DNA from: Chromatiales bacterium (ex Bugula neritina AB1)
GTDB taxonomy: Bacteria; Pseudomonadota; Gammaproteobacteria; Granulosicoccales; Granulosicoccaceae
Reading direction: 5' to 3'
DNA length: 64,000 nucleotides
Assembly: GCA_001730015.1 (NCBI GenBank)
Contig: MDLA01000081.1
Location: 1-64,000, forward strand
The position numbers and the translations under genes are program-made. This document shows, piece after piece, positions 1 to 64,000 of this stretch. How positions within the stretch are numbered: the first letter of the stretch is position 1; the number at the start of each line of letters is the position of its first letter. The notes beneath the pieces were generated by a model. It saw only the letters and a list, made by a program, of their open reading frames with translations, searched no databases and was not told where the DNA came from.

Positions 1-1705
1 GAAAACCAATGGTGTTGCCGGCGTAGTCAGGCCTGCCGATGTAGCGGTAGGCCGCGCGCACGTAGCGCGGTCTGAAGTCCCAGGAACCGCCGCGCAGCGC
101 ACGGTTAACGTTGCTTTGTCCACTTACGCACTCCTGCTCAGCACCATTGTACGGATCGTCGTAGTCCGAACACGTCCACTCCCACACATTGCCATGCATG
201 TCGTGAAGTCCCCACTGGTTTGCTCCAAACTGCCCGACTGGTGCAGTTTGCTTATTATCCCACCGACTACCGCAACCGTCACAGTTGGCCTTGTTACGAC
301 CTATATCGTCGCCCCACGGATAGGCACTGCGGCTTTTTGCACGGGCAGCATATTCCCATTCAGCCTCCGTTGGCAATCGGTAACGCTTGCCTGTCTTACC
401 ACTCAGCCAATCTGCATAGGCAGTGGCATCGTGCCAACTTACATTGATCACCGGCCGCTTACCTCTACCCCAACCTTCATCATCGGGCAACTGCCGACCG
501 GTTTCCCGTGCGAATGCATCGTATTCTTCAAACGTTGCCTCGTACTTGCTCAGTTTGAACGCCTTTACGTTCACTCGATGCTGGTTTTCATTACCTTCTC
601 GATTGGCTTCCGATGCCGGGCTGCCCATTAAAAAGCTGCCCTCTGGTATATCCATCATCACCGGTTCGAACGCCAGGGTATCCTGCACCAGCGAGATCGC
701 CAGCGGCTGCTGGTCTCGCTGCAAGTGAACCACTGAGCGCCACTCCTTGTAACCTGAAGCACTCGCGTAAACCGTGTACTCGCGGCCAATGTCCAGTAGC
801 TCGCGACGATTACAACGCCAGTCGCTTTCTACCAGAAAACAAACGCGACCGTTTGCCGGTAAACCGGTTACCGAAAAGCGACCGGTTTGCTGCGGTAACG
901 GTTGCGGGGACAGGCTTGTGAACAGAAACTCTTCGGTCAGCGAGTTGCGCTCCCAGGGGATCTGCTGTCGGTTGGTGGCATGGGCAACATCAGCGCGCAC
1001 TTTGCGCAAGGTGATACTCAGGTCCTGACCGGGGGTGTCTATATGCCGCAACATGGCTTCAGTAAACGGGCTGTTACGGCCGCTGCCATCACGCGCCACA
1101 TCTCCCGGCGCTGTCGCAAATACGATGACGCTGCCGATCGGGCTGTTGTTAACTCGGCTCAGGCCGCGGGTGGCGGATACCGTGCGGTTGCTGCTCTGCC
1201 AGCGATTCAGAAACGGATTATCGCGGCAGGCATCCAGAAACACCAGATTGACACGCGCCCGTGCCTGCATATGTCGCAATATCGTTTGCAACGACAGTGC
1301 TTCCAGGTCGACATCGTCTTCTTGTTCCATGGCCGCATCAACTGGCAACAGAAAATTCTGCTCCTGCAACTGAATGGCATGACCGGAGTAATAAAACAAT
1401 GCCACATCGGCGTTACTGAGTTTGCCGGTAAATTGCCGCAACTGCTGCTTTAAGCCAGCCAGGTCGGCATCCTTTCCCACCACAACGTCAAAACCCAGCT
1501 TATCGAGCTTTGCGGCCATATCGGTCGCATCGTTCCCGGGATTTTTCAGCGCCGGCACGTGCTGATAGCCACCATTACCGATGACCAGTGCCACCCGTTT
1601 GGCGGCATTGGCATGCGAGCACAACAGCAAGCCGAACAGCAATGCAACTGCATAGGTACCATACAATGACCAAGGCCGAATACCCCGGCGGTTTATTTCA
1701 CGCAT
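1..1705 (-). CDS. Caspase-like (peptidase C14) protein fused to formylglycine-generating-enzyme-like domain, 3' end cut by window edge
   Basis: The reading frame runs from ATG at 1705 to the left edge without a stop, so about 568 residues are visible and the C-terminus is missing. A hydrophobic signal-like segment (about residues 11-30) ends in AHA-type small residues, so export is likely. Residues about 32-260 are a caspase p20-like domain: the His lies in YYSGHA (H109) and the Cys in FLDACRD (C160), the expected catalytic dyad. A short beta-rich PEGA-like stretch follows (about 265-340). From about 345 comes an FGE-sulfatase/SUMF1-like domain with IPEGSFLMGS, RLPTEAEWEYAAR, GNVWEWT and ALRGGSW. 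Proteins of this build occur in bacteria as orthocaspase-type peptidases; the FGE-like part often acts as a binding fold rather than an oxidase. Substrate and partners are unknown. The domain call is firm, the biological role is not. Confidence 0.88.
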   Translation of the reverse strand, partial: MREINRRGIRPWSLYGTYAVALLFGLLLCSHANAAKRVALVIGNGGYQHVPALKNPGNDATDMAAKLDKLGFDVVVGKDADLAGLKQQLRQFTGKLSNADVALFYYSGHAIQLQEQNFLLPVDAAMEQEDDVDLEALSLQTILRHMQARARVNLVFLDACRDNPFLNRWQSSNRTVSATRGLSRVNNSPIGSVIVFATAPGDVARDGSGRNSPFTEAMLRHIDTPGQDLSITLRKVRADVAHATNRQQIPWERNSLTEEFLFTSLSPQPLPQQTGRFSVTGLPANGRVCFLVESDWRCNRRELLDIGREYTVYASASGYKEWRSVVHLQRDQQPLAISLVQDTLAFEPVMMDIPEGSFLMGSPASEANREGNENQHRVNVKAFKLSKYEATFEEYDAFARETGRQLPDDEGWGRGKRPVINVSWHDATAYADWLSGKTGKRYRLPTEAEWEYAARAKSRSAYPWGDDIGRNKANCDGCGSRWDNKQTAPVGQFGANQWGLHDMHGNVWEWTCSDYDDPYNGAEQECVSGQSNVNRALRGGSWDFRPRYVRAAYRYIGRPDYAGNTIGF

Positions 1706-1836
1706 AAGCCAGATTCCTGCACAGTGGCGCCGGTTGAGATCGCTAAATGAAGCCTACCACTTCAATTCAACGTACCGGCCTGGCTTATTTTACACGTACT
1801 ACTAGTCTTGCCGACAAAATATAGAATCGTGTTGTT

Positions 1837-2802
1837 TTAAGGTCGATCAAGGATTTCTTCAATAGATTCGGCCTGCAGCACCCTTGATAGGTATTTATCC
1901 AGAGCTTGCGCATCAGCCCCATCAATCAATTCTTGATGATTAGCTGATATTTGCCCAAATTTATTTTGTATTAGTTGATACAGTGCCGTTCGCAACCCTT
2001 CTTCGCGCCCAACCTCACGACCTTTTTCGTGCCCTTCTTCAAAAAACTGAACTTCCCATTGTTCAACTCGTTTCGCTAACATCGGCATCGCCTCCTCGAA
2101 GTTTTGCATTTCTTCCGGGTACTCACCCGGCGCTTTGCCTTTGAGCCATTTAACCATAAATGCGTACAGCGCACGCTGCAAGCTTTTAGGAGCTTCATTT
2201 CCGATCCAACGAGCCAGTTGCTCAAGAATGCGACGAAATTCCTGAGGACTTTCACTGAATTCTATCTGAAATAATACAGCTGCCAGGTTACGCAGCTCTG
2301 CCGACTCTTTAACAAGTTTTCCCTGATCCAGCAGCAAATACTGTGCTTGCGGCTGATAAGGTTCCAACCCAATGGGTGGTGGATAACACAACTCTGAAAG
2401 ACTAGTGCTCCACGACCAGTTCGCTTCGCCATTATACAATACCACCGGTAATACCGGAGGCAATGTTGATCCGGGCGCAAGCTCCTTGGTTTTGACCAGC
2501 TTCTCCCACAACAACGCGGTATAACTGAGCAACCGCAGCGCCATCCATCGATCCGGCGCTGAATGAAATTCCAGCAGCAAATACAAATAGACCCAGTTCT
2601 CGCCAAACCTGAATCGCCACACGATGTCTTCGTGGTGTTGTACAGGCAGGGTCTGATCACTGACTAGATCGGTACCGTAAAGCTCCAGTGTTTCTAGATC
2701 AGCCTGCTCCAGCCATTGACCTTGCACGAATCCGCGCAACAGATCGCGCACCATTTCTTTGTGCGAAAACAACTGCTTGTAGTGTGAATCGTGCGACTGC
2801 AT
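1837..2802 (-). CDS. Rpn/YhgA-like family protein (PD-(D/E)XK nuclease, putative transposase family)
   Basis: A 321-residue protein starting MQSHDSHYKQLFSH, followed by the typical N-terminal block of the Rpn/YhgA family (DxxYKxLFxxxEMVRDLLRGFV). The central part has WVYLYLLLEFHS and later PPVLPVVLYNGEANW, matching the PD-(D/E)XK core of this family. The C-terminus carries a charged EEGHEKGREVGREEGLRTAL helix, common in Rpn proteins. Family members in E. coli promote recA-independent recombination and have DNA endonuclease activity. Despite the database label 'transposase', no inverted repeats or second transposase gene flank it, so it is a stand-alone gene. It ends about 18 bases before the ATG side of the downstream CvfB-like gene, which is on the same strand. 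Confidence 0.85.
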   Translation of the reverse strand: MQSHDSHYKQLFSHKEMVRDLLRGFVQGQWLEQADLETLELYGTDLVSDQTLPVQHHEDIVWRFRFGENWVYLYLLLEFHSAPDRWMALRLLSYTALLWEKLVKTKELAPGSTLPPVLPVVLYNGEANWSWSTSLSELCYPPPIGLEPYQPQAQYLLLDQGKLVKESAELRNLAAVLFQIEFSESPQEFRRILEQLARWIGNEAPKSLQRALYAFMVKWLKGKAPGEYPEEMQNFEEAMPMLAKRVEQWEVQFFEEGHEKGREVGREEGLRTALYQLIQNKFGQISANHQELIDGADAQALDKYLSRVLQAESIEEILDRP

Positions 2803-2820
2803 TGGCGTTATTCCAGTGGG

Positions 2821-3654
2821 CTAAACCAGACTAACCTTCTCCTTTGTCAGCAAAATCAACCGGTTTCTATAGAGCGCACCCAGTGCATGCTTGTATACCT
2901 TTTTACTCACATTAAAGGTGCGATAAATATCTTCAGGTCGACTTTTGTCGGTAAGAGTTGATTCACCATTGTTCTTTTTAAGGTGCTGCAGTATTTTCGC
3001 TTCAATTTCAGTGCGTGCTTCCGGATTGTGTAACTGCAACGCCAGATCTATTTTCAAATCTGACCTGGCTTCCTTGATATAGCCGGGCAATTGATCGCCA
3101 ATAGCAATCGGCTGAAAAATCTCTCCACGGTAGATAACCCCAAGGTGCGTGCCATCAATTACCGCTTTATAGCCAAGATCAGTCTCCTGGCAAATCAGCA
3201 ATTCAACTTTTTGCCCTGATTTGAAATCACCGGCATTTTCATCTTCCAGGTAATCGTACAGCCGTGTGGTTCCGATCATACGACCATTGAGTTCATCGAC
3301 GAGCGCCATCACAACACATCGCTGACCAACCGCCATATCTCCCATTTGATGAGAGCGCGGAACAAACAAATCAGATTTCATTCCCCAATCGAGAAAAGCA
3401 CCGCTGTCGGTCAGTGCAGATACGGTCAGTGCACCGCATTCACCCGCTACAATGGCGGGCCGCGTGACACTGGCGAGCAGAGTATCGTCAGAATCGACAT
3501 AAACAAAGACATCTATTTTATCACCGGGGGCTCTTGCTACAGCCGGAGATTCCTTAAGCAACATGATTTCACCGTGATCGCCGCCTTCCAGAAAAGTACC
3601 GTAGGGACTCGTCCGACAGACAACCAGGGTATTCATAGTTCCGGTTTCGACCAT
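2821..3654 (-). CDS. CvfB/YitL-like S1-domain RNA-binding protein
   Basis: 277 residues. The N-terminus (MVETGTMNTLVV..PYGTFLEGG) aligns with the CvfB/YitL family start, which supports the ATG at 3654 over the internal ATG at 3636. The order is a degenerate first S1-like OB fold, a second S1 domain around residues 65-135 (ALTDSGAFLDWGMKSDLFVPRSHQ), a third around 140-210 (GYKAVIDGTHLGVIYRGEIF), and a C-terminal winged-helix block (RPEDIYRTFNVSKKVYKHALGALYR). In Gram-positives CvfB binds RNA and influences virulence gene expression; in proteobacteria the role is less clear. Length and domain order are normal for the family. It is probably cytoplasmic. Confidence 0.87.
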   Translation of the reverse strand: MVETGTMNTLVVCRTSPYGTFLEGGDHGEIMLLKESPAVARAPGDKIDVFVYVDSDDTLLASVTRPAIVAGECGALTVSALTDSGAFLDWGMKSDLFVPRSHQMGDMAVGQRCVVMALVDELNGRMIGTTRLYDYLEDENAGDFKSGQKVELLICQETDLGYKAVIDGTHLGVIYRGEIFQPIAIGDQLPGYIKEARSDLKIDLALQLHNPEARTEIEAKILQHLKKNNGESTLTDKSRPEDIYRTFNVSKKVYKHALGALYRNRLILLTKEKVSLV

Positions 3655-3762
3655 TGTGCAGCTCTACAGAATAACGATCCGTCAGAGTCTACGAGGTCGG
3701 GATAAACAATCCAAGCGCTTTCAATTAATCAGCCCACCGAAAGCTTGTACCCTTCCTGGAGT

Positions 3763-4431
3763 TCATCGTATCGACAAAATTTCACCCAACGGTTTTTTAC
3801 TGATATCAGGGACTTCTGCATTTTCAGCCGGAAATCCAGCCACTAATAATAGAAACGGTCGCTCATGGCACGGTCGGTCGAGTACCTCCCGCAGAAAGCC
3901 CATCGGGCTAGGAGTATGGGTGAGCGTTACCAGACCCGCTTGATGTAATGCGGTAATCAGCATGCCGGTGGCTATACCAACAGACTCCGGCGCATAATAA
4001 TGCTTGTGCTTTTTACCATCAGAATCAAAGGAGTATTTCTGACTAAATACGGCAATCAGCCAGGGGGCCGTTTCAAGAAACGGCTTCTCGGCGTTGGTAC
4101 CCAGAGGAGCAAGCGCTTCCAGCCATTCTTCCGATGCTCTGTTATCGTATAATTCACGCTCCTCGACTTCAGCCGCCTGACGAATCTGCCGCTTGGTATC
4201 CGGATCTTTTACTGCCACAAAATGCCATGGTTGCTGGTTAGCACCACTGGGTGCGGTGCCCGCTGCTGCTACCGCGTTTTTAATCACTTGCACGGGTACC
4301 GGCTGATCAGAGAAATCCCGGACGGTTCTGCGTTCACACATACTTTCGTAAAATTGCGCGGATCGATCCATCAGCTCGGCCTGTGTTCTGCGAGTATGCT
4401 GCAATGGTGTAAATTGGTAGTTCGATGACAT
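3763..4431 (-). CDS. Nitroreductase family protein (FMN-dependent)
   Basis: About 222 residues from ATG at 4431. A longer reading would need a TTG at 4458. The protein has the nitroreductase fold signature: an Arg-rich FMN-phosphate contact in SMCERRTVRDFSDQPVP, then GTAPSGANQQPWHFVAV, then the C-terminal ..HQAGLVTLTHTPSPMGFL..RPFLLLVAGFP block. The family uses FMN and NAD(P)H to reduce nitro groups, quinones or, in the iodotyrosine deiodinase-like subgroup, halogenated aromatics. The GTAPSGAN and THTPSPM motifs look closest to that subgroup, but the substrate cannot be read from sequence. It is divergent from the TPR gene at 4489, with only about 58 bases between the two starts, so the two promoters must be compact or overlapping. 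Confidence 0.85.
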   Translation of the reverse strand: MSSNYQFTPLQHTRRTQAELMDRSAQFYESMCERRTVRDFSDQPVPVQVIKNAVAAAGTAPSGANQQPWHFVAVKDPDTKRQIRQAAEVEERELYDNRASEEWLEALAPLGTNAEKPFLETAPWLIAVFSQKYSFDSDGKKHKHYYAPESVGIATGMLITALHQAGLVTLTHTPSPMGFLREVLDRPCHERPFLLLVAGFPAENAEVPDISKKPLGEILSIR

Positions 4432-4488
4432 AGCGGTACAATGGCGTGTTAGTAACAATTTACTATTTTATCAATAAGCGGAGCTCTG

Positions 4489-6159
4489 ATGGATCGTTTT
4501 GATCTGGGCACACATACCAGAGAAATAACCACATCGTCCGGTAAGGCTCAATACTGGTTTACCTATGGCTTGAACTGGTGCTACGGATTCAATCAGGAAG
4601 AAGGAGTGACCTGTTTTCAAAAAGCACTTGAGTATGACCCCGAATGCGCCATGGCTCACTGGGGCATCGCCTATGCGGCCGGACCATTTTATAACTACGC
4701 CTGGTGCGACTTCAGCGAAGATGAAGCGGAACGCTGTTGTAAATTGTGCTACCAGCACGTAGAGCGGGCAAAATTCTATGCTAAAACCACAACACCGGTG
4801 GAACAGGATCTGATACAAGCACTCGCGTACCGGTTCCAGAAACCGCATCGTGTCACGCAAGACGAATTTAACCGCTGGGACGACGACTACAGCAACGCTA
4901 TGCGAACCGTCTATACCCGCCACCCGAATGATCACGACGTCGCAGCACTCTTCGCCGAAGCCATGATGACACGCACTCCGTGGAAACTGTGGGATGTCCA
5001 TACCGGGAAACCGCCAGCCGCAACTGATACCTATGAAATTATAGACGTACTGGAACGCTCAATCGCCTCGCTGGAAGAACAAGGTTCGGCACCGCATCCG
5101 GCGCTGCTGCACTTGCATATACATGCGCTGGAGATGTCAAACCACCCCGAGCAGGCAATGCAATCTGCGGATTCACTACAGGACCTCTGCCCCGATGCCG
5201 GACATCTAAATCATATGTCCGGTCATATCTATGTGCTGTGTGGTCTCTATGAAAAAGCCAGAGCGGCCAGCGTTAAAGCCATTCGTGCCGACGACATGTA
5301 TCTGGAATACGCCGGGCCACACAACTTTTACACAACGGCACGCTGCCACGATCTCCACCTGATGATGTACACTTGCATGCTGTCCGGCAAATTCAAACCG
5401 GCGCTGCACGCTGCTGAACGGATAGAAAAAACACTGAGTAAAGAGGTTTTATCGGTAACAGGACGCCCTCAGCTTGCCACCACCATGGAGGGCTACCACG
5501 CCATGAAAATGCATGTTCTGGTGCGCTTCGGCAAATGGCGGCAGATTATAGAAACCGACCTGCCTGATGATCAAGAATTGTATTGCGTATCTATCGCCAT
5601 GCATCACTACGCACGCGGCATTGCTTACGCCACACTGAAAAATCCGGAAGCAGCCGCAGTCGAGCAACAACACTTCCATGATTCATTAACACGCATTCCA
5701 CCACCACGAAAGTTCTTTAACAACAGCGCACTGAGTACGCTGGGTGTCGGTGAAAAAATGCTTGCCGGTGAAATGGCGTATCACCTTGGTAACTATCACG
5801 AAGCATTTGATCACTTGCGCGAAAGCGTTAGGAGAGACGATCAACTGGAATATTCGGAGCCCTGGGCCTGGATGCATCCACCGCGTCACGCACTTGCCGC
5901 TTTACTGGCCGAACAAAGCCACTACCAGGAAGCCGAAGAAGTGTATCGAACCGACCTTGGATTAAACAATCAATTGCAACGCTGCGCTCGCCATCCGGAT
6001 AACGTATGGTCACTGCACGGCCTCGTTGAATGTCTGAAGATGCGCGGGGAGAAAATAGAAAGGCCGCTACTGGAAAAGAAATTAAAACTGGCGCTTGCAC
6101 AGGCAGATTGCGAGATAACTTCATCGTGTATGTGCCGTCATAATGTTGCTGATGTATAA
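4489..6159 (+). CDS. Tetratricopeptide-repeat protein of unknown function
   Basis: 556 residues with no signal peptide. The N-terminus has WFTYGLNWCYGFNQEEGVTCFQ, then KALEYDPECAMAHWGIAYAAGPFYN, a block typical of a family of bacterial TPR proteins annotated only by that repeat. Further TPR-like helix pairs follow (about residues 190-260 and 380-500), including HIYVLCGLYEKARAASVKAI and HLGNYHEAFDHLRES. Cys and His are frequent (for example ERCCKLCYQH), but no metal-binding motif is clear. It is probably a cytoplasmic scaffold. The gene is followed after 67 bases by the PhnD-like gene on the same strand, so the two may be co-transcribed. No catalytic domain is visible. Confidence 0.8.
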   Translation: MDRFDLGTHTREITTSSGKAQYWFTYGLNWCYGFNQEEGVTCFQKALEYDPECAMAHWGIAYAAGPFYNYAWCDFSEDEAERCCKLCYQHVERAKFYAKTTTPVEQDLIQALAYRFQKPHRVTQDEFNRWDDDYSNAMRTVYTRHPNDHDVAALFAEAMMTRTPWKLWDVHTGKPPAATDTYEIIDVLERSIASLEEQGSAPHPALLHLHIHALEMSNHPEQAMQSADSLQDLCPDAGHLNHMSGHIYVLCGLYEKARAASVKAIRADDMYLEYAGPHNFYTTARCHDLHLMMYTCMLSGKFKPALHAAERIEKTLSKEVLSVTGRPQLATTMEGYHAMKMHVLVRFGKWRQIIETDLPDDQELYCVSIAMHHYARGIAYATLKNPEAAAVEQQHFHDSLTRIPPPRKFFNNSALSTLGVGEKMLAGEMAYHLGNYHEAFDHLRESVRRDDQLEYSEPWAWMHPPRHALAALLAEQSHYQEAEEVYRTDLGLNNQLQRCARHPDNVWSLHGLVECLKMRGEKIERPLLEKKLKLALAQADCEITSSCMCRHNVADV

Positions 6160-6226
6160 ATTCTATTTGAACAATGCACGCAGCCATAGTAGATAGACCC
6201 AATCTAACTTTTTCAGAGACCGACCG

Positions 6227-6991
6227 ATGATTGCAAACCTCATGATGTATGCCCGACCTGAACTGGCAGAGGCACATACAAATTACTGGGCTGGTATTCG
6301 GCATCATCTGGCAGAGGCAGGTATCGACAGCCCGGCCACACTGTCGCAGGACGCTGAAGAATTTTCTGTTTGGCGTGATCCATATCTGGTCTTGAGCCAA
6401 ACCTGCGGTATGCCTTATCGAAAATTCCTGCACGACAGCGTTAAACTGATAGGCACACCCGACTACGCTCTGGAAGGCTGCCAGCCTGGCTACTATCGAA
6501 GTGCAATAATTGTTCACGCTGATGATCAGCGCACCGATATAGCCTCCTTCAAACACGATGTATTTGGCTACAACCAAACCATTTCGCAATCAGGCTACGC
6601 TGCTATGCATGAGCATTTGAAAGCGCATAACTTCTGGTTTGAAAATAAACAGCAAACTCATTCACATCTGCAATCGGCACGTGCCGTTGCAGAAAAACGT
6701 GTTGGCATTGCCGCGCTGGATGCTGTCACCTGGCGACTGATTCAGCAACACGACCCCTACTCTGCCTCTTTGCGTGTGCTCGACTGGACCGACCCAACAC
6801 CCGGCCTCCCCTATATCACATCGAAAACCATGGACGCAGACCTGCTTTTCAATGCAATTTCCAGTGCCATACAGCAGCTGTCCCCATCAGATCGAGAGTT
6901 ACTGGGCATTGCTGATCTGGTTAAAATATCCGAAGCGACCTATCTGGCTGTAGCAAATCCACCCGAGGCGCTGGACGCTCCGCCATGGTGA
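6227..6991 (+). CDS. PhnD/PstS-like phosphate-phosphonate-type substrate-binding-fold protein
   Basis: 254 residues starting MIANLMMYARPELAEAHTNYWAGI. The fold resembles the periplasmic PhnD family: the LSQTCGMPYR segment near residue 61 and GCQPGYYRSAIIVHADD are typical, and later AAVEKRVGIAALDAVTWRLI-like and DPTPGLPYITS blocks follow. Unlike normal binding proteins it has no N-terminal signal peptide or lipobox at this start, and no permease or ATPase gene is nearby. It may therefore be cytoplasmic or act as a ligand sensor. An upstream start supplying a signal peptide is not evident between 6160 and 6227. The fold call is good; the ligand is unknown. Confidence 0.75.
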   Translation: MIANLMMYARPELAEAHTNYWAGIRHHLAEAGIDSPATLSQDAEEFSVWRDPYLVLSQTCGMPYRKFLHDSVKLIGTPDYALEGCQPGYYRSAIIVHADDQRTDIASFKHDVFGYNQTISQSGYAAMHEHLKAHNFWFENKQQTHSHLQSARAVAEKRVGIAALDAVTWRLIQQHDPYSASLRVLDWTDPTPGLPYITSKTMDADLLFNAISSAIQQLSPSDRELLGIADLVKISEATYLAVANPPEALDAPPW

Positions 6992-7014
6992 ATGACAGCA
7001 TAGAAAAGACAGAT

Positions 7015-7344
7015 TCAGATTTTGGAAATAGTGCCGGTAAAAGGGTTTTCGTATAGAGAATCGTGCGACTCAACCCCCTCTTCGATGATGCAATCTCTTT
7101 TAGGTCGGGCCACACACAGCAATATATAACCGGCTTTTGATTGCCTTTTATTCAGTGCACTGGCACCTGGCTGACGCACTGAACCTTCAATCAACTTTGC
7201 TGCACAGGTAATGCAACCGCCATAATTACAGCCTATCGGCAGCTGCACACCGGCATCCAGTGCCGCCTGATAGATAGAGCTGTCTTCTGCAACCTCCAGC
7301 ACGCGGCCGGAATTGCGCAATTCAACCCGAAAGATTTCCGGCAC
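7015..7344 (-). CDS. Plant-type [2Fe-2S] ferredoxin
   Basis: 109 residues. Cluster ligands are C39, C44, C47 and C77 (GCNYGGCITCAAKL..YILLCVARP), the standard CX4CX2C..C pattern of plant-type ferredoxins. The YILLC segment near the fourth Cys is also characteristic. It would carry electrons to an oxygenase or reductase in the cytoplasm. Its ATG at 7344 lies one base from the end of the upstream CoA-binding gene (7346), and both follow the methanethiol oxidase gene on the same strand, so a three-gene unit is likely. No oxygenase or reductase partner is encoded next to it. Confidence 0.92.
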   Translation of the reverse strand: MPEIFRVELRNSGRVLEVAEDSSIYQAALDAGVQLPIGCNYGGCITCAAKLIEGSVRQPGASALNKRQSKAGYILLCVARPKRDCIIEEGVESHDSLYENPFTGTISKI

Positions 7345-7345
7345 T

Positions 7346-7795
7346 TCAGATCACCTGCCCGAGCTTCGGCTTCCAGAACGGCCGGAACAATTCAATCTTC
7401 GGGCATCGATCCATCACCACGCGCATGCCGGCATCCTCAGCTATCTTTGCAGCCTCATCACTGTAGACACCAATTTGCCCCCACAGTACTTTCGCCCCTA
7501 TATCCACCGCCTCCTGCGCAATACCCGGCAACGCGGCTGAAGCTCGAAAGACCTGAACCATATCCACCGGCTGATCAATTGCAGCAAGCGACTCGTAAAC
7601 TTTTAAACCCCGGATTTCGTTACCTGCCTCTTTCGGGTTAACCGGCAACATATTATAACCCTGTTCATGAAGCACCCGCAGGACACCGTAGCTGAATTTT
7701 GTTGCGTCCGGACTAGCACCCACCATGGCTATGGTTTTAGTGTCGGAGAGAATACTGGCCAGGTACTCGGACGGGTAATCTTCTTTGTGGTTCAT
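7346..7795 (-). CDS. CoA-binding (YccU-like) protein
   Basis: 149 residues from ATG at 7795 (MNHKEDYPSEYLASIL). The frame is open further upstream, but an earlier start would overlap the methanethiol oxidase stop at 7806, so 7795 is preferred. A Rossmann-like CoA-binding domain is clear: TIAMVGASPDATKFSYGVLRVL near residues 18-40, then LPVNPKEAGNEIRGLKVYESL, KVLWGQIGVYSDEA and a C-terminal MDRCPKIE. This is the E. coli YccU type, a single-domain relative of the succinyl-CoA synthetase alpha N-terminus. Its function is unknown in most species. It sits between a ferredoxin and methanethiol oxidase in one apparent operon. Confidence 0.88.
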   Translation of the reverse strand: MNHKEDYPSEYLASILSDTKTIAMVGASPDATKFSYGVLRVLHEQGYNMLPVNPKEAGNEIRGLKVYESLAAIDQPVDMVQVFRASAALPGIAQEAVDIGAKVLWGQIGVYSDEAAKIAEDAGMRVVMDRCPKIELFRPFWKPKLGQVI

Positions 7796-7805
7796 CGTGT
7801 TTCCT

Positions 7806-9182
7806 CTAGAGCCAGATATCCGATGTGCAGTCACCACCGGGGTAACGGGTTTCATGGCATCGCGACGGACCATTGGGCTCATTGCCGAAATTCACGATGA
7901 AATCTTTATTTATTTCCATACCACCCTTTCCGGTATCGCAGTCAACCATCAGCATCACCCCGCCCTTATGGCGGATTTCCGGGTAAAACTGGTTATCCCA
8001 GGTGGAAAACAGCGAGGTTGTGACATAGAGCCGCTTGCCATCCAGGCTCATCTGAATCATCTGCGGGCCGCCGGCTATATCGACACCATTAACTGTCGGT
8101 GCTTTGTTCAGCATTCCGCCCATCCACACTTGACCGGTCATTACCGGGTTGTGCGGATCTGAAATATCGTACTGGCGAATATCACCATGCAGCCAGTTGC
8201 AAAAATAGAGAAATCGATCATCCATGGAAATCAGGATCACGGTGATCAGCCCGGGCAGCGGGATCGGCCACTCCGGATGCTTTTCATTTTCTACATCAAT
8301 GATTTTTTCAACAATCCATTCCTGATCTTTTTTATACCAGTGAATAATATTGGACGACATCGCCGCACCGACAAAGCCATGCGTTGAATCGGGATTATGA
8401 TGAAAACGTACTTCCAGAGGTACTAAACCGTCTTCACCCAGATAGACGGTATTTTCGACTTTCTTTTTCTCGAAGTCCCAGAAGTGTATTTCGCGACCGT
8501 ATTTCAAATGACCGACTTCTTCGAGATCAAAGCCCGGCATGAAGGTATTCGGTGCCGCCCATTCACTGGAGACCATGACGTTGTGACGCGGCTGATACCA
8601 GAAATCGTAATTGAATTTCATTCCGCCAAGATCATTCTCCCAGCGGCCGACAATTTCAAAATTTTTGTTCAAATGCAAAAAACCGCCAGGCGCATTGCCC
8701 TTTGCATCGCCGAGCATCGAAATAATGATGTCGGAGCCCAGACAATGCACCGTGTGCGGTGCCGACAGATCGGTTTTCTCTTTGATCTCATCACCGGAAA
8801 TCACCTTGTGCACAACCGGATTACGAGGGTCGGTTCCGCAATCGACTATATGCAGATTCGAGCTTCTAACACCCGGTACGATCAGATACTTACGTTCCAT
8901 CGCCCCGTCACTGTGGCACGACGAGCACGCATTCCAGCCCATGTGGTGCAGTTCATCGCCAATACCCGGCATTTCACAGCGGGCAATAACCTGGGAGTAT
9001 GTCGGACTGTCCGGATCCGCATCAACCGTTGCCAGATAATCCGGCTTCTGGATCCCGGTGCCCACATAAATGGCAATGGTGTAAAGCAACTTCTCACGCG
9101 GCGCCTGCATGGCATGTGCCGGTGACTCATACCCGGGACCACAGCACGGCGCTATAGCATTTTCAGACAAGATATACTCCAT
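7806..9182 (-). CDS. mtoX: Methanethiol oxidase / selenium-binding protein 56 family
   Basis: 458 residues from ATG at 9182 (MEYILSENAIAPCCGPGYESPAHAM), which matches the SBP56 family N-terminus. An earlier start at 9257 would add an unrelated tail. Family blocks are clear: APREKLLYTIAIYVGTG, HHMGWNACSSCHSDG, HTVHCLGSDIIISMLGD and a C-terminal RCHETRYPGGDCTSDIW. In Hyphomicrobium and humans this family oxidises methanethiol to formaldehyde, hydrogen sulfide and hydrogen peroxide, using copper. Histidines in HHMGW, HTVHC and RCHETRYPGGD are the likely metal-site residues. No signal peptide is visible at this start. An IclR regulator diverges from it 124 bases away, and a CoA-binding protein and ferredoxin follow. 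The symbol is given by family membership. Confidence 0.88.
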   Translation of the reverse strand: MEYILSENAIAPCCGPGYESPAHAMQAPREKLLYTIAIYVGTGIQKPDYLATVDADPDSPTYSQVIARCEMPGIGDELHHMGWNACSSCHSDGAMERKYLIVPGVRSSNLHIVDCGTDPRNPVVHKVISGDEIKEKTDLSAPHTVHCLGSDIIISMLGDAKGNAPGGFLHLNKNFEIVGRWENDLGGMKFNYDFWYQPRHNVMVSSEWAAPNTFMPGFDLEEVGHLKYGREIHFWDFEKKKVENTVYLGEDGLVPLEVRFHHNPDSTHGFVGAAMSSNIIHWYKKDQEWIVEKIIDVENEKHPEWPIPLPGLITVILISMDDRFLYFCNWLHGDIRQYDISDPHNPVMTGQVWMGGMLNKAPTVNGVDIAGGPQMIQMSLDGKRLYVTTSLFSTWDNQFYPEIRHKGGVMLMVDCDTGKGGMEINKDFIVNFGNEPNGPSRCHETRYPGGDCTSDIWL

Positions 9183-9257
9183 GGAGTGAAGTCGATAGAA
9201 CCCGCAGACGCCCGTTCGCAGCGGAACGCTTGGAATCTGTCTGAAGGTATAACGCAC

Positions 9258-9300
9258 CTAAATTATCATTAGATGATATTGTTGTCCATATCATGAGAAT
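9258..9300. promoter_or_regulatory. Divergent control region between methanethiol oxidase and IclR gene with a dyad
   Basis: The spacer holds the imperfect palindrome ATTATCATTAGATGATATTG near 9261-9280 (ATCATTAGATGAT core), followed by CATATCATGAG. A dyad placed between an IclR gene and its divergent neighbour is the usual position of an IclR operator. This is an inference from position and symmetry only. Confidence 0.4.
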
Positions 9301-9305
9301 TATCC

Positions 9306-10079
9306 ATGCATCTTGAACGATTGACCTCCGTGCTCGAAGCGATCGCTATTGCCGGGCGCCCGCTGGCAGCAGGCGATCTGCACGAAATGACCCGCCTGCC
9401 CTTGCCCACCTGCTATCGCTTGCTGCAGTTGCTCAGGGAGCAACGCCTGATCGAAGATCCCGGTGCTAACAACCGCTATGTCATCGGGGAGCGTCTGGTT
9501 CGTATTGCGTTTCTGGCCAAAACAGATGCTGACGTCTGCGCAGTGACCGCACCGATTTTAAAAAAGGCAACAGGCCAATTCGGTGAAGCGGTTTTTCTGT
9601 CCCGCTTCCGCGAAAAAGGCGTCAGTATCATTCACGTGGAGACCCCTCCGGATCCGTCTGTTTCCTACATTCATCCCGGCTTAGGTTATCGCCCCATGCA
9701 CGCCTGTTCCTGCTCAAAGGCAATTGCGGCTTTCGCCGATGACACATTTCGCGAATTAATTCTCAATGGCCCGATGAAGGCCTACACCAGCCAAACCTAC
9801 ACCAGCCGCACCGAGCTGGAAAAAGACTTCGCACAAATCCAGAAACGAGGTTACGCCGAATGCGTGGAAGAAATTGAGACCGGCGTATCGAGCGTTGCAG
9901 CGCCGGTGAACGATGACAACATTGGTGCCGTTTTCAGCGTTGGAGCTATAGGCCCCATTCGCCGCTTTACCGCAACGCATCGACGAGCACTCGGGGAAAG
10001 CCTGATCGAGGTTGCAGCAGAGATCGGCACTTGCGTTAATAATTCCCGCTTCCCGAATAGCAACACCAATCAACCCTAG
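9306..10079 (+). CDS. IclR family transcriptional regulator
   Basis: 257 residues. An N-terminal winged helix-turn-helix spans about residues 1-65 (LTSVLEAIAIAGRPLAAGDLHEMTRLPLPTCYRLL). A C-terminal IclR effector-binding domain runs from about 75 (HPGLGYRPMHACSCSKAIAAF, RGYAECVEEIETGVSSVAAPV). The Cys residues in HACSCSKA occupy the usual effector pocket region. It is transcribed away from the methanethiol oxidase gene with about 120 bases between them, so that gene is the likely target. A palindrome-like AT-rich stretch, ATTATCATTAGATGATATTG, lies at about 9261-9280 in the shared region and is a candidate operator. The effector is unknown. Confidence 0.9.
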   Translation: MHLERLTSVLEAIAIAGRPLAAGDLHEMTRLPLPTCYRLLQLLREQRLIEDPGANNRYVIGERLVRIAFLAKTDADVCAVTAPILKKATGQFGEAVFLSRFREKGVSIIHVETPPDPSVSYIHPGLGYRPMHACSCSKAIAAFADDTFRELILNGPMKAYTSQTYTSRTELEKDFAQIQKRGYAECVEEIETGVSSVAAPVNDDNIGAVFSVGAIGPIRRFTATHRRALGESLIEVAAEIGTCVNNSRFPNSNTNQP

Positions 10080-10179
10080 AAATTAACGTAAAACCGCCTT
10101 AGCAGACGGCAGTATAAGCAACCGGGGAATATGATAAAATTCCAGCACCCGACCCTAGACGCCAGAGAAATATTCTCCG

Positions 10180-11628
10180 ATGACTACAATTGAAGAGCAG
10201 TCACACAACGTCAGTAGCAGATCAACCAGCAACAAAGCACTGAGAATCAATCTGGATGAAAAAAAATATGGAACTATTGCAGAGATCGGCGCCGGCCAGG
10301 AGGTAGCCCGTCACTTCTTTCTTGCAGGGGCCGCCGCGGGTACGGTTGCCAAAACCATATCAGCCTACGATATGCAATTCTCCGATGCAATCTACGGCAC
10401 CCAGGAAGGCGGACGCTACGTCAGTAAATCGCGGGTTCAGGCAATGCTCGATAAAGAGTTTGCCCTGGTACTAAACCGGGTAGCCGGTTCACGCTCTAAA
10501 TCCTCCCGGTTTTTTTCTTACGCCGCGACAGTCTCTGCCAAAAGTTACAACAAAAACAACGAGTGCCATGCCTGGTGCGGAATCCGTGTGCAGATGTACC
10601 CGGGTGCCGAGCCATCGGAAATTCTTATGCACATCCGCATGCTCGACAATACCGCAGAACAACAACAGGAATCACTCGGCACCCTTGGCGTCAATCTAAT
10701 TTATGGCGCTTATTATTACTACGAAACGCCAACGCGAATTATCGAATCGCTCACCGACAACTTATCTTCAAGCCGCATTGAAATAGACTCTATAGAATTC
10801 TCCGGACCGTACTTTGAAGAAATAGATAACCGCGCCATTAATCTGCATTTAATCCGAAGCGAAAAAACGCGCGCGATCATGTTCAAGCCCGATGGCTGTG
10901 TCGCTGTACCGGCCGAAATGCTGTACAAAAAAAACGTACTGACTATTCGTGGTTCTTTCCGACCGGTTACCAATCTGAACGTCGATATGATTGAACAGGG
11001 TTCAAGATCATTTGGAGAATTTGAAAACGTAAACGAAGAAAACACCATGGTGCTTGCCGAGATCTCGCTCAATGACGCCCACGGTGTCGACCTCATGGTT
11101 CCCGAAGCCGATCTCATCGCAAGAGTGGGCTTGCTCAATGCGCTCGGCTACAGTGTCATGGTATCCAGCTACACCCGCTATTTTTCATTGCGTGCCTATT
11201 TCCGCCAGTACACTCGTTTGCAAATTGGTATCGTACTGGGAATGATCAACATCAAGGAGATTTTCGACGAAGAACGATACGAAGGTGTAGAAGGCGGTAT
11301 ACTGGAGGGTTTTGGAAAGTTATTCCCTGACAATACCCGTTTATTTGTATACCCGGAACTGAGCGTAGAAAACGAGGTACTCGATTTCACTACAATAACG
11401 GTTCCACAACACCTGCGCTATCTATATAAGCACCTGCTTGAGAATCAGTATATTTTCGGCATCGAATGCAGCGACAGCAAGTTACTGACTATTTATTCCC
11501 GCGATATACTAAAGCAGATGGAAAGTGGCGCCGGAGACTGGGAAGCGCTGTTGCCGGAAGGTACAGCGGAGACTATTAAAACCGAAGGCCTGTTCGGATA
11601 TACAGAACGCCAGGAGTCTACGCAGTAG
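10180..11628 (+). CDS. Conserved uncharacterised protein (family often mislabelled TonB-dependent receptor)
   Basis: 482 residues. It starts with a Ser/Asn-rich tail, then the conserved block RINLDEKKYGTIAEIGAGQEVARHFF, followed by AGTVAKTISAYDMQFSDAIYG and RYVSKSRVQAMLDKEF. I recognise this as a widespread bacterial family whose database names (TonB-dependent receptor, nicotinamide-related) are not supported by the sequence: there is no signal peptide, beta-barrel pattern or TonB box. The middle contains GVNLIYGAYYYYETPTRIIESL and EFSGPYFEEIDNRAINLHLI. Near residue 300 there is AEISLNDAHGVDLMVPEADLIARVGLLNALGYSVMVS. It is probably cytoplasmic. No function is assigned. It is preceded by a 100-base gap and followed by a 390-base gap, so it is likely monocistronic. 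Confidence 0.8.
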   Translation: MTTIEEQSHNVSSRSTSNKALRINLDEKKYGTIAEIGAGQEVARHFFLAGAAAGTVAKTISAYDMQFSDAIYGTQEGGRYVSKSRVQAMLDKEFALVLNRVAGSRSKSSRFFSYAATVSAKSYNKNNECHAWCGIRVQMYPGAEPSEILMHIRMLDNTAEQQQESLGTLGVNLIYGAYYYYETPTRIIESLTDNLSSSRIEIDSIEFSGPYFEEIDNRAINLHLIRSEKTRAIMFKPDGCVAVPAEMLYKKNVLTIRGSFRPVTNLNVDMIEQGSRSFGEFENVNEENTMVLAEISLNDAHGVDLMVPEADLIARVGLLNALGYSVMVSSYTRYFSLRAYFRQYTRLQIGIVLGMINIKEIFDEERYEGVEGGILEGFGKLFPDNTRLFVYPELSVENEVLDFTTITVPQHLRYLYKHLLENQYIFGIECSDSKLLTIYSRDILKQMESGAGDWEALLPEGTAETIKTEGLFGYTERQESTQ

Positions 11629-12018
11629 AAAGCCATTACCCTTCTATGCACGCACCCTTTTATACGCCCGCTAAAAGCTGCGGTTCATCAATACAATAGA
11701 ATCACCACCACATTCAGTGGTGTTCCTGGCTTTAAACAAATGCACCCGGACAAGTCATTCGGGCCAATGAAAAGACGAGGCTTGATCCAGCTCGCATACG
11801 TCCTCGCCCTATCGCGCCTGATGCCCGGTCAAGGGTAGTGCCATGCCTCTTACCCCCCAAGAGCATTCTGCGCAGCAGACAGATTCGCCCGAACTAATAC
11901 CCGAACCGCTATACCGACGACTGGTGCTGTCATGTACACTGTATCTCAATGCTCGCCATTCGACTGAATGCGTGCATCACGGTTCGAAATATCTTATCTC
12001 TCCAATGTGAGGACACCC
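11629..12018. other. 390-base intergenic region before the peptide ABC operon
   Basis: No supported gene. A small hairpin (CACCAC, loop of 5, GTGGTG) at 11706-11722 may mark the end of the preceding transcript, although only a weak T-run follows. The promoter of the dpp-like operon should lie in the distal half. A GAGG-type ribosome-binding sequence (TGTGAGGACACCC) precedes the ATG at 12019. Nothing else was recognised. Confidence 0.5.
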
Positions 12019-13608
12019 ATGAATTCAAAATACACTCTGCTGGCCGCCGGACTACTGGGGCTAGTACTTAGCGGAGGCGTCAGCGCTCAGACGCTCGTCT
12101 ACTGTTCCGAAGGCTCTCCCGACGGCTTTGACCCGGCATTGTATACTTCCGGAACCACCTTCGATGCATCGTCTCGCCAACTTTACAATAAGCTCGTCGA
12201 ATTCGAGCGCGGCACTACCACAATCGCGCCGGCTCTGGCAGAAAGCTGGAGCGTTTCCGACGACGGCCTTGCTTACACATTCAACTTGCGCAAAGGCGTG
12301 AAATTCCACAGCACAGACTACTTCACTCCAACCCGCGACATGAACGCAGACGATGTCGTATTCTCATTCGAACGCCAACGCCTCGAAGACAACCCGTTCA
12401 ACAAAGCCTCCGGCGGCACCTGGGAATACTTCGGCGGCATGTCTATGCCCGATCTGATCAGCGCAGTTGAAAAAGTTGACGACTACACAGTTAAGTTTGT
12501 ACTGAACCGCCCTGAAGCACCAATGATCGCAAACCTCGGTATGGACTTCGCCTCCGTACTGTCCAAGGAATATGCAGATCAGGTACTCGAAGCCGGCAAC
12601 GTCGAAGCGCTGAATCAGCAGCCAATCGGCACCGGACCATTTAAATTCATCGCCTACCAGAAAGACGCCGTAATTCGCTACGCAGCACACGATGATTACT
12701 GGGCTGGCAAGGCAGATATCGCACAACTGGTGTTCGCAATTACACCCGATGCCTCGGTTCGCTACCAGAAACTGAAGGCAGGTGAATGCCACGTAATGCC
12801 TTACCCGAACCCAGCAGATCTGGAAGCAATGGCCGCCGATGCTGATCTGCAGTTACTCGAACAGGAAGGTTTGAATGTTGGCTATCTGGCCTACAACACT
12901 CGTGTTGCTCCTTACGATAACGTTGATGTCCGCAAAGCTCTGAATATGTCAATCAATAAGCAGGCGATCCTTGACGCCGTATTCCAGGGCTCAGGCAAAA
13001 TTGCTAAAAACCCGATTCCACCAACAATCTGGTCCTATGACGAAAGCACCGTTGACGATGCCTATGACCCTGAAAAAGCCAAAGAAATGCTGACAGCAGC
13101 CGGTGTTAAAGATCTGAAGATGGATATCTGGGCCATGCCGGTACAGCGCCCCTACAATCCAAACGCGCGTCGCATGGCAGAAGTGATGCAGGAAGATTTG
13201 AGCAAAGTCGGTGTTGAAGTCAACATCGTCAGCTACGACTGGGGCGAGTACCTGACCAAGTCAAAAGAACTTGATCGTCCCGGCGCAGTACTGCTTGGCT
13301 GGACTGGAGACAACGGCGACCCTGACAATTTCCTCGCGGTATTGCTTGGCTGTGATGGCGTTGGTAAATCAAATCGGGCGCAATGGTGTCACAAACCGTT
13401 TGACGACATCATCCAGAAAGCCAAAATTGTCTCCGACGTCGAAGAACGCACTGCACTCTACAAAGAAGCGCAGAAGATCTTCAAAGAACAGGCGCCATGG
13501 GCCACTATTGCTCACTCGGTAGTTTACAAGCCGTTGCGCAAGGAAGTTGAAGGATTCAAGATTGATCCTTTCGGCGGCCACATCTTTTACGGTGTAAAAG
13601 TCAACTAG
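12019..13608 (+). CDS. Peptide ABC transporter periplasmic binding protein (DppA/OppA, SBP_bac_5 family)
   Basis: 529 residues from ATG at 12019. An in-frame ATG at 11968 exists but would bury the signal peptide. MNSKYTLLAAGLLGLVLSGGVSAQ is a clear signal peptide with an Ala-x-Ala-type cleavage site. The mature start TLVYCSEGSPDGFDPALYTSGTTFDAS and later WSVSDDGLAYTFNLRKGVKFHS are characteristic of DppA-type dipeptide or heme binding proteins. The protein delivers di- or oligopeptides to the membrane permease encoded just downstream. It is the first gene of the operon and is followed by a hairpin terminator that should raise its transcript level over the permease genes. The exact peptide preference cannot be read. 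Confidence 0.93.
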   Translation: MNSKYTLLAAGLLGLVLSGGVSAQTLVYCSEGSPDGFDPALYTSGTTFDASSRQLYNKLVEFERGTTTIAPALAESWSVSDDGLAYTFNLRKGVKFHSTDYFTPTRDMNADDVVFSFERQRLEDNPFNKASGGTWEYFGGMSMPDLISAVEKVDDYTVKFVLNRPEAPMIANLGMDFASVLSKEYADQVLEAGNVEALNQQPIGTGPFKFIAYQKDAVIRYAAHDDYWAGKADIAQLVFAITPDASVRYQKLKAGECHVMPYPNPADLEAMAADADLQLLEQEGLNVGYLAYNTRVAPYDNVDVRKALNMSINKQAILDAVFQGSGKIAKNPIPPTIWSYDESTVDDAYDPEKAKEMLTAAGVKDLKMDIWAMPVQRPYNPNARRMAEVMQEDLSKVGVEVNIVSYDWGEYLTKSKELDRPGAVLLGWTGDNGDPDNFLAVLLGCDGVGKSNRAQWCHKPFDDIIQKAKIVSDVEERTALYKEAQKIFKEQAPWATIAHSVVYKPLRKEVEGFKIDPFGGHIFYGVKVN

Positions 13609-13618
13609 CAAAGTAAAC

Positions 13619-13649
13619 AAACCCCGGAGCACATCGCTTCGGGGTTTAT
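13619..13649 (+). terminator. Stem-loop after the peptide-binding protein gene
   Basis: AAACCCCGGAGC (13619-13630) pairs with GCTTCGGGGTTT (13636-13647) across a 5-base loop, with one G-T pair. It lies 11 bases after the SBP stop and before the peptidase gene. In this position it would act as a partial terminator, so the binding protein is made in excess of the downstream operon. Confidence 0.8.
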
Positions 13650-13678
13650 CATTTTAAAGACCCCGGCGCTCAGCACTC

Positions 13679-14773
13679 ATGTCAGACCGACTCTCCCCCC
13701 TACGCGATGTTGCAAAGTCCCTGTCTCTCGACGCAGTAGCACTGGTGCCTGGCGCAAATTTTCAACGCATCTTCGGCGCCAGCTTCCACCAGAACGAACG
13801 GCCCTTAATGGTGCTGATTCCTGTCGATGGTGCGCCAGCTGCCGTTGTACCAAACCTTGAAATGGGGTCCTTTGCTGCAATCGGTTTTGAAGGCGAGGTA
13901 TTCGACTGGAAAGACCAGACCGGATACCAGGCTGCATTTGACGCCATGTTCAGTCAGACCCCGCTGGAGAGAATCGGTGTCGAAGGGCAATCCATGCGGG
14001 TGTTTGTACACCACGCAATGAAAAAAGCCCGTGCGTCACTGGAAATAAGCGATGCACAGCGCGAAATAGCCGCCCTGCGCTTGTGCAAAAACGAATCTGA
14101 AATTGCTTCACTGCGCAAAGCGATTGCAGTCTCTGAAACAGCACTGGCGGAAACTATAGATCTGGTTAAAGTCGGTATTACCGAAAAAGAAATAGAATCT
14201 ATTCTGATTCAAAAAATGTTCGCCGCGGGAGCCGACGAATTTTCATTCGACCCCATTGTTGCCTGCGGTTCAAACTCCGCCAGGCCACATGCCCATGCCC
14301 GGCATGATGTACCGATCAAACCCGGTGATGCACTGCTGATTGACTTCGGTGCCAAAGTGGAAGGACTGTGTGCCGATATCACCCGCACTTTTTTTATAGC
14401 GCATTGCGATGACCGCTGTCAGGATATTTATAACACGGTGCTCGATGCCAATCTGGCGGGTGCCGCTATCGTGAAGCCGGGCGTATCTGCTCACGAAATT
14501 GACGACACCACTACCCGAGTGCTGGAAAATTCAAGCTACGCCGATCGAATTCGCCACAAAACAGGCCATGGCCTGGGCCGTGATATTCACGAAGATCCCT
14601 ACATAATGCGTGGTAATAACGAAATCATGGAGACCGGCATGGTATTTACCATTGAACCCGGTCTATACCAGCTGGATGACTTCGGTGTCCGTATCGAAGA
14701 TGACATTCTCGTGACCAGCAGCGGGTTCGAGTCACTGACTTCGTTTGATAAATCACTGACGATAATCGCCTGA
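13679..14773 (+). CDS. M24 family metallopeptidase (Xaa-Pro aminopeptidase-like)
   Basis: 364 residues: an N-terminal creatinase-like domain (about 1-130) and a C-terminal pita-bread M24 domain. The metal ligands can be seen: Asp in LIDFGAKVEG, Asp in LCADITRTFF, His in KTGHGLGRDIHE, Glu in VFTIEPGLY and Glu in GVRIEDDILV. All five are present, so the enzyme should be active as a dimetal aminopeptidase P or dipeptidase. It lies inside the peptide-import operon between the binding protein and the permeases, which suggests it cleaves imported proline-containing peptides in the cytoplasm. There is no signal peptide. Confidence 0.92.
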   Translation: MSDRLSPLRDVAKSLSLDAVALVPGANFQRIFGASFHQNERPLMVLIPVDGAPAAVVPNLEMGSFAAIGFEGEVFDWKDQTGYQAAFDAMFSQTPLERIGVEGQSMRVFVHHAMKKARASLEISDAQREIAALRLCKNESEIASLRKAIAVSETALAETIDLVKVGITEKEIESILIQKMFAAGADEFSFDPIVACGSNSARPHAHARHDVPIKPGDALLIDFGAKVEGLCADITRTFFIAHCDDRCQDIYNTVLDANLAGAAIVKPGVSAHEIDDTTTRVLENSSYADRIRHKTGHGLGRDIHEDPYIMRGNNEIMETGMVFTIEPGLYQLDDFGVRIEDDILVTSSGFESLTSFDKSLTIIA

Positions 14774-14813
14774 CGCGATTATTTACAAGCCCCGAATTTA
14801 ACTCCACCTGATT

Positions 14814-15821
14814 ATGTACAGCTTCCTGCTTAAGCGACTGGGAACTTTCATCCCGACGTTTATCGGCGTGTCTATTATCACGTTTCTGTTTATACGCATT
14901 CTGCCCGGCGACCCGATCATACTGATGGCTGGTGAACGCGGTATGACCGATGAGCGCTACGCAAAACTTATGGCACAGTTCGGTTATGACCAGCCACTAC
15001 TGGTGCAGTACTGGGACTACTTTACCGGCATACTACGAGGTGACCTCGGCATCTCTTTCAAAACCAAAAAACCGGTCTGGGATGAATTCTTCGCCCTCTT
15101 TCCGGCAACGGTAGAACTATCGGTCTGTGCCATGATATTCGCTATCGTGCTCGGCATACCGGCTGGAATAATTGCCGCCGTCAACCGCGGTAAATGGCCC
15201 GATCAGGCTCTCATGTCTACCGCTCTGATCGGCTACTCCATGCCGATATTCTGGTGGGCTCTGCTACTGATTATATTTTTCTCAGGCATGCTGGGCTGGA
15301 CCCCGGTTTCGGGTCGCATATCGTTACTCTATTATTTCCCGACAGACACCGGCTTCATGTTAATAGACAGCCTCCGCTCCGGGCAAAAAGGCGCTTTCGC
15401 CTCCGCCGTTCAGCACCTGATTCTACCGACGATTGTTCTAGGCACGATCCCGCTTGCGGTCATCGCCCGGCAAACCCGATCCGCCATGCTTGAAGTGCTA
15501 AGCGAAGACTATGTCAGAACCGCCCGTGCCAAGGGGCTGTCGCCACTTCGAGTCAATAGTATTCATGCGCTGCGCAACGCGATGATTCCCGTCATAACGG
15601 TTATTGGCTTATCTGTCGGCACCTTAATGGCGGGCGCTATTCTTACCGAAACCATTTTCTCCTGGCCGGGGATCGGCAAGTGGATGATCCAGGCCATAGA
15701 AAGCCGCGACTACCCGTCAGTACAAGGGGGCCTGATGCTGATCGCGGTTATTATCATGGTGGTGAACTTGATTGTCGATCTGCTGTATGGATTGATCAAC
15801 CCTAAAATCAGGCGCAACTGA
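14814..15821 (+). CDS. Peptide ABC transporter permease, DppB type
   Basis: 335 residues with about six membrane segments. The N-terminus MYSFLLKRLGTFIPTFIGVSIITFLFIRILPGDP is the signature of DppB/OppB permeases. The EAA loop that contacts the ATPases is present: RTARAKGLSPLRVNSIHALRNAMIPVITVIG. It forms the inner-membrane channel with the DppC-type permease that starts 2 bases after its stop. Length is normal. Confidence 0.93.
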   Translation: MYSFLLKRLGTFIPTFIGVSIITFLFIRILPGDPIILMAGERGMTDERYAKLMAQFGYDQPLLVQYWDYFTGILRGDLGISFKTKKPVWDEFFALFPATVELSVCAMIFAIVLGIPAGIIAAVNRGKWPDQALMSTALIGYSMPIFWWALLLIIFFSGMLGWTPVSGRISLLYYFPTDTGFMLIDSLRSGQKGAFASAVQHLILPTIVLGTIPLAVIARQTRSAMLEVLSEDYVRTARAKGLSPLRVNSIHALRNAMIPVITVIGLSVGTLMAGAILTETIFSWPGIGKWMIQAIESRDYPSVQGGLMLIAVIIMVVNLIVDLLYGLINPKIRRN

Positions 15822-15823
15822 TC

Positions 15824-16720
15824 ATGACTGAAGAAACAGCAGTTGTTGATGCACCCCGCCCGGGACGCCTACAGGAATTCTGGCACTACTTTCGTGAGAA
15901 CCGTGGTGCCGTATTTGGTCTTGTTGTGTTTGTCAGTTTCATTGCAGTTGCGATCCTTGCAGATGTTATTGCTCCGCATTCACCTACCGAGCAGTTCCGG
16001 GATCACCTGTTACAACCTCCAGCGTGGCAGGAAGGTGGCAGCAGCGAATTTTTACTCGGTACCGATCCCGTTGGCCGCGATATGTTATCGCGCCTTCTAC
16101 ACGGTGCGCGATATTCTTTTTTTATCGGCCTGATTGTCGTTACCCTGGCAGTCAGCGGAGGTGTGCTAACCGGCCTGATCGCAGGTTTTGCGGGTGGCTG
16201 GGTAGACACCATGATAATGCGCCTGATGGACGTAATTTTATCTTTTCCAAGCTTACTGCTGGCGCTGGTTATGGTGGCGATTCTAGGGCCGTCATTGATT
16301 AATGCCATGTTTGCCATAGCAATAGTTTTACAGCCGCACTATGTTCGCTTAACACGCGCTTCGGTACTCGGTGAATTACCCAAAGACTATGTGACCTCAG
16401 CACGGGTCTCAGGGGCCGGTATTTTCCGACTTATGTTTATCACCGTACTACCCAACTGCCTGCCGCCCATTATAGTTCAGGCTGCATTGTCGTTTTCCAC
16501 AGCAATTCTAGATGCAGCCGCACTCGGATTTCTCGGCTTAGGGGCACAGCCGCCAACCCCCGAGTGGGGAACCATGCTATCCGAGGCACGCGAATTTATA
16601 TTGCGCGCCTGGTGGGTGGTTACACTGCCTGGTATTGCTATTCTCGTCACGGTACTCGCCATCAACCTGATGGGCGATGGCTTGCGAGATGCGCTGGACC
16701 CGAAACTCAAGCGAAGTTGA
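15824..16720 (+). CDS. Peptide ABC transporter permease, DppC type
   Basis: 298 residues. It has the DppC N-terminal pattern (a short cytoplasmic tail, FWHYFRENRGAVFGLVVFVSFIAVAILADVIAPHSPTEQF), then LLGTDPVGRDMLSRLLHGARYS, the block conserved in all DppC/OppC proteins. The EAA loop (DYVTSARVSGAGIFRLMFITVLPNCLPPIIV) is intact. It pairs with the upstream DppB-type permease. The next gene follows after 15 bases, consistent with one transcript. Confidence 0.93.
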   Translation: MTEETAVVDAPRPGRLQEFWHYFRENRGAVFGLVVFVSFIAVAILADVIAPHSPTEQFRDHLLQPPAWQEGGSSEFLLGTDPVGRDMLSRLLHGARYSFFIGLIVVTLAVSGGVLTGLIAGFAGGWVDTMIMRLMDVILSFPSLLLALVMVAILGPSLINAMFAIAIVLQPHYVRLTRASVLGELPKDYVTSARVSGAGIFRLMFITVLPNCLPPIIVQAALSFSTAILDAAALGFLGLGAQPPTPEWGTMLSEAREFILRAWWVVTLPGIAILVTVLAINLMGDGLRDALDPKLKRS

Positions 16721-16735
16721 CCCGGACTGAACTCA

Positions 16736-17728
16736 ATGGCATTGCTTGAAGTTAAAAACCTGAAAGTAGAATTCACCACATCTGATGGTCAGTTTACCGC
16801 CGTCGATTCACTCGACTTAAGCGTAGACGTCGGCGACGTTCTGGCTATTGTCGGGGAGTCGGGTTCCGGTAAATCGGTTTCCATGCTCGCCATGATGGGC
16901 TTGCTCCCGTGGACGGCAAAAGTCACCAGCGATGTCATGCGGTTTAACAATACCGATATGCTCAGCATGACAGCACGGCAGCGCAGGAACGTGGTAGGCA
17001 AAGAACTGACCATGATTTTCCAGGAGCCTATGTCCAGCCTCAACCCGTGTTTTACAATTGGCTTTCAGTTAACCGAGGCACTGGCAACCCACCTGAATAT
17101 GTCCCGAAGAGACAGACGCAGGCGCGCTATAGAATTGCTGGAGCAAGTCGGGTTACCTGAACCGGAAAAACGTCTGCGCGCGTTTCCGCATCAGTTATCC
17201 GGGGGTATGAATCAACGCGTCATGATTGCCATGGCTATCGCCTGTCAGCCAAAACTGCTGATAGCCGATGAACCAACCACCGCACTTGATGTAACAATAC
17301 AGGCGCAGATACTCGACCTGCTCCTGCAGCTGCAAAAAGAAACCGGCATGGCGTTGATTCTAATCACCCACGATATGGGCGTAGTTGCCGAAACCGCGCA
17401 GCGGGTCAGCGTTCAGTATGCTGGCCAGAAAGTTGAAGAACAGGCTGTCGAACCGCTGTTTGCATCCCCGCACCACCCCTATACAAAAGCACTGTTAGCA
17501 GCGCTGCCGGAACGCGCAAGCAGCCGGCTACTGCCAACCATACCGGGAGTGGTGCCCGGCCAGTTTGATCGTCCGGCCGGATGCCTTTTTTCTCCACGCT
17601 GCGAAAAGGCGGACCCTACGTGCCACAGCACACCGGCACCGGTTGCCGATGCTGCACTCGGGTTTGCGCGATGCCACTATCCGATACAGCAGATTACTCC
17701 GCATCAACATACGGATAAATCCGCATGA
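16736..17728 (+). CDS. Peptide ABC transporter ATP-binding protein, DppD type
   Basis: 330 residues. Walker A is GESGSGKS near residue 40, the ABC signature is [14 protein letters not shown], and Walker B is [13 protein letters not shown], followed by the switch His in [11 protein letters not shown]. The C-terminal oligopeptide-transport extension ([27 protein letters not shown]) with its Cys cluster is present; in this family the cluster can hold an iron-sulfur centre. The stop overlaps the start of the next ATPase gene by 4 bases (ATGA). Confidence 0.94.
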
Positions 17729-18705
17729 CTGAAGGCACAGCTCCGTTAATCAAGGCAAACTCAATCAGCAAAGCGTATCAGGTGGGCGGTGGCCTGCTGC
17801 GACCACCCGCCACACTTAAAGCCTTAAGTGATGCTTCTTTTGAACTGCATGCCGGTAAAACTCTCGCCGTTGTCGGGGAATCGGGCTGCGGAAAATCCAC
17901 TCTGGCGCGAGTTGTTACTCTTATAGAACCGCCAAGTTCCGGTGAATTCAGCATCAACGGTCAAACCATCGATACCACACCAACCGATGCCAGTGCGGAT
18001 CTTCGTACTTCTATTCAAATTGTATTTCAGGATCCCTATGGTTCACTTAATCCGCGCCATAAAGTCAGCCGGATTCTGCAGGAACCACTGATTATCAACC
18101 GCTCTGAACTGTCTGCCAGCCAGCGCGAAGAGCGATCCAGAGAAATGTTGTCACTGGTGGGGTTGCGGCCGGAGCATCATGAGCGCTACCCGCACATGTT
18201 TTCAGGTGGACAACGCCAGCGTATTGCGATTGCACGGGCACTGATGCTGGAACCCGGCATTCTGGTACTCGATGAACCGGTATCTGCTCTGGATTTATCT
18301 ATTCAATCGCAAATACTTAATTTGCTGGTCGAGTTACAGGATCGTTTGAATCTCGCCTATCTGTTTATCTCACATGATCTGTCGGTGGTGAGGCATATGG
18401 CAGACGAAATCATGGTCATGTATCTGGGGCGCGTGGTTGAGACCGGAATCACCGAGCAGGTGTTCCATCATCCACAGCACCCGTACACCAAAGCGCTGGT
18501 TTCAGCCACACCAGTGGCTGATCCCACCCGCAAGCAAAAGCGCATCCAGCTCGAAGGTGAGCTACCCTCGCCTCTGTCTCCACCAGAGGGCTGTGCGTTT
18601 AACCCACGCTGCTGGAAAACTGCTGATATATGCCGCGCTCAACGCCCTGATCTGGTACTTAATGGTGAGCGCAGAATCGCCTGCCATATTCCAATGGAAA
18701 ACTAA
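17725..18705 (+). CDS. Peptide ABC transporter ATP-binding protein, DppF type
   Basis: 326 residues. Walker A GESGCGKST, the Q-loop in QIVFQDPYGSLNPRHKV, signature FSGGQRQRIAIARAL, Walker B ILVLDEPVSALDLS and the switch His in FISHDLSVV are all intact. The C-terminal Cys-containing extension (SPPEGCAFNPRCWKTADICRAQ) is typical of DppF/OppF. It completes the transporter: binding protein, two permeases and two ATPases. It is the last gene of the operon and converges on an alpha/beta hydrolase gene 18 bases away. Confidence 0.94.
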   Translation: MTEGTAPLIKANSISKAYQVGGGLLRPPATLKALSDASFELHAGKTLAVVGESGCGKSTLARVVTLIEPPSSGEFSINGQTIDTTPTDASADLRTSIQIVFQDPYGSLNPRHKVSRILQEPLIINRSELSASQREERSREMLSLVGLRPEHHERYPHMFSGGQRQRIAIARALMLEPGILVLDEPVSALDLSIQSQILNLLVELQDRLNLAYLFISHDLSVVRHMADEIMVMYLGRVVETGITEQVFHHPQHPYTKALVSATPVADPTRKQKRIQLEGELPSPLSPPEGCAFNPRCWKTADICRAQRPDLVLNGERRIACHIPMEN

Positions 18706-18707
18706 CC

Positions 18708-18730
18708 TGCCTGACTCATCGGGTCAGGCA
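18708..18730. terminator. Hairpin between convergent genes
   Basis: TGCCTGAC (18708-18715) pairs with GTCAGGCA (18723-18730) over a 7-base loop, in the 18-base space between the DppF-type gene and the convergent hydrolase gene and just inside the latter's last codons. On the minus strand it is followed by GGTTAGTTTTCC, giving a modest U-run. It is a probable bidirectional terminator. Confidence 0.5.
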
Positions 18731-19449
18731 AGCTTCATCAGTTCATCTGCCAACTCCTTTGGCATATCAACCATTACATCATGGCTTGACGGCATTTTTG
18801 TTACGGTCCAGCCCGGATCACTGGAGTATTTTTCAGCAAAATACCGGAACGGACTCGGATCCCAGCTATCGGCTAGAATATAGACACGCTCGGCGACAGG
18901 GGCTGTGTCTGACAGCAATACCGGCATCTCAAAAGTTGCCAGTGACTGTGGAACGCAACGCCGCTCAACCCATGGCCGATTTTTTTCCAGAATACCAAAC
19001 ATTTCTGCCGGAATAGGCTGCATCATGCCGCTGCCGCCCTCTTGCGCAGAGCCGCGGAAACCGTCGAGAAATTGCTGCGCCACTTCAGCCGGGAGCGCCA
19101 GCTCAAGCAATGCATTCAGTGACTGGCCGTGCTCTGGCACAAACGCATCCAGGTAGACCATCGCCTTGATTTTATCCGCCATACGGTCAGCAAGCTGAGT
19201 GATCACCATACCGCCATAGGAATGGCCGCAGATAATGACATCTGTCAGCTCTTCCGCTTCTAAACAACCGGCGATGTCGCGAACATGCGTTTCGAGCGTT
19301 ATTGATTCACTGGCGAGATGGGCTTTCTCACCGACCCCGGTATGCGTTGGTGTAAACACCTGGTGACCCGCCTGCCGTAGTGCATTGGCGGTGTCACGGT
19401 AACACCAGCCGCCATGCCAGGCACCATGCACTAATACAAAATCAGCCAT
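18724..19449 (-). CDS. Alpha/beta hydrolase (plant esterase/hydroxynitrile-lyase-like family)
   Basis: 241 residues. The start MADFVLVHGAWHGGWCYRDTANAL carries the oxyanion-hole HGAWHG block. The nucleophile is S77 in ICGHSYGGMV. The catalytic Asp is probably in ILADSWDPSP and the His in MPSSHDVMVD near the C-terminus. This is the methyl-esterase/acetone-cyanohydrin-lyase-like subgroup of the fold. The likely substrates are small esters, not established from sequence. There is no signal peptide, so it is cytoplasmic. It is transcribed alone, convergent with the peptide transporter operon. Confidence 0.88.
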   Translation of the reverse strand: MADFVLVHGAWHGGWCYRDTANALRQAGHQVFTPTHTGVGEKAHLASESITLETHVRDIAGCLEAEELTDVIICGHSYGGMVITQLADRMADKIKAMVYLDAFVPEHGQSLNALLELALPAEVAQQFLDGFRGSAQEGGSGMMQPIPAEMFGILEKNRPWVERRCVPQSLATFEMPVLLSDTAPVAERVYILADSWDPSPFRYFAEKYSSDPGWTVTKMPSSHDVMVDMPKELADELMKLA

Positions 19450-19869
19450 CTTGTTTTCCTCCGGTCTGCTTTAGCAAAAAGATTTTACCTGCGAAACAAT
19501 ATCACCAAAGGGATTTCATAGTGAATTTTCTTCTCGTATCGACAACCTGCTGATATGTGTAAGAGAAAAAAAGTTTTGGAATCAAGGATCAGGCAAGGCA
19601 CCGTCTACTGCTAAATAATGCAGGCCAAAGCCCTGTCTCAATTCTTATGCGGTAAATAACTATGGATTTCCAGCGCGAATTGTCGCAACAGTCCTATCGC
19701 TTTGCATGAAATTTAATTATTGTTGTTATACAACATATAATCTGCACCCGGCATTTCACGCCGTTGATTCTGAAAATCGCCCTACATCAGATAAATCGTG
19801 AGTTTTGACGTAACAGCCAGGTATCTTTCGCGTTCACCCATCATCATCCAGGGACCAGCTGATACTTAG
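19450..19869. other. 420-base intergenic region containing a degraded inverted-repeat element
   Basis: The left part is the third, decayed copy of repeat family 1 (about 19509-19626). The right part is AT-rich and includes the near-palindrome TTGTTGTTATACAACATATA near 19720-19740. It should hold promoters for the divergent hydrolase and cyclase genes. No gene is supported. Confidence 0.6.
19509..19626 (-). repeat. MITE-like repeat family 1, copy C (decayed)
   Basis: The stretch GATTTCATAGTGAATTTTCT onward matches, in order and with few indels, the reverse complement of the copy at 38606-38773 (GATTTCACAGTGGATTTTCT) and the copy at 32363-32545. Shared landmarks are the TCTCG..TCGA..CTGATAT block, the A-rich AAGAGAAAAAAA block, GGAATCAA(A/G)GATCA and the right end AATAATGC. 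The right terminal repeat is worn and the left one is missing. It lies in the same orientation as the 32.4 kb copy. Confidence 0.75.
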
Positions 19870-22800
19870 ATGCAACACATAGCCACGTGGTTGAATTTGA
19901 ACGGACTGTCTCAGTATAGCCAGGCGTTTCTCGACCATAACATTAGCACTGATCTGCTTGGAGATCTGGACAACGATGACCTTCGTGAGTTAGGGCTGAG
20001 TCTGGGAGATCGAAAACGCTTTCAACGCGCTGTAAAAGAAGGCAACGATACGGCGCTCGCTGCAACAGATGGCACGTCGACCCGATCACCAATACCCGAT
20101 CCGAAAGCAGAAGCCGAACGACGGCACTTGACTGTTGCCTTTATTGATCTGGTCGGATCAACTGCATTGACCGAAACACTCGACCCGGAAGACATGAGTC
20201 AAGTGGTTAGTGAATTTCAGTCTGAGGTGCGTCGACTCATCGATCAATTCGGCGGCTATATTTCCCGCTACATGGGCGACAGCGTACTCGCCTACTTCGG
20301 TTGGCCAAAGGCAAGTGAAGATGCTGCCAGCCGCGCAACACATGCAGCTCTCATCATCGCTGAAAGTGTTGCGGAACTGCGAACACCGAACGGCGACAGA
20401 CTGGCTTGCCGATGCGGGATTGCCACCGGGCTGGTGGTGGTCGGGGAACTGATCGGCACCGGTGTTTCGCAGGAGCACGTTGTAATCGGTGAGACCCCCA
20501 ACCTGGCAGCCAGGCTTCAGGCACTGGCCGCTCCTGATTGCACGTTAATCAGCAATAGCACGCGACGCCTGTTAGGCGATCAATTCGAGTTCGAATCTCT
20601 GGGACTGCGTCAGCTCAAAGGCATCAGCGAAGAAGTGCCAGTCTATAAAGTGCTAAAAACGCATATTCTGGAAAGCCGCTACCACGCAGACCGACACGCC
20701 AGCTCGCGGCCGATGATTGGCAGAGAAACGCAAATTGCGGCACTTGAGCAGTGCTGGCAACAGGCAAAAGACGGCACACAGGTTTGGGCACTGCTGCGCG
20801 GAGAGGCGGGTATCGGAAAATCCCGATTACTGCATGGCTTCATTGACGCGACAGGCATCAGCACCGCGACTCGTGCAATTCTGCAGTGCGATGCGCAGCA
20901 CGCCGACACCCCTTTATATTCTACTCGCCAGCTCTATATCCGCTTAGCTGGAATCAATAGTGGTGATAATCAGTCACTGTGCCTGCAAAAACTGAAAGCG
21001 TTACCGGGTAGCTCAGGGGTGGTAGAGTCCGGCGGAACATCGGCTGACCGATTCTCTCTGATAGCCACGCTTATCGGTTTAAGCGACACCGGACTCGACA
21101 AGCAACTGTCACATCTTAACGCCGGTCAGATTAAACAGCTAACTCTGCAGGCGATAGTGGATTTTCTTTGCGACTCGAGCCATTTAGCAGCTGACACCAC
21201 TAATTCTCCCCAGCCTCCGGCACCACTGTTACTAGTAATAGAAGATGCTCACTGGATTGACCCGACCACACTGGAACTTCTTCAGCTTCTCACCGTAAGC
21301 GAATCAGCCCGACACACATTTATACTAGTTACAGCCAGACCCGAATTTCAGTCATCGCAGCTCGCCCCCGATGCACTGGTTATTATTCCGGTCACACGAC
21401 TGAGTGAACAACAATGCCGGCAGATTATATCGACAGTCACCGGAGACACCGAACTACCAGACAGTGTTCTGGACGAGATCGTTAAAAAAACCGATGGCAT
21501 TCCCCTCTTTACCGAAGAGCTGACCAAAACAGTGGTCGAATTCAATTCGGTTGAGAAACCCGGCAATAGCAAGGGAAACTCATCAGGTAGTGATCTATTT
21601 ATTCCAAGCTCACTACACGACTCCCTGATGGCCCGGCTTGATAAACTGCAACCGGCGCGGGAGGTAGCGCAGACCGCAGCCTGCCACGGCCGTGAATTTT
21701 ATTTTGATCTGCTACTGGCTATTGTGCCAATTGACGAAGCACAACTGGAAGCGGCACTGACTATACTGATTAATGCCGATCTGTTGTTCAGGCAGGAACA
21801 AGGCTACTCGTTCAAACACGCTCTGGTTCGTGATGCAGCTTACGAGAGTCTGTTAAAAAGTAAACGGCAGCGCATTCACCTGAAGATTGCCCATGTACTG
21901 GAAAACCAGTTTGAATCTCTGGCAATCTCACAACCGGAAATACCGGCCTACCACTTTCGCCTGGCCGGCAGCTATTCCAAAGCTTCCGAATACTGGCATA
22001 GCGCCGCCACACTCGCGCTGCAGCGAATCGCTAACCGGGAGGCAATTTCTCATGCAACAAGTGGCCTTGAGTGCCTGACATCTGCCGGTGAAGAATCAGC
22101 CGATAGCAATCGAAAGTACGACCTGTTATTTGCACGTGGCATGGGTTACATGGCAGTACACGGCTACGCCGCCGACACTGTGACCAGCAACTTCACCGCA
22201 GCAATGCGGATTGCAACAGATCTGGACGATAGAGAACGCTACAGCCAGGCCGCACGCGGTGTTATAACAGCGCATATTGTATCCAGTCGATTTCAAGAAG
22301 GCCTGCAACTGGCTGAATCGATGCTCGCCAGTGCGATCACTGATATGCATCGCTTCTATGCCCTGCGCATGCAGGGACAAATATTCCTCTGGCAAGCCCG
22401 CTTTGAAGAATCAAGGCAGAGTTTTGAAGAGGCAATCAAGCTCTATGATCCAGCCTGTCAGTCTCCGCTTTCACAGTGGGATGACGGCGTACTATGCATT
22501 GGTTTTCTAGGCATTACTCTGACCAGCCTGGGGCATCCCGGTCAAGGCGATAAAATGCATAGAAAGTCGGTTGAGATGGCGCAGCAACTTAATCAGCCTT
22601 TCTCTTATTGCCAGGCAATGGAGTCCTGGATCACATCCATTCTGCTTCGCGGCGACGACTATAGTCGGCAACTGAAGAAACTGAAAGAGCTGGCAGACAC
22701 ACATCAGATGGTATTCTTTCAGGCCTGTGCAGAAATGTACGAGGGCATACAACAGATTTCAGACAACCGCGCTGAAAATGGAGTGGTCACCGCTGCGGCG

Positions 22801-23274
22801 GGGCTTGCGCGCTATCAGGCGTGCCAGTCAAAACTCGGGGTGCCCAAATGGATGACCTACGTTGCCGAGGGCTATCTCCGGGTTGATCAGGTGCAGAAAT
22901 CCATAGATCTGCTCAATGAAGCGCAGCAAGCCATGGACGATATGGGCAATGAATATTTTAGAGCAGCATGGTGGCGTGTTCGTGCTGAATCACAGCAGGT
23001 ACTGGCACCGGACGACACTCAAACAGAATTATTTTTCAAACGCTCAATAGAGCTGTGTCAAAACCAGGGTGCACGGCTGTTTGAATTGACATCGACTATG
23101 AGCCTGACAAAATACCTAATTGCAAAAGGGCGTCAGGAGGAAGCCTTTGATACACTGAATCCGATAGTCGGCAGTTTCACGCACGAAGAAAACTTCACCC
23201 ACCTGACAGCCGCGTATGAAATTCTAGCTCGCTTGTCCGCTAAATTCAGAACAAATCATATTGGAATTAAATAA
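19870..23274 (+). CDS. SAM domain - class III adenylate/guanylate cyclase - AAA ATPase - TPR multidomain signalling protein
   Basis: 1134 residues, cytoplasmic. Order: a SAM-like domain (about 1-60, IATWLNLNGLSQYSQAFLDH); a class III nucleotide cyclase (about 85-262) with metal Asp residues D93 (FIDLVGST) and D137 (YMGDSVLAYFG), and N211/R215 (PNLAARLQ) for catalysis; an AAA/STAND-type ATPase with Walker A GEAGIGKS (311-318) and Walker B LLLVIEDAHWIDP; then a long TPR-rich C-terminus (about 650-1134). The cyclase residues are intact, so cyclic nucleotide synthesis is likely; whether ATP or GTP is used is not certain. Proteins of this build are thought to couple ligand- or ATP-driven oligomerisation to the output. 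Its stop is directly followed by the TTG start of the dehydrogenase gene, so they are probably co-transcribed. Confidence 0.9.
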   Translation: MQHIATWLNLNGLSQYSQAFLDHNISTDLLGDLDNDDLRELGLSLGDRKRFQRAVKEGNDTALAATDGTSTRSPIPDPKAEAERRHLTVAFIDLVGSTALTETLDPEDMSQVVSEFQSEVRRLIDQFGGYISRYMGDSVLAYFGWPKASEDAASRATHAALIIAESVAELRTPNGDRLACRCGIATGLVVVGELIGTGVSQEHVVIGETPNLAARLQALAAPDCTLISNSTRRLLGDQFEFESLGLRQLKGISEEVPVYKVLKTHILESRYHADRHASSRPMIGRETQIAALEQCWQQAKDGTQVWALLRGEAGIGKSRLLHGFIDATGISTATRAILQCDAQHADTPLYSTRQLYIRLAGINSGDNQSLCLQKLKALPGSSGVVESGGTSADRFSLIATLIGLSDTGLDKQLSHLNAGQIKQLTLQAIVDFLCDSSHLAADTTNSPQPPAPLLLVIEDAHWIDPTTLELLQLLTVSESARHTFILVTARPEFQSSQLAPDALVIIPVTRLSEQQCRQIISTVTGDTELPDSVLDEIVKKTDGIPLFTEELTKTVVEFNSVEKPGNSKGNSSGSDLFIPSSLHDSLMARLDKLQPAREVAQTAACHGREFYFDLLLAIVPIDEAQLEAALTILINADLLFRQEQGYSFKHALVRDAAYESLLKSKRQRIHLKIAHVLENQFESLAISQPEIPAYHFRLAGSYSKASEYWHSAATLALQRIANREAISHATSGLECLTSAGEESADSNRKYDLLFARGMGYMAVHGYAADTVTSNFTAAMRIATDLDDRERYSQAARGVITAHIVSSRFQEGLQLAESMLASAITDMHRFYALRMQGQIFLWQARFEESRQSFEEAIKLYDPACQSPLSQWDDGVLCIGFLGITLTSLGHPGQGDKMHRKSVEMAQQLNQPFSYCQAMESWITSILLRGDDYSRQLKKLKELADTHQMVFFQACAEMYEGIQQISDNRAENGVVTAAAGLARYQACQSKLGVPKWMTYVAEGYLRVDQVQKSIDLLNEAQQAMDDMGNEYFRAAWWRVRAESQQVLAPDDTQTELFFKRSIELCQNQGARLFELTSTMSLTKYLIAKGRQEEAFDTLNPIVGSFTHEENFTHLTAAYEILARLSAKFRTNHIGIK

Positions 23275-24387
23275 TTGAGTACACTGAAATACGGTCTTGT
23301 CGGCTGCGGCATGATGGGGCAGGAACACATTCGCAATATCCGCCTGCTATCGGACACAGCCATAGGCGCAATTTTTGAACCAAACAAAGAAATGCGCAGT
23401 GCTGCGGCAGAGCTGGCACCGGAAGCCATAATTGTCGACTCAATCGAAGAACTGCTGGCAATCGATGATATTGACTGCCTGGTCATTACCAGCCCGAACC
23501 ACACCCATATAGAAAACCTGCAGAAGATTGCGTCTGTGCGGGTGCTGCCGGTACTTGTCGAAAAACCACTCGCGACAGATCCGGCAGACGAAGCAACGAT
23601 TCTAGACCTTCAGGCCAGCTATTCAGCTCCCATCTGGGTGGCAATGGAATACCGGTACATGCCGCCGCTGGCGGAATTTATCAAACGCGCTCATGAGGTC
23701 ACTGGCGGCATTACTATGCTCAGCATTCGCGAGCACCGATTTCCGTTTCTGGAAAAGGTCAATGACTGGAACCGGTTCAACCGCTATTCCGGCGGCACGT
23801 TTGTGGAAAAATGCTGCCACTTTTTTGATTTAATGCGGTTCATTCTAAAGTCAGAACCCACCTCTATTATGAGCAGTGCCGCCCAATCACACAACCACCT
23901 CGATGAACGCTACAACGGCGAAACTCCCGATATCATCGACAACGGATTCGCTGTGGTCAACTTCACCAACGGCTCGCGGGCACTGCTTGAATTGTGCATG
24001 TTCGCCGAAGGATCGCGCTACCAGGAAGAAATCTGTGCCGTCGGAAAACTCGGTAAAATAGAATGCAAAATTCCCGGACCGACGCGTTTCTGGGCGGAGC
24101 ATCTGGGGCCACCGCCAGTTGCAAAACTTGTTATCAGTCCGCGGAACCCGAGTGGCCCGGTAGAAATCGAAATTCCGGTTGATCCTGAATTAACTGCCGC
24201 CGGCGACCACCATGGCTCCACGTTTTATCAGCACCGGAAATTTCAGCAGGTTGTGCTCGGTAATGCCGTCCCTGATGTTACGCTTGAAGACGGATGGCGA
24301 GCAGTAAAAATGGGCATGGCCGCACAGCAGTCCGCACTACAACAAAAAGCACTCAAGCTCGATTTCACTGACACTGGCGAACCATAA
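23275..24387 (+). CDS. Gfo/Idh/MocA family NAD(P)-dependent oxidoreductase
   Basis: 370 residues, starting at TTG immediately after the cyclase stop (MSTLKYGLVGCGMMGQEH). The Rossmann dinucleotide motif GLVGCGMMG is at the N-terminus, and the family EKP signature appears as LPVLVEKPLATDP near residue 95. The C-terminal alpha/beta domain contains the KCCHFFDLMRF block, with the usual catalytic His region. The family oxidises or epimerises sugars and inositols. The substrate is unknown. It is followed within 7 bases by a molybdopterin hydroxylase gene, which suggests a short catabolic operon. The absence of ATG or GTG near the 5' end supports the TTG start. Confidence 0.9.
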   Translation: MSTLKYGLVGCGMMGQEHIRNIRLLSDTAIGAIFEPNKEMRSAAAELAPEAIIVDSIEELLAIDDIDCLVITSPNHTHIENLQKIASVRVLPVLVEKPLATDPADEATILDLQASYSAPIWVAMEYRYMPPLAEFIKRAHEVTGGITMLSIREHRFPFLEKVNDWNRFNRYSGGTFVEKCCHFFDLMRFILKSEPTSIMSSAAQSHNHLDERYNGETPDIIDNGFAVVNFTNGSRALLELCMFAEGSRYQEEICAVGKLGKIECKIPGPTRFWAEHLGPPPVAKLVISPRNPSGPVEIEIPVDPELTAAGDHHGSTFYQHRKFQQVVLGNAVPDVTLEDGWRAVKMGMAAQQSALQQKALKLDFTDTGEP

Positions 24388-24394
24388 TTTACCT

Positions 24395-26716
24395 ATGACT
24401 AAAAGCTTTCTACGCTTGGAAGATCCGCCACTGCTGCGTGGTGGTGGCTGCTACACCGATGATCTACAGCATCCCGATCAGCTCTATATGGCTGTGCTCA
24501 GATCACCGGTTGCGCACGCAGTAATTACCCGACTAGACACCGGGCACCTCAGCTCAATGCCGGGGGTCGTCTCTGTTCTGACAGCAAATGACGATGATAT
24601 AAAATCCATTAAGCCGATGAATTGCCGTGCAAGTATGAAAGCAAGCGATGGCTCACCTATGCTGGAACCAGACAGACCAATTCTGGCTGGCGAAAGGATT
24701 ATGCATATCGGCGAGCCGGTTGTCGCCGTTGTTGCAGAATCGCTATTGGCAGCGCAAGACGCTATCGAAGCCGTGGAGCTGGACTTTGAATCACTGCCGG
24801 CGATCACCGATGTTCAAGACGCTTTCTCCAGCAAAACCCGACTCTGGCCTGAAATTCCCAACAACAGAGCTTTTCACTGGGAAAAAGGTAATCGCGAGGA
24901 AACTGAACAACAGTTTGCCGTTGCGGATCACATATTCGAGCTCACCATCCAGCATCCCCGAGTGGCAATTGCGCCCATTGAACCTCGAAGTTGTCTGGCT
25001 GAATACTGCACCAGAACCGAAACTCTCACATTGCACTCGCCAAGTCAGGGGGTTATCTCACTGCAGCGTGCGCTGGCGGGTTTTCTCGGTATAGACAATT
25101 CACAATTACGAGTAATTACCCGAGATGTCGGTGGCAGTTTTGCAGTAAAAATCTGGCCATATGCCGAGCAACTACTGGCGCTAACCGCCGCCCGGCGCAC
25201 AGGCAGAGCCATCAAGTGGACGGCCACACGATCAGAATCATTTTTATCGGATGTCATGGGCCGCGGGCGTGTGGATCATGCCGGTATCGCACTCGACAGC
25301 AACGGTAGAATACTGGCTTTTCGTATTCGCGCAGAAGCAGATATGGGAGCCTACCTTAATGCAGTGGCGCCTTTTGTAGCGACAACAGGAGCCGTACGAC
25401 CCTTTGGCCAGAGTTACGACATTCCCGCTCTGCACTATGAGGTCGATGCCCTCTATACCAACACGATGACAACCGACGCCTATCGCGGTGCGGGCAAACC
25501 CGAATCGAGCAGTACACTGGAACGCCTGATCGATTACGCAGCCGATCAACTGCAAATAGACCGACTGGATATTCGCAAACGAAACCTCGTCAGGCCTGAG
25601 CAACTGCCCTACCAGACACCGATGTCGGAGACTTATGACGGTGGCAATTTTCCCCATCTGGCCGAACTCATTCGCGTCAAAGCTGACTGGGATTCTCTGC
25701 CTGATCGAAAACGCGAAAGTCAGCGCAAAGGCATGCTGCGTGGAGCCGGTGTGGGTTTTTATTTACACGCAACCGGCGGCTCTACCGACGAACGCAGTGA
25801 AGTGCATGCTCTTGCCGATGGCAGCATACTGGTTAGAACCGGGCAACAAGATAACGGCCAGGGCCACAAGACTGCACTGGCCATTGTCACCTCGGAAGCG
25901 CTCGGGCTCCCTGTAGAATCTATTCGTGTTGAGCAGGGCGACACCGACTGGCTCAAGCACGGCGGCGGAACAGGTGGTTCAAATCTGATCGCAGTCGCGG
26001 CCACAACAGTGCATCGGGCTGCCAATCTGATGATCGAAAACGCGAAAGAAACTGCCGGTGAAATACTGGAAGCTGCAGCAATAGATATTGCCTACGCAAG
26101 TGGCGAATTTCGAATTGTCGGTACCGATCGCACAATCACACTGAGCGAGGTTGCGAGCAAATCTCCGGCAATTGGCATTAATAAGCATCTAGTCAGCACA
26201 GACACAACAAGCGAAGATACCGGTTGCTCTGGCATCGCTGAATTCGAAGGCACACACACCACTTTCCCGAATGGCGTTTGTGTGTGTGAAGTGGAAGTGG
26301 ATCCACTAACCGGCGTGGTACACATAGACCGGTATTCCAGTATCGACGATATAGGCCGCGTATTCAATGAAGCCACCACTATCGGCCAGCTACAAGGCGG
26401 AGTTGCACAAGCCGCCGGCGAAGTTCTGATGGAAGCGGTAAAATACGATGAAACCGGTCAGCTGCTCTCAGGGTCGCTGATGGACTACCACCTACCCAGG
26501 GCAGGTGATTTACCGGTCTTTGACATCTCCTTCGCGCCCACTGACAGCCCCAATTCAATACTCAGTGCGAAAGGAGTTGGCGAGCTGTCTTCAATCGGCG
26601 CACCGGGGCCTATCCACAATGCCGTTATGGACGCTCTAAATCCACTCGGTATCACGCACATTGACACCCCTTTGACGCCACTGAAGGTGTGGAATGCCAT
26701 TAACACCGCTAACTAA
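24395..26716 (+). CDS. Molybdopterin-binding xanthine dehydrogenase/CoxL-like large subunit (orphan)
   Basis: 773 residues. N-terminal Ald_Xan_dh_C-type domain (about 1-110: FLRLEDPPLLRGGGCYTDDLQHPDQLYMAVLRSPVAHA) and a molybdopterin-binding domain from about 130. TDAYRGAGKPESS is the form II type active-site loop, not the AYxCSFR of true CO dehydrogenase. The catalytic Glu is in KGVGELSSIGAPG near the C-terminus. It would hydroxylate an aldehyde or N-heterocycle using Mo, but no [2Fe-2S] small subunit or FAD medium subunit gene is present near it or anywhere in the window. It lies between a Gfo/Idh oxidoreductase and a DAO-type flavoprotein on the same strand. Confidence 0.9.
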   Translation: MTKSFLRLEDPPLLRGGGCYTDDLQHPDQLYMAVLRSPVAHAVITRLDTGHLSSMPGVVSVLTANDDDIKSIKPMNCRASMKASDGSPMLEPDRPILAGERIMHIGEPVVAVVAESLLAAQDAIEAVELDFESLPAITDVQDAFSSKTRLWPEIPNNRAFHWEKGNREETEQQFAVADHIFELTIQHPRVAIAPIEPRSCLAEYCTRTETLTLHSPSQGVISLQRALAGFLGIDNSQLRVITRDVGGSFAVKIWPYAEQLLALTAARRTGRAIKWTATRSESFLSDVMGRGRVDHAGIALDSNGRILAFRIRAEADMGAYLNAVAPFVATTGAVRPFGQSYDIPALHYEVDALYTNTMTTDAYRGAGKPESSSTLERLIDYAADQLQIDRLDIRKRNLVRPEQLPYQTPMSETYDGGNFPHLAELIRVKADWDSLPDRKRESQRKGMLRGAGVGFYLHATGGSTDERSEVHALADGSILVRTGQQDNGQGHKTALAIVTSEALGLPVESIRVEQGDTDWLKHGGGTGGSNLIAVAATTVHRAANLMIENAKETAGEILEAAAIDIAYASGEFRIVGTDRTITLSEVASKSPAIGINKHLVSTDTTSEDTGCSGIAEFEGTHTTFPNGVCVCEVEVDPLTGVVHIDRYSSIDDIGRVFNEATTIGQLQGGVAQAAGEVLMEAVKYDETGQLLSGSLMDYHLPRAGDLPVFDISFAPTDSPNSILSAKGVGELSSIGAPGPIHNAVMDALNPLGITHIDTPLTPLKVWNAINTAN

Positions 26717-26763
26717 ATCACTGTTATAGAAGCTGAGCCAATAGCGGTGCCGAGTTCAAAGCA

Positions 26764-27942
26764 ATGACAATAGAAACAGACATTATAATAATCGGCGCAG
26801 GCATCGCCGGTGCTTCTGCCGCTTCGATTCTAGCCGAAACGGCTTCCGTTATTGTACTGGAGCAGGAAGCACATGCCGGCTACCATGCGACGGGCCGGTC
26901 AGCAGCCACCTGGGCGCCCGTATATGGCCCGCCAGCCATACAGGAACTGACCCGGTTATCGAGGCAGGCTCTTTGTGCACCACCGGCATCGCTCGGTGGC
27001 GTACCTTTTACCTCGCCACGCGGCGAAATGCTGCTTGGCCGACACGGCGATGAAGCAGAAATAGAATGCAGCAAAGAGTCCGGTATGGAGTCAATTTCAA
27101 TCGAGCAGGCAAAACAGCGGGTTCCACTAATTCGCTTCGATAAGGTAAGCACCGTTCTCTACTACGAAGATATGCTCTCCGTTGATGTAGATGCGCTGCA
27201 TCAGGCCTACCTGAAGAAATACAGAGCCAATGCGGGAACTATTGTCTGCAATGCGGCAGTAACCTCGCTTGAATATAAAAACAACAACTGGTATGTCACA
27301 ACACCTTCAAACTCCTATTGTGCGCCCGTTGTGATTAACGCAGCCGGCGCCTGGGCAGATAAAGTGGCAGCACTGGCTGGAGCCAGATCACTTAAGCTGC
27401 AACCCAAACGACGCAGCGCGGCACTGGTGCCTTTTGCTGAAAACTCGAATATGAACACCTGGCCGATGATCTTCAGCGCCGGTGAAACCTTCTATTGCAC
27501 CCCGTTTGGTAATGGAATGATGATCTCACCGGCCGACGAAACAGCAGTGGAACCACATGATGCCTGGCCAGACGATGGTGATCTGGCCGGGGCTATCGAT
27601 ACCTTTGAGCAGTACATCGATTATAATGTTCCGAAAATCACGCACAGCTGGGCCGGGCTTCGCACCTTTGCTCCGGACGGCGACCCGGTCGTGGGCTTTG
27701 ACCCTGACATTGAAGGGTTTTTCTGGCTGGCCGGGCAAGGGGGTTACGGTATTCAAACATCCCCGGCAATGGCCGTGCTATCTGCCAGGCTGGTTAATGA
27801 ATACCGCAACGGCAAAAAGCTGCTATCGACAAAATACGCTGACAACAACGCCAGCAACACAGAACTAGCCGAACTATCAGCCGGCACTATTGACCATTTC
27901 GCTAAACGATTATCTCCATCAAGGCCCGGGCTTGGCACTTAA
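26764..27942 (+). CDS. FAD-dependent oxidoreductase, DAO/DadA-like
   Basis: 392 residues. The dinucleotide-binding start DIIIIGAGIAGASAASILAE and ARGATG-like GYHATGRSAATWAP are typical of the DAO family. The C-terminal GLRTFAPDGDPVVGFDP..GFFWLAGQGGYGIQTSPAMA block contains the FAD contact. Such enzymes oxidise amino acids, sarcosine or related amines with oxygen or a quinone as acceptor. It follows the molybdopterin protein by 47 bases. Its last codons and stop lie in the left terminal repeat of a MITE-like element (family 3), so the C-terminal residues may have been altered by that insertion. Confidence 0.88.
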   Translation: MTIETDIIIIGAGIAGASAASILAETASVIVLEQEAHAGYHATGRSAATWAPVYGPPAIQELTRLSRQALCAPPASLGGVPFTSPRGEMLLGRHGDEAEIECSKESGMESISIEQAKQRVPLIRFDKVSTVLYYEDMLSVDVDALHQAYLKKYRANAGTIVCNAAVTSLEYKNNNWYVTTPSNSYCAPVVINAAGAWADKVAALAGARSLKLQPKRRSAALVPFAENSNMNTWPMIFSAGETFYCTPFGNGMMISPADETAVEPHDAWPDDGDLAGAIDTFEQYIDYNVPKITHSWAGLRTFAPDGDPVVGFDPDIEGFFWLAGQGGYGIQTSPAMAVLSARLVNEYRNGKKLLSTKYADNNASNTELAELSAGTIDHFAKRLSPSRPGLGT

Positions 27943-28133
27943 CCCTGGTGTTGCATAAAATTTCGAGTTCATAAGCTTATAGAGCTGTATAAAAGGCACT
28001 GCACGGAGTTTTTACTGGATTGAGCCTAGTCATTCTAAGTGATATTCAGGAAAAATGAGTACAGCGCCTTAGATACTGCTATAGAAACAGCGCAGCGGTT
28101 CTGGGCCGGAATTTTATACAACACCAGGGTTAA
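27939..28133. repeat. MITE-like repeat family 3 (single copy, about 195 bases)
   Basis: Terminal inverted repeats of 24 bases match at 23 positions: the left end TTAACCCTGGTGTTGCATAA (27939 on) against the right end (to 28133), whose complement begins TTAACCCTGGTGTTGTATAA. The inside holds TAGTCATTCTAA, also found in the middle of a family 2 copy. No open frame of note lies between the ends. The stop codon of the preceding gene (27940-27942) is inside the left repeat. Confidence 0.85.
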
Positions 28134-28161
28134 TATTATCAAGAATAGATAATCGCTCGGT

Positions 28162-28189
28162 AATCAGCAATCAGCAATCAGCAATCAGC
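28162..28189. repeat. Four tandem copies of AATCAGC
   Basis: AATCAGC is repeated four times without interruption at 28162-28189, in the short space between the family 3 element and the stop codon of the convergent lipase gene. The 7-base unit would allow copy-number change without touching a coding frame. Confidence 0.9.
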
Positions 28190-28194
28190 AACGC

Positions 28195-29397
28195 TCAATT
28201 ACCGAATAAATTCGCTACAAAGCTCAGCACTTCATTTACGCTTTGATCCACCACCGTTGTATGATCAGCACTAGGGTATTCAGTGATGACAGAGTCGGTT
28301 CCATTTACGTTGCGCAGCAGATTATTCAGCGCAGACGTAGACTCAGGAAAAACAACGGAATCAAGCGACCCTTGCACCAACAGAACCGGAACATTAATCA
28401 CCTCGGTTCCGGGTTCATTACTGGCTAGATACTGAGCCACCTCCGGAATATCGATCACGGAGGCTGGAATAATGCTATCTACATTGCCGACTGTGCCCAG
28501 AGGAGCTACAACCAGACTGATCAGATTCTGAGCCAGCTGCTCGACGCATTCGGTTTGCAAATCAGCGAGTAATGCAGCACCAGCCTCCCCGAATACGGTG
28601 GATTGATTAAAACCGGTATCAGTTGCATCAACTCCGGCCGCCACAAGCGCACTGAACAAGAGCTGGCTTATCGCCGCTCTGGATCGCTCGGCCAGGCTGC
28701 GGCCGTTATCGGTCAGCGCTGCGTTCAGCGCTTCACTTTGAGAACGCAGATTGGTCGGCGGCGCAATAGCCACCACGCCTGTAAGCACAAGGTTAGGTAA
28801 CTCCCTGCTATATTCTGCAGCACCGAGTGCAGCGTGCCCGCCCTGCGAATGCCCGACTACCGCGAATTGGCTGGACAAGTCGCGATACTGTTGTACCGCT
28901 GCATCAACCGCATATAGTATAGAACGACCTCCGCTGGCCAGATTCAGGTAGGGATGCGAATCGTCTGTGCCCAGCCCTTCGAAATCCGCCGCAACAACAG
29001 CAAATCCGTTTTGCAGAAATTGATCAAGATAGGCCGCATTGCCGGCAAGGTTATCACTGGAAGAGGGCGCGCAGATATTGGCGACCCCGACAGACTGATG
29101 CCCCCAGGCAACAACCGGAAACCCTCCAGCTGGCGGGGTCCCGGCGGGAATAAGCACAACAGCTTTCTGTTGTGTAACACCACCAGCCACGGAAGGCATG
29201 CGGTAGGTAAGAAGTTCACTTGAAACAGCCGCGCCATCATTGGCGAGCACAAAATTCTCGATCCCGACAACCGGGTTCAATCCACCAAGCGGCCCGTTAC
29301 TGGCAGGAGATGTATCGGCTATTTGCCCGTCGCTGCCACAGGCCGACAACAACACTACTGTTGTCAGAAGCCACAAACGCGCGCTAAGTGCAATCAT
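28195..29397 (-). CDS. Secreted lipoprotein alpha/beta hydrolase (secretory lipase-like)
   Basis: 400 residues. The N-terminus MIALSARLWLLTTVVLLSACGSDGQ is a lipoprotein signal peptide with lipobox LSAC, so the mature protein is tethered to a membrane through its Cys. The nucleophile elbow is VGHSQGGHAALGA near residue 200. NVPVLLVQGSLDSVVFPE gives a likely Asp and YPSADHTTVVD the likely His. The layout resembles secretory lipases that act on triacylglycerols or other esters. It is divergent in function from its neighbours: it ends upstream of the MITE region and starts 10 bases after an aminotransferase stop on the same strand. Confidence 0.87.
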   Translation of the reverse strand: MIALSARLWLLTTVVLLSACGSDGQIADTSPASNGPLGGLNPVVGIENFVLANDGAAVSSELLTYRMPSVAGGVTQQKAVVLIPAGTPPAGGFPVVAWGHQSVGVANICAPSSSDNLAGNAAYLDQFLQNGFAVVAADFEGLGTDDSHPYLNLASGGRSILYAVDAAVQQYRDLSSQFAVVGHSQGGHAALGAAEYSRELPNLVLTGVVAIAPPTNLRSQSEALNAALTDNGRSLAERSRAAISQLLFSALVAAGVDATDTGFNQSTVFGEAGAALLADLQTECVEQLAQNLISLVVAPLGTVGNVDSIIPASVIDIPEVAQYLASNEPGTEVINVPVLLVQGSLDSVVFPESTSALNNLLRNVNGTDSVITEYPSADHTTVVDQSVNEVLSFVANLFGN

Positions 29398-29407
29398 GCA
29401 ATTTACC

Positions 29408-30751
29408 CTAAATTGTTTTTATGACCTGCCGGATCGACTGATCAAGCTTATCCACCAATTCTATACTGTGTGCCTCATTAAAAATATAGGGCGGTGCGAT
29501 CAGCACATGGTCCCCGGAAACACCATCGACGGTTCCCCCCATCGGGTAAACCATCAGCCCGTTCTCAAATGCTGTTTTTTTTACTTTTGCATGCAACTTC
29601 AGCGATGCATCGAACGGCGCTTTTGTGTCTTTGTCCTGTACCAGCTCCACACCTAGAAAAAGACCGCGACCACGCACATCGCCCACGTAGGAAGACTCGC
29701 TAAATCGTTCCGACAACAGATCCAGTAACACGCGGCCCTGGCTGACTACATTGTCCAGCAATTGTCGGGCATCAATCTCCTGCAACACCGCCACCCCTGC
29801 TGCACATGCTGCCGGATGCGCAAGGTAAGTGTGTCCATGTTGAAAAAAGCCGCTGCCACTTTCAATGGCCGCGTAGATTTTGTCACTACACAACATGGCG
29901 CCTACAGGCTGCACCCCTGCCCCCAGGCCTTTGGCGATGCAGAGTATATCGGGCGCTATTTCTTCGTGTTCACAGGCATACAGCCGCCCGGTACGCCCCA
30001 TTCCACACATCACCTCGTCCAGAATCAGCAACACCCCGTACCGGTCACAAATTTCTCGAACTCGTTTAAAGTACGTCGCCGTTGCAGCAACAGCCCCGAG
30101 CGTAGCGCCGACTACCGGTTCCGCAATAAAAGCGGCGACGGTCTCTTCACCCAGCTCGAGTATTTTCTCTTCCAGCTGATCAGCTACACGCAATCCATAG
30201 TCTGACTCGGATTCCCCGGGTTCAGACCAGCGCCAGTAATAACAGGGATCAATATGATGCATAGCATCACTCAACAGAGGCTGAAACTGACGCCGCCGCC
30301 ACTGGTTTCCACCTGCTGACAACGCTCCCAGTGTATTGCCATGATAACTTTGATGGCGGGCAATAATGTTAACTCGTGATGGTTGCTTACATTCCAGAAA
30401 GTACTGCCGCGACAGCTTCAGAGAAGCCTCTACAGCCTCGGAACCGCCGCTCACAAAATAAACCCGATTAAGTGCACCCGGAGCGCGCTCTGTGAGCATT
30501 GAAGCCAGCTGTTCCGCCGGAGCAGAAGTAAAAAAGCTCGTATGAGCGTAAGCTACGTCCTTAAGCTGGTTCACGACAGCGTCAGTTACCACCGTATTCC
30601 CATGACCAAGACAGGAAACCGCCGCTCCTCCACAGCCATCGAGATACTTATTATCTTGCTGATCGGTCAGATAAACACCGTCACCACTTGCAACCATGGG
30701 CGGCAGAATCTGTGAATGTCGAGGGAAAACACTGGATTTTGAATTATTCAT
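29408..30751 (-). CDS. Class III PLP-dependent aminotransferase
   Basis: 447 residues. Typical fold-type I blocks: DGCGGAAVSCLGHGNTVV, FVSGGSEAVEASLKLSRQYF, IARHQSYHGNTLGALS, then LLILDEVMCGMGRTG, with the PLP Lys in ILCIAKGLGAGVQPVGAML. The family includes beta-alanine, taurine-type and omega-amino acid aminotransferases. The Asp of the DEV motif that holds the PLP ring nitrogen is present. Substrate is not assigned. It is followed directly by the lipoprotein lipase gene and is probably transcribed with it. Confidence 0.9.
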   Translation of the reverse strand: MNNSKSSVFPRHSQILPPMVASGDGVYLTDQQDNKYLDGCGGAAVSCLGHGNTVVTDAVVNQLKDVAYAHTSFFTSAPAEQLASMLTERAPGALNRVYFVSGGSEAVEASLKLSRQYFLECKQPSRVNIIARHQSYHGNTLGALSAGGNQWRRRQFQPLLSDAMHHIDPCYYWRWSEPGESESDYGLRVADQLEEKILELGEETVAAFIAEPVVGATLGAVAATATYFKRVREICDRYGVLLILDEVMCGMGRTGRLYACEHEEIAPDILCIAKGLGAGVQPVGAMLCSDKIYAAIESGSGFFQHGHTYLAHPAACAAGVAVLQEIDARQLLDNVVSQGRVLLDLLSERFSESSYVGDVRGRGLFLGVELVQDKDTKAPFDASLKLHAKVKKTAFENGLMVYPMGGTVDGVSGDHVLIAPPYIFNEAHSIELVDKLDQSIRQVIKTI

Positions 30752-30960
30752 CGGGGATCACCTGCTCGGATTCCACTCATCAATGGATGGAATCATTCTT
30801 ATAAATAACGGTCTCTGTCCTTAGTTCACTAAAAAAATATACGGTTTGAGCACCAAATTGGTTAAAAAATGTACTCTAACGATACTGTATCTGTGAACCA
30901 TTGTGTCCATGAAGCGGTACCCTGTTTACACCGCCCATGCAGGACTCTATCTTCGTCCGG

Positions 30961-30980
30961 CGCTACAGGGGTAGCGGTTT
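30961..30980 (+). promoter_or_regulatory. Hairpin with G-rich loop upstream of csrA (candidate CsrA autoregulation or attenuator site)
   Basis: CGCTAC (30961-30966) pairs perfectly with GTAGCG (30971-30976), presenting AGGG in the loop, and a TTTTGTTT run follows. It lies about 40 bases before the csrA ATG, whose ribosome-binding site (AAGGGAC) also contains GGGA. CsrA binds GGA-type sites in hairpin loops and over ribosome-binding sites. Equally it could be a weak terminator. Both readings are inferences. Confidence 0.4.
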
Positions 30981-31015
30981 TGTTTCAGACTGAATAATAA
31001 ATAAGGGACTTTGAC

Positions 31016-31237
31016 ATGTTAATTCTTTCCAGACGCATCGGTGAATCAATTATCATCGGCGACGAAGTAACGGTAACTGTACTTGGAGCTAACGGAAACC
31101 AGATTCGAATCGGAATCGATGCGCCAAAAGAAGTTTCTGTGCACCGAGAAGAAATTTACGACCGAATAGCACGTCAGCAACTCGAAACTAAAAAACCAGC
31201 CTCTGCCAAGCCAAAAATAGCTGTCGTATCGCAATAG
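31016..31237 (+). CDS. csrA: Carbon storage regulator CsrA
   Basis: 73 residues starting [24 protein letters not shown], the diagnostic CsrA N-terminus. R44-type RNA-binding Arg is present in the [13 protein letters not shown] segment. The protein is a small dimeric RNA-binding post-transcriptional regulator that binds GGA motifs in mRNA leaders, often at ribosome-binding sites. The C-terminal tail after RIARQQ ([17 protein letters not shown]) is longer and more basic than in short versions. An AAGGGAC ribosome-binding site precedes the ATG. It appears monocistronic. Confidence 0.96.
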
Positions 31238-31529
31238 TACCCGCTACCTGCCTCACCACGCACGGACTAGATGTAGTTAACCCTGGTAAAAGACACTCAG
31301 CAAACTGATTATTGCAACCGGCGACCAATGTACAGCAAGTTTGCGTAACTCGCTCCTGCCATTTGCACATCTGCTATTTCCAGTCCGCACCGCAACCAGC
31401 GACGAGATCTACGGCAGGCTGCTCTCAACGCAGGATTTGACGGTACCACCCTTGGTTCCGTCTCAAGCTTCTCAACAGCCAGTTTAAATGATACCTTTCC
31501 GGTTAAACCGACCGGAAAGAGTCAAACTC

Positions 31530-32303
31530 ATGCAAACCACACAACTTAACGCTCAACAGCAGCTGAGTCACCAGGATCTGCGCGTCGATCTGGCCGTTGC
31601 ACTGCGATGGGCTGCACGAATGGGCCTGAACGAGGGCGTGGACAACCATTTCTCTATCGCCGTGCCGGATTCATCAGGACAAATCAGCGGAGAGCAGTTT
31701 TTAATCAACCCTTATGGCTGGCACTGGTCGGAAGTAACCGCCTCATCGATGGTGCTTTGCGATGCCGACGGCAACGTACTCGAAGGCGAAAACACCGTCG
31801 AGGACACCGCTTTTTATATTCATAGCCGAATCCATATCAACGTGCCGAGCGCAGCGGTGGTTTTGCACACACATCAACCCTATGTAACAGCGTTAACTTT
31901 ACTTAAAGACAACAAGCTTAAAATGTGCGAGCAAAACGCTCTGGGCTTTCATAATCGCATTGCTTATGACAATGCCTACAACGGCCTGGCACTGGGCAAC
32001 GAGGAAGGCAACCGGCTAGCCGACGCAATGAAGGATAAATCTATTTTGCTCATGGCCGGACACGGCGTCACCGTAACCGGCCCATCGATGCAGGAAACAT
32101 TTAACGATTTATACTATCTGGAACGCGCGGCTATGTTTCAGGTACTTGCACATTCAACAGGAAAAGAGCTGCTGGAAATACCTGACGATGTCATCGAGAA
32201 AACCGCTGCACAACAGCAAAAAGAATTAAAGATTGTTGCTGAACGCCACTTTACAGCGCTCAAAAGGATGCTCGCACAGCAGGAGCCGGATCATTTAAAC
32301 TAG
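31530..32303 (+). CDS. Class II aldolase/adducin domain protein
   Basis: 257 residues from ATG at 31530, which has a GGAAAGAG ribosome-binding sequence at good spacing; an in-frame ATG at 31488 would add 14 residues without one. The start QDLRVDLAVALRWAARMGLNEGVDNHFSIAVP is the typical adducin-like N-terminus. Zinc-type His residues can be seen in VVLHTHQPYVTAL and LLMAGHGVTVTGPS. The family includes fuculose-phosphate aldolase and decarboxylase-like enzymes of sugar and amino-acid catabolism; the substrate here is unknown. The region between csrA and this gene (about 290 bases) shows nothing recognisable besides the short repeat-like TTAACCCTGGT at 31278. Confidence 0.87.
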   Translation: MQTTQLNAQQQLSHQDLRVDLAVALRWAARMGLNEGVDNHFSIAVPDSSGQISGEQFLINPYGWHWSEVTASSMVLCDADGNVLEGENTVEDTAFYIHSRIHINVPSAAVVLHTHQPYVTALTLLKDNKLKMCEQNALGFHNRIAYDNAYNGLALGNEEGNRLADAMKDKSILLMAGHGVTVTGPSMQETFNDLYYLERAAMFQVLAHSTGKELLEIPDDVIEKTAAQQQKELKIVAERHFTALKRMLAQQEPDHLN

Positions 32304-32671
32304 AAAGACCGGTTCACCATTTACACTAACTCTACCGACGATCAGGAAAACAAAGCGCCTGTCTAGCCCGTATTATTCATGGGATGGCGAGGTTATCACG
32401 CAGGCCTTAATTTATTCTCGGCAAGGGTTTTACAGTGGACATTCTTCTCGCGTCGAATACTTACTGATATTTGCAACAGAACAAATTCTCTTTGGACTCA
32501 AAGATCAAGTGAGATCCCGTCAATCCCGTGAATAATGCGAGCTGGACCTGACAAGCAATTCCACCCATAAAGAAACAGCGTTAAGAAAGCCTTCAGAACT
32601 GCAACGGACCGGGCTATTTTGCTTGTGTTAAAAAGCACTATTTCACGTTTGATTTATTGCAGCATTTTAAG
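32304..32671. other. 368-base intergenic region largely filled by a repeat element
   Basis: Repeat family 1 copy B occupies 32363-32545. The remaining sequence is AT-rich and may carry the promoter of the small protein gene downstream. No other feature is supported. Confidence 0.6.
32363..32545 (-). repeat. MITE-like repeat family 1, copy B
   Basis: About 183 bases. The left end CTAGCCCGTATTATTCATGG and the right end CCCGTGAATAATGCGAGCTG are inverted repeats of each other. The interior is the reverse complement of copy A at 38606-38773 and matches it over most of its length (for example TCAGTAAGTATTCGACGCGA in the copy A sense). Orientation is opposite to copy A and the same as copy C. No coding frame. 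Confidence 0.85.
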
Positions 32672-32947
32672 ATGCCAAAGCAACCTCGATCATCATCAGC
32701 TGGAGAGCCGTCTCACCACACTCACCGTCGGCGTCGACGCAAATCACCCCAAAGGAGGTCCCGAAGCAGTACTCGCGAACTCAAGTCGGCAACAAAAACC
32801 GCTCGCACAGTGGCAAAAAATCTATTGATAGTCTGTGTACTGTCATACGGTATCTATAAGCTATCCGTCACTTTACTAACAAACAATAATATCACCGCTG
32901 ACAATTTCATTCAGCAGAAATCGATCGCACAGTCTATAGCAGATTAG
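32672..32947 (+). CDS. Small basic protein with one membrane segment
   Basis: 91 residues from ATG at 32672 (an ATG at 32657 would add five). The N-terminal third is very rich in Arg, Lys and Ser (HHTHRRRRRKSPQRRSR), then a single hydrophobic helix LLIVCVLSYGIYKLSVTLL near residues 52-70, then a short polar tail. I do not recognise the family. The Arg-rich part preceding the helix predicts an N-in orientation. It lies between repeat elements and may be real, since the composition switch from basic to hydrophobic is unlikely by chance, but there is no homology evidence. Confidence 0.45.
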   Translation: MPKQPRSSSAGEPSHHTHRRRRRKSPQRRSRSSTRELKSATKTARTVAKNLLIVCVLSYGIYKLSVTLLTNNNITADNFIQQKSIAQSIAD

Positions 32948-32988
32948 CGCTGCGATATTTCATTATCCACGCCGTCATCACCAACCAA

Positions 32989-33152
32989 CTAGCGCCCGTC
33001 CATAAACCGGGGCGTAGCAAGGGTCGCTCAGGTGCGTGAGATTTCATCTACCACATGTGGGCATTTAGTCATTCTAAATAACTACATGAGGTTAGTGAAA
33101 GATTGCGTGATTGAGTGTTCCACAGTAGCACCTGCTTGAGAATGAGCGCTAA
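32989..33152. repeat. MITE-like repeat family 2, copy 1
   Basis: 164 bases from CTAGCGCCCGTCCATAAACC to ATGAGCGCTAA, ending next to the stop codon of the LacI-type gene. It matches 41178-41342 along its whole length and in the same orientation, including GGTGCGTGAGATTTC, CTACCACATGTGGGC, TTCTAAATAACTACATG and GTGAAAGATTGCGT. The ends are inverted repeats of about 22 bases, the right one worn. Confidence 0.88.
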
Positions 33153-34187
33153 CTAAGACAGGCCACTGGTCGAACCGCGCACCACTAGCTTGGTTTCCAG
33201 CACCTGGCTTTCGAATGGCACAGGTGCATCATGCAGAATGAGTTGCACCAGACTATCTGCTGCCATTTTTCCTATTTGCTGCGCGGGGATTCGCACCGTG
33301 GTAAGCCCCGGATATATTTCCTCCGATCCTGCAAAGTCACCGATACCAACCACAGACAATCTCTCCGGAACCGGTATCGCGCTTTGCATCGCCGCATAGA
33401 GCACTCCGTGCGCTATTACATCGTTACCGCAGACAATAGCTGTCGGGGCGTTGCTTTGCAGCAACTGCACCGCTATAGATTTAGCTGAAGCGACATCATA
33501 CGGACAGTCGATAAGCCGGTGTTCCGGGACGCTGATTCCCGCCTGCGCCATTGCATCCATTGCTCCTTCAAATCGCTCTCGTGCGCGATCATTGTTGTGC
33601 GTATCCGGAAATAGAAACGCTACATCCCGATGCCCGAGATCCAGTAAATGGCGGGTCACTTTGGCTGCGGCCAGCGAATTATCGGCGCCGATAAACGGAA
33701 TACTTGTGCGCTTACCATGACCCCACAACGCAACAACCGGTACGTCGCGCTTTTGCAGTATGTCCAGCAACCCGTCGCGATGATCCTCGCCGACAATAGC
33801 AACACCCTCGATACGCCTCTCCAGTAATGACCGCACAAGCGACACTTCAAGATCGAGATCGTAGTTGTGGCAGGCGATCAGCATAGTGCGATCGTGCTCG
33901 ATCAACCGATTGGCAAACGCCTCTATAAGACCACTGAAAATTGCATTGTTTATCGTCGGTACAATCAATCCCACCGAACCCGAAAACTGGCTGTGCATAG
34001 CACCCGCCATGCGGTCGCGAATATACCCGAGCTCGCGACTGGCGCTTTCTATCGAGGCACGGGTTTCAACCCGAACCATCTCTGGGTTGTTAAAAAAGCG
34101 GGATACTGTCGCAGTCGAAACTCCTGCCCGTCTCGCTACATCGACGATTCCCGGAGCAGACTTGCGAGGACTTTGACGTTGTTTCAT
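33153..34187 (-). CDS. LacI/GalR family transcriptional regulator
   Basis: 344 residues from ATG at 34187 (MKQRQSPRKSAPGIVDVARRAGVS). The frame stays open upstream, but the HTH start fits this ATG. The HTH is GIVDVARRAGVSTATVSRFFNNPEMV, then a periplasmic-binding-like effector domain (SVGLIVPTINNAIFSGLIEAF.. to ..YPGLTTVRIPAQQIGKMAAD). The effector is unknown. It is divergent from the sulfoacetaldehyde dehydrogenase-like gene with 143 bases between starts; a LacI-type palindrome lies between them, so it probably represses that operon and itself. Confidence 0.92.
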   Translation of the reverse strand: MKQRQSPRKSAPGIVDVARRAGVSTATVSRFFNNPEMVRVETRASIESASRELGYIRDRMAGAMHSQFSGSVGLIVPTINNAIFSGLIEAFANRLIEHDRTMLIACHNYDLDLEVSLVRSLLERRIEGVAIVGEDHRDGLLDILQKRDVPVVALWGHGKRTSIPFIGADNSLAAAKVTRHLLDLGHRDVAFLFPDTHNNDRARERFEGAMDAMAQAGISVPEHRLIDCPYDVASAKSIAVQLLQSNAPTAIVCGNDVIAHGVLYAAMQSAIPVPERLSVVGIGDFAGSEEIYPGLTTVRIPAQQIGKMAADSLVQLILHDAPVPFESQVLETKLVVRGSTSGLS

Positions 34188-34230
34188 AACGTCAAAGGTA
34201 GCAAACATGAAGTGCAAATCAAAACAAAAA

Positions 34231-34244
34231 TGAAAACGTTTACA
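34231..34244. promoter_or_regulatory. LacI/GalR-type operator
   Basis: TGAAAACGTTTACA is a near-perfect palindrome centred on CG (core AAACGTTT), the form bound by LacI/GalR regulators. It sits between the divergent LacI-type gene and the aldehyde dehydrogenase gene, 44 bases from the former's ATG and 87 from the latter's. Confidence 0.8.
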
Positions 34245-34330
34245 TTTATCTGTAACCATCCTATCCTACGCTCATTCCTTAACTGCTGTTCCCCCCGCAC
34301 TCAACCCGACAAATGGGAGCCAGAATTATT

Positions 34331-35752
34331 ATGTCTGAAACCAACTCCGGCCCGGGCGACGCGAACGCCGCCGTCGCAAAAATTATCGAGAACGGCCGCC
34401 AGGCCATGAAATCCCTCACCAATGCCGATCAGGCACGTGTTGATGAAGCAGTCACCGCACTGGCGTGGGCCGTATACGAACCCGGTCGCGCCCGTGAACT
34501 GGCTGAACTGGCAGTCACGGACACGGGAATGGGAAATGTTGACAGCAAAATCATCAAAAACACCCGCAAAACTTTTGGTACGCTGCGCGACCTGATCCGC
34601 GCTCAGACTGTCGGCATAATAGAGCGGGATGAAGCTCGCGGTATGGTGAAGTACGCAAAGCCCGTTGGCGTGGTCGGCGCGGTAACGCCTTCGACAAACC
34701 CCGCTGCAACACCGGTTAATAAAGCCATGATGGCGGTAAAAGGCAGAAATGCGGTAATCATTGCCGGATCCCCGGCCGGCTTTCAAACCACACTTAAAAC
34801 TGTCAACTACATGCGTGAGCAGCTGGAAGCTATCGGATTACCAGCCGATTTGGTGCAGATGTTACCGCCGCCGGTAAACAAAGAAATGACGCAGGAACTG
34901 ATGCAGCAGTGCGACCTGGTTGTAGTGACCGGCTCTCAGAACAACGTCAAACGGGCCTATTCCAGCGGCACTCCGGCAATCGGTGTTGGCGCGGGTAATG
35001 TTGCCGTTATGATAGCCAGCAGCGCAGAACTCGACTCAGCTGCTGAGAAAATCTGTGCATCGAAAATCTTTGACAATTCTACGTCGTGTTCTTCCGAGAA
35101 CTCGGTAACCATTGTCGATGAAATCTATGACGATGCTATCACCGCACTGCAACGTGCAGGTGGCTATATGTGTAACGCCGACGAACGCCAGAAAATAATC
35201 GACACCTTATGGGTCAACGGCAATTTGAATCGAAAGGTCATAGCCAAAGACGCGGATATTCTAGCCGACGTTGTCGGGTTGCCTGAAGCGGCAAAAAATG
35301 CAAAATTTTTTATGGTAGAAGAAACCGGGGTCGGCGCTGACTTCCCTCTTTCCAATGAAAAATTATCTCTGGTACTGACGGTCTACCGGGCGGCTGATTA
35401 TAAAGCGGCAAAAGCACGCCTTGGTGAGCTGCTGGAATACGCAGGCATGGGCCACTCGGTAGGCATCCACACCAACAATATTGCCGAAGCTCAAGAGCTT
35501 GCGGAAGACCTGAATGTGGTTCGCGTGCTTGTCAACCAGGCTCACACATTCGGCAATGGCGGCAGCTTCACCAACGGCTTTGAATTTACCCTCAGTATGG
35601 GTTGTGGCTCCTGGGCAGGTAATAGCATAAGCGAGAATCTCAACTACAAGCACTTTATAAATATCACTCATCTGTCAACCGAAATCCCGGAAGACAAACC
35701 CTCAGAACAAGCTATGTTCGGTTCGCACTGGGAAAAATACGGCCGGCAATAG
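34331..35752 (+). CDS. Acylating aldehyde dehydrogenase, sulfoacetaldehyde dehydrogenase (SauS)-like
   Basis: 473 residues from ATG at 34331, preceded by GGGAG at suitable spacing; an ATG at 34313 is less likely. The catalytic Cys is in FDNSTSCSSENSVT, the pattern I associate with CoA-acylating sulfoacetaldehyde dehydrogenases; NAD-binding residues lie in VGVVGAVTPSTNPAATP. The enzyme would interconvert sulfoacetaldehyde and sulfoacetyl-CoA with NAD(P) and CoA. Acetaldehyde or other acylating dehydrogenases of the EutE/PduP class are the alternatives. The genes right after it encode a two-subunit ADP-forming-type CoA ligase, which would join sulfoacetyl-CoA to sulfoacetate. Regulation by the divergent LacI protein is likely. 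Confidence 0.75.
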   Translation: MSETNSGPGDANAAVAKIIENGRQAMKSLTNADQARVDEAVTALAWAVYEPGRARELAELAVTDTGMGNVDSKIIKNTRKTFGTLRDLIRAQTVGIIERDEARGMVKYAKPVGVVGAVTPSTNPAATPVNKAMMAVKGRNAVIIAGSPAGFQTTLKTVNYMREQLEAIGLPADLVQMLPPPVNKEMTQELMQQCDLVVVTGSQNNVKRAYSSGTPAIGVGAGNVAVMIASSAELDSAAEKICASKIFDNSTSCSSENSVTIVDEIYDDAITALQRAGGYMCNADERQKIIDTLWVNGNLNRKVIAKDADILADVVGLPEAAKNAKFFMVEETGVGADFPLSNEKLSLVLTVYRAADYKAAKARLGELLEYAGMGHSVGIHTNNIAEAQELAEDLNVVRVLVNQAHTFGNGGSFTNGFEFTLSMGCGSWAGNSISENLNYKHFINITHLSTEIPEDKPSEQAMFGSHWEKYGRQ

Positions 35753-35808
35753 CAACAACTATCTGCCTCTTTAACTAACAACAGCACGCACACGCGCACA
35801 GGGTCTGC

Positions 35809-36954
35809 ATGAATTTCGAAGAATACGCTGCCAAACCACTTTTAGCCAAAGTGGGAATAGCTATACCGAACGGTCAAATGGCCAACTCTATAGAACAGGC
35901 TACAACAGCTGGAGAAACACTGGGTAAAGTAGTTGTAAAAGCCCAGGTCCCCACCGGCAAACGGGGTAAGGCCGGTGGCATAAAAACTGCGGACAACGCG
36001 CAGGAAACAGCCGCTGCTGCTGAAGCCATTCTAGGAATGACTATTGGAGAATTCGACGTAGAAAAAGTACTGATCGAACAACGTGCACCAATCAAGCAGG
36101 AGTACTACGCTGCAATACTGAACGATGCAGACAGCAAGGGGCCACTGCTGATGTTTTCAGATCAGGGCGGCATGGATATAGAAGACATAGCCCGGACTCA
36201 ACCTGAAAAACTGGTGCAGCATTGCATAGACGTTCGTGATGGTTTGAACCCTGAGGACGCCGAAAAGCTGGTGTCTTCACTGGTTACTCCTGACATTGCT
36301 GCAAGCCTTGGAACACTACTGGCCAAACTCTATCAGGCCTATGCAGACAACGACGCCGAGCTCATGGAAATCAACCCGTTAGCATTGCTTGACGACAACA
36401 GCCTGATGGCACTCGACTGTAAATTTGTGCTCGACGATTCAGCGATCAAGCGCCAGCAGGAACTGGCAGAAACCGGCACCCCTGAAAAACTAACCGGGCG
36501 AGAACTCAGTGCGCAGGATCTCGACCTCAAATATATAGATCTCGATGGCAGCATCGGTCTGTTGGCCAATGGTGCTGGCCTTACCATGACCACAATGGAT
36601 GTCATCACGCACTATGAAGGCAGCCCGGCTAACTTTCTGGAGATTGGCGGAGAAGCCTATACCAAGGCCACTGAAGCGTTGAAACTGATGCTCGGCAATG
36701 AAAAAATAAAAAGCCTGGTAGTAAATTTTTGCGGAGCGTTCGCTCGAACCGACGTCATGACCGAAGGCGTCATAAACGCCTGGGAGGAATTGAAACCGGA
36801 AATTCCCGTATTTTTTTCTATCCATGGCACCGGCTCCGATGAAGCTCGCAGCATGTTGCATGAACGACTGGGCATGACATCATTCGAGACAATGGACGAA
36901 GCCATACAGGCAGCAATCAGCGCTGCGCGCTCTACCAGCGGAGGCACAAACTAA
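35809..36954 (+). CDS. Acyl-CoA synthetase beta subunit, ATP-grasp (SucC-like)
   Basis: 381 residues. The ATP-grasp fold shows VVVKAQVPTGKRGKAGGIK, ELMEINPLALLDDNSLMALDCKFVLDD and GIGLLANGAG-like GSIGLLANGAGLTMTTMD, then the C-terminal FLEIGGEAYTKATEALKLML. The layout is that of succinyl-CoA synthetase beta and malate-CoA ligase beta. The normal TCA sucCD would be elsewhere; here the pair belongs to an aldehyde dehydrogenase operon, so a different acid such as sulfoacetate is the better guess. Overlaps the alpha subunit gene by 1 base. Confidence 0.88.
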   Translation: MNFEEYAAKPLLAKVGIAIPNGQMANSIEQATTAGETLGKVVVKAQVPTGKRGKAGGIKTADNAQETAAAAEAILGMTIGEFDVEKVLIEQRAPIKQEYYAAILNDADSKGPLLMFSDQGGMDIEDIARTQPEKLVQHCIDVRDGLNPEDAEKLVSSLVTPDIAASLGTLLAKLYQAYADNDAELMEINPLALLDDNSLMALDCKFVLDDSAIKRQQELAETGTPEKLTGRELSAQDLDLKYIDLDGSIGLLANGAGLTMTTMDVITHYEGSPANFLEIGGEAYTKATEALKLMLGNEKIKSLVVNFCGAFARTDVMTEGVINAWEELKPEIPVFFSIHGTGSDEARSMLHERLGMTSFETMDEAIQAAISAARSTSGGTN

Positions 36955-37841
36955 TGATCGTTCGAGGCACAGAAAGACTATTAGTACAGGGTATAACCGG
37001 CAAGCAAGGCAGCTTCTGGACCGGCAAAATGCAGGAGTACGGCACCAATGTTGTTGGCGGTGTCAATCCTAAAAAAGCCGGAACCGAATGCTGCGGGGTA
37101 CCGGTTTACGCCTCCGCCACCGATGCGGCAAAAGCGGGTACCGAGTTTGATGTTTCTATTTTATTTATCCCGCCACTGGGCGTACTGGCTGCCGCCAAAG
37201 ACGCAATGCAGGCCGGGTGCAAAAAACTGGTCTGTCTCACAGAGCACATACCAGTGCGTGATGTCATGTTCATGATGGCGGAAGCCAGAGAACGAGGCGT
37301 GCAGATCGTCGGCCCCAACACCGCTGGCCTGGTAACACCGGGCGAGTGCTTTGTCGGCTTTATGCCCGCCTTTGATGCCAGTATTTTCAAACCGGGTAAT
37401 ATCGGGGTGATCTCACGCAGTGGCTCACTGGGCACCCTCATGTGCCTGAATATTGTTCAGGCGGGCTACGGCCAAAGCGCCTTCAGCGGCATTGGAGGTG
37501 ATCCGATAATCGGCACCACCACCCGCGATGCACTCATCGCCCTGGATCAGGACGCCCGTACCGAAGCGGTTGTTATGGTGGGTGAAATCGGTGGCTCTAT
37601 GGAGGAAGCAGCAGCGGAATACGCTGAAACTATGAGCAAACCGGTTGTCGCAGCCTATATTGCCGGCGGCGCTTCGCCTCCGGGTAAAAAGATGGGACAT
37701 GCCGGTGCGATCGTCATGGGAGACAAGGGCACTTATCAGTCGAAGAAGAACGCGCTGGAAAAAGCCGGGGTCGAAGTACTGGCCACACCGTCTGCCGTGG
37801 GGCCGGCATTGGTAAACGCTAATATTGCCCGACAAAGTTAG
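36954..37841 (+). CDS. Acyl-CoA synthetase alpha subunit (SucD-like)
   Basis: 295 residues. N-terminal CoA-binding domain (VQGITGKQGSFWTGKMQEYGTNVVGGVNP) and the ligase domain with the phosphohistidine in KKMGHAGAIVMGD, the active-site His of the family, plus GEIGGSMEEAAAEY. It forms the second half of the ADP-forming CoA ligase with the preceding gene. The three-gene set (dehydrogenase, beta, alpha) lies on one transcript closed by a strong terminator. Confidence 0.9.
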   Translation: MIVRGTERLLVQGITGKQGSFWTGKMQEYGTNVVGGVNPKKAGTECCGVPVYASATDAAKAGTEFDVSILFIPPLGVLAAAKDAMQAGCKKLVCLTEHIPVRDVMFMMAEARERGVQIVGPNTAGLVTPGECFVGFMPAFDASIFKPGNIGVISRSGSLGTLMCLNIVQAGYGQSAFSGIGGDPIIGTTTRDALIALDQDARTEAVVMVGEIGGSMEEAAAEYAETMSKPVVAAYIAGGASPPGKKMGHAGAIVMGDKGTYQSKKNALEKAGVEVLATPSAVGPALVNANIARQS

Positions 37842-37859
37842 CACACCGGCAAACCTGTT

Positions 37860-37889
37860 AAAACCGGTGCCACCAGGCGCACCGGTTTT
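37860..37889 (+). terminator. Rho-independent terminator after the CoA-ligase operon
   Basis: AAAACCGGTGC (37860-37870) pairs perfectly with GCACCGGTTTT (37879-37889) over an 8-base loop, giving an 11-pair stem ending in a T-run. It lies 18 bases after the stop of the alpha subunit. Confidence 0.9.
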
Positions 37890-38074
37890 CGCTCGCCACT
37901 TACGCGAAATTCCCGAACCCCCTGATAATTCGCCAGATCCACAACTCCCGGTCGTTGAAGTTTTTTGTACCATGTAAAAATCCATCACCCGTGTCAACCA
38001 AATCCAAAGTCCCCCGTTGTACCCATTAGCGACACACAAAAAGTCGCCCTCACTACTTACAACGGGAAACTCAA

Positions 38075-38548
38075 ATGAAGCAATCAAAATATTCCAGCAC
38101 TCTGGTAGCAGTCGTTCTGTCCTTCAGCACAGCCACAGTCTTCGCGCAAAACGCCCCCGCCCTCACCGACACAGACGGCAACGGGGTAATCTCTACTGAA
38201 GAGGCTCAAGCTGCGTTGAGAGCGTTCCGCGACGCTAAAGTTACGGAATTTGACACCGATGGCGACGGCCAGTTATCACGTACCGAGCGTCGGGCAGCCC
38301 GTGATGCCAGGCGCGCACAGGCAGTTGTAACATTCGACACTGATGGAGACGGAGAGCTGTCACGAGCCGAGCGCCAAGACGCTCGCGCCGCACGCCGCGA
38401 TGCAATTGAAGCACAATTCGACACCAACAATGATGGCAACCTCAGTGACGCGGAACGAGCCGGGCTCGACGGCTTGAACGCCGCACGGGAGGAAAACGGC
38501 AATCGCCGCGGACACGGTAAGCGTGGCCGAAAGAACCGCGACAGCTAA
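38075..38548 (+). CDS. Secreted EF-hand calcium-binding protein
   Basis: 157 residues. Signal peptide with AFA-type cleavage (VFSFSTATVFAQN-like end, about residue 26). Four EF-hand loops follow: DTDGNGVISTEE, DTDGDGQLSRTE, DTDGDGELSRAE and DTNNDGNLSDAE, each with the 1-3-5-12 ligands. The C-terminus is rich in Arg and Gly (NRRGHGKRGRKNRDS). It is probably a periplasmic or surface calcium binder. It precedes the ECF sigma factor operon by about 430 bases, with a repeat element between them. Confidence 0.85.
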   Translation: MKQSKYSSTLVAVVLSFSTATVFAQNAPALTDTDGNGVISTEEAQAALRAFRDAKVTEFDTDGDGQLSRTERRAARDARRAQAVVTFDTDGDGELSRAERQDARAARRDAIEAQFDTNNDGNLSDAERAGLDGLNAAREENGNRRGHGKRGRKNRDS

Positions 38549-38978
38549 CCCGGCAATTACACCACTTCGCGAGGGTGCATCACGCCCTCGCTTCAATTGC
38601 CCGCACTAGCCCGCATTATTCACGGGATAGACGGAATCTCACTTGATCTTTGATTCCACAGCGAATTTTTTTCTCTTGCAAATATCAGTAAGTATTCGAC
38701 GCGAAAAGAAAATCCACTGTGAAATCAAATCTCGGCGCGATATCCTCACCACCCGGTGAACAATGCGGGCTAGCATAAAACGCCTGTGCCGGAATGAGGG
38801 GCGTATCGAAGCTATAATTTTTGAGCTAAAAGTTCGCCCCGGTGTTGATCTTCATTCCCGCACAGAGTTCCGGTCAATAGACTATGATAAAAGGCTGCCC
38901 TACCCCGTGAAGGAACAACCGCGTTGCAATTGCATGCTCGCCATACCCGCTGTCGACCCCGGTGTGTTTATAACCAAT
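38549..38978. other. 430-base intergenic region with repeat family 1 copy A
   Basis: The inverted-repeat element 38606-38773 fills the left half. The right half precedes the sigma factor start at 38979 and should hold its promoter. An open frame extends left from the sigma gene into the element, but it has no family match there. Confidence 0.6.
38606..38773 (+). repeat. MITE-like repeat family 1, copy A (best preserved)
   Basis: 168 bases. Left end CTAGCCCGCATTATTCACGG, right end CCGGTGAACAATGCGGGCTA(G), inverted to each other with few mismatches. Inside, GATTCCACAGCGAATTTTTT and the complement of the right arm (GATTTCACAGTGGATTTTCT) also pair, so the whole element can fold into one long hairpin. 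Other copies are at 32363-32545 and 19509-19626. No coding frame. Confidence 0.9.
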
Positions 38979-39560
38979 ATGCCCGCCATTGATGACGCAG
39001 ATTTCAACACCGGGGAAACCACTCGCCGCAAGCTCGATCACTTCCTTGCCGGTGTTGAAAAGCGTGCATTCACCATAGCAAAGATCGCCACCCGCAACCC
39101 TGACGATGCGCTTGATATTGTGCAGGACGCGATGATCAAGCTCGTTACCAGCTACGGCCACAAAGCGGAAGAAGAGTGGCGGCCACTTTTCTATCGTATA
39201 CTGAGTAACCGTCTGAATGACTGGCATCGAAAGCGCACGGTACGGTCACGCTTTCATTTCTGGGGCAGACAGGGAGATAGCGATCAGGCGGATGATCAAC
39301 AGGCCACAGAGCACGAACTGGCATACAACGCAACGGATCCGAACCCGCAGCCACAGACAGATCTGCACAATGATCAGATGATGCAGAAAATAGAGGACGC
39401 CGTAAGCGATTTGCCTCAACGCCAGCAGCAGGCATTCCTGTTTCGGCAATGGGAAGGAATGAGCGTGAAGGAAACCGCAATCGCAATGAAATGCTCAGAA
39501 GGATCAGTCAAAACGCATTTGTCACGCGCATTGAGCACGTTAAAGCAGGTACTACAATGA
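38979..39560 (+). CDS. ECF-type RNA polymerase sigma factor
   Basis: About 193 residues from ATG at 38979; earlier in-frame ATGs at 38934 and 38763 have no family match and the latter lies in a repeat element. Sigma region 2 is FLAGVEKRAFTIAKIATRNPDDALDIVQDAMIKLVTSYG, and region 4 is LPQRQQQAFLFRQWEGMSVKETAIAMKCSEGSVKTHLSRAL. It directs transcription of a stress or envelope regulon. Its stop overlaps the next gene by 4 bases, and that gene encodes a small membrane protein in the anti-sigma position. Confidence 0.88.
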   Translation: MPAIDDADFNTGETTRRKLDHFLAGVEKRAFTIAKIATRNPDDALDIVQDAMIKLVTSYGHKAEEEWRPLFYRILSNRLNDWHRKRTVRSRFHFWGRQGDSDQADDQQATEHELAYNATDPNPQPQTDLHNDQMMQKIEDAVSDLPQRQQQAFLFRQWEGMSVKETAIAMKCSEGSVKTHLSRALSTLKQVLQ

Positions 39561-39925
39561 AAGGCCAGACTAAAAACCCGAATGACAATGACGACGAATG
39601 GCTGAAACAAATAACCAATCAACTCGATGCCAGCGCCGACTCGGTTGATTTCGTCACCAGCTCCCGTCTATCAGCAGCCAGGGCAAGAGCTATCGCCCTG
39701 CCACGTCGTCCAAACTGGCTTAACCCGTTTACCTCCGTTACCGCAGCTGCCGCCATGTGTTTTGTAGTCTATACCTACTATCCATTCACATCACAACAAC
39801 CAGATCCCATGATGGCGTCTGAAGATCTGCCTATTTTTTCCAGCAACGTGGAAATCGAGTTTATCGAATCACTCGAGTTCCTGGAGTGGATGGATGAAAC
39901 TGAAGAGCCGGTTTCATCGGGATGA
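39557..39925 (+). CDS. Small single-pass membrane protein in the anti-sigma position
   Basis: 122 residues from ATG at 39557, overlapping the sigma gene's stop. An N-terminal polar part (NDNDDEWLKQITNQLDASADSVDFVTSSRLSAARARAIAL) resembles the sigma-binding tail of short anti-sigma factors of ECF operons, and a membrane helix TSVTAAAAMCFVVYTYY follows near residues 55-72. The periplasmic end is acidic. Function as an anti-sigma factor is inferred from position and topology. Confidence 0.72.
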   Translation: MKGQTKNPNDNDDEWLKQITNQLDASADSVDFVTSSRLSAARARAIALPRRPNWLNPFTSVTAAAAMCFVVYTYYPFTSQQPDPMMASEDLPIFSSNVEIEFIESLEFLEWMDETEEPVSSG

Positions 39926-40341
39926 AAATACACATTCTAAATATGAAAAAAACAGTTGGTCCAAAGGTTCGACCGGCATTCCCCCGATCAGGACTCGGCA
40001 GACTCAGACTGCTGAAAATTGCCCTCCTGCTACTGCCGGCGTATGTTCTCGCAGAAGATAAAGTACCCAGCTTAACTTTTTTGGAATTTTTGGGCATGTC
40101 AACGGAATTACAGGAGATCGGCATAGAACCCGGTCAAAGCGATCTCCCACATTTAGATGATGGCGGCGACACTGCAGAGACAAAAAAAGACAACAACCCG
40201 GATGACGACAGTAGCGAAAATAACACACCGCACTCACCGTCAGCTGCGACTACCCTTGCCAAGGTAGAGATCCCAAAGGAAAAACTACAGAAAAAATCGC
40301 TTTTTCTACGGCGATCAATTCATTCCGGACAACAGTCATGA
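39922..40341 (+). CDS. Small exported protein of ECF sigma operon
   Basis: 139 residues; a signal-like segment LLKIALLLLPAYVLAEDK precedes LTFLEFLGMSTELQEIG. The FLEFLG motif is found in short exported proteins of comparable sigma-anti-sigma-DUF3106 operons. The rest is acidic and low in complexity. Starts at 39922 or the ATG at 39943 are both possible. The function is unknown. It overlaps both neighbours by 4 bases. Confidence 0.7.
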   Translation: MKIHILNMKKTVGPKVRPAFPRSGLGRLRLLKIALLLLPAYVLAEDKVPSLTFLEFLGMSTELQEIGIEPGQSDLPHLDDGGDTAETKKDNNPDDDSSENNTPHSPSAATTLAKVEIPKEKLQKKSLFLRRSIHSGQQS

Positions 40342-41012
40342 GGTTTATAAAGAGCCCATCAACACACGCGGCCGCACTTGAGCTATACATTTCAGGCTTG
40401 TTCTGGTTAGTTCCGGCGATCGCGTTCATTCTGCTTATTACACTCTCATCCTCGATTAACGCAGCGGATGGCAATACCGCCTGGGAAGATCTAAGCAGTG
40501 AGCAGCAGTTACTATTGTCAGCGGCGCAGGAACAATGGAAAACCCTTTCAACAGAGAAAAAATCTGCGCTTATAAATGGCGCACAACGCTGGCTGGAAAT
40601 GTCCCCGACCGAGCTTGCCCGTGCACGACAGAAATACCGGAAATGGCAGCAGCTTCCTCTGGAAGATCGACAACAAATTCGCCAGCAGTTTCAGCGCTAT
40701 AAAAAATTGCCACCAGATCGCCAGCGCCAGCTTAGAGACCGCTATGAGCGCTATAAGCGGCTGCCCGAATCACAGCGCAATCAGATGCGTGAAAAATGGA
40801 AGCGGCGAAAAAACGACAAGAACCGTAAACCCGCCAGGGCCAAAGAGAGGGAAAGGGAAAGCGATCAACGGCAGCAAAACCACGATGATGCAAAACCTCC
40901 GCGGAAAAGTAATCACGGCAATGGCAATGGCAATGGCAATGGCAATGGCAATGGCAATGGCAACCGTAGCAACGGGCAAGGCGGTGGTGGGCAAAAAGGC
41001 AATCGAAATTAA
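40338..41012 (+). CDS. DUF3106 domain protein with C-terminal Asn-Gly repeat
   Basis: 224 residues. A signal-like hydrophobic segment (AIAFILLITLSSSINAADG) is followed by a DUF3106 region of WxxLxxxQQ, RWLEMSPTELARARQKYRKW and KKLPPDRQRQLRDRYERY repeats. The C-terminal third is charged (Arg, Lys, Glu), then turns into an (Asn-Gly)n run encoded by a 6-base repeat, then Gln-Gly-rich. DUF3106 proteins are periplasmic and linked to ECF sigma operons; the function is unknown. Last gene of a four-gene operon in which every gene overlaps the next by 4 bases. Confidence 0.82.
   Translation: MRFIKSPSTHAAALELYISGLFWLVPAIAFILLITLSSSINAADGNTAWEDLSSEQQLLLSAAQEQWKTLSTEKKSALINGAQRWLEMSPTELARARQKYRKWQQLPLEDRQQIRQQFQRYKKLPPDRQRQLRDRYERYKRLPESQRNQMREKWKRRKNDKNRKPARAKERERESDQRQQNHDDAKPPRKSNHGNGNGNGNGNGNGNGNRSNGQGGGGQKGNRN
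40917..40964 (+). repeat. Hexanucleotide GGCAAT tandem repeat inside coding sequence
   Basis: Seven perfect GGCAAT copies followed by one GGCAAC (40917-40964), encoding the Asn-Gly run of the DUF3106 protein. Because the unit is 6 bases, gain or loss keeps the frame. Confidence 0.95.
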
Positions 41013-41439
41013 GTTAGCTGGTTTTGTCTAACGGGGTGATCACAAATATTATTACATGGGTGCATATAATGGTTGTCGACACACCAACTGATGTCTGAGT
41101 ACTCTTCATCGCAATATCAGGGAACGATTTTCTTAACTGTTTATCTTCCGTTACAACTTTAATATTGAGCGCTTTAGCTAGACCCCGTCAATAAATCAGG
41201 GCGTAGCGAGGATCATTCAGGTGCGTGAGATTTCGCCTACCACATGTGGGCGTTTAGTCGTTCTAAATAACTACATGTGCTCGGTGAAAGATTGCGTATC
41301 CTGTGTGGTCCGCAGTAGCGCTGGTTTATGGATGAGCACTAGCCAGTGTCTATCCGGTCGTAGCCAGATGATGAACTTTTCAGCAGAGCAAGCGCAAGGA
41401 AATGAGTCCGATACTACATTAATGTCGAACTATTTTAGT
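41013..41439. other. 427-base intergenic region with repeat family 2 copy 2
   Basis: The MITE-like element 41178-41342 lies in the middle. The rest holds no recognised feature. A short open frame at 41221-41514 overlaps the element and the SDR gene in antisense and is not supported. Confidence 0.6.
41178..41342. repeat. MITE-like repeat family 2, copy 2
   Basis: 165 bases bounded by CTAG at both ends. Left end CTAGACCCCGTCAATAAATC; the complement of the right end is CTAGTGCTCATCCATAAACC. The body matches copy 1 (32989-33152) in the same orientation throughout, with an internal perfect palindrome CCACATGTGG. No coding frame. Confidence 0.88.
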
Positions 41440-42216
41440 TTAAACGTAAGACGTTCCACCGTTCACGCCGATAATCTGGCCAGTAATAAAACCACTAAGT
41501 TCAGCGGAAGCTAAAAACAGACACGCGGGCACACAATCTTCAGCTGTCCCCAGACGCTTCAAGGGCGTACTGGCAGCAGTTGCGGCAAGCTTTTCCGCCG
41601 ACGAGTAACGCTGATGAAAGTCCGTGTCGATGGTACCAGGCGAAATTGCATTTGCGCGAATACCGTGGGGCGCAAGTTCGGTGGCCAGTGATCGGGTATA
41701 GGTTGAAATAAACCCTTTTGCAGCACTGTACATAGAAGACCCGGCACTACCGCCTGTTGCAGCCGATATGGAAGAGACGTTAATGATACTCGCGGCATTT
41801 GATAGTTTTAGTAGTGGCAGTAGTTTGGTGGTGAGCAACACCACTGAGCGTGAATTAAGGTTGGTGACGTCGGCGTAATGCTCGGCTGTCATGCTATCCA
41901 GCGGCACACGACCGAGCATAGTGCCCGCATTGTGAATCAATACATCAACGTGCGGGCATTGTGAATTTATATAATCGGCAGTCTGCTCAACCCCTTCAAG
42001 CGTTGCCAGATCTGCGCACACTGTATTTACATGGGTATCGGAGTCAGCCGGGAACGTCCACTGATGCGAGCTTTGCTCACGCCCGAGGTGGGCGGTCACT
42101 ACAGCGCCATCGTTGTGCATTGCCCTGGCAACGGCTGCGCCGATACCTCGACCCGCTCCTGTAATGACCACCTGCTTGTTAGAAAAAAGCCCTTTTGCAA
42201 AATATTGTTTGGTCAT
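41440..42216 (-). CDS. Short-chain dehydrogenase/reductase
   Basis: 258 residues. NAD(P) motif VVITGAGRGIGAAVA (TGxxxGIG), NNAG equivalent IHNAGTM, catalytic Ser in IINVSSISAATGG and Tyr-x3-Lys in SMYSAAKGF. The C-terminus FITGQIIGVNGGTSYV is typical of classical SDRs (3-oxoacyl-ACP reductase-like). Substrate not assigned. It lies 18 bases after the molybdopterin hydroxylase gene on the same strand, suggesting a shared oxidation pathway. Confidence 0.92.
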   Translation of the reverse strand: MTKQYFAKGLFSNKQVVITGAGRGIGAAVARAMHNDGAVVTAHLGREQSSHQWTFPADSDTHVNTVCADLATLEGVEQTADYINSQCPHVDVLIHNAGTMLGRVPLDSMTAEHYADVTNLNSRSVVLLTTKLLPLLKLSNAASIINVSSISAATGGSAGSSMYSAAKGFISTYTRSLATELAPHGIRANAISPGTIDTDFHQRYSSAEKLAATAASTPLKRLGTAEDCVPACLFLASAELSGFITGQIIGVNGGTSYV

Positions 42217-42234
42217 AAGTCAGCAATTTCCTGT

Positions 42235-44613
42235 CTATTGTGGTGCAGCGTTGCGTAATACCTGCCACACTTTAGCGGAGGTAAACGGCATTTGCATTTT
42301 CAATACATCTACCGGATCTGCACCGGCGCGAAGGAGCGCATCGACTACAGCACTCACAACGGCTGGAGTTGCGCCTATAGTTCCCAGTTCTCCAACCCCT
42401 TTGACACCAAGCCGGTTGTTTGTACACGGTATGCTGGTATCGAGTCTGGTTGTGCAAAACGGTGTGTTATCTGCACGTGGCAGGGTGTAGTCCAGCAAGC
42501 TACCGGTTTGTAACTGACCGTTATCTTCATCGTAGATGATCGCTTCACACAAAGCTTGCCCGATCCCTTGCAGCGCACCTCCCTCCAGCTGCCCGGTTAC
42601 AATTAAAGGATTGACCACATTGCCAATATCATTGACGTTATCGTAACGCACCACCTCGACCACACCGGTTTCCGGATCGATTTCCACTTCACAGCTATGG
42701 CAACCGTTAGGCCAGGTAGAATCATCACAACTACTGGTGCTGGCAATATCTATAAGCTGACCGTCCTGCAATGCCGCAAGCTCAAACAAGCCAATGGTTT
42801 TATCGGTCCCGACTACTCTGAATTCAGCGGAAATACTATCTTTAACCGACTTTTCACTCTGACCTTCTGTGCTGTATTGAATATCGCCCGGGGCGCATTC
42901 AAAATGCTCTGCAGCCATAGATTTGGCTTTTTCTATAAGCTCAACCGATGCTACCTGTAACGCAGATCCTCCGGTGAACAATGAGCGTGAGCCGGCGCTT
43001 CCAAAACCGTTTAGATGATCTGTATCACCGTGTCGAACAATTATCTGCTCCACAGGCACTCCCAGCTCTGCGCTGACCACTTGCGCAAAACACGTGGCGA
43101 TTCCCTGCCCCATCGGCAGAAGCGCTGTAGCAATAGAAACCGTGCCGTCACCGAGCACGTCAATCGTGACACTTTCTTCAAACACCGTACCCCCCGTCCA
43201 TTCCAGAAAGCTCACCAGCCCCTGCCCTCGAAGCTTGCCGGCAGCAGCACTGGTCCGATAACGGTTGTCGAAATTCGCTCTATCAGCCAGTTCTATCGCC
43301 TGATCGAGTATTGATTCAAAGTTGCCGCAGTCATAGGTTTGCGCCATCGGGTTGGTGTAGGGCATCTGCCCGGGCGTGATAAGGTTCCTCCGGCGAATCT
43401 CTGCCGCATCTATGCCGGTTACTCGCGCGGCTTCATCCATCAGCCGCTCAATGGTATAGATTGCCTCCGGCCGACCTGCGCCGCGGTAGGCGCCGGTTGC
43501 AGTGCGGTTGGTAAGCACTGCCCGAAAATGGAAATCTATAACCGGTATATCATAAACACTGGTTGCCACCCATGGCCCGATCAGCAACTGAATCGCTATC
43601 CCGGTAGCGACCGCCAGTGCCCCGATATCTGCGTCTGAGCGATTGCGATACGCCAGCACCCGGCCGTCTGCATCCAACGCCAGTTCAGCGAAGGTGTGCA
43701 GATCACGACCATGATTTGCAGATAGCAGCTCTTCACTTCGAGTGGCTACCCACTTTACTGGTAACCCGGTTTGCCGCGCACCGAACGCGACAACCGCATC
43801 TTCTGCATACAAGCCCGTTTTCATACCGAAGCCACCGCCGACATCGCCGACAAGAACTCGGATATCCGACGGCTCCATTCCCAGCACCGGACTCGCCAGT
43901 GTATTGCGCACCGCCGTTGGCATCTGCGAACTGAGGCGTACGCACAATCGCCCGTCAGCATCGTTATGCGCGACAACCGATCGCGGCTCAATCGGGCTCG
44001 GCGCCAGCCGTTGATTTTCAAGTTTCAAAGAAACACGGTGTGCCGCCCCCGCAAACGCTGCTGCTGCCGCCTCTGCATCTCCATGACGCATTTCTGCACT
44101 GATGTTGTCAGTTGCATCGTCGGCTATGACGGGCGCATCCTCTGCCAGTGCCTTTTGCAAAGATGCCACGACCGGTAGCGGAGTGTAATCAACCTGGATA
44201 GCCTCACAGGCCTGAATCGCGCTGGCTACACTTTCAGCCACCACCGCGCAGACAGGCTGCCCGGCGTAGTACACCTTATCGAGTGCCAGCGGCCAGCGAG
44301 TAGCCGACAACGCCGGAGATCCATCACCACGCTTGAACCCTTCAGCCACCGATGGTAATGGCTTTACCCCGGCCTGCTGCAATTTACGTCCGCAGTAAAC
44401 CGCCACCACACCCGCTACTTTCTCAGCTGCTGTCAGGTCGACAGCATCAATCGTTGCGTGCGCAAATGGTGAACGTAAAAACACCATATGATGCTGATTG
44501 GCCAGCTCAATATCGTCGGTGTATCGGCCCGACCCGCTGAGTAACGCCGGGTCTTCCAGCCGCGCTATTGCCTGGCCACTGCCGAAACGCCCGGCCTGTG
44601 CAAGTTCACTCAT
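42235..44613 (-). CDS. Molybdopterin-binding xanthine dehydrogenase/CoxL-like large subunit (second orphan)
   Basis: 792 residues. N-terminal domain (about 1-130: GSGQAIARLEDPALLSGSGRYTDDIELANQHHMVFLRSPFAHA) and molybdopterin-binding C-terminus. The active loop ATGAYRGAGRPEAIYT is the form II type, and KGVGELGTIGATPA carries the catalytic Glu. It resembles the orphan at 24395-26716 in layout but clearly differs in sequence. No iron-sulfur small subunit or FAD subunit lies beside it. The adjacent SDR suggests that both oxidise intermediates of one catabolic route. Confidence 0.9.
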   Translation of the reverse strand: MSELAQAGRFGSGQAIARLEDPALLSGSGRYTDDIELANQHHMVFLRSPFAHATIDAVDLTAAEKVAGVVAVYCGRKLQQAGVKPLPSVAEGFKRGDGSPALSATRWPLALDKVYYAGQPVCAVVAESVASAIQACEAIQVDYTPLPVVASLQKALAEDAPVIADDATDNISAEMRHGDAEAAAAAFAGAAHRVSLKLENQRLAPSPIEPRSVVAHNDADGRLCVRLSSQMPTAVRNTLASPVLGMEPSDIRVLVGDVGGGFGMKTGLYAEDAVVAFGARQTGLPVKWVATRSEELLSANHGRDLHTFAELALDADGRVLAYRNRSDADIGALAVATGIAIQLLIGPWVATSVYDIPVIDFHFRAVLTNRTATGAYRGAGRPEAIYTIERLMDEAARVTGIDAAEIRRRNLITPGQMPYTNPMAQTYDCGNFESILDQAIELADRANFDNRYRTSAAAGKLRGQGLVSFLEWTGGTVFEESVTIDVLGDGTVSIATALLPMGQGIATCFAQVVSAELGVPVEQIIVRHGDTDHLNGFGSAGSRSLFTGGSALQVASVELIEKAKSMAAEHFECAPGDIQYSTEGQSEKSVKDSISAEFRVVGTDKTIGLFELAALQDGQLIDIASTSSCDDSTWPNGCHSCEVEIDPETGVVEVVRYDNVNDIGNVVNPLIVTGQLEGGALQGIGQALCEAIIYDEDNGQLQTGSLLDYTLPRADNTPFCTTRLDTSIPCTNNRLGVKGVGELGTIGATPAVVSAVVDALLRAGADPVDVLKMQMPFTSAKVWQVLRNAAPQ

Positions 44614-44873
44614 GAGATATTTGCCACCTTAGGAAAGTCGTGTGAGTTTAGTGTCGGACTGCAGTGTACCCGATGCAAATTCAGCGGCAAGCGTCACCTG
44701 ATCGTCTGAACCACCTGCAAACTTGCTATCACCTACCCATGTCACTTACAGTTGAGTCGGAAAAGATTGTCTGGGTGTGGGCCTGTTACCAGCCGTGGGG
44801 TGCGACCGCCCTGCTCAACAACAATTCAAACCGAAGGGTGCAAGCACCCGAAATCCTGTATCTGGAGGCTACT

Positions 44874-45905
44874 ATGGTAAAACTAATTCGCAATTGTCTG
44901 GCAGGCGCTGTTGTTGTCGGCTCAGGTCTGATTGTCAACATCGCACACGCGCAGACAACTCTCACGGTGTCATCATGGCTGCCACCCAAGCACGTTATTG
45001 TCGATCAAATGCTGACACCCTGGGCGGCGCAGGTGGAAGAAGCCACTGAAGGCCGGGTAAAGATAAAGATACTGCCGAAAGCACTGGGTAAACCGCCCGC
45101 ACATTTTGATATTGCGCGAGACGGTCTGGCCGACATCACCTACGGCATTCACGGTTATCAGCCCGGTCGATTTGTCCTAAACAGCACGGCTGAGGTGCCC
45201 TTTCTCGGTAACGACGCTGAAGATATCTCGGTTGCTTACTGGCGCATGTACGACAAGCACCTTAAAGCCGCCAATGAACACCGCGGAGTCAAACTGCTCG
45301 GCTTATGGACTCATGGCCCGGGCCACATCATGACAACCGAAAAGCAGATTAACGCTATCTCTGATTTAAAAGATATGAAAATGCGGATCGGTGGCGGCAT
45401 CGTTAAGGAAGTGACCAGTAATTTTGGTATCGTCCAGTTGTTCAAACCAGCACCGCAGGTTTATGAACTGCTATCGCGTGGTGTAGCCACAGGGGTAATG
45501 TTTCCACTGGAAGCCATCGATGGTTTCAAACTCGAAAACACCATTAAATACGTTACCCGAATACCAGGCGGGCTCTACAACACAAGCTTTTTCATGGTCA
45601 TGAACGAAGGCAAGTTCAACTCACTTTCCGACGAAGATAAAGCCGCCATAGACAGTGTATCCGGTGAGGTATTTTCACGTATGGCAGGCAGAGCTTTCCA
45701 GGCGGCAGACAACGAAGGACTGGAGAAATTTCATGCGAACGGTGGTCAGATCACCGATGCGTCTCCGGAAATGGTCGCACAGATTCAAGGCTGGGTAACC
45801 GATATAGAAGCCAACTGGGCAAAAAAGGTTGCTAAGTTAGGACTAGACGGCGGGCAGATTCTATATGAAATGAAAACTGAAATAGCCAAGCTGGCAGCAG
45901 AGTAA
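44874..45905 (+). CDS. TRAP transporter substrate-binding protein (DctP)
   Basis: 343 residues from ATG at 44874, preceded by GGAGG at 9-base spacing; the frame is open upstream but has no such signal. The N-terminus is a signal peptide (CLAGAVVVGSGLIVNIAHAQ). Then the DctP fold: TLTVSSWLPPKHVIVDQMLTPWAAQVEEAT and PDLKDMKMRIGG-like ISDLKDMKMRIGGGI. It captures a carboxylate or similar solute in the periplasm for the DctQM permease encoded next. An attenuator-like hairpin after it should keep it in excess over the membrane subunits. The ligand is unknown. Confidence 0.92.
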   Translation: MVKLIRNCLAGAVVVGSGLIVNIAHAQTTLTVSSWLPPKHVIVDQMLTPWAAQVEEATEGRVKIKILPKALGKPPAHFDIARDGLADITYGIHGYQPGRFVLNSTAEVPFLGNDAEDISVAYWRMYDKHLKAANEHRGVKLLGLWTHGPGHIMTTEKQINAISDLKDMKMRIGGGIVKEVTSNFGIVQLFKPAPQVYELLSRGVATGVMFPLEAIDGFKLENTIKYVTRIPGGLYNTSFFMVMNEGKFNSLSDEDKAAIDSVSGEVFSRMAGRAFQAADNEGLEKFHANGGQITDASPEMVAQIQGWVTDIEANWAKKVAKLGLDGGQILYEMKTEIAKLAAE

Positions 45906-45920
45906 ACTGCTGCCATAATC

Positions 45921-45950
45921 AGGTTGCTATAGTCTTAGCAACCTGTTTTT
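45921..45950 (+). terminator. Stem-loop terminator/attenuator between dctP- and dctQ-type genes
   Basis: AGGTTGCTA (45921-45929) pairs perfectly with TAGCAACCT (45936-45944) over a 6-base loop, followed by GTTTTT. It lies 15 bases after the DctP stop and before the permease genes on the same strand. Confidence 0.88.
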
Positions 45951-45974
45951 ATCCTCCAGACTTCCGCAACCCTC

Positions 45975-46493
45975 ATGCACAAACCACCTGAACACCCGGT
46001 TGCAATCCGCATCCTCACTCGTATTTTAGAATATGTCGGCGCACTGTTGCTGTTCGCCATGATGACGCTAACATTTGTCGATGTCATCGCACGGTATTTT
46101 TTCAATCGTTCAATCACCGGTGGTTTTGAGATCACCGAGGTTATGCTGGCAACCTTAATTTTTTGCGGGCTTCCGCTAGTCACGCTTCGCCACGGACATA
46201 TCACGGTTGATCTGATCGAAAGCGTGCTTTCTGAGAAAGTGCGCCGACTGCGCAATCTGTTCGTTTTTGCGCTTACCGCAGCTACTCTGCTCTTTCTCAG
46301 CTATCGCTTATGGCTCAAGGGGCTGGACTTCTACGCATACAACGACCAGACAGCTGTACTGTATATACCGCTTGCACCCGTCTGCTTCGCGATGTCGGTA
46401 CTCACATTTATCAGTGCTGGTATCGCACTGTATTATGCAGCCAACCGCAACGACGCATCCACTAAGCCCACATCAGCAGAGCAGCCCCGATGA
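45975..46493 (+). CDS. TRAP transporter small permease (DctQ)
   Basis: 172 residues with about four membrane segments. ILEYVGALLLFAMMTLTFVDVIARYFFNRSITGGFEITEVML is typical of the DctQ subunit. It forms the membrane unit with DctM. Its stop overlaps the start of the DctM gene by 4 bases. Confidence 0.9.
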   Translation: MHKPPEHPVAIRILTRILEYVGALLLFAMMTLTFVDVIARYFFNRSITGGFEITEVMLATLIFCGLPLVTLRHGHITVDLIESVLSEKVRRLRNLFVFALTAATLLFLSYRLWLKGLDFYAYNDQTAVLYIPLAPVCFAMSVLTFISAGIALYYAANRNDASTKPTSAEQPR

Positions 46494-47803
46494 CCGCTTC
46501 GATTATCGGCTTTTCGGTTCTGCTAGCACTGGTATTGCTTCGCGTGCCGATCGCATTCGCCATGGGTGTTGTCGGGTTTGCCGGATTCGGCATTCTGGTT
46601 TCATGGTCGGCAGCGGGGGCGATGGTCGCCGGAACAGCCTATGAAACCGGTGTTTCGTATACTTTGTCGGTAGTGCCGTTGTTTGTCCTGATGGGGAATT
46701 TCGTCACACGTGCCGGCTTATCCGACGAACTCTATACTGCATCTCATAAGTTTCTAGGGCACAAGCGTGGCGGCCTGGCAATGGCAACCGTTGTAGCCTG
46801 TGGCGGATTCAGCGCCGTGTGTGGTTCATCTATAGCCACTGCCGCAACAATGGCCCGCGTCACTATTCCTTCGATGCGCCGATATAATTATTCCGACGCT
46901 CTGGCAACCGGCGCTATCGCCTCAGGCGGCACACTGGGCATTCTCATACCACCGAGCGTGGTGTTGGTGCTGTTCGGCGTGATGACTGAAACCGATATCG
47001 GAAAACTGTTTGTCGCCGGTCTATTGCCCGGGCTGCTGGGGGTACTGCTGTATCTTGTGGCAGTACGCCTGACGGTGTGGATTAACCCGGCAGCCGGCCC
47101 TCCGGTAGACAAAGCGCCGTGGGTCGATCGCATCGCCGCTCTGAAAAGTACCTGGGCGGTTCTGGGGCTGTTCCTTTTAATTATCGGTGGTATCTATGGC
47201 GGAATCTTCACACCAACTGAAGCTGCAGGCATCGGATCTGCCGGTGGATTTTTAATCGCCCTGTTTCGCGGCAAGCTCAACCTGAAAGTTCTCCTGGAGA
47301 TTTTCGTTGAAACCGTACAGACCACGGCAATGCTGTTTTTTGTTCTGATCGGGGCAATTATTTTTTCCAACTTCATCAACTACGCCGACATGCCCACATT
47401 GTTAATTGACTGGATCAGCTCATTGAATGTAGCGCCACTGACCGTAATGGCAGTTATTCTGCTCATCTACGTATTGCTGGGGTGTATTCTGGAAAGCCTG
47501 TCGATGATCCTCCTGACGGTTCCGGTATTTTATCCGCTGGTTTCCGAGCTGGTGTTTCCTAATGTACCGCCCGACATGGTGATGATCTGGTTCGGCATTG
47601 TTGTTGTGGTCGTCACCGAGATAAGCCTCATTACACCACCAATTGGAATGAACGTTTTTGTGCTCAAGGCCATGCTGCCGGACGTAGAAACAAAAACCAT
47701 ATTTAAAGGGGTCACCCCGTTCTGGATACTCGATATCGTGCGTCTCGCACTACTGGTTCTGGTGCCGTCCATCTCTTTATACTTACCTTCTTTAATGGAC
47801 TGA
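46490..47803 (+). CDS. TRAP transporter large permease (DctM)
   Basis: 437 residues with about 11-12 membrane segments. Conserved DctM blocks: GFSAVCGSSIATAATMARVTIPSMRRYNY and ASGGTLGILIPPSVVLVLFGVMTET, then ITPPIGMNVFVLK at the end. It carries the solute across the inner membrane using the sodium or proton gradient. It is followed by a UbiX-like gene 5 bases downstream. Confidence 0.93.
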   Translation: MTASIIGFSVLLALVLLRVPIAFAMGVVGFAGFGILVSWSAAGAMVAGTAYETGVSYTLSVVPLFVLMGNFVTRAGLSDELYTASHKFLGHKRGGLAMATVVACGGFSAVCGSSIATAATMARVTIPSMRRYNYSDALATGAIASGGTLGILIPPSVVLVLFGVMTETDIGKLFVAGLLPGLLGVLLYLVAVRLTVWINPAAGPPVDKAPWVDRIAALKSTWAVLGLFLLIIGGIYGGIFTPTEAAGIGSAGGFLIALFRGKLNLKVLLEIFVETVQTTAMLFFVLIGAIIFSNFINYADMPTLLIDWISSLNVAPLTVMAVILLIYVLLGCILESLSMILLTVPVFYPLVSELVFPNVPPDMVMIWFGIVVVVVTEISLITPPIGMNVFVLKAMLPDVETKTIFKGVTPFWILDIVRLALLVLVPSISLYLPSLMD

Positions 47804-47807
47804 AAAC

Positions 47808-48428
47808 GTGCCGCCAGACGCTGTAAATGAAACACCCGGAAGGCTGATCATCGGAATCAGCGGGGCATCCGGTGTGCTATTGGGAATCCGTGCCTTGCAG
47901 ATGTTGCAGGAGTCCGATATAGAATCGCATCTGGTTATCTCTAAAGCCACAGCACTGACGGTAGCCTCGGAAACCGATCTGCAACTCGATGACATCAAAG
48001 CGCTGGCCGACTGCGTTTATCAGGTCAGCGATATTGCGGCCGCGATATCTTCAGGCTCCTATAAAACCATCGGCATGCTGATTGCCCCCTGCTCGATCAA
48101 AACTCTGGGCGAGATTTCATCGGGAGTTACCTCCAGCCTGCTAACACGAGCAGCAGACGTGGTTCTCAAAGAGAGACGTCGCCTGGTACTGATGCTACGT
48201 GAAACCCCGCTGCACGCAGGGCACCTACGCAATGCACTCGCAGTAACGGAAATGGGCGCGATCATCGCACCCCCTGTTCCCGCGTTCTATACGCGACCGC
48301 AAACCATTGACGATGTCGTCAATCAGTCTGTAGCACGTGTTCTGGATTTGTTTGATATAGAGTGCGCTGCGGTACAGCGCTGGGGTGAAGATCTGGGTTT
48401 AGCGAAGAAAAACCCGCGGCACAAATAA
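47808..48428 (+). CDS. UbiX/Pad1-like flavin prenyltransferase family protein
   Basis: 206 residues, starting at GTG (47808), 5 bases after DctM. The N-terminal block RLIIGISGASGVLLGIRALQML is the flavoprotein fold of UbiX/Pad1, and the C-terminal MREAPLHAGHL-like LVLMLRETPLHAGHLRNALAVTEMGAIIAPPVPAFY block is diagnostic. The family makes prenylated FMN for UbiD-type decarboxylases. No UbiD gene is visible in the window. Being coupled to a TRAP transporter suggests uptake and decarboxylation of an aromatic or unsaturated acid, which is inferred. Confidence 0.85.
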   Translation: MPPDAVNETPGRLIIGISGASGVLLGIRALQMLQESDIESHLVISKATALTVASETDLQLDDIKALADCVYQVSDIAAAISSGSYKTIGMLIAPCSIKTLGEISSGVTSSLLTRAADVVLKERRRLVLMLRETPLHAGHLRNALAVTEMGAIIAPPVPAFYTRPQTIDDVVNQSVARVLDLFDIECAAVQRWGEDLGLAKKNPRHK

Positions 48429-48446
48429 TTGTGAGTGCCGTCGAAT

Positions 48447-49103
48447 TCAATCAGCAGTAAAGTAGATATCTCCATAATAAGCACGGGCACTACGCCCGGT
48501 GTTATCTGTATCGGTCATCAGTGCAACGGCATCAATACGCTTGATATCGACCCCGAAAGCCTTTTTGAAATCCTCCCGTACATTGCGTTTTTCCACGACC
48601 CAATGCCCCGGTGTGTCGGCAACGCCTCGTGTTGCCAGCATTGCCGAGTTCTTCGGGCTGAACGCGTTAGGCCAGGCTGAGCCGCGCTGCTGAGTGCTTG
48701 ACCACACATAATTCAACGCTTTTGTTCGCCAGACCAGTGCCCCGCCGGATTTGACCAGATACAAGCGGGCCGGGTAGTCATCGCCCTTTTTTACCGTTTC
48801 ATCTATGCCCTCAAGCTGATTATCAATCTTCCAGCTCCAGTTAACGTAGGGCGTTTTTCGGAGATCGATGCGAATTTTTTTAACCAGGCCAGAAGCGGCA
48901 TTGGAGCTGACTGCTCTCAGCACGGTGCGATTGCTGTCTTCGACCAGGTTATAGCTTGTTGCGCCGGAAAACGATTTAGCCTGCCAGCCACTCAGCGTAT
49001 TGGAGGCAAACGCACTGATCTCTACCCTGGCACCGCTGGCGGCACATACACCCGCCACAAACACTATAACTCCGGTTATCCGGACTAGCGGGCGACGAAC
49101 CAT
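48447..49103 (-). CDS. Exported DUF3047 family protein
   Basis: 218 residues. An N-terminal hydrophobic stretch (VRITGVIVFVAGVCAASG) precedes the DUF3047 region: YVNWSWKIDNQLEGIDETVKKGDDYPARLYLV and LNYVWSS, then the AYYGDIYFTAD end. DUF3047 proteins are exported and of unknown role. The start overlaps the PPOX-like gene by 19 bases, so the two are probably co-transcribed. Confidence 0.88.
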   Translation of the reverse strand: MVRRPLVRITGVIVFVAGVCAASGARVEISAFASNTLSGWQAKSFSGATSYNLVEDSNRTVLRAVSSNAASGLVKKIRIDLRKTPYVNWSWKIDNQLEGIDETVKKGDDYPARLYLVKSGGALVWRTKALNYVWSSTQQRGSAWPNAFSPKNSAMLATRGVADTPGHWVVEKRNVREDFKKAFGVDIKRIDAVALMTDTDNTGRSARAYYGDIYFTAD

Positions 49104-49567
49104 TGCGGATCCAGCTGGCTTCTGTGGCCCAGTCCCTTCGAGTTATCTATAAAATAAAGGGACTCTGGTATGAGCTGGTACCAGCCGATTTTATCCAGCG
49201 CGTTCGCAATCTCTGGCGGGGCGTCGCTGCCGATTATCGGGAATTTCTCTGCGTACTGCTGCACTACTTTCTCCTTCTGCTCCGTCGGCACCATCCGAAC
49301 GATGCCTGCCGTTTGAATCCCTTTTATTTCAGTCCAGCCCGAGTAGTCTTCCTGAATTGAAGCAGCTACTTTTGTGTTTGCTGCCATGTTCCGACCGTGC
49401 TGCGTATGCGCAGCGGAGAGAAACAAAAAACGCCCTCCGGAGAAAATATAATAGACGGGTGCCACCCATGGCTGCTGTTGAGTATCAGTGCTCGCAAGGC
49501 ACAGGACGTGGTGTGACTGAATATAATCCAGTGCCTGCTGGTGCACACCTTCGGAGACCTCTGACAT
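49085..49567 (-). CDS. Pyridoxamine 5'-phosphate oxidase-like FMN-binding protein
   Basis: 160 residues: VLCLASTDTQQQPWVAPVYYIFSGGRFLFLSAAHTQHGRNMAANTKVAASIQED is the split-barrel FMN-binding core of the PPOX family. The function may be FMN- or heme-related; it is not the PdxH enzyme by length. No Shine-Dalgarno sequence precedes the ATG; instead three 15-base-spaced repeats of TAGTRATACA lie immediately upstream. A leaderless transcript is possible. Confidence 0.85.
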   Translation of the reverse strand: MSEVSEGVHQQALDYIQSHHVLCLASTDTQQQPWVAPVYYIFSGGRFLFLSAAHTQHGRNMAANTKVAASIQEDYSGWTEIKGIQTAGIVRMVPTEQKEKVVQQYAEKFPIIGSDAPPEIANALDKIGWYQLIPESLYFIDNSKGLGHRSQLDPQWFVAR

Positions 49568-49568
49568 T

Positions 49569-49608
49569 TAGTGATACAACATTTAGTAATACAAAATATA
49601 GTGATACA
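49569..49608. promoter_or_regulatory. Three direct iterons upstream of the PPOX-like gene
   Basis: TAGTGATACA (49569-49578), TAGTAATACA (49584-49593) and TAGTGATACA (49599-49608) repeat every 15 bases, starting 2 bases before the ATG of the minus-strand gene. The 15-base period suggests cooperative protein binding rather than chance. The regulator is unknown. Confidence 0.55.
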
Positions 49609-49720
49609 GCTGATACCCGGAAGCCTGTCTGACAGAGAATGATCCACTGCGGATGCGATCTTTTGGCCGGCTATTGCAATCGATTGAGTTGAATATGAAT
49701 AACTACTCGCCTATATCGAT

Positions 49721-49732
49721 CCGGATATCCGG
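49721..49732. promoter_or_regulatory. Perfect 12-base palindrome CCGGATATCCGG
   Basis: A perfect 12-base palindrome between the Rsd/AlgQ-like gene and the iterons. It may be a regulator site or a weak hairpin end. No further support. Confidence 0.3.
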
Positions 49733-49796
49733 CTCAAAACCTCACATCTTCGCTACGACCCTCATTCCCTGACCGACTCCTGGCCAAATAACGCTC

Positions 49797-50273
49797 CTAG
49801 CCAAGCAACGCTTCAATGATTTCGTCTTCAAGCTCACCGCGTATAGCGAACATTTCACCGAGCCTGGAGAGATCGTCTTTGAGTGCTTCCTGATCACTTG
49901 AAGCGCCATCAAAGTTTTCGTATTTATCGTTGAATTCAACCATAACGTCTGTTGTTTCACCTATACCCGGATAAGCTACATCTGCCGCCTGCTTTACCGC
50001 GCCGCGACGCTCTTTTCCCTCGATGATACGCTGATAAACACTAAAATGGCCCATGGCTATGTAATCGACCATGATATTGAGAAACTCCTGCAACGCGACC
50101 GGTGCGATGTCTTTCATGCTACTCACTGAAGACTGATCCGGTGAGCTGACACCGGTAATCTGGCAGTAGGCAGTTAGTGTTTTCCGGCGCTGGTCTTTAA
50201 GGGCTAATAGTGTTTCGCCCAGATCACGACGTCGCTCTTCTACTTTCACCTGTGGGTTCGCTGTTGCTGTCAT
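49797..50273 (-). CDS. Rsd/AlgQ family regulator of sigma-70
   Basis: 158 residues from ATG at 50273, which has GAGAG 10 bases upstream; ATGs at 50282 and 50369 are alternatives. The block ..LQEFLNIMVDYIAMGHFSVYQRIIEG matches the Rsd/AlgQ signature (DYxSxGHFxVY), and the helical C-terminus is consistent. Rsd binds sigma-70 region 4 and AlgQ affects alginate genes. This family is essentially restricted to Gammaproteobacteria, which helps place the organism. It is a cytoplasmic protein. Confidence 0.78.
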   Translation of the reverse strand: MTATANPQVKVEERRRDLGETLLALKDQRRKTLTAYCQITGVSSPDQSSVSSMKDIAPVALQEFLNIMVDYIAMGHFSVYQRIIEGKERRGAVKQAADVAYPGIGETTDVMVEFNDKYENFDGASSDQEALKDDLSRLGEMFAIRGELEDEIIEALLG

Positions 50274-50442
50274 TTCGATCATACTCTCGTGGGGTTGCAA
50301 TTGTCGGTCGTTCCGTGCCCTTACCCGGGGAATATTTCTATTACTAGAACGACATGGACGAAGCCGCAATGCAGCTTCTATTTGTTATTGTGGATTCAGT
50401 GTACATCGAATTTGTATTTGAAAAACAGCCCGTGATCATTTT

Positions 50443-50892
50443 TTAATCCCCCGTAAACTCAATGATAAGTGACGGAAAATCGTCAGGGTGAATGTTGCTC
50501 TCACTCATAACTTTGCCGCTCATAGATATACCCGCTTCATGAATAGACGCTTTATTACCCGACACCAGCGGATGCCATTCAGCGAGGCCGCGCTTTTCCT
50601 TGATCCGCACATAGGCGCAGGATTTCGGCAGCCAATTGATCTCATCGAGCATGTCTGCGGTGAGCGAAATACACTCCGGCACCAGTGCTTTACGGCGCCA
50701 ATAATTTGTACATTGGCACGATTCAACGTCAAGTAACCGACACGCGACCCTTGTATACCTAACCAAATGTTCATGTTCAGTCTGCAGTTTTTGCAGACAA
50801 CAGCGACCGCAACCATCACATAGGGACTCCCATTCCTCTGAATTCATCTGATCCAGGGACTTGGTTTCCCAGAATGGTTTTGTATCTGTCAC
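50443..50892 (-). CDS. YcgN/UPF0260 family cysteine-cluster protein
   Basis: 149 residues: FWETKSLDQMNSEEWESLCDGCGRCCLQKL carries the CDGCGRCC cluster, followed by TRVACRLLDVESCQCTNYWRR and the WLPKSCAYVRI block. All members of the YcgN family have this Cys pattern, consistent with a zinc or iron-sulfur site. The function is unknown. Common in Gammaproteobacteria. Confidence 0.92.
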   Translation of the reverse strand: MTDTKPFWETKSLDQMNSEEWESLCDGCGRCCLQKLQTEHEHLVRYTRVACRLLDVESCQCTNYWRRKALVPECISLTADMLDEINWLPKSCAYVRIKEKRGLAEWHPLVSGNKASIHEAGISMSGKVMSESNIHPDDFPSLIIEFTGD

Positions 50893-50930
50893 AGTAGTTA
50901 GACTCCGGTTTAGACTTAGCGCGACAGGAT

Positions 50931-51950
50931 TTACCCGGCTTGCGAATGATAACCAACCACACGCTGGACCTCATTTGTGGAGCCCATAATGACCGGAACC
51001 CGCTGGTGCAACGCTGACGGCTCTATCTCCATAATGCGTTCGCGCCCAGTGCTGGCCATACCTCCCGCCTGCTCCACAATAAAACTCATCGGGTTTGCTT
51101 CATAAAGTAACCGCAATTTTCCACCGACACCTTTCGCTTCCATCCGTTGATCCATGGGGTACATAAATATTCCTCCACGGCATAACAACCGATGAACATC
51201 AGCAACCATCGATGCAACCCAGCGCATATTATAATCTTTAGCCAACGGGCCTTCCCTGCCAGCCAGACACTCATCGATATAGCGCTTTACCGGTGGCTGC
51301 CAGTGGCGACTATAGGACTGGTTTATCGAATATTCATTTGTATCTGCTGGAATTCTGATATCCGGCATGGTGAGCAGGAAGTCGCCAGTGCTCGGATCGA
51401 GTGTAAATCCGTTAACGCCCCTGCCGGTCGTGAGTACCAGCATGGTGGATGTACCATACAGGCAGTAGCCGGCACAAACTTGCCTGGCACCAGCCTGCAG
51501 GAAGTGCTCGTCTTTTACATCGGTGACGCCTTCCGGCAGCTCCAGGATCGAGAAAATCGTGCCAACCGATACATTGATATCTATGTTGGACGAGCCATCG
51601 AGCGGGTCGAACGTAATCAGATACCGACCACGCGGGTATTTATCAGGAACAGGCAGGCAATTGTCCATTTCCTCTGATGCCATACCGGCTAGATAGCCAC
51701 ACCACTCAGTCGACTCAATAAAGAGTTCGTTTGACAGGATATCGAGTTTTTTTTGCTGTTCTCCCTGCACATTCTGCGTATTGGCCGACCCCATCGCCTC
51801 ATTGGCGAGCTCGCCATTGCCAGTGAGATGAGCAATTTTTTTGCAGGCGGAAATAACCTCCAGAAGCAAGCCCGTCAGCTTTCCGCTGGCAAACGGATGC
51901 TCACGCTGTTCTTCTGATATAAATTTGTAAAAAGAGGTACGTTGCGACAT
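50931..51950 (-). CDS. fbp: Fructose-1,6-bisphosphatase, class I
   Basis: 339 residues. The metal-binding motif [24 protein letters not shown] is intact, and the C-terminal [23 protein letters not shown] block is diagnostic for class I enzymes. It hydrolyses fructose 1,6-bisphosphate in gluconeogenesis, in the cytoplasm. It is followed by YcgN, 38 bases away on the same strand. Confidence 0.96.
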
Positions 51951-52025
51951 GTTGATCCGCTCCCGTTGAAAAACTAATAGGTATTCCGCCGTTGCAGAAA
52001 GGCCGTGTCCAATGCAACTTCAATG

Positions 52026-52196
52026 CTAGATTTCTACCATTTCGAAATCTTCGCGACCAACTCCGCAGTCCGGGCACTCCCAGTCATCGGGTACGTCTTC
52101 CCACAGCGTGCCTGCTGCAATACCTTCATCGGGTGCGCCGAGTTCCTCATCGTAAATCCAGCCGCAAACCACGCACATGTATTTTTTATACGTCAC
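52026..52196 (-). CDS. Rubredoxin (GTG start)
   Basis: 56 residues starting at GTG 52196 (MTYKKYMCVVCGWIYDEELG). Iron ligands are C8, C11, C41 and C44 (YMCVVCGWIYD and WECPDCGVGREDF), the standard rubredoxin pattern. It would pass single electrons in the cytoplasm, often to alkane hydroxylases or oxygen-detoxifying proteins. The stop is TAG at 52026-52028. It is divergent from hemL across a 323-base gap; this arrangement is common in Gammaproteobacteria. Confidence 0.95.
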   Translation of the reverse strand: MTYKKYMCVVCGWIYDEELGAPDEGIAAGTLWEDVPDDWECPDCGVGREDFEMVEI

Positions 52197-52519
52197 TATC
52201 GGTCTCTCAAATCGCTACGACTCACCAATTACTGCAATAATCCACAAGTAACACGAACACCAGACGGCGCAGAGAGCGCTGCAGTATTATCCTGATCCGG
52301 CCTGGTGAGCCGCACAGGAACCAGCAATTTGTCGAGTGCCTCTTTGGCGTACAAGCGGTATTATGTCTGTCTGTCGACCGTTAGGTAATTAGCTTCCATC
52401 CATAAAACCGCTTTAAAATTTCAGGAATCTAATCAACATGCCGTTCGCGGGATCTTCAAATCTGCAACAGGCACGCACACCTCACCGTTGTAACCCGTCA
52501 CATTTACACAGGGCACCAC
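52197..52519. other. 323-base gap between rubredoxin and hemL
   Basis: Divergent promoter region for rubredoxin and hemL. No coding potential or RNA gene was recognised. In many relatives a thiE gene lies here; none is present. Confidence 0.5.
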
Positions 52520-53800
52520 ATGGCTAATTCAGAAACACTCTTCAAACAGGCACAACAGCACATACCCGGCGGTGTAAACTCTCCGGTTCGTGCGTTCAAA
52601 AGTGTCGGTGGAACACCGCTCTTCGTCAGTCGAGCAGAAGGTGCCTATCTTTTTGATGCCAACGACCAGCGCTACATTGACTACATCGGATCATGGGGCC
52701 CGATGGTTGCCGGCCACTCTCATCCGAAAGTACTGGAGGCAGTTATCGACGCCGCCCGCTCCGGCCTGAGCTACGGCGCACCAACAGAAATCGAGACCCG
52801 CATGGCCGCTCGAGTCTGTGAGCTGATGCCTTCGATGGATATGGTCAGGATGGTCAGTTCCGGCACAGAAGCCACCATGAGCGCGATTCGGCTCGCACGC
52901 GGTTTCACCGGGCGCGATAAAATCATTAAATTCGAAGGGTGCTACCACGGCCATTCAGATTGCCTGCTGGTAAATGCCGGCTCCGGCGCACTGACTCTCG
53001 GCATACCGAGCTCACCGGGCGTTCCAGCATCGGTTGTCGAGCACACACTGACCCTGCCTTACAACGACACCGAAGCCGTTAAGGAATTATTCAGCCGTGT
53101 CGGTGAGCAGATCGCCTGCATCATTGTCGAACCGGTTGCAGGAAACATGAACTGCATCCCTCCCGAGCCGGGCTTTCTGGAAGCACTGCGCAGCTGCTGC
53201 GATGAACACGGCAGTGTGCTCATCTTTGATGAAGTCATGACCGGCTTTCGAGTGGCACGTGGCGGCGCACAGGAAATCTATGGCGTTACCCCCGATATGA
53301 CCGCACTGGGGAAAATCATCGGTGGTGGTATGCCGGTTGGCGCTTTTGGCGGACGCAGTGAAATCATGCATCATCTGGCACCAGTTGGACCGGTGTATCA
53401 GGCTGGTACCTTATCTGGTAACCCAGTGGCTATGGCAGCTGGCCTGGCAACACTCGAAATAATCGGTGAAGACGGTTTTCACGATTCACTGGGCAATAAA
53501 GTAAATAAATTGCTCGCTGGAATCACTGATGCCGCCAGCAAGGCGGGCGTTCCACTTTGCACTAACCAGGTAGGTGGTATGTTCGGGATATTCTTCACAG
53601 ATCAAACCAGTGTCAGTCGCTTTGAACAGGTAATGGCGTGCGATGCTGAGAAATTTAAATCATTTTTTCATCATATGCTTGAAAGCCATATTTACCTGGC
53701 GCCTTCCGCATTCGAAGCGGGCTTCATCTCTAATGCGCATACTGACTCAGACATCGATGAAACGATCACCGCTGCTGCAAGTGCATTTGCAAAACTATAA
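52520..53800 (+). CDS. hemL: Glutamate-1-semialdehyde 2,1-aminomutase
   Basis: 426 residues. [26 protein letters not shown] at the N-terminus, then [14 protein letters not shown] and the PLP Lys K265 in [17 protein letters not shown]. It converts glutamate-1-semialdehyde to 5-aminolevulinate, the first committed step of tetrapyrrole synthesis by the C5 pathway. Length and motifs are normal. Likely monocistronic or leading the aminotransferase gene 39 bases downstream. Confidence 0.97.
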
Positions 53801-53839
53801 TCAGATTTAATCACAACCGGACAAAGACGGAACAACACC

Positions 53840-54763
53840 ATGGCAACAGGTACGCACGAGTACAACGACGATGAACGCAATGCGAGCATTCAGATAAACG
53901 TTAATGGCGAACTGTTTCCACGCAATGAAGCCAAAGTGTCTGTCTTTGACAGCGGCTTTGTACTAGGCGATGGAGTCTGGGAGGGCCTGCGTCTGCACGA
54001 AGGAAAGCTGGTTTTTCTAGAACAGCACCTGGACAGACTATGGGAAGGCGCCAAAGCGCTGGACTTCGAGCCCGGTATCAGCCAGAAAGAACTGACACAA
54101 CGTCTAAACGACACTCTGGCAGCGAACAATATGCACAGTGATGTGCACATACGCTTAATGGTCTCGCGCGGAATCAAGGCAACACCCTACCAGGATCCAC
54201 GGGTAACCATATCAGCACCGACCATTGTGATTATCGCCGAATACAAATCACCCAAGCCATCCACGTTAAGCAAAGGGGTTGAATTATTCACTGTTCATGT
54301 GCGACGAGGCGGCCCTGATATCCAGGACCCGCAGATCAATAGCCATTCAAAATTAAACTGCATCATTGCCTGCATTCAGGCAACCAAAGCCGGAGCCGAT
54401 GAAGCACTGATGCTGGATACTCAGGGTTTCGTTGCAACCTGTAATTCCACCCACTTTTTTATAATTAAAAACGGCGAAGTATGGACTTCAAGCGGTAATT
54501 ATTGTCTGCACGGCATCACCCGCGGCAATGTTATTGATCTGTGCAAAAGCAATGGTATCACGGTGCACGAAAAAACGTTCAGCCTGACTGAAACCTACAG
54601 TGCCGAAGAAGCATTTGTTACCGGAACCTTTGCAGGTATAGCACCGGTTACGCAAATAGACGGAAGGAAGATCGGCACTGGCAAACGTGGAACGCAAACC
54701 AAAAAACTGCAGGATCTGTATCTGCAGTTACTGGATACCGAAGCTGGTATCACGCGCGTATAG
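53840..54763 (+). CDS. Class IV aminotransferase (branched-chain/D-amino acid type)
   Basis: 307 residues. The Lys is in NSHSKLNCIIACIQATKAGADEALMLD, the class IV pattern; FDSGFVLGDGVWEGLRLHEGKLVFLEQHLDRL and GFVATCNSTHFF are also present. It could be a branched-chain, D-amino acid or aminodeoxychorismate lyase-like enzyme; the sequence alone does not settle it. The next gene starts 2 bases after the stop, so they form a pair. Confidence 0.88.
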   Translation: MATGTHEYNDDERNASIQINVNGELFPRNEAKVSVFDSGFVLGDGVWEGLRLHEGKLVFLEQHLDRLWEGAKALDFEPGISQKELTQRLNDTLAANNMHSDVHIRLMVSRGIKATPYQDPRVTISAPTIVIIAEYKSPKPSTLSKGVELFTVHVRRGGPDIQDPQINSHSKLNCIIACIQATKAGADEALMLDTQGFVATCNSTHFFIIKNGEVWTSSGNYCLHGITRGNVIDLCKSNGITVHEKTFSLTETYSAEEAFVTGTFAGIAPVTQIDGRKIGTGKRGTQTKKLQDLYLQLLDTEAGITRV

Positions 54764-54765
54764 CC

Positions 54766-55515
54766 ATGAACACTTCTGCGTATAAATCTATAACGCGAAT
54801 CGCCATGTGGTCGGGGCCTCGCAATATATCCACCGCGTTGATGCGCGCCTGGGAGAACCGTGCAGATACATTCGTAACGGATGAACCGTTCTACGCGTAC
54901 TACCTCACAAACACGGATGTCGACCATCCGGGTCGAGCCGACATAATCCGTACACAGCCAACGCAATGGCAGGAAGTTGCTCACCGATGCACTACCGGCA
55001 CTGCCACTACCGAAACTATTCACTACCAGAAGCACATGACCCAACACATGTTACCAACAATCAAAATGGACTGGCTGGAAAAGCTGGTGAATATTTTTCT
55101 AATTCGCTCACCACAGGCTGTGGCCAGTTCCTATGCTAAAGCCAGACCCGATCTAACAGCTTCAGACCTGGGCTTTGAGCAACAGCACCGGCTGTATCAG
55201 CACGTGCTGAATCATGTCGATAGTAATCCACTGGTGATCAATTCAGATGATGTGCGCAATCACCCCGAACAGGCACTGAGCGCAATGTGCCGCAAAGCCG
55301 GAATCGCTTTTGATCAGGCCATGCTTACGTGGAGAAAAGGACGACGCGAATCGGATGGCATCTGGGCTCCCCACTGGTATAAAAATGTAGAGGACTCAAC
55401 CGGCTTTCAGCCAACCACTGCAACTCCAATAGAGCTTGATGAAACGCAAACAAAAATTGCCGACCTATGCCAGCCCTACTACGATGAAATGCTCAGCCGA
55501 TGTCAGAAATTCTAA
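54766..55515 (+). CDS. Sulfotransferase-like family protein
   Basis: 249 residues. RIAMWSGPRNISTALMRAWENRADTFVTDEPFYAYYL is a P-loop-like start seen in a sulfotransferase-like family often encoded next to class IV aminotransferases. NIFLIRSPQAVASSYAKARPDL corresponds to the second conserved block. A true PAPS-dependent activity is not established. Coupled to the aminotransferase by 2 bases. Confidence 0.75.
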   Translation: MNTSAYKSITRIAMWSGPRNISTALMRAWENRADTFVTDEPFYAYYLTNTDVDHPGRADIIRTQPTQWQEVAHRCTTGTATTETIHYQKHMTQHMLPTIKMDWLEKLVNIFLIRSPQAVASSYAKARPDLTASDLGFEQQHRLYQHVLNHVDSNPLVINSDDVRNHPEQALSAMCRKAGIAFDQAMLTWRKGRRESDGIWAPHWYKNVEDSTGFQPTTATPIELDETQTKIADLCQPYYDEMLSRCQKF

Positions 55516-55653
55516 TTCATGAACCGGGCGGACGCTCACTACACAATCCGGAAATCCGATCATTGCCGGAATATATAGATACTGCCGCATCCCACTTACG
55601 CAACAATAAGCACCGGTTGCTACAATTCAACTCCTAAAATCAAAGGCCCGAAA

Positions 55654-56418
55654 ATGACAAACGAAGTCACTACTGAAATTCGCGATCGCGTAATGATCAT
55701 TACACTTAACCGACCCGATGCCATGAATGCAGTTAATCAGGCACTGTCAAACGAACTCGCCGCAGCACTGGATCAGCTCGACAATGAAGCTTCGGTTTCT
55801 GTTGGTGTACTCACTGGCAACGGACGCGGGTTCTGCGCCGGCATGGATTTAAAAGAATATGTCAGTACCGGCTTACCCACAGTACCCGGTCGCGGATTCG
55901 GCGGCATAGTTGAAAAAGGCTCCAGAAAACCCCTTATCAGCGCAGTCGAGGGTTTTGCGCTGGCCGGTGGGCTGGAACTGGCTCTCGGAACAGACCTGAT
56001 CGTAGCTGCTAAAGGTGCTAAATTCGGAATACCGGAAGTTAGCGTCGGTTTGTTTGCAGCCGCCGGAGCTCTACTGCGCCTGCCCAGAGCACTGCCCTAT
56101 GCCAGAGCAATGAAAATGGCTCTGACAGCCGAGCCCATGCTGGCGGAAGAAGCTTATCAGTTCGGCCTGGTTGCCGAGCTGTGCGAAAAAGGCGAAGCAT
56201 TGAATACCGCAATTGATCTCGCCAACCGTATAGCCAAAAACGCACCTCTGGGCCTTATTGCCTCAAAAGAGCTAGTGCGTGAAATGCAGGGCCGCACGGA
56301 AGCCGAGTTCTGGGAATTTCAGGCGACTCAGGTCGAGCAGGTATTCAACAGCGCTGATGGTAAAGAAGGAGCCACCGCATTTGCTGAGAAGCGTGCGCCC
56401 AACTGGACTGGCAGCTGA
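55654..56418 (+). CDS. Enoyl-CoA hydratase/isomerase family (crotonase) protein
   Basis: 254 residues. The oxyanion hole is formed by GNGRGFCAGMDLKEY and AVEGFALAGGLELALGTDLIVAA. Catalytic Glu in the KFGIPEVSVGLF region is present. Fold and length are normal for enoyl-CoA hydratases; the exact substrate cannot be read. It ends the housekeeping stretch and is followed by a hairpin. Confidence 0.92.
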   Translation: MTNEVTTEIRDRVMIITLNRPDAMNAVNQALSNELAAALDQLDNEASVSVGVLTGNGRGFCAGMDLKEYVSTGLPTVPGRGFGGIVEKGSRKPLISAVEGFALAGGLELALGTDLIVAAKGAKFGIPEVSVGLFAAAGALLRLPRALPYARAMKMALTAEPMLAEEAYQFGLVAELCEKGEALNTAIDLANRIAKNAPLGLIASKELVREMQGRTEAEFWEFQATQVEQVFNSADGKEGATAFAEKRAPNWTGS

Positions 56419-56845
56419 ATCACCGGCAAAGTCGCCACAAACCAACCTTTGTGGCGACCGCCAGGCAACCAAAATTGCGCACTGCACCCAAGCCACAGCC
56501 GGCTAACGAGATCAATACACGGTAATCAGCAGTTATCCAGAGTTGTCGATGCAAAACAACCCGAAATCGACATTTGCAATCTACATGAGAACAATATTGA
56601 TAACCCGAAAACCGATTCACAAGCGTTGAACACAATATCAACGGTGCAATTATATGCGCAGCTGCGCTCCTTAACCTGTTTCCGTCTTGAAGAACGTCGT
56701 TGTATAGAAAAACAATGCCTTCACATGCCGCAACCAGTAACCACTATAGAACCAGACGGAAACAGCAGCCGGATCGTCTTGCGTCCCGTGTCTCAGCCTG
56801 TAAACTCCGTATTTGAATTTTGTAAATATTGCAGGGAATCCCGGA
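56419..56845. other. 427-base region upstream of the acyl-carrier/MBOAT cluster
   Basis: Contains the hairpin 56431-56458 and otherwise no supported gene; the open frames in it lack family matches. The promoter of the cluster should lie in the right half. Confidence 0.5.
56431..56458 (+). terminator. Stem-loop after the crotonase gene
   Basis: GTCGCCACAAA (56431-56441) pairs perfectly with TTTGTGGCGAC (56448-56458) over a 6-base loop, 12 bases past the stop. There is no T-run behind it, so it may act as a weak terminator or an mRNA 3' end stabiliser. Confidence 0.5.
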
Positions 56846-57082
56846 TTGATAACTGAAGAAGCAGTCAGGCAGTTTATTCAAAATGAGCTGGACATCGACG
56901 ACACCTCAATAGCTGGCAGCACACCATTGTTCAGTTCAGGAATGATTGATAGCTTTTCGCTGATTTCTCTCATGAGTTTTATAGAGGATAATGGAAACAT
57001 TCGCGTCAATCCCACCGAAGTAACCCTCGAGAACTTTGATTCTATCGATAAAATATTGGCGTATATCCAGCAAAAAACATGA
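56846..57082 (+). CDS. Acyl/peptidyl carrier protein (DltC-like position)
   Basis: 78 residues from TTG at 56846, which has AGGGA eight bases upstream; a TTG at 56813 is a longer alternative. Helical ACP fold: MITEEAVRQFIQNELDID, then the phosphopantetheine Ser S36 in FSSGMIDSFSLISL, the DSF variant of the usual DSL motif. It carries an activated acyl or aminoacyl group on a 4'-phosphopantetheine arm. It overlaps the decarboxylase gene by 4 bases, so carrier and decarboxylase are made together. Confidence 0.9.
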   Translation: MITEEAVRQFIQNELDIDDTSIAGSTPLFSSGMIDSFSLISLMSFIEDNGNIRVNPTEVTLENFDSIDKILAYIQQKT

Positions 57083-58320
57083 TTGCAACAAACCCTGACT
57101 GGTCCGCACTACATACCTTCGTAGAGAATATCAGCTCCGATGACCAAACCCCGTGTTACGTATATAATGACGAACTGCAACGTTTAAGAGTCAACCAGCT
57201 TCACACCCTGTTTTCAGATCAGTTTTCCCTAAGCTACGCTGTAAAGGCGAACCCCAACCCGAAAATTCTTGGCACGTTTAACGAATTGATCAAACACTTC
57301 GACGCCTCCTCTATAGGCGAAGTCAGGCTCGCCATCAGCGCAGGCGCGGCGCCAGAGAATATTACCTTCACCGGGCCGGCAAAAAAAAAGTCAGAAATTA
57401 GACAGGCAATAGAACTTGGCATTGGCGCATTGGTTATTGAATCAGCAAGAGAGGCCGATCTCGCTGCAGCACTTTGCAGGACCCTCAATCGAACGCAGAA
57501 TATACTGGTTAGAATTAATCCTGCAAACACGCCAAAACTTTTTTCTGCAAAGATGGCGGGTAAACACAGTCAGTTTGGAGTGGATGAAAAAAACCTGGAA
57601 ACTAACCTCGGTTCGATCCTGGCGCACAAAGAACTGACCCTCGATGGATTCCACATTTATTCAGGTACAAATTGCCTGGCAGTTGATGCGCTGGTAGAGA
57701 ACTTTCAATCAATGCTTGAATCGTTTAAAAAAGCATCTCAATGGGCAAATATAAACCCGCGCCGACTCATTTTTGGAAGTGGATTCGGCGTACCGTATTT
57801 CTCCGGAGAAACAGAACTGCACATACTGACAGCAGCAAAGCAGATCAATGCACTTATAGATCAGTTTACAGCTGGTCAGAATTTTCGTCACACCCGATGC
57901 ATACTTGAGCTCGGGCGCTGGTTAATTGCTCCCTGTGGTGTGCTATTAACCAGCGTGGTCAGTAAGAAGAGCACCGAAGATGTGGAATTTAGAATTTGCG
58001 ATGCCGGTTTCAACAATCACCTGGCAGCTTGCGGCTTAATGGGCACAGTCATCCGCAGGAATTGGGCAATTGAAAATCTGAGCAGCAGCACAGGCACAAA
58101 AAAACTGTTTACACTGGTCGGCCCTCTTTGTACATCTATTGACCTTATCGCACAGGGTATCGAGTTACCTGATACGAATATTGGCGACGTTCTGGCCATC
58201 CCCATGTCCGGTGCCTATGGCTATAGCGCGAGTCCGCTAAATTTTATCAGCCACCCTCCACCGACTGAATATCTTATTCGAAACAATACAATGCACAACA
58301 TAACCACGACGCATAGTTAA
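57079..58320 (+). CDS. Fold-type III PLP-dependent decarboxylase (DapDC/ODC family) next to an ACP
   Basis: 413 residues. The PLP Lys is K56 in LSYAVKANPNP. Also present are HIYSGTN (H192), the glycine-rich phosphate loop GSGFGVPY (233-240), ELGR (277-280) and C351 in GPLCTSID. Diaminopimelate decarboxylases normally have a Glu after that Cys (CES.D); here it is Thr, so the substrate is probably not meso-diaminopimelate. The layout resembles the decarboxylases of exosortase-associated clusters and BtrK, which decarboxylates glutamyl-ACP. Its coupling to an ACP and a dlt-like set suggests a carrier-bound amino acid as substrate; this is inferred. The active form is usually a dimer. Confidence 0.88.
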   Translation: MIATNPDWSALHTFVENISSDDQTPCYVYNDELQRLRVNQLHTLFSDQFSLSYAVKANPNPKILGTFNELIKHFDASSIGEVRLAISAGAAPENITFTGPAKKKSEIRQAIELGIGALVIESAREADLAAALCRTLNRTQNILVRINPANTPKLFSAKMAGKHSQFGVDEKNLETNLGSILAHKELTLDGFHIYSGTNCLAVDALVENFQSMLESFKKASQWANINPRRLIFGSGFGVPYFSGETELHILTAAKQINALIDQFTAGQNFRHTRCILELGRWLIAPCGVLLTSVVSKKSTEDVEFRICDAGFNNHLAACGLMGTVIRRNWAIENLSSSTGTKKLFTLVGPLCTSIDLIAQGIELPDTNIGDVLAIPMSGAYGYSASPLNFISHPPPTEYLIRNNTMHNITTTHS

Positions 58321-58349
58321 CGGGCATCTGCACTATTTAGTTATAACGT

Positions 58350-59003
58350 AGAAACCTACGTCCTCAGGACGTGGTCAGAGGACTAAGGCTTTGCCGATGG
58401 TCCAACTCAATGGTATTCCTATATTGAGCTGTCCCCACAGCCTCAAAAGAGGAAAACCAATGAGTCGATTCAAGAAGTTATCACATACAATTTGGCACTG
58501 TCACTATCATTTTGTCTGGACCCCGAAATATCGGTATCGTGTGCTGCAGGGAGCTGTAAAACAGGAGGCAGAAAATTGTATCCGGGCATTTTCGGAGCAA
58601 AAGAAGTGTGAGATTGTGGAGTTAAATGTACAAATAGATCATGTTCACTTGATTGTAGCGATCCCACCGAAGCTGTCGGTGTCGGATTATGCAGGAATAG
58701 TGAAGGGGAGGTCGGCGATCCGAATATTAGGAAGGTTTAAGGCGTTGAGACGTAAGCCGTACTGGGGAAACCATTTCTGGACGAAAGGATACTGTGTGGA
58801 TACGGTTGGTTTGGACATGGAGAAGATCCAGGCATACGTCAAGTATCAGGATGCAAAAGATAAGCAATATGAACAACGTCAACTATGCCTATAACCAAAA
58901 CGGACTGTGGGGAGGTTCAACCCTAGCCGTCTTTGACGGCTAGGCATACTGAGCCCCTCTGGGGCTGACCCAAGCCCCTGCGCTCCGCGTAGGGATTTTT
59001 TAG
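58350..59003 (+). mobile_element. IS200/IS605-family insertion sequence
   Basis: Boundaries approximate. A hairpin (ACGTCC, loop TCA, GGACGT) at 58358-58372 marks the left end. After the transposase there are CCTAGCCGTC/GACGGCTAGG (58922-58944, loop TTT), AGCCCC/GGGGCT (58952-58966) and a stem CCCTGCGC/GCGTAGGG (58976-58994) running into TTTTTTAG. IS200 elements use such end hairpins instead of inverted repeats and make no target duplication. No accessory tnpB is present. Confidence 0.82.
58460..58894 (+). CDS. tnpA: IS200/IS605 Y1 transposase TnpA
   Basis: 144 residues from ATG at 58460, preceded by AGAGGA; the frame opens at 58391 but the family starts MSRFKKLSHTIWHCHYHFVWTPKYR. The HUH motif is QIDHVHLIVAIPP, and the catalytic Tyr lies in AYVKYQDAKDK near the C-terminus. 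It cuts and rejoins single-stranded DNA at the element's hairpin ends. Intact and probably active. The segment CTCAAT..ATTGAG just upstream could fold over the ribosome-binding site, as reported for IS200. Confidence 0.92.
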   Translation: MSRFKKLSHTIWHCHYHFVWTPKYRYRVLQGAVKQEAENCIRAFSEQKKCEIVELNVQIDHVHLIVAIPPKLSVSDYAGIVKGRSAIRILGRFKALRRKPYWGNHFWTKGYCVDTVGLDMEKIQAYVKYQDAKDKQYEQRQLCL

Positions 59004-59040
59004 TTAAAGTCAAGCGCGACGTAAAAATGAGTAGACCGTA

Positions 59041-60561
59041 TTGAGTGTTTATCAAGCATTTGAACACCGGGTGCAAGAGCAGCCAAATACAACAGCAATT
59101 CTCGAAGCGGAAACCTTTGCTACCTACCTGCAGCTGAAAACGAATGCAGAGTATGCAGCTACACAGTTACGACAAAAAGGGCTTGTCACCGGCGATCGAT
59201 GCGTACTTAGCCTGCCGAACTCTATCGTTACTGCGTCGATTATATTAGGTGTATTCAGCATGGGTGCGATACCAGTACTGGTCAACGAGCAGGCACCGGA
59301 TACTCATCTATCTCACGCGATACAAAAAACAGGCAGCAGCGTTGTAATCAGCGCGTCGTCCACTACGGCAATTTCATCGATTAAATCAGTATTATCTGAC
59401 TGTGTCTCTATGACAAAGCAGCAGGCCTGCCCTAACAGGATCGAAGCAGACCTGCCACTGCCGGGAGAATTATCAGCAACCGAAACAGCTTCAATTCTAT
59501 TCACTTCCGGTTCAACCGGCTGGCCAAAAGGTGTAGCACAATCACACCACACCTTGATACAGGCTTCTCGGTGTGTAGCGCATTCGATTGGACTGAAACC
59601 TACGGACAAAATTATCTGCGCCATTCCATGGTCATTCGACTATGGCTTTGGACAACTGCTATCTACATTACTTTTAGGTATTCCCCAGATACTGCCAGCT
59701 GCCAATGACCCTTTCAGTGTCTGTCGCGCCATCGAAACACAAAAGCCGACAGTTTTTGCCGGTGTCCCCTCTCTATTTGCTTCGCTGTTCCGTGGTGTAT
59801 CGCCGATCCGCGATACCAATTGCGCATCAATCCGGTTAGTCACCAATACAGGATCCAGCATTCCTGCCTCTATCAGGGAAGATTTATTTCATTTTTTCGA
59901 TGCCAGCAAATTTTCATTCAACTATGGTCTCACTGAAACCTATCGATCCACCAGCCTACCGTGGCAGTTGGCGAAAACCGATCCTGATTCAGTTGGCAGC
60001 GCTATTCAGGGAGTGACTTTGCAGGTATTAAGAAATGATGGATCGCCGGCAAATGTTAACGAGACCGGTGAAATCATCCACAGCGGAGTTGGAACTTTCC
60101 AGGGGTACTGGTCAGACTCGATTATCACCGCGAAGGTTCGCCGACCTGTAGTCACTCAAAGTAAATCCGGCAAATCGACTGAACCTGCCGTTTACACCGG
60201 CGATTTGGGCGCACTGGACCACCGGGGAATGCTCTACATCTCGGGCAGAAAAGACAGACAGCTCAAATCGATGGGCGTCAAGGTCAACCCTGAAGAGATT
60301 GAAAGATTGCTGCTGGATCTACCCACGGTAGAAGATCTGGCTATAGTATCTACACCCCATGACATCATCGGTGACATGATCGTCGCCGTTGTGGTTCCGA
60401 AACCCGACGTAAAAGATACAATCAGTGAACTTCAAAAACTGGCACCTCGCCTGCTGAGCCCGTTTATGCTACCCAGAAAGTACATCACTGTTGAAAAACT
60501 ACCTCGAACCGCAACCGGTAAAATAGATCACGCAACGATCCGTGCGATGGTTAGCGGGTAA
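59041..60561 (+). CDS. AMP-forming acyl/amino-acid ligase (DltA-like position)
   Basis: 506 residues, TTG start at 59041; the start codon overlaps the stop of a 5-codon frame (ATG at 59028) as TTGA. The adenylation motif A3 is LFTSGSTGWPKGV (about 153-165), the A4/A5 region has WSFDYGFGQLLSTL, then GLTETYRSTSLP, GDLGALD and SGRKDRQLKSMGVKVN, with the catalytic Lys K494 in ATGKIDHA. The FDYG pattern and overall order resemble the ligases associated with exosortase clusters, and functionally it stands where DltA stands in dlt operons: loading an acid onto the carrier protein. The substrate is not known. It lies just after the IS element, so its original upstream leader may have been displaced. 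Confidence 0.88.
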   Translation: MSVYQAFEHRVQEQPNTTAILEAETFATYLQLKTNAEYAATQLRQKGLVTGDRCVLSLPNSIVTASIILGVFSMGAIPVLVNEQAPDTHLSHAIQKTGSSVVISASSTTAISSIKSVLSDCVSMTKQQACPNRIEADLPLPGELSATETASILFTSGSTGWPKGVAQSHHTLIQASRCVAHSIGLKPTDKIICAIPWSFDYGFGQLLSTLLLGIPQILPAANDPFSVCRAIETQKPTVFAGVPSLFASLFRGVSPIRDTNCASIRLVTNTGSSIPASIREDLFHFFDASKFSFNYGLTETYRSTSLPWQLAKTDPDSVGSAIQGVTLQVLRNDGSPANVNETGEIIHSGVGTFQGYWSDSIITAKVRRPVVTQSKSGKSTEPAVYTGDLGALDHRGMLYISGRKDRQLKSMGVKVNPEEIERLLLDLPTVEDLAIVSTPHDIIGDMIVAVVVPKPDVKDTISELQKLAPRLLSPFMLPRKYITVEKLPRTATGKIDHATIRAMVSG

Positions 60562-61655
60562 TGTACACCTCCCGTGTCAGAGCCTCCACACTGGTATTTT
60601 GTCGAGGTATCTATAAGCCTTCCGCGCTTTCACTTGTGGTATGCGGCGCAACTGTTGCTGCTTGCATCGCGTTGTATTTCAAAATCGCGACACCGCAATT
60701 TATCATAGAAAACACACCGCGACTGGCCACCTACGATGGAGACGACGATATATTTATCACATCAGACATCCTCCGCCTGCGGCATGAAACAACACCTCAA
60801 CGTACCGTATACCTCGTTGGCGACAGCGCATTGAGGGAAGTAGTCATGGAACATCAACTGGCTATAGAGTTGAAAAATGCAGGGCAGGCACACAGAATTA
60901 TGGACCTTCGAAGTGGCGGCCAGACTCTGCTGGAATCGCTTGCGATAATCGACAACATTAACTCCATCTCCAGCGGCCTTGTTGTGCTGGGGGTATCTGC
61001 AAGAACCTTCCACCTGGAAAAAACAGACTACGACAGTGCTGCCACTGGAAACAGACGCGGATTTACGTCTTCTGCGTTATCCGATTTCCTGATAGCCAGT
61101 GGAAAAAAAAGTTTCCGTATCACCGGTGTATATGCAATAGACAATTTTCATTTCCTGCTACCGCGACTGATCGAGCACTGGCGTGCGCCAGAGGGACGAA
61201 TAACCAAACGGGTGGCTCACCAGGAACTCCATCAGCCACCGCAGCCACTGAGCGAGCTGACCGCAAGTATCCAGGAATACATCCGGGAATTGTCGCTTCC
61301 GTTCGAAAACTTCGAAAAACGCTCGAGGAACGGACTTGCAGTACTACAGGCCATCGCTGAAAATGTTAATCGCAATAATGGCCTGGATTTATTGTTAATT
61401 GAAAAACCGCTGAATCCATTATTTATTCATCAATACCTGCCAGACAGCTTTGTACAAAAGTACCAACACCTCATGACAAAGATTGCAGTACGCCTTAATG
61501 TTTCCTACCTCAACCCGGTACATCATTTCAAACCTGATCCCGCAGACTTCACCGATTTAATCCACGTTACTGGTGGTGTTACGGCAATGAAATATACCTC
61601 TTTGCTCGCGGAGGGCATTACTAATGCCCGCAATCAGCAAACAGCCCATCCGTAG
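60561..61655 (+). CDS. DltD-like SGNH-type acyl-transfer protein
   Basis: 364 residues with a single N-terminal membrane helix (SALSLVVCGATVAACIALYF, about 21-40), the rest periplasmic. The SGNH block I Ser is S89 in YLVGDSALREVV, and the C-terminal D332-x2-H335 (DLIHVTGG) gives the Asp-His pair, as in DltD and AlgX/AlgJ relatives. It would take the acyl group delivered by the MBOAT protein and put it on a surface polymer. The ligase stop overlaps this ATG by 1 base. The catalytic reading is by family pattern. Confidence 0.8.
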   Translation: MYTSRVRASTLVFCRGIYKPSALSLVVCGATVAACIALYFKIATPQFIIENTPRLATYDGDDDIFITSDILRLRHETTPQRTVYLVGDSALREVVMEHQLAIELKNAGQAHRIMDLRSGGQTLLESLAIIDNINSISSGLVVLGVSARTFHLEKTDYDSAATGNRRGFTSSALSDFLIASGKKSFRITGVYAIDNFHFLLPRLIEHWRAPEGRITKRVAHQELHQPPQPLSELTASIQEYIRELSLPFENFEKRSRNGLAVLQAIAENVNRNNGLDLLLIEKPLNPLFIHQYLPDSFVQKYQHLMTKIAVRLNVSYLNPVHHFKPDPADFTDLIHVTGGVTAMKYTSLLAEGITNARNQQTAHP

Positions 61656-61704
61656 CATAGAGCTGCCTTCTCTTTCTGTGCTCAACATTCCACACCATAC
61701 TACT

Positions 61705-61836
61705 ATGAATACAATTATCGAACGATTCGCCCAGTGCCTGCGCGGGGTGGCTCTCGGGTTAGCAGTTACCTACGCACTCGTGCTTTTACTACAAACCGAG
61801 GCTGGGATAACAATATTCAGGTATCAGGGCTTCTGA
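61705..61836 (+). CDS. DltX-like membrane microprotein with C-terminal FxYxxF motif
   Basis: 43 residues from ATG at 61705 (an upstream in-frame ATG at 61624 would lie in the DltD-like gene). One membrane helix (VALGLAVTYALVLLLQ, about 15-30), then the C-terminus TEAGITIFRYQGF. FRYQGF fits the FxYxxF end reported for DltX, where the Tyr (here Y40) is proposed to hold the acyl group between the MBOAT and DltD. Position between the DltD-like and MBOAT genes fits this role. Short, but motif, topology and place agree. Confidence 0.75.
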   Translation: MNTIIERFAQCLRGVALGLAVTYALVLLLQTEAGITIFRYQGF

Positions 61837-61873
61837 TACTTATCGCTATTGCGGGATATAAGTAAACTGACTG

Positions 61874-63127
61874 TTGATTACTGAAGCACACTACTGGATT
61901 TTCCTGGCAATTGCATTCGCAGTTGTAAGCCTGGTGCCAGTAAGAATCCGGTTGCAGTGCATCGGCCTGTTATCGTTTGTTTGTCTATTTTTCCTGCTCG
62001 CCTCTGTCGCGCCCGATGCAGACATGACAAGTGAGACTCACTCACTTCATCTATACAAGCAAAATTATTACGTTATTTACTGGCTAACATTCTGGACGTT
62101 TGTATTTTTCTATGTACCGAAAATTGCCGCCCTGAAAAAACTACCCGGATCATCTTTAAACATGCTCCTGATCGGGGCAATCGTCTCATACCTGTTTTAC
62201 TCAAAGTACATTCCTGAAATCGTTCGAACCGTAGCCGGAGCCACACCAGACACCAGGACACTGATACCGCTTGGGGTAAGCTATTTTTCCTTTAAGCTAA
62301 TCCACTACCTGATCGAAAATTCACGCGGCAGATTTCAACCTCACGGTTTTTTCCAGTTCTGGACTTATATATTTCTATTTCCAATTTATACCGCTGGTCC
62401 GATCGAACGCTTCGATAATTTCCAGAGGAACTGCCTTTCAACGGACCGAAGAACAGATATCATCGAAGGTTTAACGCGGATCATCTATGGCCTAATCAAA
62501 AAATTTGTTATTTCAGGGGTGCTGTTGGTCGGTTTACTTAGTTCCCATACTGGCGACTCCGTTCTTTCTGATCTGGAAACTATTGCGCACTACAAGGTGT
62601 GGGGGTTCCTACTCCTCAACTATCTGATCATCTACCTGGACTTCAGCGCCTACAGTGACATTGCTATTGGCTCTTCCAGGCTATTGGGAATCCGGATTGG
62701 AGAGAATTTCAACTGGCCGATCCTGGCGACCAATATAACAATTCTGTGGAAACGCTGGCATATGTCTCTCGGCAACTGGTGTCAGTCCTACATATATATG
62801 CCCGCCATAGGCTTTAGCAGAAACCCTTACTTTGCAATTTTTTTGACCTTCCTTGCAATAGGACTGTGGCACGGTGGAAACTATACCTGGGTGGCGTGGG
62901 GACTGTATCAGGGCATCGGCGTCGTTACCTATCGAATCTGGTCGAAATCCACTGCGGGAAAATACCTTGCAGACAAACGCTCGTGGATTACAAATAGTCT
63001 GGCCATTGCAATGACCAATATCTGGATGGCCGGCAGTTTCGCTTTTACGGCGACATACCACACCGGATCAATCAGCGATGTAAGAGACGCATTCTTTATT
63101 CTCGGGAAATGCCTGTTTCTAATTTAA
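61874..63127 (+). CDS. MBOAT family O-acyltransferase (DltB/AlgI-like)
   Basis: 417 residues from TTG at 61874 (MITEAHYWIFLAIAFAVVS). About ten membrane helices; the MBOAT core ILWKRWHMSLGNWCQSYIYMPAIGFSRN and the active His H333 in GLWHGGNYTWVAWGLYQGIG are present. DltB/AlgI-type proteins pass an acyl group from a cytoplasmic carrier across the membrane. It is the last gene of the cluster. A better start codon was not found, but the N-terminus is typical. Confidence 0.88.
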   Translation: MITEAHYWIFLAIAFAVVSLVPVRIRLQCIGLLSFVCLFFLLASVAPDADMTSETHSLHLYKQNYYVIYWLTFWTFVFFYVPKIAALKKLPGSSLNMLLIGAIVSYLFYSKYIPEIVRTVAGATPDTRTLIPLGVSYFSFKLIHYLIENSRGRFQPHGFFQFWTYIFLFPIYTAGPIERFDNFQRNCLSTDRRTDIIEGLTRIIYGLIKKFVISGVLLVGLLSSHTGDSVLSDLETIAHYKVWGFLLLNYLIIYLDFSAYSDIAIGSSRLLGIRIGENFNWPILATNITILWKRWHMSLGNWCQSYIYMPAIGFSRNPYFAIFLTFLAIGLWHGGNYTWVAWGLYQGIGVVTYRIWSKSTAGKYLADKRSWITNSLAIAMTNIWMAGSFAFTATYHTGSISDVRDAFFILGKCLFLI

Positions 63128-63154
63128 AATAAACGATCTTCTGATCAGTGATAT

Positions 63155-63832
63155 TTACTCTTGCGCGCTGTAATCCATTATCCGGCTGCCCTCTCTGATG
63201 GGCTTCAGTGTTAAGGCTGAACCAATAGCAAGGGTATTATCGGGTACATCTGTATGCACCCGGGTTGCAGCAGCCACAACTGCTCCAGCACCAATCCGTA
63301 CCCCTGGCAATAGAGTTGCCCCGGCACCAACCATAGCCCCTTCACCAATAAGCACACTACTGGTGATACTCACCCCGGGCCCAATTGAAGCGTAGTCGCC
63401 AATCATGACATGGTGACCTATATTTGTGCTGCGGTTTATGAATACAAATTGCCCGATTCTCGAGGACGAACCAACAGCAGTTAGCGCATTGACATAGCTG
63501 CCTTCGCCAACAGCAGTGGTACCAGCGACAACAGCTGATGAATCCACCAGAGCCAGCGGATTTTCAAACCCGCTGACTGATGCCAGTTCGCGCAACTGCC
63601 GTCTTCTGACTGGAGAAAACGCTGCAGGTACATAGGGGAGCGTACGCTGGTTGCCGGAGACCTCATCAATTGCTATCAGCCGGCTTCGATCCGGCAGCCT
63701 GTCAGGGCGCTGATCAACATTTATTATTGCAGCAACCTTAAGCCCAAGCCGCAGACAGGAATCGACATAGTCGCCGATCAACGGAGTACGCGCCCCGAAC
63801 AGGACAATCGAATTCTTTGATTTTTCAGACAA
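63155..63832 (-). CDS. NeuD/PglD-like hexapeptide-repeat acyltransferase
   Basis: 225 residues from TTG at 63832, which has AGAGGGG a few bases upstream; a GTG at 63853 lacks one. N-terminal PglD-like Rossmann domain (SIVLFGARTPLIGDYVDSCLRLGLKVAAI), then a left-handed beta-helix of hexapeptide repeats (IGQFVFINRSTNIGHHVMIGDYASIGPGVSI..). The catalytic His is in the NIGHHVMIG region. Such enzymes O- or N-acetylate sugars in glycan synthesis. Convergent with the MBOAT gene; may belong to the same glycan-modification locus. Confidence 0.85.
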   Translation of the reverse strand: MSEKSKNSIVLFGARTPLIGDYVDSCLRLGLKVAAIINVDQRPDRLPDRSRLIAIDEVSGNQRTLPYVPAAFSPVRRRQLRELASVSGFENPLALVDSSAVVAGTTAVGEGSYVNALTAVGSSSRIGQFVFINRSTNIGHHVMIGDYASIGPGVSITSSVLIGEGAMVGAGATLLPGVRIGAGAVVAAATRVHTDVPDNTLAIGSALTLKPIREGSRIMDYSAQE

Positions 63833-64000
63833 TGGAACCCCTCTTAACTGCACTGGAAAGAGCGCTAAACGGATATTAAAGCACCGGCCGTGATCTGCGA
63901 AATTTCTATTGTCATATCACTTCGGCATATCACTATAGCGAAATGAAACAGGGTGGTGCATTTATTCACTGTCGGGGTTCGGGTTTAATCTACATGAAGT

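Follow-up and report, generated by a model that had tools for sequence, protein, structure and literature searches.

In the window, that is, the whole stretch of 64,000 nucleotides that was analysed, a hairpin element sits directly at the stop codon of a DAO-type gene (encoding an FAD-dependent oxidoreductase). It is very probably a non-autonomous MITE of the IS1380 type that would have been moved in trans into a TTAA overlapping the stop codon, leaving the protein unchanged. Hairpin MITEs as a kind are already known; this one would be tied to a single IS1380 subgroup by its ends, its target duplication and a fragment of the partner in its own genome. In the course of events that we propose, a transposase of this subgroup would have moved the 187-bp element in trans, probably by cut-and-paste into TTAA-like sites. 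The target at this locus would have been the TTAA overlapping the DAO-type stop codon, and its duplication would have kept the stop, so that the protein stayed the same and a long hairpin was added only to the 3' untranslated region.

The original prediction described a repeated, mobile-type element of 195 bases with 24-base ends, whose start coincides with the DAO-type stop codon, and this description was confirmed with one correction. The outer 24 bases of positions 27939-28133 form an inverted repeat (23 of 24 identical), and the arms extend over 27 nt with 93% complementarity. Comparison of copies indicated that the first and last four bases (TTAA) belong to a target duplication, which leaves 187 bp rather than 195 for the element itself (CCCTGGTG...CACCAGGG; Table 1), and 21 of 23 bases match in its terminal inverted repeats. 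No listed open reading frame of at least 80 amino acids lies inside these 187 bp. The element is thus short and non-coding, with terminal inverted repeats, a target-site duplication and many dispersed copies, which are the features of a MITE. The inverted-repeat feature is far above chance, with a fold z of -7.2 as DNA and -7.9 as RNA, and with 210 matches to its end sequence (at most three mismatches) in its own genome against 0 for the reversed control. Shortly 3' of the element, at 28157-28192, there is also a short direct repeat of AATCAGC units.

Table 1. Features at and around the element, in window coordinates
Feature	Position	Strand	Basis or remark
FAD-dependent oxidoreductase (DAO-type) gene, 392 aa	26764..27942	+	PF01266, E 6.6e-51; unaltered by the insertion
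Left target-site duplication copy, TTAA	27939..27942	.	Last three bases are the TAA stop of the DAO-type gene; sequence and duplication counts among copies
Hairpin MITE (family 3), element proper, 187 bp	27943..28129	+ (arbitrary, window orientation)	Repeat, fold and copy comparison
Left terminal inverted repeat	27943..27965	+	First 17 bases against IS1380-subgroup IS ends: 12-14/17
Hairpin apex TAGTCATTCTAA, stem and loop TAG-TCATT-CTA	28027..28038	+	Folds; variable within family 3
Right terminal inverted repeat	28107..28129	-	Inverted-repeat comparison
Right target-site duplication copy, TTAA	28130..28133	.	Sequence and duplication counts among copies
Alpha/beta-hydrolase (secretory-lipase-like) gene, convergent, on the far side of the element	28195..29397	-	ORF list and domain search
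Family-2 MITE, TAGTCATTCTAA centre, ends unlike family 3; separate element	32990..33151	+	Compared with the finding
Second family-2 copy, centre TAGTCGTTCTAA	41179..41341	+	Further copy in the window

The element belongs to a multi-copy family, here called family 3. A search of its own genome with the whole element gave 40 strong matches, scored out of 177 candidates. Among 13 other genomes of the genus searched in this way, G007 had a full copy at 90% and G002 a 27-base piece. The end pattern was found in seven of 48 genomes of the family, own genome counted, and three of the seven, from another genus (G043, G044 and G059), contained recognisable homologues. No match to the element was found in the plasmid collection, the phage collection or the viral contigs. 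Several homologues in G043 and G044 (L164, L165, L175, L176, L182 and L185) carry GC-rich inserts of ~15 bp at matching places in both arms, those of one arm looking like the reverse complement of those of the other. A diverged relative, L105 (G002:C283, about 1470-1530), has the ends CCCTTTTATTGCAAAAAATTT and adjoins a piece of the family-3 right arm, which suggests a sister family of family 3 with switched ends.

Target duplications were counted among 61 distinct copies, including those of other genomes, 47 of which were full and had at least 10 nt on each side. An exact 4-bp duplication was present in 22 of these 47 and absent in 25, compared with 129 of 2162 (6.0%) when left and right flanks were taken from different copies. 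Almost all exact duplications start with T (21/22) and most end with A (19/22), giving mostly TNNA; TAAA occurred five times, TTTA four times and TTAA twice. Flanks of 600 nt or more were available on both sides for 41 copies, and in six of these copies a frame of at least 150 codons ended in the duplication. As background, 9 of the 37 non-coding TTAA sites of the window (24%) lie at stops, and the value for the wider set of target-duplication sequences is 40 of 477 (8%). Special targeting of stop codons was rejected, because six in 41 does not exceed what the distribution of TTAA-like sites would give; since many such sites already lie at stops, landing there is expected rather than special.

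We considered whether the element might be kept because its hairpin acts in the transcript as a 3' RNA element, either a terminator or a stabiliser, between the two convergent genes. Its position would suit such a role, and the window copy folds end to end as RNA with an energy of -75.8 kcal/mol (z -7.9). However, the alignment of family 3 (44 copies kept by length, of which 43 were aligned and L089, without its right end, was left out) pointed the other way. Conservation was uniform along the element, with column means of 0.91-0.96 and an apex no more conserved than the rest. Paired cells amounted to 91.9%, against 91.9% in shuffles (149 of 500), and hence showed no excess, whereas pairs changed on both sides numbered 11 against 6.2 in shuffles and 8-15 in slid controls, so that covariation of stem pairs beyond the controls was not convincing in this alignment. 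A conserved RNA structure was rejected on these two counts. In addition, the consensus of the 43 copies folds at -94.0, compared with a mean of -78.7 for individual copies, which looks like the decay of a more perfect founder. At gathering thresholds no Rfam model matched the window, and the sole terminator-like site inside the element (28096-28108) is a weak 5-pair stem that matches a consensus only. Retention for an RNA function is hence unlikely, and the hairpin was probably inherited from the founder element, not kept by selection.

The centre of the element was also said to be shared with family 2, hinting at a common origin or a shared loop function. The sharing itself stood: TAGTCATTCTAA occurs in the window at 28027 (family 3) and at 33066 (family 2), and it forms the hairpin apex in both families. 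The 12-mer is found 81 times in the genome against once when reversed, most of the sites that were read belong to family 2, and the consensuses of the two families have 10 nt (GTCATTCTAA) in common. The proposed explanation of this sharing fared less well. As many as 86 of 1000 shuffles align equally well, on which ground homology of the two families was rejected, and the exact 12-mer is present at 27 of 29 family-2 apices (by a flank-anchored pattern) but in only 7 of 43 family-3 copies, whose apex columns are not more conserved than the others. In the other genus, the tip of the family-3 homologues reads TCACT; moreover, the ends are unrelated and the transposases appear to be of different types, ISNCY for family 2 and IS1380 for family 3. 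Because the 12-mer is infrequent in family 3, the apex unconserved and the consensus similarity not significant, the shared centre is a weak lead rather than evidence, and a common ancestor or a functional loop seems quite unlikely.

Several observations concern family 2 itself. A full IS at L191 (G000:C144, about 146-1827) has ends TAGTGCCCATCCA that match the family-2 MITE, one copy of which directly adjoins it, and NCBIfam assigns its transposase to the ISNCY type (396.5 bits, cut-off 325). Head-to-tail pairs of family-2 elements, exactly 165 bp apart with a common TAG/CTA junction, were seen in three contigs of the same genome: C126 (14854/15019 and 220530/220695), C41 (75189/75354) and C191 (47839/48004). 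The congeneric genome G012 (loci L142, L147 and L150-L159) has 66 exact TAGTCATTCTAA sites, and every site read there belongs to a family-2 element; the family-3 end pattern does not occur in this genome. Furthermore, another hairpin MITE, with CTAGCCCGCATTATTCACGGG ends and 40 scored matches from 237 candidates in the genome, lies at 38606-38773 of the window; its ends resemble the IS1380-family ends CTAG-CCTGAATAATTCATAAG of L194-L196. The genome to which the window belongs harbours three hairpin MITE families with unrelated ends and many copies each, all of them full-length palindromes of 160-190 bp, and the tip TAG-TCAYT-CTA is common to two of the three. It is conceivable, although very unlikely, that one and the same host process or host protein, working at the hairpin tip, gives rise to elements of this kind or favours them, irrespective of the transposase that moves them.

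For the partner of family 3, the DDE_Tnp_1 and DDE_Tnp_1_4 loci of its own genome were inspected for matching ends. At the end of contig C133, TATA followed by CCCCCAGGTTGCATTAA lies upstream of a transposase frame of 315 aa, which is cut by the contig end; an intact IS with such an end was not seen in the same genome. The fragment scored 151.5 bits over 301 aa against the NCBIfam IS1380 model, below the cut-off of 180 because it is incomplete, and a relative, the transposase of L229, scored 244.9 bits. Seven loci encoding relatives of the C133 transposase were fetched from named genomes. In three of them a full IS (1614, 1632 and 1630 bp) is bounded on either side by CCCNNNNRTTGCATAA; one such end is present in two others and none in the remaining two. 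The ends of the full IS (CCCNNNNGTTGCATAA) match those of the MITE, and their duplications are TTAA or TCAA (exact TTAA in L229, exact TCAA in L230, none exact in L228), with the same length of 4 bp as in the MITE. Over 17 bases, eight IS ends agree with the MITE end at 12-14 positions and the C133 fragment at 12, whereas the four positions 4-7 differ between IS and MITE. On sequence comparison, the end match to this IS1380 subgroup is strong, but it is not blind, as the search pattern for IS ends was derived from the C133 copy. Under this model an intact C133 partner would be expected to have CCCNNNNGTTGCAT at both ends.

Other DDE_Tnp_1 loci of the genome were rejected as partners since their ends differ: L191 agrees with family 2, and L194-L196 are like the element at 38606. 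Of the 48 genomes, two that carry the MITE (G043 and G059) gave no match to the C133 transposase, and a third (G044) gave only a 39-aa fragment, which implies that loss of the partner, or its absence from the assembly, is frequent. The lack of a visible intact partner in the own genome, whose contigs break at repeats, would also be expected if a different transposase (for example, of IS5 or IS1182 type) had moved the element and its ends resembled the IS1380 subgroup by chance. Against this, the end motif, the 4-bp TNNA duplication and the partner fragment in the own genome point in one direction, and a scan of the other DDE_Tnp_1 loci (L190-L196) found no such end, so that movement by another type of transposase is highly improbable.

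With an IS1380-type origin preferred, the effect on the DAO-type gene can be considered. The original prediction supposed that the insertion may set the C-terminus of the protein. The TAA stop is formed by bases 2-4 of the duplicated TTAA, and when the flanks were joined with a single TTAA kept (the empty site in our model would read ...GGCACTTAATATTATC), the identical 392-residue protein was obtained; the protein is unchanged because the target sequence duplicated on insertion already contains the stop. Even with the flanks joined without any TTAA, the frame became only 5 residues longer. We also aligned the protein with 11 relatives, of which the six closest (L092-L097) share 56-66% identity. 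No full copy of the element was found in the genomes of these six (searched with the element for five and by the end pattern only for G017), and none was present after their stop codons in the flanks examined (160 nt; 24 nt for L092, where the contig ends). These relatives stop 2 to 9 residues past a conserved PxR (PxRF motif) and the window protein 5 past it; the C-terminus of the element-free relatives is hence at the same place, a short distance beyond PxRF. Judged from this comparison, the present C-terminus is the ordinary one, since relatives lacking the element stop near the same conserved motif, and the stop codon was not supplied by the insertion. It is this outcome that the original prediction had given as its own refutation. 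The view that the stop arose with the insertion and that the C-terminus was thereby truncated or exchanged, to which the start of the element exactly at the stop codon and the terminal residues GLGT, not common to most relatives, might lend some colour, is hardly tenable given the unchanged empty-site protein (which refutes it under the duplication model), the gain of merely 5 residues without TTAA and the stops of the element-free relatives.

The existence in bacteria of small MITEs whose transcripts form hairpins is well established (PMC2229807). As described in passages of Delihas (2007; PMC2229807), RUP of pneumococcus, ERIC/IRU and Correia/NEMIS are similar to the present element in having 100-200 bp, terminal inverted repeats, a target duplication, many copies and a transcript that would form a long stem-loop, and RUP is likewise linked to its IS (IS630-Spn1) through matching ends and target. 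In contrast, elements of the RUP/ERIC/Correia type mostly have TA ends, with TA as the RUP target, according to the same passages, whereas the element here starts with CCC and has a 4-bp TNNA duplication and IS1380-family ends. IS1380-family IS (NCBIfam NF033539, Pfam PF13701) have matching ends together with TTAA or TCAA duplications in the relatives L229 and L230, but they are about 1.6 kb long, whereas the element of 187 bp has no transposase gene. IS1380-like elements have been paired with the eukaryotic piggyBac superfamily in part of one source (PMC5718144), and piggyBac elements are described, in a portion of another, as usually having a TTAA duplication and ends starting with CCC (PMC10140906). 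The TTAA duplication and CCC ends found here are similar to these; unlike piggyBac, however, the element is bacterial and non-autonomous and has the looser target TNNA, strict TTAA accounting for just 2 of the 22 exact duplications. MITEPye1 of Paracoccus yeei, as presented in sections of PMC11578231, is also a hairpin MITE that was linked to an IS because their ends are alike, but it is of the IS1182 type and has 1-3 chromosomal copies. Fusion of MITEs to the 3' ends of genes, giving new C-termini, has been described for enterobacteria in a passage of PMC2759123; this corresponds to what had been suspected for the DAO-type gene, where it does not occur. Within the portions of the full-text literature on IS1380 and MITEs that were covered, namely passages of PMC9208149, PMC3542288 and PMC11578231, no MITE of the IS1380 type was described, which is no proof of absence in print.

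Thus, our data point to a multi-copy MITE family that would be tied to one IS1380 subgroup. For annotation, the model of the DAO-type gene needs no correction: an element targeting TTAA may settle on a stop codon without harm to the protein, since the TAA is retained when the target is duplicated.

Follow-up and report, generated by a model that had tools for sequence, protein, structure and literature searches.

Gram-positive bacteria put D-alanine on their walls by a three-protein relay. Relays of the Dlt type, with their carrier and microprotein, are known from the attachment of D-alanine to teichoic acids. The window analysed here, a stretch of DNA of 64,000 nucleotides, raises the question of what such a relay might export when a PLP decarboxylase is encoded along with it. 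A preliminary description of this DNA had claimed a six-gene Dlt-like set with a PLP decarboxylase at positions 56846-63127, and we found all six genes open there, in the order ACP-DC-LIG-DltD-DltX-MBOAT. The features of the region are as follows.

56846..57082, plus strand: acyl carrier protein (ACP) gene, 78 aa, TTG start; PF00550 PP-binding, 30.4 bits
57079..58320, plus strand: fold-type III PLP decarboxylase (DC) gene of the BtrK/TIGR03099 kind; PF02784/PF00278
about 58333..59004, plus strand: IS200/IS605-family insertion; TnpA at 58391-58894, NF033573, 142 bits
59041..60561, plus strand: adenylating ligase (LIG) gene of the VinN kind; PF00501, 205 bits
60561..61655, plus strand: DltD-like SGNH protein gene; N-terminal hydrophobic helix, GDSALRE and DxxH blocks
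61705..61836, plus strand: DltX-like membrane microprotein gene, 43 aa; C-terminal FRYQGF
61874..63127, plus strand: DltB-like MBOAT gene; PF03062, 83.8 bits, and TIGR04091
63155..63853, minus strand: NeuD/PglD-like hexapeptide sugar acyltransferase gene, a convergent neighbour; TIGR03570, 113.5 bits, below the cut-off of 160.8

The start of the decarboxylase gene overlaps the stop of the carrier gene as ATGA, so the two are probably translationally coupled, and the stop of the ligase gene overlaps the ATG of the DltD-like gene (TAATG). The TnpA insertion, which the preliminary description lacked, sits in the gap between the decarboxylase and ligase genes, both of which are intact; its ends were set by other copies of the element in the same genome. 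This IS200/IS605 element is absent from the homologous locus L016, where the decarboxylase-ligase gap is 61 bp, and is no part of the system. Lying inside the operon, it could lower downstream expression of the window cluster, a point that we count against the model proposed below.

All six genes occur in the same order in L016, a locus from another species within the genus, and in L040, which comes from a different class of Pseudomonadota. This recurrence shows that the cluster is not a chance arrangement. Identity between the window and L040 is 40% for the decarboxylase, 33% for the ligase, 39% for the MBOAT, 48% for the carrier (62% between the window and L016) and about 19-23% for the DltD-like protein. 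The concern that homologous loci might rarely keep all six genes together is not borne out, since all three loci with this type of MBOAT do so. The convergent hexapeptide acyltransferase is kept in L016 (53% identical) and none was seen adjoining the L040 cluster; its part in the system is uncertain.

The six-gene set is rare, with three loci known, and this too is counted against the model. A scan of genome contigs with the decarboxylase alignment turned up nothing but contig CALGJU010000177.1 of the same genus, which is the G008 locus, and a Methylotenera gene resembling LysA. A DltD-like profile found nothing beyond the two Granulosicoccaceae genomes among 48 genomes of the family and 369 of the class, a result that owes as much to the short reach of the profile as to rarity. 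Plasmids gave no DltD-like match, and MBOATs there matched at only 30-35% across part of the query. G570 is a genome with a related glycan cluster; the 318 genomes searched from its class contained no MBOAT of this type.

The decarboxylase carries the PLP lysine Lys56 and, in our motif table, the motif GPLCT, the same as in BtrK, where LysA has CES. Its best solved relative is BtrK (203 bits), entries named diaminopimelate decarboxylase reach at most 129.5 bits, and BtrK matches a three-row decarboxylase profile at 283.7 bits. A housekeeping diaminopimelate enzyme, which would have told against the preliminary description, is ruled out by the GPLCT motif, by a score of 223.5 bits on TIGR01048 (LysA), below the cut-off of 297.9, and by a true lysA gene elsewhere in the same genome (519 bits); lysA likewise sits elsewhere in all three genomes with the six-gene cluster. 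The enzyme thus resembles the carrier-acting decarboxylase of a VinN/VinL/VinO-type module. In our tree, the decarboxylases of the window, L016 and L040 form one clade (support 99/90), which is sister to the decarboxylases of glycan clusters and apart from both LysA and the exosortase group. A tree of the ligases shows the same grouping, but on long branches. The nearest decarboxylases outside the MBOAT loci are those of GT61/hexapeptide-acyltransferase clusters, with which identity reaches 43% and which share a clade with the MBOAT-locus enzymes at support 100/100. On TIGR03099, the exosortase-A decarboxylase model, the window enzyme scores 348 bits against a curated cut-off of 478. The carrier is likewise of the kind found in a VinN/VinL/VinO-type module, being a stand-alone protein (PF00550) with a DSF motif whose phosphopantetheine serine, Ser36, lies within LFSSGMIDSFSL; it scores 27 bits on the DltC equivalog model NF003464, against a cut-off of 68.

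Column mapping places ligase residues D200, T270 and R302 at Asp230, Ser299 and Arg331 of VinN, whose solved structure (3wvn) matches the ligase at 166 bits. The VinN residues at these positions bind the amino and carboxyl groups of aspartate or methylaspartate (residue roles taken from PMC7756342, PMC12186527 and PMC9484153). An arginine equivalent to R302 is present in all 17 decarboxylase-paired ligases examined, as against 1 of 21 paralogues in the window's genome, and the position of T270 is Ser or Thr in every paired ligase. A fatty-acid ligase is ruled out by the Asp and Arg residues and by closeness to VinN and to amino-acid adenylation domains, so the loading of a fatty acid, which would also have counted against the preliminary description, gives way to predicted recognition of an amino acid. 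From these residues, the ligase probably activates a side-chain carboxyl, as do ligases of the VinN/BolO/AfcQ type, which makes beta-alanyl from aspartate the leading guess, ahead of 4-aminobutyryl (GABA) from glutamate. On TIGR03098, the exosortase-A ligase model, it scores 321 bits against a curated cut-off of 592.

The same pathway run with glutamate, which would export GABA as butirosin's BtrK makes it on a gamma-glutamyl-carrier, draws on two observations. The decarboxylase's best solved relative, BtrK, works on glutamyl-carrier, and the ligases vary at pocket positions A7/A8: those of the three MBOAT-type loci have Asn/Tyr, VinN has Met/Lys, and the exosortase and GT61 kinds have Met/Phe. 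Given this departure from the VinN pocket, something other than plain aspartate may be the substrate, which we count against the main model. However, the ligase is of the VinN type, and aspartates are the substrates of the characterised VinN and AfcQ and of BolO as proposed; moreover, a methylaspartate mutase gene is enclosed by a related ligase-decarboxylase pair in locus L117, as expected for an aspartate-type substrate. We therefore regard glutamate as an unlikely substrate.

It is quite improbable that the decarboxylase instead releases its product, whether beta-alanine, lysine or a polyamine, into the cytoplasm as a free amine or amino acid that the ligase then loads for Dlt-like transfer. 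The fold-type III relatives LysA and ODC do use free substrates, and sequence cannot reveal whether loading precedes decarboxylation. Against this, beta-alanine, which AfcQ excludes (PMC12186527), would leave the ligase's carboxylate-binding arginine without a function; the decarboxylase has the GPLCT motif and is close to BtrK; and the decarboxylase gene overlaps that of the carrier while LysA is encoded elsewhere.

Three further proteins would serve export. The DltD-like protein has no Pfam or NCBIfam match, and its likeness to DltD emerged only from a fold search because a PDB profile search with its alignment gave nothing significant. In an AF2 model of modest confidence (pLDDT 61, pTM 0.61), it is predicted to adopt the DltD fold: the nine best Foldseek matches in the PDB are all DltD (E 5e-6 to 1e-3; TM about 0.45). 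The modest confidence and the TM value are held against the export model. Structural alignment with DltD 6o93 gives a VIA Z of 12.7 across 256 residues, small SGNH esterases being level with DltD in VIA-align (Z about 11-13) and the longest alignments being those to DltD. The microprotein ends in FRYQGF in the window and in L016 and in FRYAGF in L040, at the same place in all three loci, and so carries the C-terminal FXYXXF of DltX, an acyl-shuttle motif that works via an acyl-Tyr (PMC12148441). The MBOAT conserves H296 and H333 and lacks a C-terminal FXYXXF of its own. Among solved structures it matches DltB at 135 bits, with HHAT the runner-up at 25 bits, and its sole NCBIfam match is TIGR04091 DltB (146.6 bits against a cut-off of 375). 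By sequence it is related to DltB, not equivalent.

Such likeness to DltB, DltX and DltD could also suggest an ordinary D-alanylation operon, exporting D-Ala or another simple aminoacyl group, beside an unrelated decarboxylase. We consider this exceedingly unlikely: on TIGR01734, the DltA model, the ligase reaches 134 bits where the cut-off is 559.85, and it has the VinN-type Arg302; the decarboxylase, for its part, is present in each of the three loci, is encoded in the window by a gene that overlaps that of the carrier, and belongs to a clade that tracks the kind of MBOAT.

We consider it likely, from sequence, the structural model and analogy, that the cluster uses a carrier of its own to form an omega-amino acyl thioester, which it then exports in the fashion of Dlt. 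As judged from its conserved residues, the ligase would adenylate an amino dicarboxylic acid, most likely L-aspartate, at the side-chain carboxyl, D200 holding the amino group of the substrate and T270 and R302 its alpha-carboxyl, and would then load the carrier. The decarboxylase, given its family and gene coupling, would act like BtrK, VinO or AfcP and strip the alpha-carboxyl on the carrier, yielding a beta-alanyl thioester (with glutamate, a GABA thioester). If the close analogy with Dlt holds, the MBOAT would pass the acyl group across the membrane and onto the FRYQGF Tyr, and the DltD-like protein would take it on a Ser and esterify an envelope acceptor. The cell envelope would thus probably be decorated with beta-alanine or a close relative, where we infer both substrate and acceptor. 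The preliminary description, in which an amino acid is loaded, decarboxylated on the carrier and exported as an omega-aminoacyl group, is upheld in outline, with its chemistry refined to the side-chain carboxyl; its envelope glycan acceptor is conjecture.

Related ligase-carrier-decarboxylase sets do occur in metabolite clusters that encode KASIII-like enzymes (L038, L039, L123), and bolagladin and AFC-BC11 use related sets, as if the cluster might make a small, lipopeptide-like secreted metabolite that the MBOAT/SGNH pair merely tailors. This is very improbable, given that no synthase, acyl-CoA dehydrogenase or NRPS lies inside the three MBOAT clusters and that DltX-type shuttling has been described for envelope polymers. 

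Returning to Dlt-like export, we tentatively propose an envelope modification by beta-alanyl or other omega-aminoacyl esters, for which the acyl group arises when its precursor is decarboxylated on a carrier and leaves the cell through a DltB/DltX/DltD relay. No envelope decoration of this kind is described in the literature that we searched.

If so, the Dlt relay of these Gram-negative bacteria seems to handle another cationic group, one formed on the carrier by a module known from antibiotic synthesis, and the range of groups exported by MBOAT-SGNH systems is widened. By homology, a testable function would follow from the same chemistry for the pairs of ligase and decarboxylase in exosortase (PEP-CTERM) and GT61 glycan clusters. 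For the exosortase pairs, the concrete hypothesis is isoaspartyl loading and decarboxylation; the few papers that we found on these clusters yielded no function for them, and NCBIfam grades TIGR03098 and TIGR03099 both as hypoth_equivalog.

Among known systems, the dlt operon (DltXABCD, teichoic acid D-alanylation) shares with the window cluster a carrier, an adenylating ligase, a DltB-like MBOAT without its own motif, a separate FXYXXF microprotein and a DltD-fold SGNH protein. The window cluster differs in adding a carrier-type decarboxylase, in having a ligase of the VinN and not the DltA kind, in its gene order and in its Gram-negative hosts, and D-Ala is not expected. PatA/PatB and other MBOAT-SGNH O-acetylation pairs also relay via an acyl-Tyr in FXYXXF; their donor is acetyl-CoA and their motif is fused to the MBOAT, whereas in the window cluster the donor is a carrier and the motif sits on a microprotein of its own.

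The exosortase-A pair TIGR03098/TIGR03099 has a homologous ligase, with the same Asp and Arg, decarboxylase and carrier; the window proteins, however, fall below both cut-offs in a separate clade, with MBOAT, DltX and DltD in place of the two neighbouring hydrolases that stand beside many exosortase-type pairs and were not seen in the window cluster, L016 or L040. The GT61/hexapeptide-acyltransferase clusters (Paracoccus, Neorhizobium, G659, G570) hold the trio LIG-ACP-DC in a glycan context; no MBOAT or DltX was found beside these trios, and their transferase is likely the cytoplasmic hexapeptide acyltransferase.

The same trio of side-chain-activating ligase, stand-alone carrier and PLP decarboxylase is found in the precedent modules VinN/VinL/VinO (PMC11284099), BolO/BolC/BolN (PMC7756342) and AfcQ/AfcK/AfcP, the last reconstituted in vitro from L-Asp to beta-Ala on the carrier (PMC12186527). 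The decarboxylase is BtrK-like in Bol and PLP-dependent in Vin and Afc. The product of these modules goes to a PKS, an NRPS or a lipopeptide, whereas that of the window cluster would enter an MBOAT/DltX/DltD export relay. The cluster is thus a new combination of two known modules.

The six-gene cluster proposed in the preliminary description is borne out at 56846-63127 on the + strand, with exact coordinates. The window is part of contig C81 in a genome of 7.44 Mb, and MAG contig CALGJU010000177.1 (Granulosicoccaceae) belongs to the same genus. The relevant features are as follows.

56846-57082, + strand: carrier, with a TTG start and a plausible ribosome site
57079-58320, + strand: decarboxylase, its start overlapping the carrier stop as ATGA
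58333-59004: IS200/IS605 element, ~672 bp, between decarboxylase and ligase
59041-60561, + strand: ligase
60561-61655, + strand: DltD-like protein, overlapping the ligase stop as TAATG
61705-61836, + strand: microprotein, 43 aa
61874-63127, + strand: MBOAT
63155-63853, - strand: NeuD/PglD-like hexapeptide sugar acyltransferase, also found beside the cluster in the second species of the genus
L040:12970-13899, - strand: Sulfotransferase_3-family gene, between decarboxylase and ligase of a distant six-gene locus

The decarboxylase and ligase genes are both intact on either side of the IS200/IS605 element, an insertion that is absent from the 61-bp gap between them in the same-genus relative (L016, in G008) and that may affect expression. 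The ends of the element are common to two further sites in the genome, one of which (G000:C104:21474-21858) is an internally deleted copy of ~385 bp that keeps both ends and resembles a non-autonomous derivative.

The co-occurrence survey called for in the preliminary description found all six genes together in the window, L016 and L040 (in G482, from another class of Pseudomonadota), so that conservation of the full set, which is rare, is that of three loci only. Gene order is kept in both relatives. Identity in L016 is 44-62% (51% for the microprotein). In L040 the carrier, decarboxylase, ligase and MBOAT keep 33-48% identity and the DltD-like protein ~19-23%; the one interposed gene there, the sulfotransferase-like one, may modify the same acceptor. 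The three decarboxylases fall into a single clade (support 99/90) whose sister comprises those of alphaproteobacterial GT61/hexapeptide-acyltransferase clusters; the eight group together at 100/100, with exosortase-type, KASIII-type and LysA sequences outside. The three ligases also group, on long branches, in a quick tree. Because the six-gene order recurs and these enzymes group, we conclude that the decarboxylase travels with this kind of MBOAT and is no chance neighbor. The DltD-like profile matches 2 of the 48 genomes surveyed in the family and none but the window's own among 369 sampled from the class. At E <= 1e-50 the MBOAT profile picks out 3 genomes among 398 of the phylum (in one of them, G441, the loader is different), and at E <= 1e-60 none of 318 genomes in the class of G570. 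The wider decarboxylase family is common (42 of 398 phylum genomes).

The best solved relative of the decarboxylase is BtrK, the L-glutamyl-carrier decarboxylase of butirosin synthesis, at 203 bits, with entries named diaminopimelate decarboxylase at 129.5 bits or less (three-row profile: BtrK 283.7 versus 201.8 bits). The enzyme retains PLP Lys56, His192, the glycine loop and E277-x-GR. Its substrate-binding loop, GPLCTSID, is like that of BtrK (GPLCTPED) and unlike that of LysA (GPVCESSD), and its AACG/AASG...RRN insertion is common to BtrK-like and exosortase-type enzymes. LysA identity was rejected: the cluster enzymes of the three loci score 218-224 bits, below the 297.9 cut-off, and each of the three genomes encodes a LysA elsewhere (519-536 bits). 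Closest to the window's decarboxylase outside MBOAT loci are those of L036, L037, L035, L115 and L116, where a ligase-carrier-decarboxylase trio accompanies a GT61 glycosyltransferase, a hexapeptide acyltransferase and, in some, an SGNH/CE2_N-type protein; there the trio probably serves cytoplasmic aminoacylation of a glycan.

In a sequence search, the ligase has linear gramicidin synthetase and VinN among its top matches. Mapped on VinN, the ligase has D200 at Asp230, T270 at Ser299, N294 at Met323, Y301 at Lys330 and R302 at Arg331. Asp230, Ser299 and Arg331 are the residues by which VinN grips the amino and carboxyl groups of (methyl)aspartate. The matching Arg of AfcQ has been proposed to turn L-Asp likewise, and AfcQ/AfcK/AfcP have been reconstituted in vitro, with side-chain loading of Asp followed by on-carrier decarboxylation to beta-alanine, which AfcQ does not itself activate (PMC12186527). 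All 16 paired ligases in the alignment have the VinN-type Arg, as does that of L117. Second ligases in these clusters lack it, and in the window genome just one of 21 AMP-binding genes with a readable motif carries it, the cluster's own ligase. In L117 (8113-13493, in G423), a related trio, a methylaspartate mutase E and B12-binding fusion (PF06368, 472 bits) sits between ligase and decarboxylase, which suggests a 3-aminoisobutyryl-carrier in G423 by the same logic as in vicenistatin synthesis, where glutamate mutase supplies 3-methylaspartate (PMC11284099). Positions A7/A8 are Asn/Tyr in the three MBOAT-type ligases, Met/Lys in VinN and Met/Phe in the exosortase and GT61 kinds. Given the VinN-type residues, the AfcQ precedent and the L117 mutase, the substrate is likely an amino dicarboxylic acid, which, in view of the A7/A8 differences, may be other than plain aspartate.

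The only NCBIfam model matched by the MBOAT is DltB, at 146.6 bits (relatives 165 and 180), under the cut-off of 375; among solved structures DltB scores 135 bits and the next 25. Identity with a dlt operon was rejected, as the cut-offs of the DltA, DltB and DltC models were all missed. A C-terminal FXYXXF was absent from the MBOAT itself and is carried here, as in Dlt, by a separate microprotein (47 aa, ending FRYAGF, in L040). This motif is the acyl shuttle of DltX and PatA-type MBOATs; DltB uses a carrier thioester, and other MBOAT pathways have neither carrier nor microprotein (PMC12148441). Differences in the microprotein gene between the window and L016 fall at 20 first, 11 second and 24 third positions of 44 codons, as expected of a coding gene. 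Among the 7799 small ORFs of all loci analyzed, just 14 have this ending, several being copies of this gene. The DltD-like protein matched no family. In a structural comparison resting on one low-confidence model (pLDDT 61, pTM 0.61), its nine best matches among 350,542 chains are DltD from several Gram-positive species; a second aligner confirmed the SGNH fold and gave its longest alignments with DltD (256-264 residues), without ranking DltD clearly above esterases. A separate locus, L041:312-5482 (G441), pairs an MBOAT with a carrier, an FMN_red-like 508-aa protein, a 57-aa microprotein ending LFRYAAF and a 481-aa protein without a Pfam match, making up a carrier/DltX-type system whose loader seems to be a different one.

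Next to the cluster, both Granulosicoccaceae loci also encode a NeuD-like protein, HlyD, a type I secretion ABC transporter and a large protein with DUF11 repeats. None of these neighbors turned up around the L040 cluster, so any part they play, as partner or acceptor, would be local at most. The large DUF11-repeat proteins near the type I secretion system (L016:11065-15687 and L017:8070-11603) differ in that an internal GDSL/SGNH domain (PF13472, residues 585-745) is found in the former and undetected in the latter.

The gene layout, its conservation and the diagnostic residues are what the analysis establishes; from these we infer the chemistry and the acceptor as follows, and consider the scheme reasonably probable. 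An amino dicarboxylic acid would be loaded side-chain first onto the carrier, the loaded acid would be decarboxylated there, and a Dlt-type relay would export the acyl group to an envelope acceptor. The likeliest exported group is beta-alanyl, with GABA second.

In the literature searched, which was thin on subscription journals, we found no paper describing this joining of modules. In its sequence features the first half of the cluster matches the VinN/VinL/VinO module, and the second half, by analogy, would work as Dlt does. The exosortase ligase/decarboxylase pair is homologous to the cluster's enzymes but forms a separate clade. What is new is the junction of two known modules.

Follow-up and report, generated by a model that had tools for sequence, protein, structure and literature searches.

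In the Gram-positive dltXABCD system, DltX is a protein of about 40–50 residues with one transmembrane stretch and a C-terminal FxYxxF motif, and it is paired with DltD and with a DltB-type MBOAT protein that lacks the motif. According to those parts of the source available to us, DltX binds DltB as well as DltD (PMC12148441). The same parts describe PatA/PatB and other Gram-negative MBOAT–SGNH pairs, which again combine an MBOAT protein, an SGNH-type partner and a C-terminal FxYxxF shuttle, but in which the motif forms part of the MBOAT protein itself; the matching tyrosine is auto-acetylated in PatA (PMC12148441). Non-Dlt MBOAT/SGNH pathways are said there, in 2025, to have neither a carrier protein nor a DltX-like microprotein.

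Dlt-like genes have also been described in Gram-negative bacteria. Dickeya, Pectobacterium and Photorhabdus carry dltBAC together with dltD, a system that we compare by description: DltX appears nowhere in the available text of that account, and its available passages mention no decarboxylase (PMC3544676). A further relevant system is BtrI/BtrK of butirosin biosynthesis, in which a decarboxylase acts on a carrier-bound amino acid. According to the available part of the report, BtrK converts glutamyl-S-BtrI to GABA-S-BtrI, and the product enters an antibiotic rather than an MBOAT protein (PMC7857480).

Here we analyse the first 64,000 nucleotides of contig MDLA01000081.1 from Chromatiales bacterium (ex Bugula neritina AB1), referred to below as the window. 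We consider it probable that a short open reading frame at 61705–61836 encodes the acyl shuttle of a Dlt-like system that comprises six genes and acylates the envelope of a Gram-negative bacterium. The DltX-type route of acyl transfer appears, that is, to exist outside Gram-positive bacteria too. In the literature that we searched, some of it available only in part, we found no such microprotein described for Gram-negative bacteria, although an earlier mention is possible.

A Dlt-like gene set in a diderm genome

The frame at 61705–61836 (forward strand, ATG start, TGA stop) translates into 43 residues, MNTIIERFAQCLRGVALGLAVTYALVLLLQTEAGITIFRYQGF. It ends in FRYQGF (61816–61833), within which the codon at 61822–61824 specifies Tyr40, the predicted acyl carrier by the role given to this residue in DltX and PatA in the available parts of PMC12148441. 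The frame begins 49 bases past the DltD-like frame, and a gap of 37 bases separates it from the MBOAT frame, which has a TTG start. The best 19-residue hydrophobic stretch is formed by residues 11–29, and an AlphaFold2 model made from a four-row alignment places a helix over residues 2–40 (mean pLDDT 82.8), the last residues being less sure. Like DltX, the product is thus predicted to have a single transmembrane helix in about 50 residues. The first-pass annotation had described a 43-residue, one-helix protein between DltD-like and MBOAT genes that ends in FxYxxF, and the frame, its translation and the helix model all bear this out. The window protein has one Lys or Arg on either side of the helix, a weak charge balance that gives no clear topology.

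The remaining five genes of the set lie on the same strand. An acyl carrier protein in a DltC-like role (56813–57082; PF00550, E = 4.8e-07) matches the DltC model PRK05087 at E = 3.4e-06, below its cut-off. It is followed by a PLP-dependent, BtrK-like decarboxylase (57079–58320; PF02784/PF00278), whose nearest solved relative is BtrK itself, at E = 5.2e-59 (203 bits) versus 1.4e-36 (129 bits) for the next family. This protein also matches the exosortase-A-associated model TIGR03099 at E = 7e-104, with 348 bits against a cut-off of 478. An AMP-forming ligase in a DltA-like role (59041–60561; PF00501, E = 2.1e-60) similarly matches TIGR03098, another exosortase-A-associated model, at E = 1e-95, with 321 bits against a cut-off of 592.

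The next gene encodes a DltD-like, SGNH-type transferase with an N-terminal anchor (60561–61655). Neither Pfam nor NCBIfam gives a match for it, and a phmmer search of the PDB returns chance-level matches only (best E = 0.016). Its structural model is weak (mean pLDDT 58.2); the first five Foldseek matches of that model are DltD structures (6pfx, E = 8.9e-6). Asp332 and His335 are invariant in all nine aligned rows, including the annotated DltD of Latilactobacillus curvatus (L055), and the catalytic Ser is present in eight of them, the window protein among these. The model and the alignment together indicate a DltD/SGNH fold with a Ser and an Asp-x-x-His. The one exception at the catalytic Ser is the DltD-like protein of the Elstera locus described below (L019, 2178–3356), which has Ala instead (GTAAMRE versus GDSALRE) and keeps the Asp and the His.

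The last gene of the set encodes a DltB-like MBOAT protein (61874–63127; PF03062, E = 1.8e-23). A motif fused to its own C-terminus was considered as the shuttle and rejected, none being present. Its best relatives in the PDB are DltB structures (6bug, E = 7.2e-26), and His296 and His333, in window numbering, do not vary among the 14 MBOAT proteins aligned. Against the DltB model TIGR04091 it scores 146.6 bits (E = 1.2e-42) and does not reach the curated cut-off of 375 bits. The L. curvatus DltB scores 551 bits and two MBOAT proteins of the fused type score 141 and 193; because of these last two values, TIGR04091 does not single out the window protein as a DltB.

The window locus therefore holds a complete Dlt-like set: carrier, ligase, DltB-type MBOAT protein, DltD-like protein and a separate shuttle. 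The host genome also encodes LpxC (E = 4.7e-107), so that its gene content marks the host as diderm, unlike the Gram-positive hosts of DltX. The microprotein differs from DltX in other ways as well. It is 19% identical to the L. curvatus protein, and its gene lies between dltD and dltB, whereas that of DltX precedes dltA. The DltX tail reads FIYNEF where the microproteins mostly read FRYxxF.

Several neighbouring genes deserve mention. An IS200/IS605-type transposase gene (58391–58894, E = 9.3e-42) lies between the decarboxylase and the ligase, and it looks like an insertion, because these two genes are adjacent in a congener (L052); it could affect expression of the genes downstream. A convergent gene downstream of the MBOAT gene (63155–63853, reverse strand) encodes a NeuD-like hexapeptide acyltransferase (Hexapep; TIGR03570 at E = 9.3e-33, below cut-off). 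It is present in the congener L052 and absent from the other loci tested, and its membership in the Dlt-like system is uncertain. Upstream, at 54766–55512, lies a gene of the sulfotransferase family (PF19798). It differs from another gene of the sulfotransferase family, which lies between the decarboxylase and the ligase in three of five related clusters (L018, 3767–4684; L054, 13473–14399; L053, 5865–6818).

Homologues of the microprotein

The one-helix FxYxxF microprotein was found at ten distinct loci, the window included. One branch comprises the window, the congener (L002/L052), Octadecabacter algicola (L018), an Elstera MAG (L019), a Planctomyces MAG (L020, a 3.3 kb contig that may have been misassigned) and two further genomes, G263 (L021/L053) and G459 (L050/L054). 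The second branch consists of three loci with a longer MBOAT protein (L077, L078, L079). Starts of the homologues were placed at a fitting ATG; the L021 protein, for example, was trimmed to 39 residues in the alignment and could have 68.

All ten microproteins have the hydrophobic core, and the motif stands at their very C-terminus, as FRYQGF in four, FRYAGF in three and FHYQAF, FRYQNF and FRYAAF in one each. Phe38, Tyr40 and Phe43 are kept in every one of the ten and in a genuine Gram-positive DltX. The first-pass annotation had made its reading depend on a C-terminal motif that homologues conserve, and the motif is conserved at all ten loci. It had also suspected that the family might be wider than annotated, which proved correct in that no model in Pfam or NCBIfam recognises the microproteins tested.

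The DltX model PF12459 (cut-off 25 bits) gives no match to five of the microproteins at E = 10, nor to the other five at E = 1, and the matches of the window genome at E = 1 do not include 61705–61836. The positive control, P0003, scores 72.6 bits; the model recognises the L. curvatus DltX at E = 1.8e-20. Matches at E = 1 also occur in 44 of 94 class genomes; we treat these as noise, none of them being above the cut-off. Because PF12459 is unmatched and the cut-off of the DltB model is not reached, we class the microprotein as DltX-like, and not as a member of the DltX family. The proposal that DltX exists outside Gram-positive bacteria is accordingly upheld as regards the motif, the neighbouring genes and the diderm host, but not as regards membership in PF12459.

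A profile of the microprotein, run over 398 genomes of the phylum, gave strong matches in the window genome and in G459. It missed G418, whose microprotein was seen only on reading the locus. Seven further genomes had matches at E = 0.001–0.01: the four that were read (L070, L071, L072 and L075) are long hydrophobic frames without the motif, and the other three are L069, L073 and L074. No further locus came from family-level searches around G459 (1 genome) and around G263 (20 genomes). Just two loci were taken from a plasmid collection, namely the Dlt operon of L. curvatus (L055) and a Metabacillus locus (L056). In that collection the Octadecabacter MBOAT protein had no match at E = 1e-40, and the window MBOAT protein matched 79 records, all below 60% identity and none covering 80% of the query.

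Carrier, decarboxylase, ligase, DltD-like protein, microprotein and MBOAT protein occur together in five of the five branch-1 loci that have enough flanking sequence, namely the window, L052, L018, L053 and L054 (the DltD-like protein of L053 was read as an open reading frame and aligned as its L021 copy). The PLP-dependent decarboxylase is thus present in five of the ten microprotein loci. In Octadecabacter the genes for carrier, decarboxylase and ligase lie on the opposite strand yet adjacent to the others. About 6 kb from its MBOAT gene that locus also carries a gene for an exosortase E/protease (L018, 14958–16595; VPEID-CTERM, TIGR04162, E = 5.5e-109). In both L019 and L020 the ligase is more distant, and the DNA ends too early to show whether the rest of the set is present. 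The three branch-2 loci encode a carrier protein, and no decarboxylase is present in the DNA read. Beside the microprotein all three also encode a conserved protein, about 510 residues long, whose copy in L077 is weakly similar to NAD(P)H:quinone oxidoreductase.

Proposed mechanism and cargo

In the six-gene scheme that we favour, the ligase (59041–60561) would activate an amino acid and load it onto the carrier protein (56813–57082). The BtrK-like decarboxylase (57079–58320) would then strip the alpha-carboxylate from the carrier-bound amino acid, leaving a decarboxylated aminoacyl thioester, for example that of GABA (from glutamate) or of beta-alanine (from aspartate). The DltB-like MBOAT protein (61874–63127) would move the acyl group through the membrane and onto the microprotein's Tyr40, and the DltD-like protein (60561–61655) would receive it on its serine and subsequently esterify an extracytoplasmic polymer. 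We infer the acyl-tyrosine chemistry, and the extracytoplasmic position of the microprotein's C-terminus, by likeness to DltX and PatA.

Judging from homology, the cargo of the window system is possibly an amino acid that has been decarboxylated and resembles GABA or beta-alanine. The DltX interpretation of the first-pass annotation stands with a correction on this point: the operon contains a BtrK-like decarboxylase that the annotation did not mention, and D-alanine is therefore unlikely as the cargo of branch 1. In DltA, the Asp of the 'FD' motif binds the amino group of the substrate. It is kept by the window ligase, as by the ligases of all five decarboxylase-bearing loci and by that of L020. 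The ligase of L019 has Asn at this position, and those of L077 and L078 have Thr. Since branch 2 is without a detected decarboxylase and its two readable ligases are without the Asp, the cargo is not uniform across the family, and branch-2 systems may move another acyl group.

If the scheme holds, the products would be esters of the GABA or beta-alanine type, that is, with a free amine and without a carboxylate. The decarboxylase predicts a new envelope ester that, like D-alanine on teichoic acids, would bring in positive charge. The broader proposal, that a hitherto undescribed family of Gram-negative systems uses an acyl-tyrosine microprotein to attach decarboxylated amino acids to an envelope polymer, and that fused and detached shuttles represent two old MBOAT branches, we put forward as tentative and somewhat short of probable.

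The alternative that survives best, although we judge it unlikely, concerns the cargo alone. The microprotein could be a DltX-like shuttle whose load is either an ordinary amino acid, such as D-alanine, or some non-amino acyl group, while ligase, carrier and decarboxylase serve a separate pathway, for instance one of the exosortase-linked polysaccharide type. The resemblance of ligase and decarboxylase to TIGR03098 and TIGR03099, the exosortase gene near the Octadecabacter cluster and the branch-2 shuttles without a detected decarboxylase are consistent with such a division. But the six genes stay clustered in all five loci whose flanks are long enough, distant relatives among them, and in Octadecabacter the carrier, decarboxylase and ligase genes remain adjacent even on the other strand, which argues for a single system as in the six-gene scheme.

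Separate and fused motifs among MBOAT proteins

We classified 83 distinct MBOAT frames according to whether they carry a C-terminal motif of their own (71) or not (12). No separate FxYxxF microORF was found in the flanks read around the 71 fused-motif proteins, these flanks being mostly 1.5–2.5 kb, so that one further out is possible. Conversely, all 12 motif-less proteins have a separate FxYxxF frame nearby: they comprise the ten microprotein loci, the Latilactobacillus Dlt operon (L055) and L042, whose MBOAT gene looks interrupted. The MBOAT proteins of L077, L078 and L079 at first seemed to be without a shuttle, and wider flanks showed a microprotein in each. The first-pass annotation had suggested a search for small FxYxxF frames beside MBOAT genes, and over the 83 proteins that search gives a consistent answer: every uninterrupted motif-less MBOAT protein examined has a microprotein in its locus. 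A motif-less MBOAT protein thus points to a shuttle elsewhere in the locus, a simple rule for finding acyl-shuttle genes that have been missed.

This mutual exclusion of fused and separate forms bears on a second alternative, which we consider quite improbable. The microprotein might be solely a structural bridge between MBOAT and DltD-like proteins, its tail motif being kept for binding and not for acyl carriage. DltX is reported to bind both partners in the available parts of PMC12148441, and the motif's Phe residues show the same degree of conservation as its Tyr. Against this, the equivalent Tyr of PatA is auto-acetylated according to those same parts, and an exclusive choice between fused and separate motifs in 83 MBOAT proteins favours a shuttle, as in the six-gene scheme.

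The microprotein family is rare. A search of 369 class genomes at E = 1e-40 gave 65 MBOAT places, of which 60 are fused, 4 are separate (the uninterrupted motif-less proteins) and 1 is L042; at E = 1e-60, a search of 398 phylum genomes returned the window genome, G459 and G418. The window genome also holds a fused-type MBOAT protein ending in FIYFDF (contig C133, about 63.6–64.5 kb; L016), and therefore has both shuttle layouts.

In a tree of 256 core columns made by a quick method, the ten motif-less Gram-negative-type MBOAT proteins group together (SH-aLRT 94). This tree supersedes a first one, made by the same quick method, that included the C-terminal columns. L042 was left out of both because its MBOAT gene, as read from its frames, looks interrupted. 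Each tree contains a single Firmicute row on a very long branch, so that neither decides on a common origin of DltX in Gram-negative and Gram-positive bacteria.

PatA/PatB-type pathways, as reported in the available parts of PMC12148441, are without carrier and microprotein, and the window system has both, with its shuttle separate from the MBOAT protein. The published statement on non-Dlt MBOAT/SGNH pathways, as given in those parts, would need widening: complete carrier-fed, microprotein-shuttled gene sets exist in diderms. Carrier-fed systems with a fused shuttle likewise depart from that generalisation. Acyl carrier proteins adjoin 8 of the 71 fused-type MBOAT proteins (L007, L009, L010, L011, L013, L014, L017 and L056, with tails FIYQQF and FIYGGF), and a carrier protein does not, therefore, by itself require a separate shuttle. 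Apart from L056, five of the seven carrier-adjoined loci also have a ligase in their short flank.

Coding evidence for the short frame

The frame is confirmed as a real observation, and its translation is predicted. Among 1,441 stop-to-stop frames of 25–130 codons in the window, it alone ends in FxYxxF. We extended the scan to 415 kb (77 records including the window; 8,412 frames of 25–130 codons), in which such endings belong only to the microproteins (with repeat copies), to the annotated Gram-positive DltX of L055 and to the tail near the apparently interrupted MBOAT gene of L042. The window and congener (L002) microproteins are 51% identical, and the differences between their genes number 24, 20 and 11 of 43 at codon positions 3, 1 and 2. 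A pairwise estimate gives a dS of about 2.0, which is near saturation in a short gene, and a dN of 0.45. We give practically no weight to the reading of the frame as chance or non-coding: it is short, no clear Shine-Dalgarno sequence is visible upstream of 61705 and no family model recognises the product, but conservation already contradicts this reading, since the FxYxxF ending occurs once in 1,441 window frames, motif and neighbourhood are kept at ten of ten loci, and substitutions between window and congener favour synonymous sites.

An alternative in-frame ATG at 61624 would give a protein of 70 residues. We rejected this start, since the frame of the congener has a single start, giving 43 residues, and the extension is not common to both.
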